A program made the translations under genes and the position numbers. Positions 1 to 34,693 of a stretch of DNA of 34,693 bases are shown here, in pieces; positions within the stretch are counted from its first letter, which is position 1, and every line of letters begins with the position of its first letter. The DNA comes from a virus. Where the stretch lies: positions 1 through 34,693 of the IMG/VR virus record IMGVR_UViG_3300044568_004689. One strand, written 5' to 3'. The notes under the pieces were generated by a model that searched no databases, was not told the origin of the DNA, and saw nothing but the letters and a program-made list of their open reading frames with translations.

Positions 1-57
1 ACAAATGTAATGAAGGTTAGATTAATGTTTAATGACTATTTAAAAAAGAATATATAA
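1..57 (+). CDS. 3' end of an upstream gene (partial)
   Basis: Frame 1 is open from the window edge to a TAA at 55-57 and would encode the last 18 residues of an upstream protein, ending in LKKNI. The other two forward frames stop within the first 20 bases. The fragment is too short to assign a function. A late-type promoter overlaps its stop codon, a compact arrangement typical of phage operon boundaries. Confidence 0.3.
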   Translation, partial: TNVMKVRLMFNDYLKKNI

Positions 58-58
58 C
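49..58 (+). promoter_or_regulatory. Late-type promoter for portal gene
   Basis: The core AATATATAAC lies about 22 bases before the portal ATG. The same TATATAA core recurs before most structural genes in this window and resembles the T4 late promoter TATAAATA, so a gp55-like late sigma factor is the inferred reader. Confidence 0.5.
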
Positions 59-79
59 TTAAATTAATATTATAATATA

Positions 80-1672
80 ATGGCAGGATTTGTACAAAGA
101 AATGGTCCATTGACTAAACAACCATTTAACTTAAGTAGTACTCTTAAGAAGTTATCTTCTTTTGGTATGTACTACGATGATTTGGTGCTTAGACAATCTC
201 AAGCAATCGGACCGGTAGAAGATGCAATTGGTTATGGCCAAATGAACCCAACAGGTCTCGATAGTGATGATATGTACGGAGCATTTGCAGCCCTTTCGAT
301 GGCTGATACTACAATGCGTAAAAATATTCCATTTTTTGACCAAGCATATCGTGGTAAAAGAGATGAACTTAGAGCATTTGCACAACATGACGAAATTGAA
401 GACATCTTAGATATACTTTGCGATGAGTCAATTGTATATGATAGCAAAAACTTCATGGCCAATCCAGAGATTATCGGTATGGAAGTTTCTGAAGATGTGC
501 AGAAATATCTTAATAAAGCATATAGAGACCTCTATCAATATTTTGGATTCAATCTAGACCAATCAGCTTGGTACTTTTATAGAAAATGGTTAATTGATGG
601 TTACCTATCATTTGAGATTATTTATAATCCTGAAATGTCAGAGGTTATTGGATTTAAAGAAGTTGATCCAATTACATTGGTTCCAGGATATAATCATGAA
701 GATGGTAAAAAGGTTTGGATTCAGTTTAAAGACGATCCAGTTAAGCAAAGAAAATTGTATGATTCACAGATTGTGTACATATCATACTCTTCAATTACTA
801 CAGCATCAAGGGTTTCTTACCTTGAGAGACTTGTAAGAGCATTCAACTTAATGAGAATTATGGAACATACCAGAGTTATTTGGGCTGTTACAAATTCATC
901 TTATAGAATGAAATTTATTATACCAGTTGGTGGTAAATCTAAAACCAGAGCAAAACAATCCCTTGCTCAATTAATGAATAACTATAAAGAAGTTGTAGAT
1001 TTTGATTGGGACAGTGCATCCCTTACAACTAATGGTAAACCAATGTTACAATTTAACAAAGAATATTGGTTACCTAGCAAGGATGGAGAACAACCTGAGA
1101 TTGAAACATTGGGTGGAGAAGGTCCAGAATTAAGTGATACAGAGTCCTTAAAATACTTTTCAGACAAACTTAAATCAGTTTCAAAAATTCCTTACAATAG
1201 ATTTATGTATGAAGATGGTGGAGGAGATTTCAATCTAGCAGCCGATGGTATGATTAGAGATGAGATTAAATTCAGCAAATTTATTAATCGTTTACGTAGT
1301 TCATTCCAAGAGATATTGATTAAACCCTTATGGATTCAAATGTGTCTTAAATTTCCAGAATTTAAGGAGGATGCAGGATTTAGAACTCAAATTGCCCTCC
1401 GATTTAATGAGGATAATATGTTCTCTGAATTAAAGACAATGGAAATCATGCAAAAGAGACTTGATTTTATCACTACAATGAAAGATTCACTGGTTAAAAC
1501 AGATCCTGTAACTATGGAAGAAACTCCATATTTTGATATGGACTTCTTAGTTGATAGATACCTTAAACTCTCTCCAGATGATAAAGCAGCTAATGATGCA
1601 TATAAAGCCCGAACTGCTGCCGCTAAAGCTGCCGAACCGGAACCTGAAGATCCAATGGCAATGGGAATGTAA
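80..1672 (+). CDS. 20: Portal vertex protein, gp20-like
   Basis: This 530-residue protein is the T4 gp20-type portal, the dodecameric ring at the head vertex through which DNA is packaged and ejected and on which the prohead is nucleated. Length is close to T4 gp20 (about 524). Recognisable family features include the N-terminal region with IEDILDILCDESIVYD, the wing/clip segment FKEVDPITLVPGYN, and the central SYLERLVRAFNLMRIMEHTRVIW stretch (here split: SYLERLVRAFN then LMRIMEHTRVIW), followed by KIPYNRFMYEDGGG. The C-terminus is Ala/Glu/Pro-rich and ends in MAMGM. The ATG at 80 has no Shine-Dalgarno and an A/T-rich leader. It is followed by prohead core, protease/scaffold and capsid genes, the same order as T4 20-67-21-22-23. 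Confidence 0.95.
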   Translation: MAGFVQRNGPLTKQPFNLSSTLKKLSSFGMYYDDLVLRQSQAIGPVEDAIGYGQMNPTGLDSDDMYGAFAALSMADTTMRKNIPFFDQAYRGKRDELRAFAQHDEIEDILDILCDESIVYDSKNFMANPEIIGMEVSEDVQKYLNKAYRDLYQYFGFNLDQSAWYFYRKWLIDGYLSFEIIYNPEMSEVIGFKEVDPITLVPGYNHEDGKKVWIQFKDDPVKQRKLYDSQIVYISYSSITTASRVSYLERLVRAFNLMRIMEHTRVIWAVTNSSYRMKFIIPVGGKSKTRAKQSLAQLMNNYKEVVDFDWDSASLTTNGKPMLQFNKEYWLPSKDGEQPEIETLGGEGPELSDTESLKYFSDKLKSVSKIPYNRFMYEDGGGDFNLAADGMIRDEIKFSKFINRLRSSFQEILIKPLWIQMCLKFPEFKEDAGFRTQIALRFNEDNMFSELKTMEIMQKRLDFITTMKDSLVKTDPVTMEETPYFDMDFLVDRYLKLSPDDKAANDAYKARTAAAKAAEPEPEDPMAMGM

Positions 1673-1693
1673 TTAAATAAAAATATAAATAAA

Positions 1694-2044
1694 ATGAAAA
1701 TAATTAAAACATTTGAAGAATTTACAAGTTCTCTCCAAGAAGATGCAATCGATGCAGGCGAGGATTCAAAAGTAGTAGTTGATGATGTGAGACTTGACTC
1801 AGGAAAAGAGATTAAATCTACTGAAATTTTAGGAACTATTATGTCCTCAAAAAGTGAAAAGGAATTTAAAGAATATTTCTATGATGAATACGGAAATACT
1901 GCATTTACCGAAGAGGATATGTTTACTCTAGTTAAATTTTTCAATGACTATCAAGAGGAAGTTGCTCAAAAAGAGAAGGATGCCGAAAAAGATGCAGAAG
2001 GTGGAGAAGAAGGCGGAGAAGAGGATCCATTAGCGGACATTTAA
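1694..2044 (+). CDS. Acidic prohead core protein, gp67-like by position
   Basis: A 116-residue protein between portal and protease, the slot held by T4 gp67/gp68 (prohead core). The N-terminus MKIIKTFEEFTSSLQE resembles the T4 capsid-targeting sequence (MKTYQEFIAE) and contains an L-x-E that a gp21-type protease could cut (after E16). The body is helical and the last 30 residues are very acidic (EKDAEKDAEGGEEGGEED), as in T4 gp67. No sequence identity to gp67 is claimed; the call rests on position, acidity and the N-terminal tag. It starts 21 bases after the portal stop and is probably co-transcribed with it. Confidence 0.6.
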   Translation: MKIIKTFEEFTSSLQEDAIDAGEDSKVVVDDVRLDSGKEIKSTEILGTIMSSKSEKEFKEYFYDEYGNTAFTEEDMFTLVKFFNDYQEEVAQKEKDAEKDAEGGEEGGEEDPLADI

Positions 2045-2071
2045 TTTTTAAAAATCTTCAAAAATTAACTG

Positions 2072-2083
2072 GATATATAATAG
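2072..2083 (+). promoter_or_regulatory. Late-type promoter for protease/scaffold
   Basis: The sequence GATATATAATAG ends about 22 bases before the ATG at 2105 and matches the window-wide late motif GATATATAATA. Confidence 0.6.
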
Positions 2084-2104
2084 AAATATAATAAAATAAT
2101 ACTT

Positions 2105-4012
2105 ATGACTAATAACTTACTGATCTTAGAAAGATCGTCAACGGAATTAGAGTTTAAACAAGAAGGTGGGACCTATGTTCTAGAGGGTATTTTTGGAGAA
2201 ATCGATAAGAAAAATCGTAATAACCGAATCTATACCGAATCTGAATACCTACCACAAATTGAGGCTCTACAGGCAAAAATTAAATCATCAAAGTTACTAG
2301 GTGAATTAGATCACCCACAAACATTTGATGTTTCCTTAAAAAATGTGTCACACATTATTGAAGAGCTTACTTATGATACCAATACAAAGCAAGTTAAAGG
2401 ACGTATTAGATTATTAGATACTGATGCAGGAAGACAGGCAAAAGCCCTTGTTGATGCTGGTGTTCCCCTACAAATTTCAAGTAGAGCAGCCGGTGCGGTT
2501 GAATCTAATGGAACTGTAAAAATCAAACAATTGTTTACTTATGATTTAGTTGCAGACCCTGGGTTTGAAAATGCTGAATTGAAAAGAGTTAATGAATCTT
2601 ATGGATTTGTTAATGAAGGAAACGACCTATTTATTTACGAGATAAATAATACAAATGAAAAACAATCAATCGAAAATATAAACGAAACAAAAATGGCAGA
2701 GTCTAAATTTATTACGACTGAGGATTTTAATAAGTACTCTAAATATCTTTCTGAAGAAATCAAATCTATTAAAGAAGGTATGAATTCTTTAACAGAATCA
2801 GAGTCTACTAGTTCTCAATTAGAAACACTAAAAGAATATACTGATTATTTAGCTAAGAAATTAGATGAATCAATCAAATATTCAGAACACATTGCTGAAA
2901 AAGCAGACCAAGGTATTCAATACTCAGAAAATCTTGCAGAGAAAGTTGACCAAGGTATTCAATATTCTGAGCATATCGCTGAAAGCGTTGATGCTATCAA
3001 AAACTACACTAACTATTTAGCTGAATCTTATAATGAAGGTTCTACTTCTTATGATAACTTAATTAAATATACTGAATATTTAAGAGAGAACTTAGAAAAA
3101 GTAACTGAATATGCAGAATATGTTGCTGAAACTGTTAATACTAACCTATTATTAGAAGACGAGGCAGGGGTTCCAGCTGAAGCTCTTAAAGATGAAACCG
3201 AAGATGTTTCTCCAGCTGTCGTTGATGCTGATGGTAATGTAATCACCGGAAAACCAGAAGATATTGCAAAAGACATAAAACTTGCTGGTAGTGGAAATGC
3301 TGCTGGTAAAGAAATTAAAGAAGGTGCAGGTTTACCAGCTGAAGACCTTAAAAAAGCTACTAAAGACGTTACTGTAGATGTAATTGATGCTGATGGTAAT
3401 GTAATCACTGGAAAACCAGAAGATGTAAAAGGAGACTTAGAACTTGCTGGTAAAGGAGACGCTGCTGGTAAACAAGTTGACCAAATGGAAGCTTACAAAA
3501 ATTCAATCACTTCTAAATTAGAAGCTATTGTTGAAAAGGTAAATGCTAAAAAATCAAAAAATCCATCATTCTTTAAATTTATCTCTGAAGAGAAAGTAAA
3601 TGAATTTAATACCCTATCTACTGAAGAAAAATCTAAAGTTGTAACTGCTGTTGAAGGTAGAGGTTACCTTACTGAAGGACAAATCTTAGCCTTATGGAAT
3701 ACTTCATTATCAGGAGTTGTAGAAACTAATAATGCTCCTACAGTTATTAAATTAATGCCAACTGAATACCATGATACTTGGGCTAAATGTTCTGAAGGTA
3801 AGAAAAACCAAATCATAGCACAATCTAAATATCACAAATTAGAAACAGCTTACCAAGTTGCAAACTTCTGGCAAACTAGAGACCTTAGAGAGGTTGCTCC
3901 AGTAATGGAAAAAATCGCTATGGTAAATGAATCAGTGGTTGAAGATGTTAAAACTCTAGGTTATGACGCTACTGAATTAGGTGCTGAAATTGCAAAACGA
4001 TTTAAAAGATAA
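2105..4012 (+). CDS. 21: Prohead protease fused to scaffold (gp21-gp22)
   Basis: A 635-residue protein whose first ~180 residues are a T4 gp21-type (U35) prohead protease: GELDHP carries the likely catalytic His (about residue 70), QISSRAAG the Ser (about 125), and VADPGFENAEL closes the domain. T4 gp21 is only about 212 residues. Here the frame continues through an Asn/Lys/Glu linker (residues ~170-196) into a 440-residue helical, acidic domain that occupies the position of scaffold gp22. That part has a 14-residue coiled-coil repeat (YSEHIAEKADQGIQ type, 2837-3148) and a 54-residue tandem duplication (3164-3487). The linker contains INE (residues 192-194), a candidate T4-type (I/L)xE cleavage site, just before Met197, itself a plausible internal start. 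The next gene starts 2 bases after the stop. Confidence 0.88.
   Translation: MTNNLLILERSSTELEFKQEGGTYVLEGIFGEIDKKNRNNRIYTESEYLPQIEALQAKIKSSKLLGELDHPQTFDVSLKNVSHIIEELTYDTNTKQVKGRIRLLDTDAGRQAKALVDAGVPLQISSRAAGAVESNGTVKIKQLFTYDLVADPGFENAELKRVNESYGFVNEGNDLFIYEINNTNEKQSIENINETKMAESKFITTEDFNKYSKYLSEEIKSIKEGMNSLTESESTSSQLETLKEYTDYLAKKLDESIKYSEHIAEKADQGIQYSENLAEKVDQGIQYSEHIAESVDAIKNYTNYLAESYNEGSTSYDNLIKYTEYLRENLEKVTEYAEYVAETVNTNLLLEDEAGVPAEALKDETEDVSPAVVDADGNVITGKPEDIAKDIKLAGSGNAAGKEIKEGAGLPAEDLKKATKDVTVDVIDADGNVITGKPEDVKGDLELAGKGDAAGKQVDQMEAYKNSITSKLEAIVEKVNAKKSKNPSFFKFISEEKVNEFNTLSTEEKSKVVTAVEGRGYLTEGQILALWNTSLSGVVETNNAPTVIKLMPTEYHDTWAKCSEGKKNQIIAQSKYHKLETAYQVANFWQTRDLREVAPVMEKIAMVNESVVEDVKTLGYDATELGAEIAKRFKR
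2837..3148 (+). repeat. 14-residue coiled-coil repeat in scaffold
   Basis: Consecutive 42-base units starting at 2837, 2879, 2921, 2963 and 3005 encode YxxxxAEKxDQxIx-type double heptads. Later units (to about 3148) are diverged and of unequal length. The regular spacing supports a long parallel coiled coil in the scaffold. Confidence 0.7.
3164..3487 (+). repeat. 54-residue tandem duplication in scaffold
   Basis: Two copies (starting 3164 and 3326, period 162 bases) encode AG(V/L)PAE(A/D)LK...DADGNVITGKPED...LAG.G.AAGK. The DADGNVITGKPED core is identical at protein level. It lies between the coiled-coil region and the C-terminal domain. Confidence 0.8.
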
Positions 4013-4014
4013 TT

Positions 4015-4266
4015 ATGAAATACATTCAACTATTTGAAAATTTCATTAATGAAAATAAACAAAAACAAATCGAGAAAGCCGCTGATAAATGGTGGAAAGA
4101 TCGAATGAAAAAATATGATTCTTGGGAAGCAGAAGACATGGATATGTTCATGGACTATCTAATGGATGAGGAACTTGTTGATTATGATGATGAAGATCTA
4201 GAAGAGGTTCGATCTGATATGGAACAATACGTTGAAAACACCCTAGGATACGAATTTAACGGATAA
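4015..4266 (+). CDS. Small acidic head-associated protein, unknown
   Basis: An 83-residue acidic protein between scaffold and capsid genes. The first 13 residues, MKYIQLFENFINE, match the capsid-targeting-like N-terminal motif seen on several proteins here and end in I-N-E, a candidate prohead-protease site. The rest is a Trp- and Asp/Glu-rich helix pair (KWWKDRMKKYDSWEAEDMDMFMDYLMDEE). I do not recognise a family (that segment is quoted only to show composition: KWWKDRMKKYD, then DMDMFMDYLMDEE). The start is 2 bases after the scaffold stop, so it is probably translationally coupled. A prohead core or internal protein role is inferred from tag and position. Confidence 0.6.
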   Translation: MKYIQLFENFINENKQKQIEKAADKWWKDRMKKYDSWEAEDMDMFMDYLMDEELVDYDDEDLEEVRSDMEQYVENTLGYEFNG

Positions 4267-4309
4267 AATATGTTTTTTTGGTTTTTTTAAAAAATTCAAA
4301 AAAAACGTA

Positions 4310-4320
4310 GATATATAATA
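4310..4320 (+). promoter_or_regulatory. Late-type promoter for major capsid gene
   Basis: AGATATATAATA-type core at 4310-4320. It lies about 108 bases before the capsid ATG, much further than at other late genes (about 20-25 bases), leaving a leader of roughly 100 bases. Confidence 0.6.
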
Positions 4321-4334
4321 CTTATTAAAACATA

Positions 4335-4377
4335 TTCGATGCTCAGTTAAGAAGCAAAAAACTGAAATAATATCGAA
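4335..4377 (+). promoter_or_regulatory. Hairpin in capsid mRNA leader
   Basis: TTCGAT (4335-4340) pairs with ATCGAA (4372-4377), and inside it CAGTT (4344-4348) pairs with AACTG (4360-4364). This two-step stem sits in the long leader of the gene expected to be most strongly expressed. It may stabilise the mRNA or expose the start; not recognised as a known riboswitch. Confidence 0.4.
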
Positions 4378-4428
4378 AACTCGTAATATACGAAAACATA
4401 AAACCATTAAAAAAAATAAATTTAACAA

Positions 4429-5964
4429 ATGGCAAATTTAATTAATGAAGCAGAAATCAGAGCAACGTGGGCTCCGATTATCGAATCTGCGACAGGTATC
4501 AACGATGCAAGCAAATTAGCTTGGATGTCAGAATACTGTCATAACCACAAATTATACGAAGATGCTTCTCAAATGTCCTTAGGTAACGCAGGAAATATCT
4601 TTGGTATGGGTGCTACAACTTTACCTGGTAATACTTTCACAAACGGTATGTCTACTACTAAAGGTTCTGGAGACAAGTCTCCATCATTATTACCTTTAGC
4701 AATGCAAGTTGCTGCTCAAACTATCGGTCTTGACTTAGTACCAGTAGTTCCTATGGCTGGTCCAATGGGATTATTATCTTACTTAGACTTTACTTATGAA
4801 GGTGGTAAAACAGGTGCATCTCCATCTGCTTTTGGTGGATCTACTGCTCCAACTTACGTAAAAGTTTCTGGAGATACTGTAGTTTTAGCTGATATTGATT
4901 CAGGTACTGCAGGTACTCAAGTAGGTGCTGTATTAGTTGGTACATCTCGTATCGATGGTAAAAGCATCTATAAAGTTAATGCTGCTGGTAATACTTATGT
5001 AACTAACGCCGGTGGTGCTGCTAGAACTGTTGCTGATTTATTTAGCGTATCGTCTGGCGATGTAACTGTAGAATTAGTTAAAGCATTAGAAGACCACATT
5101 AGAGGATTTGCTGCTGCTGATACTGCTGGTAATCCATTCTCAAGAGAGGCTGGAGAACAAACTCCAGACAAATTAATGGGTCTATCTTTATTCTCTAAAA
5201 GCGTTTCAGCTGAAACTTTCCAAGTTGCTGCTGCTGTTACAAGAGAGCAAGTTCAAGATTTAAAACAATTCGGAGTTGACGCTGTTGCTCAAGTTGAAGC
5301 TGTTTTAACTAATGAGTTAACTCAAGGTATTAACCAATACATTTTAGCAAGAATCAGAACATTAGGTGCTCTTAATGTTACTAGAGCATTTAGTGCTAAT
5401 GGATTTGATATAACTTTACCTCTTGCAACTGCTTTAGGTGCTGGTGGAGAAACTTTACCTTCTGTTCACAGAAGAATCCTTTCTCAAATCTTAGCTGCTG
5501 CTAACTTAATTGCTAACCGTGGTAGAAGAGGTGCTGGTAACTTTGCAGTATGTGGACCACAAACTGCTACAGTTTTACAATCAATTGCTGGTTTCGTTGC
5601 AAACCCAATGGCAAATACTTTCGCACAAGCTGCTGGAGCTATCTACCCATTAGGATCTGTTGCTGGAATTAACATATACACTGATCCAACAATGCAATGG
5701 AATGATTATTCTATCGCAGTTGGTAGAAAAGGAGACGGAAACGGACCTGGTATTGTATTTATGCCTTACTTAATGGCTGAATCAGTTCAAGCTATTGCTG
5801 AAGGAACTATGGCTCCTAAAGTAGCTGTTAAATCTAGATTTGCTCTAGTTGATGCAGGATTCCACCCTGAAACGCAGTATGTTAAATTTACTGTTAGAGT
5901 AAATGGTGATACATTAACTAATGGAGTTAGTAACTATAACTTATTAAATTTAGCTACAACTTAA
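4429..5964 (+). CDS. 23: Major capsid protein, gp23-like
   Basis: A 511-residue HK97-fold capsid protein of the T4 gp23 family (T4 gp23 is 521 residues). Supporting segments are LLPLAMQVAAQTIGLDLV and PMAGPMGLLSYLDF near residues 85-130, EAVLTNELTQGINQYILARI in the spine-helix region, and FVANPMANTF with the C-terminal KSRFALVDAGFHPETQYVKF. T4 gp23 loses its first 65 residues to gp21; the N-terminus here has candidate (I/L)xE sites at INE (5-7), IIE (17-19) and LYE (42-44). Codon use is noticeably richer in GCT/GGT/ACT codons than in neighbouring genes, consistent with high expression. It is followed by a strong terminator. Confidence 0.95.
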   Translation: MANLINEAEIRATWAPIIESATGINDASKLAWMSEYCHNHKLYEDASQMSLGNAGNIFGMGATTLPGNTFTNGMSTTKGSGDKSPSLLPLAMQVAAQTIGLDLVPVVPMAGPMGLLSYLDFTYEGGKTGASPSAFGGSTAPTYVKVSGDTVVLADIDSGTAGTQVGAVLVGTSRIDGKSIYKVNAAGNTYVTNAGGAARTVADLFSVSSGDVTVELVKALEDHIRGFAAADTAGNPFSREAGEQTPDKLMGLSLFSKSVSAETFQVAAAVTREQVQDLKQFGVDAVAQVEAVLTNELTQGINQYILARIRTLGALNVTRAFSANGFDITLPLATALGAGGETLPSVHRRILSQILAAANLIANRGRRGAGNFAVCGPQTATVLQSIAGFVANPMANTFAQAAGAIYPLGSVAGINIYTDPTMQWNDYSIAVGRKGDGNGPGIVFMPYLMAESVQAIAEGTMAPKVAVKSRFALVDAGFHPETQYVKFTVRVNGDTLTNGVSNYNLLNLATT

Positions 5965-6000
5965 TATTAGAATTAGAACTAACATTCTAAGATACTTAAA

Positions 6001-6029
6001 GGGAACTGAGAAATCAGTTCCCTTTTTTT
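6001..6029 (+). terminator. Rho-independent terminator after capsid gene
   Basis: A 9-bp perfect stem GGGAACTGA / TCAGTTCCC with a GAAA tetraloop, followed by seven T. It ends the capsid transcript; a new late promoter starts immediately downstream. Confidence 0.92.
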
Positions 6030-6030
6030 G

Positions 6031-6041
6031 TGATATATAAT
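6031..6041 (+). promoter_or_regulatory. Late-type promoter
   Basis: TGATATATAAT lies directly after the capsid terminator and about 26 bases before the ATG at 6067. Confidence 0.55.
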
Positions 6042-6066
6042 CTATCATAACAAAATAAATTAAAAT

Positions 6067-6894
6067 ATGGACACATTTGAAAATTGGTATACTAATATAC
6101 TTGAAGAGGTTGCAACAGCTCCAACTAAAACATTAGCAGGAGACGTCGATACAATTATAAGTTCTCTAGACAGTCTTGTTAAAGAATTAACTGAAGAACT
6201 TGATTCTCCGGAATTTAATGAATTAAATGAAACTGATGGAGAGGCTCCAAGTAAAGTTTGGCAATGGATTTGGTGGATGCCAAAAGCTAAAGCAGCTCAA
6301 GCCAAAGTTAATAAAATAAGATTAAATATTGCCGATATAGAATCTGCAGCAAGAGATGCTAGTGATGCTACTCAAAAAGAAAGAATCAATGCGAAAGCAA
6401 CTCAAATTAAAGACCAAGCTGACTCACTACAATCGCTAGTAGATGATAAATTTAGTACTAAAGGTGATATAGTAACTAAAGCTCTTCATAATGAAAAAAT
6501 TGCAGGTAAACTTGCCGTAATTAAAAGAATCTCAGGTCTTGAAGATGACCCTAAAAAAGCGGCATCATACAGAGAGAAAATTGCAGAACTTACGACAAAA
6601 TACAAAGAAGAACAGGCTGCAATTAAACAATTAGAACCGTCTGCTGAAGATAAAAGAGCAGAAAAAGAAGCTCAACAAAGTGCACAAGAATCTCTAGTTA
6701 ATAGAGCAAAAACTGCTGGTTTAAATGAATTAGCCTCTGAAATAGGTTCTAAACTTGATTGGCAACTTGATGAAGGAACTGGATTACACCAAAAATACAA
6801 TAATATCATTAAAAAGGCTGAATATTCAAATACCTTAAATGAATCAAAGTATAATAACTTTAATGTTAAAGATAATTTCTCTAGATTACTATAA
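6067..6894 (+). CDS. Helical, probably head-associated protein
   Basis: A 275-residue, mostly alpha-helical, charged protein downstream of the capsid gene. Its N-terminus MDTFENWYTNILEE is a diverged form of the capsid-targeting-like motif with (I/L)xE sites. A short Trp-rich patch (VWQWIWWMPKAKAAQ, about residues 63-77) precedes a long coiled-coil region (~80-220). The C-terminus TLNESKYNNFNVKDNFSRLL contains a second L-N-E. No known family recognised; T4 has vertex protein gp24 in this slot, but there is no gp24-like similarity here. An internal head or decoration protein is the best guess, from position, late promoter and tag. Confidence 0.6.
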   Translation: MDTFENWYTNILEEVATAPTKTLAGDVDTIISSLDSLVKELTEELDSPEFNELNETDGEAPSKVWQWIWWMPKAKAAQAKVNKIRLNIADIESAARDASDATQKERINAKATQIKDQADSLQSLVDDKFSTKGDIVTKALHNEKIAGKLAVIKRISGLEDDPKKAASYREKIAELTTKYKEEQAAIKQLEPSAEDKRAEKEAQQSAQESLVNRAKTAGLNELASEIGSKLDWQLDEGTGLHQKYNNIIKKAEYSNTLNESKYNNFNVKDNFSRLL

Positions 6895-7389
6895 TTTAGA
6901 ATTTTTTCTTGCAATATTTAAAAACTCCTTTTGTTGATTCAATAGGAGTTTTTTTACGTGTTGTTGAAAGGCAACCGAAGATTTGAGGATTCTACCATCC
7001 ACAGTCTTACCACCAAGAGTATCGTGATAATCAGGATGAACAAAGTTCTCTGCATTAAAGTTATTTATATTAGCCCGGATAGGTTCACCAGAGAGTGCAC
7101 AAGTCCAATCAATCGTATCATAGCTCTCCCCAAGCTCTTCACTCTTCATGAGTTCTCCAGTCGACCAATCATAATAGTACCTGTCCCGCTTCGAATCATT
7201 CTTATGCTTACACATTTCAAAAATAATATGTAGGAACTGGTCAGATTGGGCACTTTCCTTAATAAGTGGATTCTCTAATAGAAGACGTCGCTGTTGTCTA
7301 GAGAGACCTTCATAACATACGCCATATCTATTCCTTGGATAGGGTCCTCCAGTTCTGCGAATCTTTGGGTATTTGTTATTAAAAGCCAT
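6889..7389 (-). CDS. Conserved-looking phage protein, unknown
   Basis: A 166-residue basic protein, one of only two minus-strand genes seen. The N-terminus is rich in Arg/Tyr/Gly (PKIRRTGGPYPRNRYGVCYE). A central segment DWTCALSGEPIRANINNF and HPDYHDTLGGKTVDGRILKS contains scattered Cys/His, but no complete HNH or zinc motif is visible. The C-terminal 20 residues are Lys/Leu/Asn-rich and are encoded across a terminator hairpin, so the true 3' end of its message must extend beyond it. The start at 7389 is divergent from gp44 with a 64-base shared upstream region. Function unknown. Confidence 0.65.
   Translation of the reverse strand: MAFNNKYPKIRRTGGPYPRNRYGVCYEGLSRQQRRLLLENPLIKESAQSDQFLHIIFEMCKHKNDSKRDRYYYDWSTGELMKSEELGESYDTIDWTCALSGEPIRANINNFNAENFVHPDYHDTLGGKTVDGRILKSSVAFQQHVKKLLLNQQKEFLNIARKNSKL
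6921..6955 (+). terminator. Terminator between convergent genes
   Basis: AAAACTCCT (6921-6929) pairs with AGGAGTTTT (6944-6952), followed by a T run on the plus strand. It stops the plus-strand transcript of the 275-residue gene and lies inside the 3' coding end of the convergent minus-strand gene, whose stop overlaps the plus gene by six bases. Confidence 0.75.
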
Positions 7390-7421
7390 ACGATATTTAT
7401 CTGAAACTTATAGAGACTGTC

Positions 7422-7432
7422 TTATATAATAC
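7422..7432. promoter_or_regulatory. Possible bidirectional promoter between divergent genes
   Basis: TTATATAATA at 7423-7432 contains the palindrome TTATATAA, so a late-type TATATAA core is present on both strands, about 22 bases before the gp44 ATG and about 34 bases before the minus-strand ATG. Confidence 0.4.
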
Positions 7433-7453
7433 CTATAAACTTAAACTTAAAAA

Positions 7454-8404
7454 ATGATTCAAGCGCTTTTTACAGAAAAATATCGTCCTAAAAATTTAGA
7501 AGACCTAATCCTTCCAGAACGTGTAATGTCAAAATTTGAAAATGGATTAACACAGAACATGTTATTGGCAGGTAGCCCTGGAACTGGTAAAACTTCAACT
7601 GCAAAAGCTATTGTTAATCAATTTGGATTACCATACCTCTACATTAATGCATCTACCGATACTTCAGTCGATGTAATTAGAACCCGGATCACTGATTTCT
7701 GTTCAACGATGTCAATCTTGGATGACCAAGGAAAATTTAAGGTTGTAATATTAGATGAGGTTGATGGTGTATCTGACCAATTCTTTAAAGCACTTCGTGC
7801 AACCATGGAGCAGTTTGCAAGTAACTCACGTTTTATTGCAACATGCAATTATGTTAATAAAATCCCAGATCCAATTCTTTCACGTTTTGAAGTTATTAAT
7901 TTTGATTTTGATAAAGCAGAAGAAAACGAATTGACCAAGAAATATATTAGACGAGTTTATGATATTTGTGGCAAAGAGGGAATGACAATTGAAAAACCTG
8001 CCCTGGTAGAATTTGTTAAAAGAAACTTTCCAGACTTACGTAGTACTCTTAATAAATTACAAGGATATAAGACACAAGGTACTCAGAATATTACAATAGA
8101 TGACGTTAAGAAATTTAACTCAGTTTATAAAGATATGTTTGACCTTATTTTTAATCAAATGGACCCTGTAGTTAACTATAAGTACATTGTTGGTGAATAT
8201 TCAAATAGGGTAGATGATGTCTTACAAACACTTGGTCAGGAATTTATTGAATACATACAGACAGAGAAGCCACAAAATGCCCGACACATTCCGCAAATTG
8301 CAATTTGTGTTGCAGAACACCAAGCACAGCGAACACTTGTAATCGACCCGGTGATTACGCTACTTGCATGTGTATATAAAATTCAAACAATAGTTAACGG
8401 TTAA
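7454..8404 (+). CDS. 44: Sliding-clamp loader large subunit, gp44-like
   Basis: A 316-residue AAA+ ATPase matching T4 gp44 (319 residues). With gp62 it opens the gp45 sliding clamp and loads it at primer-template junctions. Opening EKYRPKNLEDLILP is the standard clamp-loader start. Walker A is GSPGTGKTS (from residue 40), Walker B VVILDEVD (D101), sensor 1 FIATCNY, and the SRF arginine-finger motif follows. The C-terminal collar domain covers residues ~230-316. It heads a run of replication genes; the glycosyltransferase ATG is one base after its stop. Confidence 0.95.
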   Translation: MIQALFTEKYRPKNLEDLILPERVMSKFENGLTQNMLLAGSPGTGKTSTAKAIVNQFGLPYLYINASTDTSVDVIRTRITDFCSTMSILDDQGKFKVVILDEVDGVSDQFFKALRATMEQFASNSRFIATCNYVNKIPDPILSRFEVINFDFDKAEENELTKKYIRRVYDICGKEGMTIEKPALVEFVKRNFPDLRSTLNKLQGYKTQGTQNITIDDVKKFNSVYKDMFDLIFNQMDPVVNYKYIVGEYSNRVDDVLQTLGQEFIEYIQTEKPQNARHIPQIAICVAEHQAQRTLVIDPVITLLACVYKIQTIVNG

Positions 8405-8405
8405 T

Positions 8406-9194
8406 ATGGAAAAAGTAGCAATAATTTGTCCAATCAAAGATGAAAATACATTTATTCATAAATTCTTTGAGTACTATAGGCAACATTTAGATAGTAAGGA
8501 TATTTATATTCTAGATTTTGGTTCGTCTAAAGAGTACATAGTTGATGTAATCCGTCCAAATGCAAATATAATACACACTAAGGTCGATATTCTAGATGCA
8601 CCTGGAGTTTTTAATGAAATAAAAAAGAACATGGTCCTGTTAAAATCTGAAGGATACGATTTTGTGATTCCATTAGATGTTGATGAGATACTATACTATC
8701 ATGATGAAGGAGGGCTAAAAGGATTTCTACAAGGTTTAACAAAATCCCATGACATAGTAACATGTAGAGGGTATGAAGTAATTCACATACCAACCCTACA
8801 AGAAGACCTAAAACAGGATGAGCCATGGTCTCCTCAAATTAAATATTGGTACCCTGACCAGCAATGGTATGGAAAAACATTAATCTCAAGGAGTCAACTT
8901 GACTGGGGAATAGGTTTTCATAAATATAAAATAGATAATATTTGGCAACCTGACACGCATGTCAATGATAGATTATTTTTAATTCACATGCATAAAAGTG
9001 ATTTTAAAACAACGATTGAACGTCACCAAAAATGGTCCTCAATGGCATGGTCTGATGAGACAATCGAAAATGGTTACAATTATCATTATAGAATAACTGA
9101 AAGGCAAAAAATAATAGATTGGTATTTTGAACCAATATTAAATAATACAATATACGAAATGCCAGAAATAATAAAAAATAATGTAAAAATATAA
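8406..9194 (+). CDS. GT2-type glycosyltransferase
   Basis: A 262-residue protein with a GT-A-type fold pattern: EKVAIICPIKDENTFIHKFF at the N-terminus (nucleotide-sugar binding), ILDFGSS, then the metal-binding DxD as PLDVDEIL (D91-x-D93). Later motifs include RGYEVIHIP, WYGKTLISR and LIHMHKSDF, resembling the glycosyltransferase family 2/92-like proteins that act on surface glycans. No membrane segment. It is inserted between gp44 and RNase H, where T4 has no such gene. Possible substrates are virion protein, phage DNA or host surface polysaccharide; the sequence does not decide. Confidence 0.78.
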   Translation: MEKVAIICPIKDENTFIHKFFEYYRQHLDSKDIYILDFGSSKEYIVDVIRPNANIIHTKVDILDAPGVFNEIKKNMVLLKSEGYDFVIPLDVDEILYYHDEGGLKGFLQGLTKSHDIVTCRGYEVIHIPTLQEDLKQDEPWSPQIKYWYPDQQWYGKTLISRSQLDWGIGFHKYKIDNIWQPDTHVNDRLFLIHMHKSDFKTTIERHQKWSSMAWSDETIENGYNYHYRITERQKIIDWYFEPILNNTIYEMPEIIKNNVKI

Positions 9195-9203
9195 CACAAA
9201 ATA

Positions 9204-9238
9204 TTTTACCGTATCAGATTTTTTTATTATATTTACAT
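9204..9238 (+). promoter_or_regulatory. Early-type promoter, copy A
   Basis: TTTTACCGTATC (9204) is followed 24 bases after its start by TATATTTACAT (9228-9238). The TAnnTTT box fits the Bacteroidetes -7 element. The same layout recurs at 29289, 30481, 30699 and 31335. It lies 18 bases before the RNase H ATG. Confidence 0.7.
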
Positions 9239-9255
9239 AAATAAATTATAAAACT

Positions 9256-10488
9256 ATGAAACTAGGAAAACACACACTTATTATCGACGGAAATTACTTC
9301 GTGCATAGTAGACTTTTTGTACTTCCACGTCCTAAAAAAGAACAATTATTAGGAGACAGAGATGGACAAGAACAATTCATGAGAAAACTATGTATTGACT
9401 TTGCATCAGAGGTCCGAAAAATGACCCCTTTCGTCGACCAAATAGTAGTTGCAGTTGATTCAAAATCTTGGCGTAAAGACCTATTCCCAACAGCAGAATA
9501 TAAAGGTACCAGAGTTGCTGATAGTTCAGTTAACTGGGAAAATGTATTTAATGTTTATACAGAATTCCAAGATATTCTTGCAGCGCAGGGTGTTATTATA
9601 CACAAAGTACCTGGTGCAGAAGCAGATGATATTCTTTTTGGATGGTCGACACACTTAAATAATGAAGGTAAAAATTGTATTGTTTGGACTGGTGACCGTG
9701 ACCTTATTCAATTAGTTAATTATAATGAAGCAACTGATGCATATACCTTATGGTACTATAATTCTAAACGCAGACTATTAGCATTTGAAGGTTTCGAAAA
9801 TCTTATTAATAAACCTAATGAGGTAGAAATTTCTAATGATGACCTATTATTTAACATGGGTTCTGCTGATGTATTAAATAACCAACTTAAAGGTGATTTT
9901 ATAGGTTGGATAGCTAAAAATGGTGTAGAAATAGAAGAGATTAATTGTGATGATTTTATCTTTTCTAAAATCCTACAAGGAGATAAAAGTGATAATATTC
10001 AATCAGTTGTTTCATGGACTAAAAGAACCAGTTCAGGTTCTATCAGAAACTATTCAATCACTGAAAAGCAGGCTCTTCAAATCCTAGAAAAATATCGTGA
10101 AATTGAAGGTAACTTCCACATTGACCATTTTTTCTCTGAAGATCAGGTTAAAACGATTGTTGATATGATTCATGAAGTTGTTGGTAAATCTACAATTGAT
10201 GAAATCCGTCTACGATTTAATCAAAATCTTGACCTAATGCTCTTGCACTTTAACACAATACCAGGTGGCATACAGAAAGCAATATATGATGAAATTGAGA
10301 AAGATTTTAAGGTTGAAACCAGATTGGCCGGCCTAACTCAGATGGAAAAGATATTGGAAGGAACTCAATGGAATTCTAAAGGTTCAACCGGAAGTGGAGC
10401 TCCAAAGAGTTTTGATCCATTTGCTACACTTCAACTTGATAAAGTCTCTCAACAACCTGAAACTAAAAAAATAAATACACTATTTTAA
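9256..10488 (+). CDS. rnh: RNase H / 5'-3' exonuclease (FEN family)
   Basis: A 410-residue flap/5' nuclease of the T4 RNase H family, which removes RNA primers from lagging-strand fragments. Metal-binding acidic motifs are visible: LIIDGNYF (D11), VVAVDSKSW, the block PGAEADDILFGW and WTGDRDLIQLV, and LQGDKSDNI in the helix-hairpin-helix region. It is about 100 residues longer than T4 Rnh (305), with extra sequence after residue ~165 and a low-complexity Ser/Gly tail after ~370. The final residues KKINTLF form a hydrophobic end that resembles clamp-binding tails of T4-type replication proteins (weak inference). A 56-residue ORF starts one base after the stop. Confidence 0.88.
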   Translation: MKLGKHTLIIDGNYFVHSRLFVLPRPKKEQLLGDRDGQEQFMRKLCIDFASEVRKMTPFVDQIVVAVDSKSWRKDLFPTAEYKGTRVADSSVNWENVFNVYTEFQDILAAQGVIIHKVPGAEADDILFGWSTHLNNEGKNCIVWTGDRDLIQLVNYNEATDAYTLWYYNSKRRLLAFEGFENLINKPNEVEISNDDLLFNMGSADVLNNQLKGDFIGWIAKNGVEIEEINCDDFIFSKILQGDKSDNIQSVVSWTKRTSSGSIRNYSITEKQALQILEKYREIEGNFHIDHFFSEDQVKTIVDMIHEVVGKSTIDEIRLRFNQNLDLMLLHFNTIPGGIQKAIYDEIEKDFKVETRLAGLTQMEKILEGTQWNSKGSTGSGAPKSFDPFATLQLDKVSQQPETKKINTLF

Positions 10489-10489
10489 C

Positions 10490-10660
10490 ATGACAAGCGA
10501 GGATATTTTAACAGAAATCTTAATAGAAGTTCATAAAGACGGTGACTTTGAAAGGGTTATTGCAGAGGTAAACAAATTACGAAAAACCCATATAAATAGT
10601 ACACAACTTGAACTTTTTGAAAAAGCAATAAAAAATGTTAGACGAAACAAAACTATTTGA
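10490..10660 (+). CDS. Small unknown protein, 56 residues
   Basis: Starts one base after the RNase H stop and ends 26 bases inside the next gene, a coupled arrangement that supports it being real. The protein begins MTSEDILTEILIEVHKDGDF and is predicted to be two or three helices with a basic C-terminus (KNVRRNKTI). T4 has dsbA and gene 33 after rnh, but no specific similarity to either is visible. Confidence 0.55.
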   Translation: MTSEDILTEILIEVHKDGDFERVIAEVNKLRKTHINSTQLELFEKAIKNVRRNKTI

Positions 10661-11063
10661 TTTTATAAAAATCTTATTCACTAAACCGGCTGAATATAAA
10701 AAAATAAGTAACAACAATAAGAAGCGACATCATTTTATGATTAATCGCTTCTTTTCGATTCAGTACCCATCAAATGCCCAATTATTTAATAAGAATGGGA
10801 TTAATCCACTTGCTGTAATTGATAGTTGGTCTCTCGTTGCTGCCAGGTTTAAGAGTGTTCCGGGCTGGATTTATACCAAGACCAAAAAGCCTGAAAAAGA
10901 AGTGACTTCAAAAAGCAAATATATACCATCAGAAGAGGCTATTTCATTCTTTATGGAAAAGAATGAAATTGGCAAAAGAGAATTTAAAGAACTTGAAAAA
11001 TTTGCTAAAGAAGAACTTTACATCTCTTTACAGAGGATAGAGAATTCTATGCAGGTATATTAA
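10635..11063 (+). CDS. Possible clamp-loader small subunit, gp62-like
   Basis: A 142-residue protein. The segment ISNNNKKRHHFMINRFFSIQ followed by YPSNAQLFNKNGIN resembles the T4/cyanophage gp62 pattern (INNKTK..., then F-x-x-N-x-x-x-S-x-x-P, then an Asn-containing helix). gp62 is the non-ATPase partner of gp44 in the clamp loader; T4 gp62 is 187 residues. The match is remembered pattern only, and the protein is not adjacent to gp44. The C-terminal half is Lys/Glu-rich and helical. It overlaps the 56-residue ORF upstream by 26 bases. Alternative: an unrelated replication accessory protein. Confidence 0.4.
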   Translation: MLDETKLFDFIKILFTKPAEYKKISNNNKKRHHFMINRFFSIQYPSNAQLFNKNGINPLAVIDSWSLVAARFKSVPGWIYTKTKKPEKEVTSKSKYIPSEEAISFFMEKNEIGKREFKELEKFAKEELYISLQRIENSMQVY

Positions 11064-11072
11064 TACCCGACT

Positions 11073-11717
11073 ATGGAACAATTTGAATTTAGTTCGATGC
11101 CAACGGCGATCGACGTTACACTGTACAAATATAATTACATTGACAATAAATTATGGGCACAAATCCAAAACGATACTGATTTTATCGAACTTGGAAATGA
11201 CTCTATAATGATATCGGCATCCCAATTAAAATACATATTAGATACATATTATCAAAATTCTATTAATAGAATTAAATCAGTAGGTTCTGATTTCATGCAT
11301 AAAGAAATCAACACAGTCTTTTTTCTTTTCCAAATATTGTTAGAAATGGAAAATTTGCAGTACATTAAATTTACACTTAACAAGGATAAAAAATATACAA
11401 GGCTTATTGAAGTTGACAGTGTAAAAATGATTCAATTTAGTTTTAAGTTGCTAGCTGCAACATTTAGACTTTATGACCTATATGAAGATACTGAACTTCC
11501 ATTAGTTAATAAAATTCTAGAAGAACTTGATATTCTTGAAGAGGGAATTCCATTTGCTAGACTCAATGCAAAGGAACTTTATGATAGTATACTTTTTTAT
11601 CTCGAAGAAAAAGACCCTGAAGACTTAGAGGCTGGAATAGTTACCGATATTCTGGATATACTTGAGTCAAAAATTGAGAAAGAGGACCCACTAATCCTAT
11701 TAATTACCGACTACTAA
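11073..11717 (+). CDS. Unknown helical protein in replication cluster
   Basis: A 214-residue, acidic, mainly helical soluble protein starting nine bases after the previous stop. Beginning MEQFEFSSMPTAIDVTLYKY and ending EDPLILLITDY. No catalytic motif or membrane segment is visible. By position it could be a replication or transcription accessory protein, as T4 genes 33 and 59 lie after rnh, but I see no similarity to them. Confidence 0.65.
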   Translation: MEQFEFSSMPTAIDVTLYKYNYIDNKLWAQIQNDTDFIELGNDSIMISASQLKYILDTYYQNSINRIKSVGSDFMHKEINTVFFLFQILLEMENLQYIKFTLNKDKKYTRLIEVDSVKMIQFSFKLLAATFRLYDLYEDTELPLVNKILEELDILEEGIPFARLNAKELYDSILFYLEEKDPEDLEAGIVTDILDILESKIEKEDPLILLITDY

Positions 11718-11726
11718 TATTTTGTG

Positions 11727-11737
11727 AATATATAAAG
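11727..11737 (+). promoter_or_regulatory. Late-type promoter
   Basis: AATATATAAAG about 15 bases before the ATG at 11752. It starts the packaging/tail transcription unit. Confidence 0.5.
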
Positions 11738-11751
11738 AAAAACGTTTAACT

Positions 11752-12159
11752 ATGAATTTCTTTAGTAATTTTGGTAAAAGAGAGGCATTAATCTATATTA
11801 TAGTCGCTCTTTGGGTAGGGATGGGACTTTTTGGAGCCTTCAAAGAGGCAAGCTTCACAGACCTTTCGATATATTTTGGATCCCTAACAGCATATGCTGC
11901 AACTTATGTATGGGCTGAATCTAAAAAACCAAGCTCAAAATCAGCAATTCTTAAGAAGGGACCAAATTCCAGAAAAGAGGTAATGATATATGTTATTGTT
12001 ATTCTTTGGGCTATTGCAGGTTGTGGAGCCATTTGGTTTAAAGCAAACTTAGGAGAACTTGCACTATATTTTGTATCATTAACTGGATTTGTAGCATCTT
12101 GGCTAGCTGGAGAGGTTTATGCTCCACAAGACACGATAAATAAAAATAAAGAAGAATAA
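11752..12159 (+). CDS. Four-helix membrane protein with internal duplication
   Basis: A 135-residue membrane protein made of two similar two-helix modules. Module 1 (~8-58): REALIYIIVALWVGMG ... LSIYFGSLTAYAATYVWAE. Module 2 (~73-125): KEVMIYVIVILWAIAG ... LALYFVSLTGFVASWLAGE. Each ends with an acidic E and a short Pro-containing loop. It sits in the inner membrane by prediction. A holin-like or superinfection-related role is possible but not shown; no lysis enzyme lies nearby. Its last base (stop TAA) overlaps the A of the next ATG (TAATG). Confidence 0.7.
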   Translation: MNFFSNFGKREALIYIIVALWVGMGLFGAFKEASFTDLSIYFGSLTAYAATYVWAESKKPSSKSAILKKGPNSRKEVMIYVIVILWAIAGCGAIWFKANLGELALYFVSLTGFVASWLAGEVYAPQDTINKNKEE

Positions 12160-14093
12160 TGGTAACCAAATATACAGCAAATGAATATGGAGATTTCTTT
12201 GTCGCATCTATCCAACAACCATATCTTAATGTAGTTAACATACTCGATTGGAACATAGTTGCAGGTGTTAAAAAACGAAATATGACTGGAAATGTTACGG
12301 GTTCAAGCGGGTCAACTCATATTTATGGATATGAAACTCAATTCGATATATCATTTGCTGGTGGAGATTCTATAATTGTTGGTAACATCACATACGTAAT
12401 TGATGTTGTTATTAGCAATACTGAATTAAGTGTTACCGTACCACTACAATACAATTTTACAAACGCACAATATTATACAACAACAGACACTGTAACTTTT
12501 TTTGAATATGAATTTAGATGGTCCACTACTGGTAAATCTTTTTCTGAATTTGCTCCATTAAATCATGGAACAGGATCTGGAGATATACAAGGAATTACAT
12601 TTGACCACCTAAAACCCCTTTACATTGATGTTAAATCTGAAGTTGCTGGATTAGAAACTGGAAATACTATAACATTCCTTTCAATAGAATTTACAATTGA
12701 AACTGAGGCCGGAATTATTGAATCATGTCCTAATTTTTGCACAGATTGTACTGACCCATTTTCAATGAATGGATGCGCAAATATTCAAGTTACATGTAAT
12801 ACTTCAAATCAATTTAATCCTTATGCTCTTACAAAATCGGTTAAAATGTATAAGCAACTTGTCAATATTGTAAATGGCATCTTTGGACATCAAGTTACCT
12901 ACTTTAAAACAGAACCTGACGCAAGAACAACGGATGTTATTTTAATGGAATATTCATTACATAATGTAACTAACAAGCAAACAATAAAGATACTGGTTCC
13001 TGATAATGAATTTCCGACTGAAGCACATACTTATGATATATTTGGAATTGAATTAGAGGATTTTGAAATTCATATAACTGCTGAAGAATTTGAAACACAT
13101 TTTGGAGCAGGAAAATATCCAAGAAACAAGGATTACATGTTTATTCCAATCATTAATAAAATGTATGAAATAAATTCAGTTTCCCTAGCAGATGAATTTA
13201 ATAGAAGCCATTCATATTGGAAAGTTAAACTTGTTAAATATCAAGATCGCGGGGATGTTATCAAAGGACAATTTGATGATGACACTGATGTGCTAATAAC
13301 TGGAATTGAAGAAATATTTGGAGAAAGAATTCAAGACGAATATAAAAAGAATCTTAAACCAGAAATATTCCAAACTGTTATTAGTACGCATACCGATGGG
13401 ATCAGAACTTTTGTCGATCAAAAACTTAGAATAATTGATTATGCCTTAAAAAATAGATGGACTGTTGTAAGTAAAAACTACTATGATTTTTCAAATATGA
13501 CAACAGGAGATTCTGCTGTAATTTATGAAGCCCAATCTGAACTTAAATCAGGACATGGAATCGCATTCTCTTCGTGGTTTGCCCCTCGATTTGCAACAGA
13601 TTCACCCCTAAATTATACATTAATTGGAGATACTGATGATACGTTTTCAATTACAATAAGCAATACTGAGTTAATTGTTATAACTCCACAGGGTACTCAA
13701 TATTTTACCCATGGAATAACATTCAACCCTGCAAAGTGGTATGGCTATGTTGTTAATATTAATAATGAATTCCTCCAAATGTCTGCGTCAATATATAGTC
13801 TTGATACATCAAACAATATGATGCTTCCTCAAAATACTACTAGTAATTTAACCAATGAATTTACCCAAATAGTAACACAAGTTGAAGAGCAGATTTGGAC
13901 TTCTCAAGCAAAATTTGAATTGGTTGCGAACAGCATGCTAATAACAAACCTTAGAGTATTTGATACTCCTATTGAATTTGAGCAGCATTCAAATATTTTA
14001 AATCAATATGTTGTGCGAGATAATCAACTTGCAATTATTGTTGATAACGCAATTCCAAGCATAGGATTCCAAAAATATGCCAACCCTCGTTAA
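12159..14093 (+). CDS. Large virion-type beta-rich protein
   Basis: A 644-residue protein in the late structural unit just upstream of the terminases. Residues ~40-110 (GNVTGSSGSTHIYGYETQF ... VISNTELSVTVP) look like the small beta module common in phage fibre and baseplate proteins. Residues ~188-214 hold a cysteine cluster (CPNFCTDCTD then CANIQVTC). Residues ~464-610 (GHGIAFSSWFAPRFATDS ... FNPAKWYGYVVNI) resemble a LamG/concanavalin-like sandwich. In T4 the neck genes 13-15 precede 16-17, but no similarity to them is visible. Best guess: a neck, fibre or decoration protein, possibly glycan-binding. Ends just before a late promoter. Confidence 0.65.
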   Translation: MVTKYTANEYGDFFVASIQQPYLNVVNILDWNIVAGVKKRNMTGNVTGSSGSTHIYGYETQFDISFAGGDSIIVGNITYVIDVVISNTELSVTVPLQYNFTNAQYYTTTDTVTFFEYEFRWSTTGKSFSEFAPLNHGTGSGDIQGITFDHLKPLYIDVKSEVAGLETGNTITFLSIEFTIETEAGIIESCPNFCTDCTDPFSMNGCANIQVTCNTSNQFNPYALTKSVKMYKQLVNIVNGIFGHQVTYFKTEPDARTTDVILMEYSLHNVTNKQTIKILVPDNEFPTEAHTYDIFGIELEDFEIHITAEEFETHFGAGKYPRNKDYMFIPIINKMYEINSVSLADEFNRSHSYWKVKLVKYQDRGDVIKGQFDDDTDVLITGIEEIFGERIQDEYKKNLKPEIFQTVISTHTDGIRTFVDQKLRIIDYALKNRWTVVSKNYYDFSNMTTGDSAVIYEAQSELKSGHGIAFSSWFAPRFATDSPLNYTLIGDTDDTFSITISNTELIVITPQGTQYFTHGITFNPAKWYGYVVNINNEFLQMSASIYSLDTSNNMMLPQNTTSNLTNEFTQIVTQVEEQIWTSQAKFELVANSMLITNLRVFDTPIEFEQHSNILNQYVVRDNQLAIIVDNAIPSIGFQKYANPR

Positions 14094-14097
14094 TTTC

Positions 14098-14108
14098 GAT
14101 ATATAATT
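14098..14108 (+). promoter_or_regulatory. Late-type promoter for terminase genes
   Basis: CGATATATAATT core, about 18 bases before the gp16-like ATG. Confidence 0.6.
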
Positions 14109-14125
14109 TAATAAAACAAATTTAT

Positions 14126-14770
14126 ATGTCAGAAAATAAAAGTATAAAGGACCAGGCCGAGGATATCCGAAAAGACCTCGATGAGTTGATTGGTGCTAGC
14201 GCCGGAGAAATATCCCAAGTAATTGAAACTGATGTACAACTTCCCGCAAGAAGACCTCAAAATCAACTCAGTTTTGCCGAACTTAAAGAGAGCTCTACCA
14301 GAAAGGCCAAGAAAACCATCACAGCCTTAATGAAGTTCTACTTAGATGAGGATATTATAGAACGGGACGAATACATTCAGGCTAAAAAGAAGATGGATGA
14401 AATGACAATGAGTTCATTAGTGTATCAACTTCAAGCAGGAGAACGGGCTCTTACAACTCTACTTAACGCTATTGAAGATGGTGAAGTTGCACCAAGAATG
14501 TTTGAAGTACTGGCAACCCTACAAAAATCAATGCTCGATATAATCAAATCTCAAACAATGTATTTAATGGCAACTGAAGAGAGCGCCAAAAGAATCGCAA
14601 GAGATATTGAGATATACAGAAAACGAGATAACATCAGAGAAATAGAAGTTTCAGGCGGAGACGCAGGTTCTGGAAATGTTCAAAGAGGTACTAAAGACCT
14701 GATGAGAATGATCCGCGAAGGAATTGATTCCGCTGAAACTGACATTCAAGATGTTGAAATAACAGAATAA
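14126..14770 (+). CDS. 16: Small terminase subunit, gp16-like
   Basis: A 214-residue coiled-coil protein directly upstream of the large terminase. The segment PRMFEVLATLQKSMLDIIKS aligns with T4 gp16 HMEVFATLMGQMTTTNKEIL, and the C-terminal KDLMRMIREG matches the T4 PTELMDEIGD region. gp16 forms a ring that recognises concatemeric DNA and stimulates the gp17 ATPase. It is about 50 residues longer than T4 gp16 (164), mainly at the N-terminus. The gp17 ATG is one base after the stop, so the two are coupled. Confidence 0.82.
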   Translation: MSENKSIKDQAEDIRKDLDELIGASAGEISQVIETDVQLPARRPQNQLSFAELKESSTRKAKKTITALMKFYLDEDIIERDEYIQAKKKMDEMTMSSLVYQLQAGERALTTLLNAIEDGEVAPRMFEVLATLQKSMLDIIKSQTMYLMATEESAKRIARDIEIYRKRDNIREIEVSGGDAGSGNVQRGTKDLMRMIREGIDSAETDIQDVEITE

Positions 14771-14771
14771 T

Positions 14772-16607
14772 ATGGCAAATGAAGGATACTTGGGTGATAA
14801 TAAATGGATCCCCTCAGGAGAATCAGACAAAGATGCACAAAAACTAGTATGGTCAACCAAAATTATTAATGACTTAATGGTTGCCTTGGATAAAGGTTAC
14901 AGACCCCAGGTCAGTATGCCATTCTACGAGGGAAAACAATTCTTGCGTCGAGGTAATATTGTGTTTGAATATACTGAAGCAGAACTTAAAGAAATTGCAA
15001 AGTGCGCAAATGATATTGTTTACTTTGCAGAAACTTACGCTGTTGTAATGACCGATAATGGTATTCAAAGGGTAAAACTGCGTGAATATCAAAAAGACCT
15101 TCTACGGGACTTTCAACATAACCGTTTTAATATTGTCCTAGCATCCAGACAGATGGGTAAAACCGTAACTGCCAGTATTTTTAATGCATGGTACCTTACA
15201 TTTAATTATGACAAGACCACCTTATTGCTTGCAAATAAATCTGAGTCAACCAAAGAGATTATTGACAAGGCTAAAGTTGTAATTGAGAACCTTCCATTCT
15301 TTATGAAGCCTGGGATTATTAAATATGACGTAATGAATGTAAGGGCTGATAATGGTTGTAGACTTGTTGGTCAGTCAACTACTGCTAAGTCTGGTATTGG
15401 TTTTACTATCCACAATTTATATCTTGATGAGTTTGCTCACGTTCACCCAACGATTGTAAACTCATTCTATGAAAACGTTTACCCTACGCTTTCTGCTTCT
15501 AAGATTTCGAGAATTAATATTACTTCTACACCAAATGGATTTAATAAGTTCTATGAAATTTATGCCGATGCTGAAAAGGGACTTAATGAATATAAAGCGA
15601 CCCGAATCGATTGGTGGCAACATCCAGACAGGGATGACGCGTGGTATAAAAGAGAACTTGGAAACTTAGGTTCTGAAGATGCTTTCAATAGACAATATGG
15701 TAATGAGTTTACCAGTTCATCCAGTTTATTATTGAGCCCTGGTACGATGAAAAATATCCGAAAGAATGCTAAGAAATTTGTTTGGCATGATATTGAAGAG
15801 TTTGAAAATGCCCACATCGATACTCAAGGATTCCTTTCATTTAACCCAAGCTTTGATATTGAAGAGGCCGGAAATGAAGAAAAATATTATCTGTTTACTG
15901 TTGATATTGCAGAAGGAAATGGAGGAGACTATTCAGTTATAAATATGTTTGAAGTTGAACCACTCCCAGACAAGGACATAGAGAATTATATTAATCCAGG
16001 TGCGATGTATGATTTCTTCCGGATTAATCAAGTTGGAATATTCAGGAGTAACGAGCATCCAATCGAAGATTTTGCAAAAATCCTGTACATACTGGCCCTT
16101 GATGTATTTAATCCTGAAAACGTTAAATTGATTATCGAATATAATACTTATGGAAGTATCTTATTACAGTACCTTTCAACAGTTTTCCCCGGTCGAAATG
16201 AATTTGAAGATGAATTGGTCTTAAGGTTTAAACATCGACACGATGCAAAAGCACCAAAACCTGGAATTAGATTAAAGTCCGATAATAAATCAGTGTTTTG
16301 TCAAAACTTTAAAAAGTTTATTGAAATAAATAGGGTTAAAATAAATGACGTACAAACAGTTCAAGAGGCAAGTCTTTTTGGAATTGTTAAAAATGGAAGT
16401 TATGGCGCCCAAATGGGAAATGATGATTCAATAATGACATGTATTACTGCAACTGAATTTTTTACAACAGTTGATTATGCCGATTATGTTGAAGAACTAT
16501 TGGATATTATAGAACCTGAAAAGCATCAACTCATGGAAAAAGTATTATATAAAAATAATGATTTTCAAGGTGATTTACAATTTGATATTTATTCATTGTT
16601 AGAATAA
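14772..16607 (+). CDS. 17: Large terminase (packaging ATPase/nuclease), gp17-like
   Basis: A 611-residue protein, essentially the length of T4 gp17 (610). It powers DNA translocation into the prohead and cuts concatemers. ATPase domain: Walker A SRQMGKTV (from S125), Walker B NLYLDEFAH (D219-E220), coupling motif NITSTPNGF. Nuclease domain (RNase H fold): FTVDIAEGNGGDYSVINM with the first catalytic Asp at 378, a second acidic region IIEYNTYG, and DDSIMTCI near the C-terminus. All expected catalytic motifs are present, so it should be active. Confidence 0.96.
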   Translation: MANEGYLGDNKWIPSGESDKDAQKLVWSTKIINDLMVALDKGYRPQVSMPFYEGKQFLRRGNIVFEYTEAELKEIAKCANDIVYFAETYAVVMTDNGIQRVKLREYQKDLLRDFQHNRFNIVLASRQMGKTVTASIFNAWYLTFNYDKTTLLLANKSESTKEIIDKAKVVIENLPFFMKPGIIKYDVMNVRADNGCRLVGQSTTAKSGIGFTIHNLYLDEFAHVHPTIVNSFYENVYPTLSASKISRINITSTPNGFNKFYEIYADAEKGLNEYKATRIDWWQHPDRDDAWYKRELGNLGSEDAFNRQYGNEFTSSSSLLLSPGTMKNIRKNAKKFVWHDIEEFENAHIDTQGFLSFNPSFDIEEAGNEEKYYLFTVDIAEGNGGDYSVINMFEVEPLPDKDIENYINPGAMYDFFRINQVGIFRSNEHPIEDFAKILYILALDVFNPENVKLIIEYNTYGSILLQYLSTVFPGRNEFEDELVLRFKHRHDAKAPKPGIRLKSDNKSVFCQNFKKFIEINRVKINDVQTVQEASLFGIVKNGSYGAQMGNDDSIMTCITATEFFTTVDYADYVEELLDIIEPEKHQLMEKVLYKNNDFQGDLQFDIYSLLE

Positions 16608-16627
16608 TAAAGGTCTCTGATACTAAG

Positions 16628-16656
16628 TTATTTATGATTTATTTATGATTTATTAT
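16628..16656 (+). repeat. Short 11-base tandem repeat in spacer
   Basis: TTATTTATGAT occurs at 16628 and 16639 with a third, partial copy at about 16650, in the 103-base gap between terminase and sheath genes. No function assigned. Confidence 0.45.
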
Positions 16657-16676
16657 AAAATTTCCATTTTAATTTA

Positions 16677-16687
16677 GATATATAATA
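16677..16687 (+). promoter_or_regulatory. Late-type promoter for tail sheath
   Basis: GATATATAATA, the full late consensus, about 24 bases before the sheath ATG. Confidence 0.65.
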
Positions 16688-16710
16688 AAAGAAAAAAAAT
16701 ACTTAAAATT

Positions 16711-19212
16711 ATGGCACTAAGTCCGCAATTATTAAATTTTAAAAGCTCAGGAGTTTATAGACTTGAGTTTGACAAATCTCAGACAGCAAATATAAATGTT
16801 GAGACTCTTAGATTAATGGTAGGTCACTCTAAAAAAGGTCCTTACAACACACCGGTTTTGATCGATTCAGTTGAAACTCTTACAAATGTGTTTGGAAACA
16901 TTGATAAAAGTTTAGAAAAAAAGGGAATGTTTTTCCACAGATCTTGTATCGAAGCTCTTTCAAGAGGTCCAATATTGGCCCTAAATCTTGAGCAGTTTAC
17001 TCAAGGAGATGTTGCATCTTACCAAAGTCCAGTAACATGTGGAGGTGCTGGAGCAATCGGTATTACTTCTGATAGTGGTACTTCAGGATATGCAACTTTC
17101 TTTGATAATGACAAATTTATGATTCCTTCAGATGCCCAAACATTAGCAACTATAGTTCCTGATGATGACCACATTCTAAACTTTGTGAATATTAAACAAG
17201 AACCAATTACAATTATTGTAAGACAGGCTCAAGACGTTAAAGAATTTGACCTAACTGCAAGAGAATGGTATGGTGTTGGAAACGTTCCAGAATACTTAAA
17301 TGATTTTGACAAATTGTCAGATTTTATGATTGATGTATTTGTATTCAAAGGAGAATTTGATTCTGTTGCAATGTCAAATGACCCAATCTATTCTGCCTAT
17401 TTTACAGAAGACGGTTTAGATAAAACAAAACTTGCACAATTTGCAAACCTTAGACAAGTTAGTTTAATTGCACAATATACAGGTTCTATCTTACCAGGAT
17501 TTAAAGACCTTGAAGGCCGAAACTTATATATTGAATCAATTGTTAACGCAGAGGCTAGAAGAACTGGTTTATTCTGTGCAGTTAATGAAGATGATGTTAT
17601 GGACGAGCAAGGAACTAAAGTTGATTTTGTAGGACATGTTCATGATAGTAACCAAAACTATGAATTACTATCTCATTATGTTCCGTCTGAAGCTAGAGAA
17701 ATCTCTGAAAACTTTGTAGGCGGTACTGTTGCTAACAATTCATCAAATTTCACAGTAACATATGATAATATTGTAGCAACAGTAACTAGTGCTAGTGCTA
17801 GTGGTACTGAAATAGAATATACTACAAGTACTCCACATGGAATCCAAAACGGGCAAACGGTAACTATTACTGGGTTAACTCCAAGCCTTTTTAACATAAC
17901 CGGAACTGCAACTAATGTAGCAACTAATAAATTTAAAATTGTTAACAATTTAACAGCACAAGACACAGTTCCAGGAAGTCCAACTGGAACTGCAACCGTT
18001 CTAATAAATGTACCTTCCCCTTTCCCAATTAAAGTTGGACACTATGTCGACTCGAATACAGAAGATAGACTTGCAAGAGTCAATAGAGTTGCAAAAGCAC
18101 CTATAAATATTGATGGAGAGACGATCTTTACAGTTTATACTGATATAGAACCTGCGTATGACGGTAGAATTATTAAATCATATGAAGAAGCTTCATTAGT
18201 TTACAAAACCTTTGTATTGCCAAAAGCAAATATAACTGGAAAAGAAATAAGCGACTATTTATCAGTTCTTTCTGGAGGTAATGGAATCTATGACGCCCTA
18301 ATCGACAAAGATATTATTGATTTTAGATATGTTGTAGATACTTTTACATCTTTTGATGAGAATGGCTTAAACAATAAGAGTAACCTTTCTCAATTAGCAA
18401 AAGACAGACAAAATGCTGCTGCAATATTAAATGCACCAACAATTGAAGATTTTAAAAAATCTGATGACCCATCTTTTACTGATGAGTTTGGAGGTTTTGA
18501 TACTGCTTATATCGCAGCAGGTGGTAATCAAGATAAAAACCCTACTAAAATATATGCCCTACCAAGTATTAATCAAGGTGCAAATTACGCATTCTACTAC
18601 GGACCTGGTTTAATCGTAAGCGACAATGGAAAAGACATTATTGTTCCTCCGGCTGCTTATGTATGTAACAACTACATCGACAAATACACGAACGCCCTTC
18701 CATGGTCAATCGTTGCTGGTCCAAGAAGAGGAGTTGTTGCGGGTACAAACGTTAAAGGGGTTGAATATTCTTTTGATAAAGGTGATAGAGATATTCTAGA
18801 GCCATTTGGAATCAATCCAATTGTATTCCAAAGAGGAACTGGTTTAACTATCTTAGGTAATAAAACTGCCCAACAATCTATTAAATCTGCACTTTCTTCT
18901 GCTCACGTAAGAGAGGTACTTATTTATATTCAAGACGGTATGGCTAATATTCTTAAAGATTACGTATTTGAATTTAATACTGCACAAACAAGACTTGAAA
19001 TCAAGACCCTTGCAGATTCATTCTTAGAAAGTGTTAAACAAGACAGTGGCGTTTATGAGTTTAAAAATGTAATGGATTCAACAAACAACACGAATGAGGT
19101 TATTGATAATAATATGGGTATAATTGATACCTATGTAGAACCAGTTAAAGGTTTAGAAATTGTAGTTCACAGAACAACTGTTTTAAATACTGGAGAAATT
19201 TCATCTAGCTAA
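16711..19212 (+). CDS. 18: Tail sheath protein, gp18-like
   Basis: An 833-residue contractile sheath subunit (T4 gp18 is 659). N-terminal SSGVYRLEFDKSQTANINVE and MVGHSKKGPYNTPVLIDSVE are the conserved start; the C-terminal domain has RGTGLTILGNKTAQQ, SALSSAHVREVLIYIQDG and FLESVKQDSGVYEFKNVMD. These strands and the C-terminal arm interlock with neighbouring subunits during contraction. Residues ~355-432 form an extra beta module (IEYTTSTPHGIQNGQTVTIT type) like the FCCH-like modules seen in other phage structural proteins, so the added length is a domain insertion probably displayed on the tail surface. The tube gene follows. Confidence 0.93.
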   Translation: MALSPQLLNFKSSGVYRLEFDKSQTANINVETLRLMVGHSKKGPYNTPVLIDSVETLTNVFGNIDKSLEKKGMFFHRSCIEALSRGPILALNLEQFTQGDVASYQSPVTCGGAGAIGITSDSGTSGYATFFDNDKFMIPSDAQTLATIVPDDDHILNFVNIKQEPITIIVRQAQDVKEFDLTAREWYGVGNVPEYLNDFDKLSDFMIDVFVFKGEFDSVAMSNDPIYSAYFTEDGLDKTKLAQFANLRQVSLIAQYTGSILPGFKDLEGRNLYIESIVNAEARRTGLFCAVNEDDVMDEQGTKVDFVGHVHDSNQNYELLSHYVPSEAREISENFVGGTVANNSSNFTVTYDNIVATVTSASASGTEIEYTTSTPHGIQNGQTVTITGLTPSLFNITGTATNVATNKFKIVNNLTAQDTVPGSPTGTATVLINVPSPFPIKVGHYVDSNTEDRLARVNRVAKAPINIDGETIFTVYTDIEPAYDGRIIKSYEEASLVYKTFVLPKANITGKEISDYLSVLSGGNGIYDALIDKDIIDFRYVVDTFTSFDENGLNNKSNLSQLAKDRQNAAAILNAPTIEDFKKSDDPSFTDEFGGFDTAYIAAGGNQDKNPTKIYALPSINQGANYAFYYGPGLIVSDNGKDIIVPPAAYVCNNYIDKYTNALPWSIVAGPRRGVVAGTNVKGVEYSFDKGDRDILEPFGINPIVFQRGTGLTILGNKTAQQSIKSALSSAHVREVLIYIQDGMANILKDYVFEFNTAQTRLEIKTLADSFLESVKQDSGVYEFKNVMDSTNNTNEVIDNNMGIIDTYVEPVKGLEIVVHRTTVLNTGEISSS

Positions 19213-19223
19213 GATATAATAAT

Positions 19224-19234
19224 GATATATAAAA
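19224..19234 (+). promoter_or_regulatory. Late-type promoter for tail tube
   Basis: TGATATATAAAA about 19 bases before the tube ATG. Confidence 0.5.
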
Positions 19235-19252
19235 AAATAAAAATTAATTAAC

Positions 19253-19807
19253 ATGGGATTACCACACTATTCACAAGACCAAACCTCTAAAAAAGGTAGA
19301 AATTTTGAACCAATCCAGCCTAACCTGTTTGAAGTTACAGTACTTCCACCTGCTGGTGTTGCAGATGCTCCACTACTTTTACAGCACGTTAATTCAATCT
19401 CAGGATTAGAATTATATAAAGAAATTGCTGCTGTAGAACAAAAATACAAATGGGTTACTAGATCTTTTGCTGGTATGCCTGATGGAACTGCAGTTGATGT
19501 AACTATTAACTTCTCATTAAACTTAAATGAAGCAAATCAAGCTTATTTATACAAGTCAATGAGACAATGGTATAACTTAAGATACGATCCAAACACAGGT
19601 ACAATGGGTCTTAAAAAAGATTACGTAGGTACTATTGTTATCGTACAGTTCAACAGAGCTGGAGATATTTATAGAACTGTAACTTTAGAAGACTGTCAAA
19701 TTTCTGGAGCTTTAGGTTTCACTAATGAATTAAGTTACGAAACTAAAGATCCTGCTGCGTTAGAAGTAACATGGAGATGTGATGCTTGGAAAGAAGTTCT
19801 AGCATAA
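19253..19807 (+). CDS. 19: Tail tube protein, gp19-like
   Basis: A 184-residue protein of the T4 gp19 family (163 residues), which polymerises on the baseplate as hexameric rings. Typical features: RPNLFEV-like PNLFEVTVLPPAG near the start, SISGLELYKEI, the loop AVEQKYKWVTRSFAGMPDG, and a closing LEVTWRCDAWKEV, all usual for gp19/Hcp-type tube folds. The N-terminus is about 15 residues longer than T4. A strong terminator lies 14 bases after the stop, ending the sheath-tube unit. Confidence 0.93.
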   Translation: MGLPHYSQDQTSKKGRNFEPIQPNLFEVTVLPPAGVADAPLLLQHVNSISGLELYKEIAAVEQKYKWVTRSFAGMPDGTAVDVTINFSLNLNEANQAYLYKSMRQWYNLRYDPNTGTMGLKKDYVGTIVIVQFNRAGDIYRTVTLEDCQISGALGFTNELSYETKDPAALEVTWRCDAWKEVLA

Positions 19808-19820
19808 TTATTTAATAAAG

Positions 19821-19856
19821 TATAGGGAATAATTGATTTGTTCCCTATATTTTTTT
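19821..19856 (+). terminator. Rho-independent terminator after tail tube
   Basis: TATAGGGAA (19821-19829) pairs perfectly with TTCCCTATA (19841-19849), followed by a run of T to 19856. Confidence 0.92.
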
Positions 19857-19894
19857 GAAACAAAAACATAATATAATGATAATATAATATATGT

Positions 19895-20110
19895 ATGGAC
19901 AAATTAACCAAGAAGTTACAAGTTCTATTATCAGAAGATGAAGTAACCCTAATTAATCGAATAATACTTAGTGATGCTATTGAAACAGGGCAAAGACCAA
20001 TTTCAATTTCAGCATTTATTAGAGATGTTATAAGAACTGAAATAGATAAAAGAGCAGAAGAGATTAAAATATTTAATAAAATTGACATCAAAAAACTTAA
20101 AAACAAATAA
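19895..20110 (+). CDS. Small ribbon-helix-helix-like protein
   Basis: A 71-residue basic protein. KKLQVLLSEDEVTLINRIIL followed by SISAFIRDVIRTEIDKRAEE resembles a ribbon-helix-helix DNA-binding unit: one short strand then two helices, the second beginning with the typical S-x-F-I-R. It could bind DNA as a dimer and regulate the downstream tail genes; it is only three bases from the gp26-like ATG. The upstream leader holds TATAATA-type sequence (about 19880-19890). A structural role cannot be excluded. Confidence 0.6.
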   Translation: MDKLTKKLQVLLSEDEVTLINRIILSDAIETGQRPISISAFIRDVIRTEIDKRAEEIKIFNKIDIKKLKNK

Positions 20111-20113
20111 TTT

Positions 20114-21100
20114 ATGAGCACAAAACCAAAAAACGATTTAAACTTAGATGAACAGTATAAAAATATGGTTCAATCTGTAGAAACACAGGAAGTTTATGAA
20201 CCAGAAGTTCAACAGCAAACCGTTCAAGAAACACCCTTAAACCTAGGAAAGGTTAATATGGAAAGATTTACCGGAGAGAGAGCGGAAGATGCTGATTTCC
20301 ATTTAGGTTATCATTTAATCCCATTACTTTCTCTTCCTTCGGGAGGCATGTTTTATCCAGAAGGAACACAGCTTTCAATACGTTCTGCTAAAGTTGCAGA
20401 GGTTAGACAATTTTCAACAATAGATGAATCTAACGTTTTAGATATTGATGATAAATTAAACGAAATAGTAGATTCTTGTACAAGAATTATATGTACATCA
20501 AAGCGATTATCATATAAAGACCTTTTAGAAGAGGACCGTTTTTACGTTATTTTGTCTATTAGAGACTTGACCTTTCCAGAGCCAGAATCAAATTTAAAAA
20601 TTGACCATACATCTAAAAAAGGAGAAAAACACGATATTGAAATTAAAAAAGAATATTTTCAATACTTTAAAATTCCTACCGAACTTGATAAATATTATGA
20701 TAGTGATAGAAAATCTTTTATGATTGAAACCCGTTCATTTGGTACTATTGAAATGATTCCACCAGCGATTGGAGTTATGCAAAAAATTACTTCGTATATT
20801 AAAGAAAAACAGCAAAAAAATGTTAAAATTGATCAATCTGTTCTTCAAATTATTCCATATTTGCATAGAGATTGGAGAAATTTTAATGATAAAACAATCT
20901 TTGAATTCGAAATGGATTTAAACGGATGGTCTAATAAAAAATACAATCTGGTGTATACATTGGCTGAAAAGATGAAAGTAGGAATTCAACCAAATATGCT
21001 AGTACAATTAGGGGACGAGGAGGAAGAGGTTCCTATTAGTTTTCGTGACGGGATCAAATCTCTTTTCATTGTTCAAGATATCGCTGGAGAACTTCTTTAA
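20114..21100 (+). CDS. 26: gp26-like baseplate/tail-assembly protein
   Basis: A 328-residue protein placed between tail tube and tape measure. After a Gln/Glu-rich N-terminus (~1-60) come LLSLPSGGMFYPEGTQLSIR, AEVRQFSTIDESN, LNEIVDSCTRIIC and LLEEDRFYVILSIRDLTFPE, resembling the T4 baseplate (gp26) family pattern of LPS-G-x-Y, an acidic helix, a Cys and a closing I-R. In many tailed phages the gene at this place is a tail-assembly chaperone made in two forms by ribosomal frameshifting. The stop codon is embedded in CTT CTT TAA, an RF2-like +1 slip site, and the +1 frame continues for 72 codons. T4 makes gp26 and gp51 separately from adjacent genes. Confidence 0.68.
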   Translation: MSTKPKNDLNLDEQYKNMVQSVETQEVYEPEVQQQTVQETPLNLGKVNMERFTGERAEDADFHLGYHLIPLLSLPSGGMFYPEGTQLSIRSAKVAEVRQFSTIDESNVLDIDDKLNEIVDSCTRIICTSKRLSYKDLLEEDRFYVILSIRDLTFPEPESNLKIDHTSKKGEKHDIEIKKEYFQYFKIPTELDKYYDSDRKSFMIETRSFGTIEMIPPAIGVMQKITSYIKEKQQKNVKIDQSVLQIIPYLHRDWRNFNDKTIFEFEMDLNGWSNKKYNLVYTLAEKMKVGIQPNMLVQLGDEEEEVPISFRDGIKSLFIVQDIAGELL

Positions 21101-21101
21101 G
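21086..21101 (+). promoter_or_regulatory. Probable +1 programmed frameshift site
   Basis: At the end of the gp26-like gene the sequence is GGA GAA CTT CTT TAA G. A tRNA-Leu on CTT (21095-21097) can slip to TTT, skipping one base, so AAG (21099) is read instead of the TAA stop. This copies the bacterial RF2 (prfB) signal CTT TGA, including a GGAG stimulator-like element five bases upstream. Product: 400-residue gp26-extension fusion. Confidence 0.6.
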
Positions 21102-21317
21102 ACAAAGTTTCACATATATCTTAAACTTCATATGCAACCATCAGAGCTTGAGGGTATGGAATACTATGAATTTCACTACCTTGTTAAAGACCTGATAGAG
21201 TATATTAAAGAGGAGAATAAACAAAACCAAGGTCAAAATGATGCAACATCTGGAGCAATGGGTAATATGAAAATGCCTAATATGAAAATGCCATCATTTA
21301 ATATGCCAAAAATGTAA
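21099..21317 (+). CDS. Frameshift extension, tail-assembly chaperone (gp51-like position)
   Basis: The +1 frame after the gp26-like stop encodes 72 residues: KTKFHIYLKLHMQPSELEGM, YYEFHYLVKDLIEYIKEEN and a Met-rich tail. The pattern of an aromatic/His segment, then P-S-E-L-E-x-M and an acidic helix is typical of the T part of G/T chaperone pairs in other tailed phages. The only good in-frame ATG (21132) would start after the conserved LH, and it lacks the A-rich leader seen elsewhere, which favours frameshifting over separate initiation. The tail contains NMKMP twice. Followed by a strong terminator. Confidence 0.6.
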   Translation, partial: KTKFHIYLKLHMQPSELEGMEYYEFHYLVKDLIEYIKEENKQNQGQNDATSGAMGNMKMPNMKMPSFNMPKM

Positions 21318-21320
21318 AAT

Positions 21321-21348
21321 AAAAGAGGTCCTATAGGACCTCTTTTTT
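21321..21348 (+). terminator. Rho-independent terminator
   Basis: AAAAGAGGTCC and GGACCTCTTTT form an 11-bp stem around a TATA loop and run into a T tract. It separates the chaperone gene from the tape-measure unit. Confidence 0.92.
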
Positions 21349-21380
21349 GTGTTAATTGAATTCGTTTTATAAAAAAACGA

Positions 21381-21391
21381 TATATATAATA
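21381..21391 (+). promoter_or_regulatory. Late-type promoter for tape-measure unit
   Basis: TATATATAATA directly downstream of the terminator, about 17 bases before the ATG at 21408. Confidence 0.6.
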
Positions 21392-21407
21392 AATTAAAGA
21401 ACCAACA

Positions 21408-21863
21408 ATGATGAAAACTTTTGAAGAATTTAGTAACGATTTAAAAAATTCACAAGCAATTAATGAATTTGTCGATCCAATAACAATCGCTATTGCAGCA
21501 GTTACCGTAGGCATGGTTATTGCAGAGCCTATCATTGCAGCATATAGAGAGAGAAAAATGTTAAAAATGTCTTTAACAGAATTAATTGATTTAAAATCTG
21601 AAATAGAATTTAAAATTAATAAAGAGCAGAATAGGTCTTTTGTAGATGATTATAAAATAGAATCACTAGAAGAGGAATTAAAATCAATCAAGTTCAGAAT
21701 CGACCAATTAGATAATAATATTCTAAAAGTAGAAAACGTTATTAAAAAGAGTGATGCCAAAACTCCAAAAATATTAAAAGATTTGAAATCAAATTATAGC
21801 GGTAACGATTTAGATTCAATTTTAAAAAATGCAAAAAAAGATTCAATCGAGTTAATCGATTAA
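21408..21863 (+). CDS. Membrane/coiled-coil protein with capsid-targeting-like start
   Basis: A 151-residue protein. The N-terminus begins MMKTFEEFSNDL and contains AINE at residues 17-20, matching the capsid-targeting-like pattern (T4: MKTYQEFIAE). Next is one strongly hydrophobic segment (~24-46, IAIAAVTVGMVIAEPIIAAY) and then a long coiled coil (~50-115). It is the first gene of the tape-measure unit, 19 bases upstream of the tape measure. The combination suggests a virion protein that contacts membrane, perhaps ejected with DNA or associated with the tape measure. No family recognised. Confidence 0.6.
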   Translation: MMKTFEEFSNDLKNSQAINEFVDPITIAIAAVTVGMVIAEPIIAAYRERKMLKMSLTELIDLKSEIEFKINKEQNRSFVDDYKIESLEEELKSIKFRIDQLDNNILKVENVIKKSDAKTPKILKDLKSNYSGNDLDSILKNAKKDSIELID

Positions 21864-21882
21864 TCTAAACAAAAATTAATTA

Positions 21883-24800
21883 ATGTCATCTATCCACCCA
21901 AAAGCGTACGAAGTATCAGTATTATCGTTAAATGCGTTGCAAAAAATTGAAAAAATTGCAGCGGAATCAATGACTCAAATGCAGACTGTTATTTTAAGTG
22001 TTGATAAATCAAATGTAATTTCAAATAGTATTAAAAACGTGCTGATTAAGCAAAATAAAATACTTGAAAAAATTCATGAAGGTATTGTTATTGGAAATAA
22101 GAAAAAAGAGGTTAAGTCCATTAATATAATAGACAATAATACACCTATCCACCTAAAAGCGTATGAAGTATCAATATTATCTTTAAATGCGCTTCAAAAA
22201 ATAGCAACAGACTTGAATGCAGGAATGCAATCATTTGCCGGCATACAAAACGTTATTTTAAGCGTTGATAAATCAAATATGATTTCAACCGGCATTAAGA
22301 ATGCGCTTCAAAAAATAGCAACAGACTTGAGTGCAGGAATGCAAAGCGTCATTTTAAGTGTTGATAAATCAAACATGATTTCAACCGACATTAAGGATGC
22401 GTTGAACAAAATAGCAACAGACTTGAATGCAGGCATGCAATCATTTGCCAGCATGCAAAGCGTTATTTTAAGTGTTGATAAATCAAACATGATTTCAACC
22501 AGTATTAAAAATACACTGCTCAATCAATATAAAATACTTGAAAAAATTCATGAAGGTATTGCAGTTGGAAATAAGAAAAAAGAGGCTAAGCCTATTAACG
22601 AGATAGACAATAATACACCTATCCACTTAAAAGCATATGAAGTATCAATATTATCTTTAAACACATTAAATAAAATAGCAACAGACTTAAGTGCAAGCAT
22701 TCAATCATTTGCCGGTATACAAAGCGTTATTTTAAGCGTTGATAAATCAAATGTGATTTCAACCAACATCAAAAATGCGTTGAACAAAATAGCAACAGAC
22801 TTGAGTGCAGGTATGCAAAGCGTTATTTTAAGCGTTGATAAATCAAATGTGATTTCAACCAACATCAAAAATGCGTTGAACAAAATAGCAACAGACTTGA
22901 GTGCAGGAATGCAATCATTTGTCGGTATACAAAGCGTTATTTTAAGCGTTGATAAATCAAACATGATTTCAACCAACATCAAAAATGCGTTAAATAAAAT
23001 AGCAACAGACTTGAGTGCAGGTATTCAATCATTTGCCGGCATACAAAGCGTTATTTTAAGCGTTGATAAATCAAACATGATTTCAACCGGTATTAAGGAT
23101 GCGATATTCAATCAATATAAAATACTTGAAAAAATTCATGAAGGTATTACGGTTGGAAATAAGAAAAAAGAGGTTAAGTCCATTAAGGCTATAGACAATA
23201 ATACACCTATCCACCTAAAAGCGTATGAAGTATCAATATTATCTTTAAACACATTAAATAAAATAGCAACAGACTTAAGTGCAGATATGCAAAGCGTTAT
23301 TTTAAGTGTTGATAAATCAAACATGATTTCAACTAGTATTAAGCATGCATTAAATAAAATAGCAACAGGCTTGAGCGCGGGTATGCAATCATTTGCCAGC
23401 ATGCAAAGCGTTATTTTAAGTGTTGATAAATCAAACATGATTTCAACCGGTATTAAGGATGTGCTGCTTAATCAATATAGAATACTTGAAGAAATTCATG
23501 AAGGTATTGCGGTTGGAAATAAGAAAAAAGAGGTTAAACATATAGAAGCTATAGACAACAATACACCTATCCACTTAAAAGCATATGAAGTATCAATATT
23601 ATCTTTAAACACATTAAATAAAATAGCAACAGACTTGAGTGCGGGTATTCAATCATTTGCCAACATGCAAAGCGTCATTTTAAGTGTTGATAAATCAAAC
23701 ATGATTTCAACCGGTATTAAGGATGCGATATTCAATCAATATAAAATACTTGAAAAAATTCATGAAGGTATTGTTATTGGAAATAAGAAAAAAGAGGTTA
23801 AGTCCATTAAGGCTATAGACAATAATACACCTATCCACCTAAAAGCGTATGAAGTATTAATATTATCGTTAAATGCATTGAATAAAATAGCAACAGACTT
23901 GAGCGCAGGTATTCAATCATTTGCCGGAATACAAAGTGTTATTTTAAGCGTTGATAAATCAAATATGATTTCAACCAGTATTAAGGATGTGCTGCTTAAT
24001 CAAAATAAAATACTTGAAGAAATTCGCGAGAGTATTGCGGTTGGAAATAAGAAAAAAGAGGCTAAAGTCTATGGAATAGGCAATATGAGCTTAGAAAAAA
24101 TAAAAAATGCAGCAGGCCTTGTAGGTCTATTAGGATTTTCTATTTTAACTCTTTCTATTGCATATAAAATGGCTGGTACAATTTCGCCATCAGATATTGG
24201 TAAGGGACTACTTGTAACGTTATCTTTAGTACCAATACTTAAAGTATTTGGAGAACTTATACAGGCAAAAGGCAAACTATTTGGAGACACTATGGGTGTT
24301 TTTAGATTTATGAAATCAGCGACTATGATGGTTGCAACTATTGTTACTCTTGGGTACATGCTATCAAAACTTCCTGCTGTTAATGGAGGAGTTTTATTAA
24401 CTGCGGTTGCATTAGCAGGGGTATATTATATAATTGGAACGGTTTATGTTAAATTAATTGAAGCATTTAGATTTGGTGGAATAATTAGTTTTCTTGTTAA
24501 TAGAAAAACAGGTGCCGAAGCTCAACATGCCCTTATTCAAACTGCATTTACGCTTGTTGTAATTGCGGGAGCTATGCGTTTAGCCCCTACACTAAATCCA
24601 AGTCAAGCAGCATCATTTGTTATTGCTGCATTTACTCTGGTTCCATTAGCGATTGCATTGGTTGGTTTAAGAATGACAGCAGGTTTTATTAAAGATGTGG
24701 AGTATAAAGACTTACTTAAAATGGGAGTTGCTATTACAGCGCTTGGATTAGCATTAGTTCCTATTGCATTTGCTGCAAAACTAGTTGATAAAGTAGGAAT

Positions 24801-27800
24801 TACGCCAGATCAATTAACAAATCTTCTTAATTTAACAACTGCTCTAGCACCATTAATTGCAATGGTTGGTTTAATAACTGCAGTAATTTCATTTGTAACG
24901 GAAAATAATGTATCAACTAGAGATAAAAATGTAGGATCAACATTATTACAAAGAGATAATTCTAGAAAAAGGAATCAATCGATGACTTTAAAATCAATTG
25001 GAATTTTTGCAATAAGAACAGTGGTTGTTGTAGGCGCATTAATGCTAGCAGCAGTTGCATTCAGAGCTGGTGCAGGTATAATTCAAGCAGGTGCTGTAGC
25101 TGCTAGAAAAATTGATATGATAGGCGTTTTAAAGATGGGGCTAACTCTTTCTATTTTTACATTAATTGTTGGAGGATTTGTTAATATTTTAAGAGGTAGA
25201 GGAGGTACTAGCGAAACATCCTCAACGAGTGCAGGAAAAGGAGGTTTCTTAGGTGATAAATCGTCATCTACATCACAAGGTGAAATTAAAAAGAATGATT
25301 TAATAGCCGCCGCATTTGCAATACCAATAATAGCGCTTGGAATTGTTGCAGCGGCATGGATATTTAAAATGCTTCCATCTGAACAAAAAGCCCCTGATGC
25401 TTTATGGACGTTAAAGGCCGGGTTTGCATTATTAGCATTTTCACTTCCGTTTTATATTATAGCCAAATCAATTCGTGGAATGAGCAAACAGGACTTAATT
25501 GCAATGGGCCTTGCAATCCCTATACTTTCAATAGGGATATTATCAACTGCTTGGATTTGGCAATTATTACCAGAAGTTTTTAAATCACCTCCATTACAAT
25601 GGAGCATCAATGCTGGAATTGCAATTAGTCTTTTTGCAATTGGATTCTATTTTGTTGCAAAGGCTATTAAAGGTGCAAAGACTAAAGATCTTATTTTTAG
25701 TGCTCTTTCAATTTCAATAATTGCAATAAGCATTGTTTTAATATCTTTTATTTTTCAAGGACTTCCGGATGTTTATAAATCACCTCCATTAAAATGGGTT
25801 TTTGAATCATCGTTTGCCATTGGAGTTTTTGGAATTGGATTTTATTTTGTTGCAAAGGCAATTAAAGGAATGAACACTAAAGAGATGTTACTTTCTGTAT
25901 TTGCAATTCCAATTTTAGCAACTGGAATTCTTGCAACCGCATGGATTTTTCAAGGACTTCCAGATGTTTTTAAATCGGCTCCATTAAAATGGATTCTTAA
26001 AGCAGGACTTGCAATTGGAGTTTTTGGAATTGCAAGCTATTATATTATAAAAGCAATTAAAGGAATGAGCACTAAAGAGATGCTACTTATGGCATTTGCA
26101 ATTCCAATTTTAGCAGCTGGAATTCTTGCCACTGCCTGGATTTTTCAAGGACTTCCAGATGTTTTTAAATCACCAGACCCGATATGGGTTCTTAAAGCAG
26201 GTTTTGCTATGTTAATTTTTGCAATTCCTTTTTATTTTGTTGCAAAGGCAATTAAAGGAATGAGTACTAAAGAGATGTTACTTTCTGCATTTGCAATTCC
26301 AATTTTAGCAACTGGAATTCTTGCAACCGCATGGATTTTTCAAGGACTTCCAGATGTTTATAAATCACCAGACCTGATATGGGTTTTTAAAGCAGGACTT
26401 GCAATTGGAGTTTTTGGAATTGCAAGCTATTTTATCATGAAGGCAATTAAAGGAATGAGTACTAAAGAGATATTACTTATGGCATTTGCAATTCCAATAA
26501 TTGCGCTTGGAGTACTCGCAACTGCATGGATTTTTCAAGGACTTCCAGATGTTTATAAATCACCAGAATCAACATGGCTTCTTAAATCCGCACTTGCTAT
26601 TGTCCTATTTGGAGCTATGATATATCTTTCAAGTAAAACTATTGGAAAACTAGGTATGGTTGATATGCTTAAATCCTTATTAGGTGTAGTTATAACATCA
26701 TTTGCCATACTAGCAGTAGCATGGTTATTTTCAATGTTACCTGGTTTATTTGTTGCCCCGCCTTTAGGTTGGACTTTAGCTATCGGAGTTGCACTTGGTG
26801 CATTTGCCCTGGTCATCACAGCAGTTGGTTTAGCAGTATCGGCATTAACTCCTGCAACACTTCTTTTAGGAGCATTAGGTATTATAGTAATTGCAATAAC
26901 AATCGTAGCAGTTGGTTGGATTCTTTCGCTATTAGAACCTGCGATGCCTGCACTTAAATCAGTTGCCAATGGATTTGTTGATATTGTAATGTCTCCTATT
27001 CATGGAATTATTGATGCATTTGCCAGATTTAAAAATGAGATTGGAGTTGAAAACTTAATCCCTCTTGCTGTCGGCGTAGCCGCCCTAGGAGGAGCATGGT
27101 TAATATTTTCAGCCGCAGTAGCTGGAGGATCTGTTGCCGGATTACTTGGTTCGGCTGCCGGAGCAGTTGGAGCAATTTTTGATGGAATTAGCAAACTGTT
27201 TAACGGTAAAACTCCATCACCTCTTGATATATTACAGGGGTTGGCTTCCCTTGCTCCAGAGATTAAAAATCTTGCAGTACCATTAAAAAATGTTGGAATT
27301 GGGTTTGCACAGATTAATTCAACATCGGGAGGAGTATCTAAAGCTTTTAAATCGGTCATTGACTTTTCTAAAATCGATAATAATAAGTTCGCGTCAAACG
27401 CAAAATCATTAAGAAGTATCGCCGGTTCATACACTGGCATTGCTAACGCAAGTAAAATAATGAATATAAAAGCGATTGAATCAACAACAAACATGTTTAA
27501 GGCTCTTACTGATTTAGCAAAAAATAAAGGAGAATCTGCAATGTCAGTCCTAGCTGATAAATTGCTTAAAGCTGTTAAAGAACTTACAGGAGCTGCTAAA
27601 AATCTTGAAGATAGCGTTAAAACACAGGGAAGTAACACAGATGCTTCAGCAGATTTAATTTCTAAATCACTTGTAGGTGTTAAAGAAACTGTTACCGGAG
27701 TTAAAAAAGATGTAAGTAAAATGACTGCCGATGCAAAAGGAGTCTTAGACATTCAGCCATTGATTGATGCAATAATATCATTAGAAGATCGTTTTGATGA

Positions 27801-27831
27801 TTTTATTACTGTTAAAATCAAAACAGATTAA
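21883..27831 (+). CDS. Giant tape-measure protein with nested repeats
   Basis: A 1982-residue protein in the tape-measure slot after tube and chaperone genes. Residues ~4-728 are six supermodules of coiled-coil-type repeats. Residues ~735-1130 hold several hydrophobic segments and linkers. Residues 1133-1652 are eight copies of a 65-residue module, each with two hydrophobic helices (AFAIPILATGILATAWIFQG and a second). The C-terminus (~1700-1982) has more hydrophobic helices, then a soluble helical region. T4 gp29 is only 590 residues. At about 1.5 A per residue it would specify a tail near 300 nm if all residues measure, which is inference. Hydrophobic segments in tape measures are commonly used to cross the host membrane during ejection. 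Confidence 0.78.
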   Translation: MSSIHPKAYEVSVLSLNALQKIEKIAAESMTQMQTVILSVDKSNVISNSIKNVLIKQNKILEKIHEGIVIGNKKKEVKSINIIDNNTPIHLKAYEVSILSLNALQKIATDLNAGMQSFAGIQNVILSVDKSNMISTGIKNALQKIATDLSAGMQSVILSVDKSNMISTDIKDALNKIATDLNAGMQSFASMQSVILSVDKSNMISTSIKNTLLNQYKILEKIHEGIAVGNKKKEAKPINEIDNNTPIHLKAYEVSILSLNTLNKIATDLSASIQSFAGIQSVILSVDKSNVISTNIKNALNKIATDLSAGMQSVILSVDKSNVISTNIKNALNKIATDLSAGMQSFVGIQSVILSVDKSNMISTNIKNALNKIATDLSAGIQSFAGIQSVILSVDKSNMISTGIKDAIFNQYKILEKIHEGITVGNKKKEVKSIKAIDNNTPIHLKAYEVSILSLNTLNKIATDLSADMQSVILSVDKSNMISTSIKHALNKIATGLSAGMQSFASMQSVILSVDKSNMISTGIKDVLLNQYRILEEIHEGIAVGNKKKEVKHIEAIDNNTPIHLKAYEVSILSLNTLNKIATDLSAGIQSFANMQSVILSVDKSNMISTGIKDAIFNQYKILEKIHEGIVIGNKKKEVKSIKAIDNNTPIHLKAYEVLILSLNALNKIATDLSAGIQSFAGIQSVILSVDKSNMISTSIKDVLLNQNKILEEIRESIAVGNKKKEAKVYGIGNMSLEKIKNAAGLVGLLGFSILTLSIAYKMAGTISPSDIGKGLLVTLSLVPILKVFGELIQAKGKLFGDTMGVFRFMKSATMMVATIVTLGYMLSKLPAVNGGVLLTAVALAGVYYIIGTVYVKLIEAFRFGGIISFLVNRKTGAEAQHALIQTAFTLVVIAGAMRLAPTLNPSQAASFVIAAFTLVPLAIALVGLRMTAGFIKDVEYKDLLKMGVAITALGLALVPIAFAAKLVDKVGITPDQLTNLLNLTTALAPLIAMVGLITAVISFVTENNVSTRDKNVGSTLLQRDNSRKRNQSMTLKSIGIFAIRTVVVVGALMLAAVAFRAGAGIIQAGAVAARKIDMIGVLKMGLTLSIFTLIVGGFVNILRGRGGTSETSSTSAGKGGFLGDKSSSTSQGEIKKNDLIAAAFAIPIIALGIVAAAWIFKMLPSEQKAPDALWTLKAGFALLAFSLPFYIIAKSIRGMSKQDLIAMGLAIPILSIGILSTAWIWQLLPEVFKSPPLQWSINAGIAISLFAIGFYFVAKAIKGAKTKDLIFSALSISIIAISIVLISFIFQGLPDVYKSPPLKWVFESSFAIGVFGIGFYFVAKAIKGMNTKEMLLSVFAIPILATGILATAWIFQGLPDVFKSAPLKWILKAGLAIGVFGIASYYIIKAIKGMSTKEMLLMAFAIPILAAGILATAWIFQGLPDVFKSPDPIWVLKAGFAMLIFAIPFYFVAKAIKGMSTKEMLLSAFAIPILATGILATAWIFQGLPDVYKSPDLIWVFKAGLAIGVFGIASYFIMKAIKGMSTKEILLMAFAIPIIALGVLATAWIFQGLPDVYKSPESTWLLKSALAIVLFGAMIYLSSKTIGKLGMVDMLKSLLGVVITSFAILAVAWLFSMLPGLFVAPPLGWTLAIGVALGAFALVITAVGLAVSALTPATLLLGALGIIVIAITIVAVGWILSLLEPAMPALKSVANGFVDIVMSPIHGIIDAFARFKNEIGVENLIPLAVGVAALGGAWLIFSAAVAGGSVAGLLGSAAGAVGAIFDGISKLFNGKTPSPLDILQGLASLAPEIKNLAVPLKNVGIGFAQINSTSGGVSKAFKSVIDFSKIDNNKFASNAKSLRSIAGSYTGIANASKIMNIKAIESTTNMFKALTDLAKNKGESAMSVLADKLLKAVKELTGAAKNLEDSVKTQGSNTDASADLISKSLVGVKETVTGVKKDVSKMTADAKGVLDIQPLIDAIISLEDRFDDFITVKIKTD
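21892..24066 (+). repeat. Nested tandem repeats in tape-measure N-terminus
   Basis: Six supermodules start at 21892, 22147, 22621, 23209, 23569 and 23833. Each begins IHxKAYEVSxLSLN and ends ILEKIHEGIxxGNKKKE; the first five are followed by IDNNTP. Inside are 1, 3, 4, 2, 1 and 1 submodules of NKIATDLSAGMQ(SFAGIQ)SVILSVDKSNMISTSIK type, with or without the six-residue SFAGIQ part, i.e. 38 or 32 residues (114 or 96 bases). Supermodule lengths of 88, 120, 158 and 196 residues equal 88 plus sums of 32 and 38, so whole units were gained or lost. DNA identity between units is high, indicating recent expansion or gene conversion. Confidence 0.95.
25279..26838 (+). repeat. Eight 195-base membrane-helix repeats in tape measure
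   Basis: Units start at 25279, 25474, 25669, 25864, 26059, 26254, 26449 and 26644, exactly 195 bases (65 residues) apart. The consensus is KGMSTKEMLLxAFAIPILA, then TGILATAWIFQGLPDVYKSP, then xIWVxKAGLAIGVFGIxSY and a KAI end. Central copies are nearly identical; the first and last are diverged. Each unit gives two hydrophobic helices joined by the loop LPDVYKSP. Confidence 0.95.
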
Positions 27832-27847
27832 ACAAACTAAACATTTT

Positions 27848-27857
27848 TTATATAATA
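27848..27857 (+). promoter_or_regulatory. Late-type promoter for thioredoxin
   Basis: TTATATAATA about 16 bases before the ATG at 27873. Confidence 0.5.
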
Positions 27858-27872
27858 TAAAAATATAAAATT

Positions 27873-28127
27873 ATGAAATACCTTTATTTTAGCGCACCAT
27901 GGTGCGGACCTTGCAAACAATTAGCACCAAAAATGGAATTAGTTGCAGAAAGTGTTACTGTTGAAAAAATCCTAGTAGATTCAGACACAGAAACAACCGA
28001 AAAGTATGGAATCCGAAATATTCCAACAGTATTATTAATCGATGAGAATGGAACAGAACTTGAAAGATTCGTAGGGGTTAATCCAGTTGAATTCTATCTT
28101 GAAAAATTTACAAATCATGTTAACTAG
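27873..28127 (+). CDS. Thioredoxin-like protein
   Basis: An 84-residue minimal thioredoxin: YFSAPWCGPCKQLAPKM carries the redox-active CGPC, followed by VDSDTETTEKYGIRNIPTVL with the conserved cis-Pro, and a final F-V-G-V. No signal peptide, so it is cytoplasmic. It would reduce disulfides, for example in a phage-encoded nucleotide reductase elsewhere, or keep cysteine-rich virion proteins reduced. It is shorter than bacterial thioredoxins (about 108), like T4-type phage versions. Its stop overlaps the next ATG (28117) by 11 bases. Confidence 0.9.
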   Translation: MKYLYFSAPWCGPCKQLAPKMELVAESVTVEKILVDSDTETTEKYGIRNIPTVLLIDENGTELERFVGVNPVEFYLEKFTNHVN

Positions 28128-28458
28128 AGAATCAATTATTCAAAGGTTATTGGATGACAAATCCATAACTACCGAAGAGGCTGTTATCCTATTAAAAACT
28201 GAAGTTACTAAATGGTTGCCAAGCCCAGATCAAAGAATCCCAGGAACTACAAGTCCTTGGATTGGTCCAGGACCTACTATCCAACCGTATCAGCCGTATA
28301 CCAGTCCAAATACTCCGTATAATCCAATGTACCCACAATGCGATTGGACTAATAGGCCGGAAACACAACCATATTATGGGGGGACTACATCGCATACAGG
28401 AACTGGAAAACTTAACGCATTTGCATTTAATACTAACGAAAACTTTTGTGCTAAATAA
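28117..28458 (+). CDS. Pro/Tyr-rich small protein, unknown
   Basis: A 113-residue protein starting with MLTRESIIQRLLDDKSITTE, a short helix with ITTEEAVILLK, followed by a Pro/Tyr/Gly/Thr-rich disordered middle (YQPYTSPNTPYNPMYPQ) and a Gly-rich end. The ATG at 28117 overlaps the thioredoxin gene; an upstream TTG at 28087 would add 10 residues but is less likely. No family recognised; the composition fits a flexible virion or linker protein. Confidence 0.55.
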   Translation: MLTRESIIQRLLDDKSITTEEAVILLKTEVTKWLPSPDQRIPGTTSPWIGPGPTIQPYQPYTSPNTPYNPMYPQCDWTNRPETQPYYGGTTSHTGTGKLNAFAFNTNENFCAK

Positions 28459-28473
28459 AAATTAAAGAAAATA

Positions 28474-29076
28474 GTGAAATATATTTCATTGCCCTTATTA
28501 TTGATTGTAGCCTTCTTTTCTTTAGGAATAACCTCTCCAAGACTAGATAATGTTACAATCAATAATTCTATTTATAAGATAGCATATTCTCAAGATTTTG
28601 AACAACCTTTAGAAATAACTTATGATGTTAAATGTAACACCAACTCAAAGAAATATTATAGTCGTAAGGGTTTAAACTTTTATAAGCCTGATGGGATCCA
28701 TACTTCCGATGATGTTGATTATTTAAACAATGTCTGGGATAAAGGCCACATGTCACCTGCTGCTGATTTTAACTGTGACTTAAATAGTTTAAAGTTAACA
28801 TTTTCTTATGCAAACTGTGCCTTACAAAACCAAGACCTAAACCGAGGTCAGTGGAAGATGCTGGAATCGTACGAGAAGGAACTTGCAATTAATAATAAGG
28901 TAACAATTAAGATTTTTGTTGATTTCGTAGGTTCAACCCGGTCAACTACAGGCGCAATGATACCGACAGGATTTAGCAAGATAATTTATTTGAATGGAAA
29001 TAAATTTAAGGCCTATTATTTTCCAAATAAAAAACTGGAAGGGTCTTATGAAAGGTATCTAATTAATAAAAATTAA
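28474..29076 (+). CDS. NUC-type DNA/RNA nonspecific endonuclease, secreted
   Basis: A 200-residue protein with an N-terminal hydrophobic signal (KYISLPLLLIVAFFSLGIT) and a beta-beta-alpha-metal nuclease domain of the NUC1/Serratia type. The active site is WDKGHMSPAADF (D89-K-G-H92, the DRGH variant), followed by TFSYANCALQNQDLNRGQW, which supplies the metal-binding Asn, and MLE. These match the family's order of catalytic His, then N-LN-W-LE. Start is GTG, only 15 bases after the previous stop. It would act outside the cytoplasm (periplasm or medium). Possible roles are degradation of host or competitor DNA for nucleotides, or exclusion of other phages. Its 3' end converges on a minus-strand gene. 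Confidence 0.85.
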   Translation: MKYISLPLLLIVAFFSLGITSPRLDNVTINNSIYKIAYSQDFEQPLEITYDVKCNTNSKKYYSRKGLNFYKPDGIHTSDDVDYLNNVWDKGHMSPAADFNCDLNSLKLTFSYANCALQNQDLNRGQWKMLESYEKELAINNKVTIKIFVDFVGSTRSTTGAMIPTGFSKIIYLNGNKFKAYYFPNKKLEGSYERYLINKN

Positions 29077-29079
29077 AAA

Positions 29080-29100
29080 GCCAAGGTTATTTACCTTGGC
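29080..29100 (-). terminator. Terminator of minus-strand small basic gene
   Basis: GCCAAGGT and ACCTTGGC form an 8-bp stem with a five-base loop. Read on the minus strand it is followed by TTTTTAATT, a good terminator, and it overlaps the stop codon region of the 45-residue minus gene. It may also stop the convergent nuclease transcript. Confidence 0.8.
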
Positions 29101-29224
29101 CTCTGTACGCTTTTTTGTATTTGTGGGCTCCTTTATTCTTAGTGCTTTTAGTTTTTGCATGAACCCCTTTTCTTTTCTTTTTTGGAGTTGCTGTGAAAGC
29201 TCCTCCGGTTGCGCCTTTTGCCAT
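29087..29224 (-). CDS. Small very basic protein, 45 residues
   Basis: Minus-strand ORF with ATG at 29224 and TAA at 29087-29089. The protein has a flexible Gly/Ala/Thr start (MAKGATGGAFTATP), then PKKKRKGVHAKTKSTKNKGA and HKYKKAYRGQGK. It has about 16 Lys/Arg in 45 residues, so it likely binds nucleic acid or an acidic protein. The GVHAKTKxxKxK...YRGQG pattern is one I associate with small proteins in other Bacteroidetes phages (recollection, not checked). The terminator overlapping its stop supports that it is a real gene. Confidence 0.65.
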   Translation of the reverse strand: MAKGATGGAFTATPKKKRKGVHAKTKSTKNKGAHKYKKAYRGQGK

Positions 29225-29288
29225 CTTGTATGGATATTTTTAGTTTAGATTATTTATCTAAACGTTTCCAAAAAAATCATTGAAAAAG

Positions 29289-29323
29289 TTTTACCGTGTC
29301 CCATTTTTTGTTTATATTTACAC
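29289..29323 (+). promoter_or_regulatory. Early-type promoter, copy B
   Basis: TTTTACCGTGTC (29289) with TATATTTACAC 24 bases later (29313). It lies about 22 bases before the ATG at 29345. Confidence 0.72.
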
Positions 29324-29344
29324 TATAATTAAAATATATAGATT

Positions 29345-29935
29345 ATGAAGAAAATTAAACTATATGAACAATTTATAGAGGAGAGAAGTGGAGAGCTTTT
29401 TAATCCTAAGAAAAACCAACCAGTAGTATTAAAACCAACAAAAGACCCAGAATTAGAAAAGGAATTCTTTAATCTTATTAGTACTGCATACTCCGAGATT
29501 GGAGGACACATTAAGGTCCAATCACCAGAGGATGTATTTAAAGACCCTGATTGGAACTATTGGGAGGGAATAGATATTCACGGAAGTAGCGATTTTGATG
29601 TTATTATGTTTGGTGAAAAAACCCGTTTTGGACTTAAATTCTCAGGAGTTGGCCATGATGGAACCAAAGATGCTAAAAGAGATTATATGGATAGACGAGG
29701 AAAAGAACTAAAACAACTTGGATATTACATAGAAGTTTCTGGTAAAATTGCTGAAATCTTAATCAATAAGTACCAAGTACCTATTGTAACTGACCAAGTT
29801 GAAGTAGAAAAGGTATTGGGTAAAAAAATTGATTGGATTGGAAATCTAGATGGTGCAACCGGTGGAGGTTGGTATAGCCGAACTATTGGAGGAGGAGCCC
29901 ATAAGAAAATAATGTTAGGTAAACCAAAGGTATAA
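29345..29935 (+). CDS. Phage protein with capsid-targeting-like start, unknown
   Basis: A 196-residue protein beginning MKKIKLYEQFIEE, the same N-terminal motif as the head-cluster proteins, with I-E-E at 11-13. The body is a soluble alpha/beta domain: AYSEIGGHIKVQSPEDVFK, YWEGIDIHGSSDFDVIMFG, GLKFSGVGHDGTKDAKRDYM, GYYIEVSGKIAEIL and a C-terminal GGWYSRTIGGGAHKKIMLG. Similar proteins with the IDIH/GHDG/EVS pattern occur in other phages as far as I recall, without known function; no catalytic motif can be named. It follows an early-type promoter, which is odd for an injected head protein. The next gene starts one base after its stop. Confidence 0.65.
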   Translation: MKKIKLYEQFIEERSGELFNPKKNQPVVLKPTKDPELEKEFFNLISTAYSEIGGHIKVQSPEDVFKDPDWNYWEGIDIHGSSDFDVIMFGEKTRFGLKFSGVGHDGTKDAKRDYMDRRGKELKQLGYYIEVSGKIAEILINKYQVPIVTDQVEVEKVLGKKIDWIGNLDGATGGGWYSRTIGGGAHKKIMLGKPKV

Positions 29936-29936
29936 T

Positions 29937-30446
29937 ATGAAAGCACTATTTTTACACGGTCTTGAAAGCAACCCAAAAAGTGAAAAGTCAAAGTTCTTAG
30001 CAAAGTTTGATGCCCAATGTCCCGCGATGGATTACAAAAATCCTGGACTATTTAATGATATCTTAGCCTTAATACAAAATGACAGGCCAGATGTTTTAAT
30101 TGGAAGTTCTATGGGAGGTTGGTTTGCATATTGTCTTTCAACGATTACTGGAATACCAACTATTCTTTTTAATCCAGCAGTTCATAGTCGTTCAATGGAA
30201 CCTATTGTTCAAATGGGAAGCATGAAGGCAAATCATACTGTTATTCTTGGTAAGAAAGACGAATTAATTAACCCTGAAAAGACACTTGAATGGATTAAAA
30301 AGAATCCAGGAAATTTTAAAGTCAATGTTGAAAATAACGGACACCAGACTCCAATAGGTATATTTAAGAAATACGTTCTGAATTCTGGATATCTTAACGA
30401 AATGCAAAGGATTAAAATGTTTGAGGAATTCAATAGTCTGGATTAA
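29937..30446 (+). CDS. Alpha/beta hydrolase (YqiA-like esterase)
   Basis: A 169-residue small alpha/beta hydrolase: KALFLHGLESNPKSEK at the start, nucleophile elbow IGSSMGGWFA (GxSxG), acid in ILGKKDELI, and catalytic His in NNGHQTP. This layout fits the YqiA/UPF0227 esterase family. No signal peptide. Its last 14 residues, MQRIKMFEEFNSLD, match the start motif of the capsid-targeting-like tag used by other genes here, preceded by L-N-E; this looks like a fused remnant of another gene or a C-terminal use of the tag. Co-transcribed with the upstream gene. Confidence 0.8.
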   Translation: MKALFLHGLESNPKSEKSKFLAKFDAQCPAMDYKNPGLFNDILALIQNDRPDVLIGSSMGGWFAYCLSTITGIPTILFNPAVHSRSMEPIVQMGSMKANHTVILGKKDELINPEKTLEWIKKNPGNFKVNVENNGHQTPIGIFKKYVLNSGYLNEMQRIKMFEEFNSLD

Positions 30447-30480
30447 ACATAAAACTTTAACAAAAATAATTAACCTGACA

Positions 30481-30515
30481 TTTTACCGTGTCAGGTTTTT
30501 TGTTTATATTTACAT
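30481..30515 (+). promoter_or_regulatory. Early-type promoter, copy C
   Basis: TTTTACCGTGTC (30481) with TATATTTACAT 24 bases later (30505-30515), followed by the shared transcript start region ATCTAATTAAAAC. Confidence 0.75.
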
Positions 30516-30531
30516 ATCTAATTAAAACACC

Positions 30532-30669
30532 ATGGAAAAGAAAAAACTTACAAAGATAAACTTCACATTAGAAGAATGGTTTGACGCCTTAAAGGTGCCG
30601 ACTCCTCATCGTAATAAAAAGAAGTATTTTAAGAAGGAGAAGCACAAGGGTAAATCTGAGGATTGTTAA
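30532..30669 (+). CDS. Small basic protein, 45 residues
   Basis: ATG at 30532 right after promoter C and TAA at 30667-30669. The protein starts MEKKKLTKINFTLEEWFDAL and continues with a Lys-rich tail (RNKKKYFKKEKHKGKSED). The position directly behind an early promoter and the short leader support it. Unknown function; strongly basic, so perhaps nucleic acid binding. Confidence 0.55.
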   Translation: MEKKKLTKINFTLEEWFDALKVPTPHRNKKKYFKKEKHKGKSEDC

Positions 30670-30670
30670 T

Positions 30671-30692
30671 AACTTTAACAAAACTTTAACAC
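30671..30692 (+). repeat. Tandem CTTTAACA element upstream of promoter D
   Basis: Two direct copies of ACTTTAACA (AACTTTAACA, AAACTTTAAC, AC) lie just upstream of promoter D. The same 22 bases occur upstream of promoter E at 31307-31328, and one copy precedes promoter C near 30453. A regulator site is possible. Confidence 0.5.
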
Positions 30693-30698
30693 TATAAA

Positions 30699-30733
30699 GT
30701 TTCCCGTGTTGAAACAATTGATTATATTTACAT
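30699..30733 (+). promoter_or_regulatory. Early-type promoter, copy D
   Basis: GTTTCCCGTGTT (30699) with TATATTTACAT at 30723-30733, again 24 bases apart, followed by ATCTAATTAAAAC as in copies C and E. Confidence 0.7.
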
Positions 30734-30754
30734 ATCTAATTAAAACAATGTATT

Positions 30755-30880
30755 ATGATTATAGCAACCGAACTAGCTGAAAAATTAATAGCAACAGGAA
30801 AACTTCTTTTTGGAGACTATTTTATTAACTTAGAAGGTGAATATTACATCACTCGTAAAAAACTTAATCAAATTAAATAA
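30755..30880 (+). CDS. Small unknown protein, 41 residues
   Basis: ATG at 30755, TAA at 30878-30880. The sequence MIIATELAEKLIATGKLLFG then DYFINLEGEYYITRKKLNQIK suggests a helix followed by a beta hairpin. First gene behind promoter D; the next ATG is two bases after its stop. An ATG at 30748 gives only a 10-residue frame and is not used. Confidence 0.5.
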   Translation: MIIATELAEKLIATGKLLFGDYFINLEGEYYITRKKLNQIK

Positions 30881-30882
30881 GT

Positions 30883-31044
30883 ATGACAATATATACAGTA
30901 ATCCCTTTCTATTACGACGGAGTAGAAATATTCGAAAACGATATTAAAAGCTTTGATGATTATGATGAAGCATTCTATTATGCATGCAATGAGATCGATC
31001 AAAGAAGATTTACTATAATTGAAAATAAGTTACATTATAAATAA
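30883..31044 (+). CDS. Small acidic protein, 53 residues
   Basis: MTIYTVIPFYYDGVEIFEND followed by DDYDEAFYYACNEIDQRRFT. A small alpha/beta protein rich in Tyr and Asp/Glu. It starts two bases after the previous stop, so translation is probably coupled. Unknown function; a host-interacting early protein is possible because of promoter context. Confidence 0.5.
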   Translation: MTIYTVIPFYYDGVEIFENDIKSFDDYDEAFYYACNEIDQRRFTIIENKLHYK

Positions 31045-31058
31045 AAATAATAAATGTC

Positions 31059-31157
31059 ATGAGTCCAAAAACAAAAGAGAATCTCAAGTTTGCCGCATTT
31101 TGGCTATATGTCGCTATAGCAACAGCATTAGTCACATACTTTTCACCCACGATGTAA
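31059..31157 (+). CDS. Single-pass membrane micro-protein, 32 residues
   Basis: MSPKTKENLKFAAFWLYVAI continues ATALVTYFSPTM: a charged N-terminal segment and one hydrophobic helix of about 18 residues. ATG at 31059; an ATG at 31054 stops after one codon. The next ATG is two bases after the stop. Confidence 0.45.
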   Translation: MSPKTKENLKFAAFWLYVAIATALVTYFSPTM

Positions 31158-31158
31158 T

Positions 31159-31305
31159 ATGAAGAAGTCTATTTCTTCAACAAGATACATATACCACATC
31201 TTGCTAGCCATATTATGCATTAAACTGAACGGAACTCCTAAACCTCATGGAGCAGCCAGAGCATTGGACAAGAAATACAAGGCTAGCACTTCCGCAATAT
31301 GTTAA
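31159..31305 (+). CDS. Small basic, partly hydrophobic protein, 48 residues
   Basis: MKKSISSTRYIYHILLAILC followed by IKLNGTPKPHGAARALDKKY. The first half has a Lys-Lys start and a short hydrophobic stretch, like a weak signal or membrane anchor; the second half is basic. It ends in Cys. A new promoter (E) follows. Confidence 0.45.
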   Translation: MKKSISSTRYIYHILLAILCIKLNGTPKPHGAARALDKKYKASTSAIC

Positions 31306-31306
31306 T

Positions 31307-31328
31307 AACTTTAACAAAACTTTAACAC
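31307..31328 (+). repeat. Tandem CTTTAACA element upstream of promoter E
   Basis: Identical to the element at 30671-30692: two direct ACTTTAACA copies placed just before a TATATTTACA promoter, directly after a stop codon. Confidence 0.5.
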
Positions 31329-31334
31329 TCCAGA

Positions 31335-31369
31335 TTTTCAGAATTCAAATGTTTTAATTATATTTACAT
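31335..31369 (+). promoter_or_regulatory. Early-type promoter, copy E
   Basis: TTTTCAGAATTC (31335) with TATATTTACAT at 31359-31369, 24 bases apart, followed by ATCTAATTAAAAC. It lacks the CCGTGTC box of copies A-D, so that box is not required for the family. Confidence 0.65.
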
Positions 31370-31390
31370 ATCTAATTAAAACAAATACAC

Positions 31391-31552
31391 ATGACAACAT
31401 TTAAGTTTAATACATTATCAGAAGCAATAGGTCAATTAAGACATTTAGGTTGTAATGATTTTGAATTTACCAATTCAAAGACCCAAATCACAGTAACCGG
31501 CATTAATGGCAAAAAGAAGATTGCTAAAGCTATAATTAAAAATAAGTTATGA
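31391..31552 (+). CDS. Small unknown protein, 53 residues
   Basis: MTTFKFNTLSEAIGQLRHLG, then NDFEFTNSKTQITVTGINGK and a Lys-rich end: a small alpha/beta fold pattern with a basic C-terminus. First gene behind promoter E. Its stop overlaps the next start (ATGA), a typical coupling. Confidence 0.55.
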   Translation: MTTFKFNTLSEAIGQLRHLGCNDFEFTNSKTQITVTGINGKKKIAKAIIKNKL

Positions 31553-31737
31553 AAATAGTTAAAAGAAATTTTGCAAATCTAGCAGGTTCTATGGCTATAT
31601 GGCTAATACCAACAATGAGTTATTTAATACAAAAGACCGGAGGGGTCGAATACCATAGAGAATGGATATGGTGGGTTGGTATACCTACATTAATTTTAGG
31701 ATGGTTATTGTTAAACTTTAAAATAAAGAAAATATGA
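31549..31737 (+). CDS. Two-helix membrane protein, 62 residues
   Basis: Two hydrophobic segments, NLAGSMAIWLIPTMSYLIQ (about 10-28) and WWVGIPTLILGWLLLNFKI (about 41-59), with basic ends, so an inner-membrane hairpin is predicted. It overlaps both neighbours by ATGA-type junctions. Function unknown; early membrane proteins of phages are often exclusion or host-modifying factors. Confidence 0.6.
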   Translation: MKIVKRNFANLAGSMAIWLIPTMSYLIQKTGGVEYHREWIWWVGIPTLILGWLLLNFKIKKI

Positions 31738-31892
31738 AAGTAATTTACATGGAACACACATTAAATCTAATGGCTGCCGGAGGTTTAGAAATCCTAGCAG
31801 CAGTTAAAGAAATTGTAGCATCTGGAACAATAAAACAGACAGAAGTTGGAACTTATTTAGTAATTGAAACAAAATCAGAAGAACAAATATAA
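31734..31892 (+). CDS. Small soluble protein, 52 residues
   Basis: MKVIYMEHTLNLMAAGGLEI, then LAAVKEIVASGTIKQTEVGT and an acidic end. Helix-strand pattern, no motif. It overlaps the upstream stop by ATGA and is followed by a membrane protein after five bases. Confidence 0.5.
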   Translation: MKVIYMEHTLNLMAAGGLEILAAVKEIVASGTIKQTEVGTYLVIETKSEEQI

Positions 31893-31897
31893 TTATT

Positions 31898-32116
31898 ATG
31901 GAAAAATTAACTACAGGAATCGGATTAATCTTTGCTGGGATAGCACTGTTAGTCGTGGCTGCAATCCTTTTTGCATGGCCAGTACAATTATTATGGAATG
32001 GATGTTTAATTAGTGCAGTTGATGGAGTTCACCCAATAACATTTTGGCAGGCTCTTGGATTGAATTTCTTATTTTCAATCTTATTCAAAGGTACTTCAAC
32101 CTCAAGCAAAAAATAA
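31898..32116 (+). CDS. Small membrane protein with FWQAL motif
   Basis: A 72-residue protein with one long hydrophobic segment (~8-35) containing FAWPVQLLWNGC, then ITFWQALGLNFLFSILFK. This pattern of WPVQxLWN and TFWQALGL occurs in small phage and bacterial membrane proteins as far as I recall, with no known function. One base separates it from the next start. Confidence 0.6.
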   Translation: MEKLTTGIGLIFAGIALLVVAAILFAWPVQLLWNGCLISAVDGVHPITFWQALGLNFLFSILFKGTSTSSKK

Positions 32117-32117
32117 A

Positions 32118-32315
32118 ATGATACACGATATTATTTTATACCTCTTTGTTGGTGTATCTTATTCATTTGGGATATACCAATTAAGAGAAATGTTAAATAA
32201 TAGCAATCCAATTGGAATGCATTTAAAACCATACACCAATGTTGAGCTTACATTATTGGCCCTATTTTGGCCATTCTTTCTAATAGTGTTTATTATTTCA
32301 TTTTTTAAATCTTAA
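32118..32315 (+). CDS. Two-helix membrane protein, 65 residues
   Basis: Hydrophobic segments at ~4-22 (DIILYLFVGVSYSFGIYQL) and ~44-62 (LTLLALFWPFFLIVFIISFF) with a polar loop between. It starts one base after the preceding stop and ends one base before the glycosylase start. Unknown function. Confidence 0.6.
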   Translation: MIHDIILYLFVGVSYSFGIYQLREMLNNSNPIGMHLKPYTNVELTLLALFWPFFLIVFIISFFKS

Positions 32316-32316
32316 C

Positions 32317-33096
32317 ATGCCAGAATTAGCAGAACTTAAACTTACCGCAGCCTATATTAATACAGTTTCACAGGGTCTCTTTTTTAACAAGATTGAAAAG
32401 AATCCGGAGCATAAAGGTGTTGAAGTAGAACCAGAATGTACTACTTTTAAAATTAGAGCAAAGAGTCGAGGAAAAGAATTGATGGTGTATTTAACCTCTC
32501 CGATGGGTTGTCAAACAATTCGAATGAACATGGGTATGTCAGGCCATTTTCAATTGACCCCAACCGACAAGGAGCCAAAACATGCCCACTTAAAGTTCTA
32601 TTCAGAATGCGGGCAGACCTTGAGTTTTGTAGATGTGCGTCGATTTGGAAAATGGAAAGTTGAAAGTGACTGGTCAGCGGACAGAGGACCAGACCCTACG
32701 CAGGACCTGGAAGGATTTGTTAGAAACATAATGGACAATATTGACAAAAAAGAATTTGATAAACCTGTCCACTTGGTAATGATGAACCAGAAATACTTTA
32801 ATGGAATTGGAAACTATTTGCGAGCTGAGATACTTTATAGAGTTCCAAATGCAAATCCATTTCTTCCGGCTCGAGACATTCTTCAACAATACCCTGAGAT
32901 ATTAGCGCTTTGTTGCGATGTACCAATGCTTGCTTATGCTATGGGAGGTGGAAGTATTAAAGACTGGAAAAACCCCTTTGGAGAGGATGCCGTACCGGAA
33001 CATTTCTTTCAGTGTTACTCAAATCCAACTATGTCAAATATAGTTGACGCAAATGGCCGAAGATTTTGGTATGACCCAAAATGGAATCAATTTTAG
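32317..33096 (+). CDS. Fpg/Nei-family DNA glycosylase, NEIL1-like
   Basis: A 259-residue base-excision DNA glycosylase/AP lyase. MPELAEL provides the catalytic Pro2 and Glu3. Next are RAKSRGKELMVYL (beta-hairpin Lys), MNMGMSGHF, LSFVDVRRFGKW and NQKYFNGIGNYLRAEILYR, the H2TH region, which is strikingly like human NEIL1. The C-terminal finger FFQCYSNPTMSNIVDANGRR then FWYDPKW keeps the fold's spacing but has one Cys instead of four, so it is a zincless finger, as in NEIL1 and mimivirus Nei. It should remove oxidised bases from phage DNA. It lies in a run of coupled small genes and ends before an unrelated small gene. Confidence 0.88.
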   Translation: MPELAELKLTAAYINTVSQGLFFNKIEKNPEHKGVEVEPECTTFKIRAKSRGKELMVYLTSPMGCQTIRMNMGMSGHFQLTPTDKEPKHAHLKFYSECGQTLSFVDVRRFGKWKVESDWSADRGPDPTQDLEGFVRNIMDNIDKKEFDKPVHLVMMNQKYFNGIGNYLRAEILYRVPNANPFLPARDILQQYPEILALCCDVPMLAYAMGGGSIKDWKNPFGEDAVPEHFFQCYSNPTMSNIVDANGRRFWYDPKWNQF

Positions 33097-33124
33097 TATT
33101 ATACACTTATGGCAAATATTTAAT

Positions 33125-33331
33125 ATGAAACAAACAGCAGTAGAATGGTTGATATTCCATTGGATTGAACTTGATTCCCAGTATTATTTAGGTGAAATAG
33201 GAAGGATAGATTATCGGAACAAAAGAGACTCTATACAAGTAGAAGCCAAAGAAATGGAAAAGCAACAACTTAAAGAAATGTATCTAAAGGGTATTGAAAA
33301 CTATGACCCAACTTTTAAAATAAAATTATAA
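33125..33331 (+). CDS. Small phage protein (KQTAVEWL family)
   Basis: A 68-residue protein starting at ATG 33125, MKQTAVEWLIFHWIELDSQY, with AKEMEKQQLKEMYLKGIENY at the end. The MKQTAVEWL...AKEMEKQQ pattern recurs in small proteins of Bacteroidetes phages (recollection). Function unknown. An upstream in-frame ATG at 33044 would add 27 residues overlapping the glycosylase and is rejected. Its stop overlaps the next start (TAATG). Confidence 0.7.
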   Translation: MKQTAVEWLIFHWIELDSQYYLGEIGRIDYRNKRDSIQVEAKEMEKQQLKEMYLKGIENYDPTFKIKL

Positions 33332-33810
33332 TGACTGGAAAAATTGCAATTGTCGGAGCTGCGGCTACCGGTAAGGACTACTTAAGAAAACGAATGATGG
33401 ACAGGGGATTTGAATATGGAGTTTCATGTACAACTAGATTACCTAGAAAGGGTGAGGTTCATGGAAAGGACTATTATTATATACCAATTGAGGAATTTGA
33501 CAGTAAAATAGAACGAGGAGAATTTGCAGAATGGCAAGAATTTAATGGTTGGAAATATGGTTTAACCAAAGATGAATTTGAGAGATGCGATGTAATGATT
33601 CTAAACGCAGAGGCTGTCACCTTACTTGAACCAGAGTATAGAAACCGGGTCTTTGTTATATACTTAGACATCCCAGAATCAATTCGCAGAGAGCGTCTAG
33701 GTGTTCGTGATGACAAAAATGATTCAACTGATAGGAGAATTAATGCGGATAATGAACAATTTAGAAACTTTTTGGATTTTGATTGTAAAATAACCAACGA
33801 AAACTTTTAA
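33331..33810 (+). CDS. Guanylate kinase-like protein
   Basis: A 159-residue P-loop kinase. GKIAIVGAAATGKDYLRKRM is the P-loop (GxxxxGK), and VSCTTRLPRKGEVHGKDYYY is the guanylate kinase signature that binds GMP. FAEWQEFNGWKYGLTKDEFE and the R-R-E-R-L-G-V-R-D region (lid) follow. It is shorter than cellular guanylate kinases (about 200), lacking the C-terminal part. It likely converts GMP/dGMP to the diphosphate, raising nucleotide supply; T4 has an unrelated dNMP kinase (gp1). Confidence 0.85.
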   Translation: MTGKIAIVGAAATGKDYLRKRMMDRGFEYGVSCTTRLPRKGEVHGKDYYYIPIEEFDSKIERGEFAEWQEFNGWKYGLTKDEFERCDVMILNAEAVTLLEPEYRNRVFVIYLDIPESIRRERLGVRDDKNDSTDRRINADNEQFRNFLDFDCKITNENF

Positions 33811-33829
33811 TAATATCTAAACAATTTTT

Positions 33830-34693
33830 ATGCCGGAAGTTAAATATGATTATGTAATCATAGGTTCAGGATTCTTTGGAAGTATTTGTGCTAGAGAGCT
33901 TACAGACAAAGGATATAAGTGTTTGGTTATTGAGAAACGTAAGCATATTGGAGGTAATTGTTATACTGAAAAGGTAGAAAACATTAATGTCCATAAGTAT
34001 GGAGCTCATATATTCCACACTTCAAATAAAGAAGTATGGGAATATGTTAATAGATTTGTAGAGTTTAATTCATACAGACATCATGTTGTGGCTAATTATA
34101 AAAACGAAATGTATTCTCTTCCATTTAATATGTTTACTTTTAATAAGCTATGGAATATTAATACTCCGAAAGAAGCTAAAGATATTATTGAGCAACAAAG
34201 GTTTAAATGCGATCCTACTAATCTAGAAGAACAGGCTTTATCCCTAGTAGGGGAGGATGTTTATAAAAAGTTAATTAAAGGATATACTGAAAAGCAATGG
34301 ATGAAATCTTGTAAAGAACTACCTTCTTTTATAATTAAACGCCTCCCTGTCAGGTTTATATATGATAATAATTACTTCTTTGATCCATATCAAGGAATTC
34401 CTAAAAATGGATATACAGAACTATTTGAAAAATTATTAGAAGGTATTGAAATTAAGTTAGATACCGACTATTTTAATGATAGAGAGCATTTTGATTCATT
34501 AGCAAAAACTATAATATATACAGGTCCTATAGACAAGTACTATAATTATTGCTTTGGTGAATTAGAGTATCGTCCATTAAAGTTTGAACACACTATCCTT
34601 AATCAAGAAAACTATCAAGGACATTCTGTAATCAATTATACAGAGAAAGAAGTTCCATATACTAGAATAATAGAACATAAGCATTTTAATAAT
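33830..34693 (+). CDS. glf: UDP-galactopyranose mutase, partial
   Basis: The frame from ATG 33830 stays open to the window end (288 codons, no stop). N-terminal VKYDYVIIGSGFFGSICARE is an FAD-binding Rossmann motif, then EKRKHIGGNCYT, and KYGAHIFHTSNKEVWEYVN, a hallmark of UDP-galactopyranose mutase. GYTEKQW and FFDPYQGIPKNGYTELFEKL follow. The enzyme converts UDP-galactopyranose to UDP-galactofuranose using reduced FAD. The protein is usually about 370-390 residues, so about 90 are missing here. It may act with the phage glycosyltransferase at 8406 or alter a host glycan. Confidence 0.93.
   Translation, partial: MPEVKYDYVIIGSGFFGSICARELTDKGYKCLVIEKRKHIGGNCYTEKVENINVHKYGAHIFHTSNKEVWEYVNRFVEFNSYRHHVVANYKNEMYSLPFNMFTFNKLWNINTPKEAKDIIEQQRFKCDPTNLEEQALSLVGEDVYKKLIKGYTEKQWMKSCKELPSFIIKRLPVRFIYDNNYFFDPYQGIPKNGYTELFEKLLEGIEIKLDTDYFNDREHFDSLAKTIIYTGPIDKYYNYCFGELEYRPLKFEHTILNQENYQGHSVINYTEKEVPYTRIIEHKHFNN

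Follow-up and report, generated by a model that had tools for sequence, protein, structure and literature searches.

What does a nested array of repeats do at the N-terminus of a very long phage protein, and how did it arise there? The array lies in a viral record of 34.7 kb (34,693 nucleotides, called the window here), whose ends are linear and whose G+C content is 33%. The window encodes a portal, a prohead protease, a gp23-type major capsid protein, a clamp loader, a head-closure protein, a T4-type terminase, a tail sheath and a tail tube, and by this gene set it is a fragment of a T4-like phage. In a comparison of sheath proteins, the nearest named records were LR756500 (a 462-kb uncultured huge phage), Flavobacterium phage MaF61, Tenacibaculum phages and the Prevotella Lak phages, and judging from sequence the host is likely a member of the Bacteroidota. 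A scan of bacterial genomes with the sheath gave no link to any host, and a search of a phage collection by DNA similarity gave no match to the window. Two observations concern other parts of the window. A 42-bp tandem repeat (14-aa units, e.g. YSEHIAEKADQGIQ) lies at 2877-2991, in the C-terminal part of the ORF for the prohead protease, and this ORF may carry a fused scaffold region. Positions 30447-32316 (~1.9 kb) hold only small ORFs of at most 72 aa, several with transmembrane (TM)-like stretches; this region has no match in Rfam, and the region corresponding to it is rearranged in the relative L031.

The protein that carries the array (21883..27831, + strand; 1982 aa) probably serves as tape measure protein (TMP) in a T4-like huge phage. 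The initial annotation had called it a tape measure, and that assignment has good support from gene order, from a frameshifted chaperone-like pair upstream and from the lack of a rival long hydrophobic protein in a 234-kb relative. The gene follows those for the tail sheath (16711..19212, +; phrog_34521, E=1.4e-123; Pfam PF17482), the tail tube (19253..19807, +; phrog_45, E=1.8e-6) and the chaperone-like pair, an order that is kept in relatives. The homologue in that relative has 19 TM-like segments, against 0 or 1 in its other ORFs of at least 560 aa; the one exception is a collagen-like repeat read in antisense. Those of the other long ORFs that were tested there are assigned to wedge or fibre families or to unknowns, or are not hydrophobic. 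A 1225-aa protein of the same relative was considered as an alternative TMP and set aside, as it has no TM-like segments, a structural or wedge-like look and a PHROG of unknown function. Long collagen-like GFQGAQG repeats occur in probable tail fibre genes of L109 and L110 (234-kb relative, ~32-42 kb).

Similarity searches gave nothing that could be used to identify this protein as a tape measure; TMPs diverge fast, and homology to an annotated one would support the assignment without being needed for it. Neither Pfam nor PHROGs gave a tape-measure match for the 1982-aa window protein, and a profile comparison with T4 gp29 found no detectable similarity. Among 25 relatives, two have weak matches to phrog_1686 and one to phrog_9959; we treat the phrog_1686 match as weak because the same search also matches in 7 of 14 control genomes. 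Pfam matches to an arginine decarboxylase domain, an arenavirus nucleocapsid and DUF2534 were rejected as spurious repeat matches, as no single stretch passes by itself. Tested as one of the longest genes, the candidate has 1982 aa and 30 TM-like segments, with a helical content that comes from low-confidence models. It could instead be some other long hydrophobic virion or membrane protein, as known TMPs have no homology to it and some 30 TM-like segments are unusual for a TMP, but we consider this quite improbable, given that in all relatives it occupies the canonical slot after sheath, tube and chaperone-like pair and that the 234-kb relative offers no alternative TMP. Apart from its repeats, the protein has a non-repeated hydrophobic middle (24070..25389, +), confined to the window, L019 and L074/L006, and a C-terminal part that can be aligned across all relatives (26950..27828, +).

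The pair upstream consists of a putative tail assembly chaperone, assigned by position (short form, 328 aa; 20114..21100, +; phrog_36717, function unknown), and a +1-frame extension of 72 codons (21099..21317, +). The extension lies within ORF 21045-21317, which has a weak match to phrog_634, baseplate hub assembly catalyst (E=1.1e-4). A candidate +1 frameshift site, CTTCTTTAAG, sits at the chaperone stop codon (21092..21101, +), and in 34 of the 34 distinct sequences compared the stop codon lies inside CTTCTTTAA, followed by A or G. The site, CUU UAA, resembles that of the release-factor-2 gene (prfB). Past the stop, pN/pS is 0.24 in the +1 frame over 17 codons, as against 3.27 and 0.91 in the other two frames, and the +1 frame is therefore under purifying selection; synonymous variation just upstream of the slip site is low (pS 0.13). 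Among the sequences compared, no start codon is conserved in the interval from the stop to the conserved residues; independent initiation of the +1 product is nevertheless possible, since that frame commonly has alternative starts upstream (GTG at codon -18, TTG at codon -10). With an overlapping out-of-frame extension, a conserved slip site and selection on both frames, the 328-aa gene and its extension are a candidate frameshifted tail assembly chaperone pair. The lambda chaperones gpG and gpGT are a frameshifted pair in the same slot, just upstream of the TMP, but the lambda shift is -1 whereas the site in the window implies +1.

The nested array occupies 21892-24069, at the N-terminus of the TMP. 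An SVDKSN core recurs 12 times in the ORF and the motif HL/PKAYEV six times (at aa 4, 89, 247, 443, 563 and 651), and these positions bear out the counts first proposed, namely six supermodules with 1, 3, 4, 2, 1 and 1 submodules. In order, the supermodules measure 85, 158, 196, 120, 88 and 79 aa, and from one submodule start to the next the distance is 38 or 32 aa within a supermodule and 88 aa where a linker intervenes. All lie on the + strand. Supermodule 1 (21892..22146) has one divergent 35-aa submodule and is the nearest to the single unit of the relatives; supermodule 2 (22147..22620) has submodules of 38, 32 and 38 aa plus a linker; supermodule 3 (22621..23208) has 38, 32, 38 and 38 aa plus a linker; supermodule 4 (23209..23568) has 32 and 38 aa plus a linker; and supermodule 5 (23569..23832) has one 38-aa submodule plus a linker. 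Supermodule 6 (23833..24069) also has one 38-aa submodule, but most of its linker is missing, cut short where the array joins the non-repeated part. The length series of 88, 120, 158 and 196 aa given in the initial annotation thus fits supermodules 2-5, whereas the first is 85 aa and the last is truncated at 79 aa. Likewise, long and short submodules do differ by six residues, but not by exactly SFAGIQ as had been stated: the insert follows SF[AV][GSN][IM]Q, with the variants SFAGIQ, SFASMQ, SFVGIQ and SFANMQ, and only four of the eight long forms carry SFAGIQ itself. Tandem Repeats Finder (TRF) arrays at 21988-23712 (score 1745) and 23348-24066 (score 1133) score far above chance.

The array is soluble in character, with a mean hydropathy of 0.06 and no TM-like segment, unlike the rest of the protein, and aromatic residues make up 2.7% of it. 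The 11- or 18-residue Trp/Phe periodicity of known TMP repeats is absent from the array, whose units are 32, 38 and 88 residues. An AlphaFold model of one supermodule pair shows, at low confidence, helices of 26-39 residues with breaks near DKSN. This model and one for an entire TMP of the family are all-helical, with pLDDT values of 52 and 37 that are too low for fold searches. From these weak models we infer that the array blocks may be helical in an extended state.

Among submodules 2-12, DNA identity is 82-97%, and submodule 1 is 72-79% identical to all the others. Pooled dS among submodules 2-12 is 0.47, compared with 0.02-0.16 between the window and L019, so most of the duplication predates that split, with some turnover of units since. 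The recent unequal exchange that had been proposed from the high identity therefore holds for the turnover after the split, but not for most of the duplications, which are older. The dN/dS ratio is 0.14 among submodules and 0.34 among linkers, and the array is therefore translated and constrained. Every contig here is a metagenome assembly and the repeats share 82-97% of their DNA sequence, which raises the question of whether repeat number reflects short-read assembly rather than biology. We consider this extremely improbable: the longest exact repeat in the array is 92 bp, a length that ordinary assemblies can resolve, the reading frame is unbroken, the constraint among copies points the same way, and L019, an independent contig, has a similar but non-identical array in which copies carry their own substitutions. 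Nor is the single unit of L074 a collapsed array, because it differs from every copy in the window.

Close relatives differ in the array by whole units. The flanks of L019 are 97.1% (upstream) and 98.6% (downstream) identical in DNA to those of the window, and L019 has seven submodules in four supermodules (1, 2, 3 and 1), with module lengths of 85, 38, 88, 32, 38, 88 and 66 aa in the same phase. Its TMP is 278 aa shorter than that of the window; as the contig ends inside the gene, the full length of 1704 aa is extrapolated. L074/L006 are 90-95% identical to the window across most of the flanking DNA and have exactly one unit in a TMP of 1019 aa; the front half of that unit is nearest to the window's first copy and the back half to the last. 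The proposed comparison of repeat number among close relatives, made here on metagenome contigs, thus gives 12 submodules in the window, 7 in L019 and 1 in L074, and since the second array described below also steps by units, the claim that whole units are gained and lost is supported by near-identical phages. When the array, the middle region and the 151-aa gene upstream were used to search for further array-bearing relatives, L019 and L006/L074 were the only ones recovered; for the most part, the window's group is represented by single metagenome contigs. The other TMPs of the family (~40 relatives) begin at a GTG and have a single N-terminal segment, which in a profile-profile comparison aligns with the window unit over 58 columns (33% identity, probability 78%), and the 1801-aa homologue in LR756500 has a similar single segment at its N-terminus. 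Because L074, the family TMPs and the LR756500 homologue all have one N-terminal segment, the single-unit state is most likely ancestral, and the array would be an expansion in the lineage of the window.

The second array (25390..26949, +; TRF 25750-26602) comprises eight hydrophobic units of 64-66 aa in the window, by unit counts. Relatives have 4, 5, 6 or 10 homologous units and differ by whole units of ~65-67 aa. Most full-length relatives on the sheath tree have a TMP of 889-905 aa, those with one hydrophobic unit fewer have 830-837 aa, one more gives 962 aa, and ten units go with 1217 aa. Compared with L064, L031 has one clean 68-aa insertion in the TMP and L063 one 67-aa deletion, with the genes otherwise colinear and the three TMP genes at 82-90% DNA identity. 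On the sheath tree, the group formed by the window, L019, L029 and L031 contains most of the extended TMPs, and lengths in the window's group range from 962 to 1982 aa.

A third kind of change is seen in L029, which is 93-97% identical to the window over most of both flanks. In place of window positions 21348-25613 it has an unrelated, shorter segment, and similarity returns inside the hydrophobic units. The replaced stretch includes a 151-aa gene (21408-21863), which lies between the chaperone and the TMP, is restricted to the window, L019 and L006/L074, and always stands alongside the window-type N-terminal half of the TMP. Judged from these alignments, L029 is a recent mosaic tape measure in which the N-terminal half and the preceding 151-aa gene have been swapped; in a study of phage protein mosaicism, no recent mosaic tape measure could be confirmed (PMC10684548).

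The explanation that best fits these data, to which we give a probability of roughly 0.72, is that the protein is the TMP of a T4-like huge phage, that its N-terminal segment has been amplified to a nested array, and that the blocks of the array probably lengthen the tail. An ancestral N-terminal segment of ~80 residues would have become the nested array by in-frame unequal recombination, giving presumably helical blocks of 32 or 38 aa grouped with a ~50-aa linker. Purifying selection would maintain the copies while recombination between them adds or removes whole blocks, and the second array, with its hydrophobic 65-67-aa units, would behave in the same block-wise manner. Each block would then lengthen the extended TMP, and hence the tail tube, by ~0.15 nm per residue, a gain of 5-6 nm per submodule and of ~13 nm per 88-aa block, so that repeat number probably sets tail length stepwise. 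Deletions and duplications in the TMP alter tail length proportionally in TP901-1 (PMC5099701), where 347 aa go with 53 nm, and in TM4 (PMC1796659), where 114 aa go with 20 nm. At ~0.15 nm per residue, the slope published for these two phages and for phage G (2893 aa, 450 nm), and counting the hydrophobic units as if they were extended in the tail, the TMPs considered here extrapolate to tails of roughly 130-300 nm. Taken one by one, the predictions are ~120-140 nm for the usual 896-aa TMP, 170-190 nm for L029, 240-265 nm for L019 with its extrapolated 1704 aa and, for the window itself, 280-310 nm.

The array could also be a duplicated terminal binding module with little effect on tail length, whose partners would be the chaperone, neck or terminator proteins. 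Its unit matches the extreme N-terminal segment that is single in ~40 relatives and in the LR756500 homologue, and as a copy of that segment it could repeat the segment's own function. The soluble character of the array would suit such a module, and in TP901-1 ~127 end residues do not count toward tail length (PMC5099701). The inner submodules, however, multiply without their linker, which fits a spacing role better than duplication of a whole domain, and TP901-1 deletions outside the repeats also shorten the tail (PMC5099701), so any extended residue would be expected to count. We therefore think it unlikely that the array is only a binding module. A more elaborate idea, in which the array is a ruler with several stop marks, takes up the same observation: because the N-terminal segment recurs whole in each supermodule, and this segment may be the signal for growth to stop, one phage might make several discrete tail lengths, with recombination shifting the set. 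We regard this as highly improbable.

Neutral turnover of repeats bears on why the array exists rather than on what it does, since the array could be a by-product of recombination that serves no adaptation, regardless of how it affects tail length. T4-like phages recombine intensively, and the expansion is confined to the phage group of the window while most relatives keep their TMP at the usual length. The purifying selection on the copies and their unbroken frame speak against turnover free of all constraint, but they are compatible with a neutral copy number, and an array without adaptive role is possible, if doubtful. The reading that we prefer remains amplification of the N-terminal segment into blocks that probably lengthen the tail.

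Several features of this locus have known counterparts. TMP repeats, whole-block gain and loss, and proportional tail length are already published (PMC3271669, PMC5099701, PMC1796659). The siphophage TMPs of TP901-1 and p2, like the TMP in the window, contain repeated blocks, and in those phages deletions shorten the tail proportionally (PMC5099701); Belcaid et al. (2011) described gain and loss of TMP units in natural relatives that differ by whole blocks, such as Bacillus prophages differing by whole 44-aa blocks (PMC3271669). In these published repeat TMPs, however, the unit length is a multiple of 11 or 18 aa and Trp/Phe residues occur at intervals, whereas the window has units of 32 and 38 aa in 88-aa groups with few aromatics, and its array differs further from those of the siphophages in deriving from the N-terminal segment, in belonging to a contractile T4-like phage and in being accompanied by an independent array of 65-67-aa hydrophobic units. 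Phage G, a huge myophage, has a sheath, a frameshifted chaperone pair and then a very long TMP, gp183, of 2893 aa for a 450-nm tail (PMC8570332); the part of that account covered here describes no nested repeat array in gp183 (PMC8570332). T4 itself shares homologues of gp23, the gp20-like portal and the gp17-type terminase with the window, and its gp29 fills the same functional slot, but gp29 has 590 aa and no detectable similarity to the window TMP, and T4 genes 26 and 51, unlike the pair in the window, are separate and on opposite strands.

Three things are new here: the nested 32/38/88-aa pattern made from an N-terminal segment, the presence of two independent stepped arrays within one TMP of T4-like phages and, as read from these contigs, a natural TMP length series together with TMP exchange in phages sharing ~90-98% identity across much of the tail module. 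Laboratory cuts and duplications of tape measures change tail length, but a natural series within near-identical phages has rarely been documented. Here, TMPs of 962, 1019, 1217, ~1704 and 1982 aa occur among phages with more than ~90% identity in a large part of that module, and their differences in length arise from two separate unit arrays and an exchange of the N-terminal half. Cultured members of this group would allow a direct test of tape length against the length of a contractile tail, and of what use long tails are to these phages.
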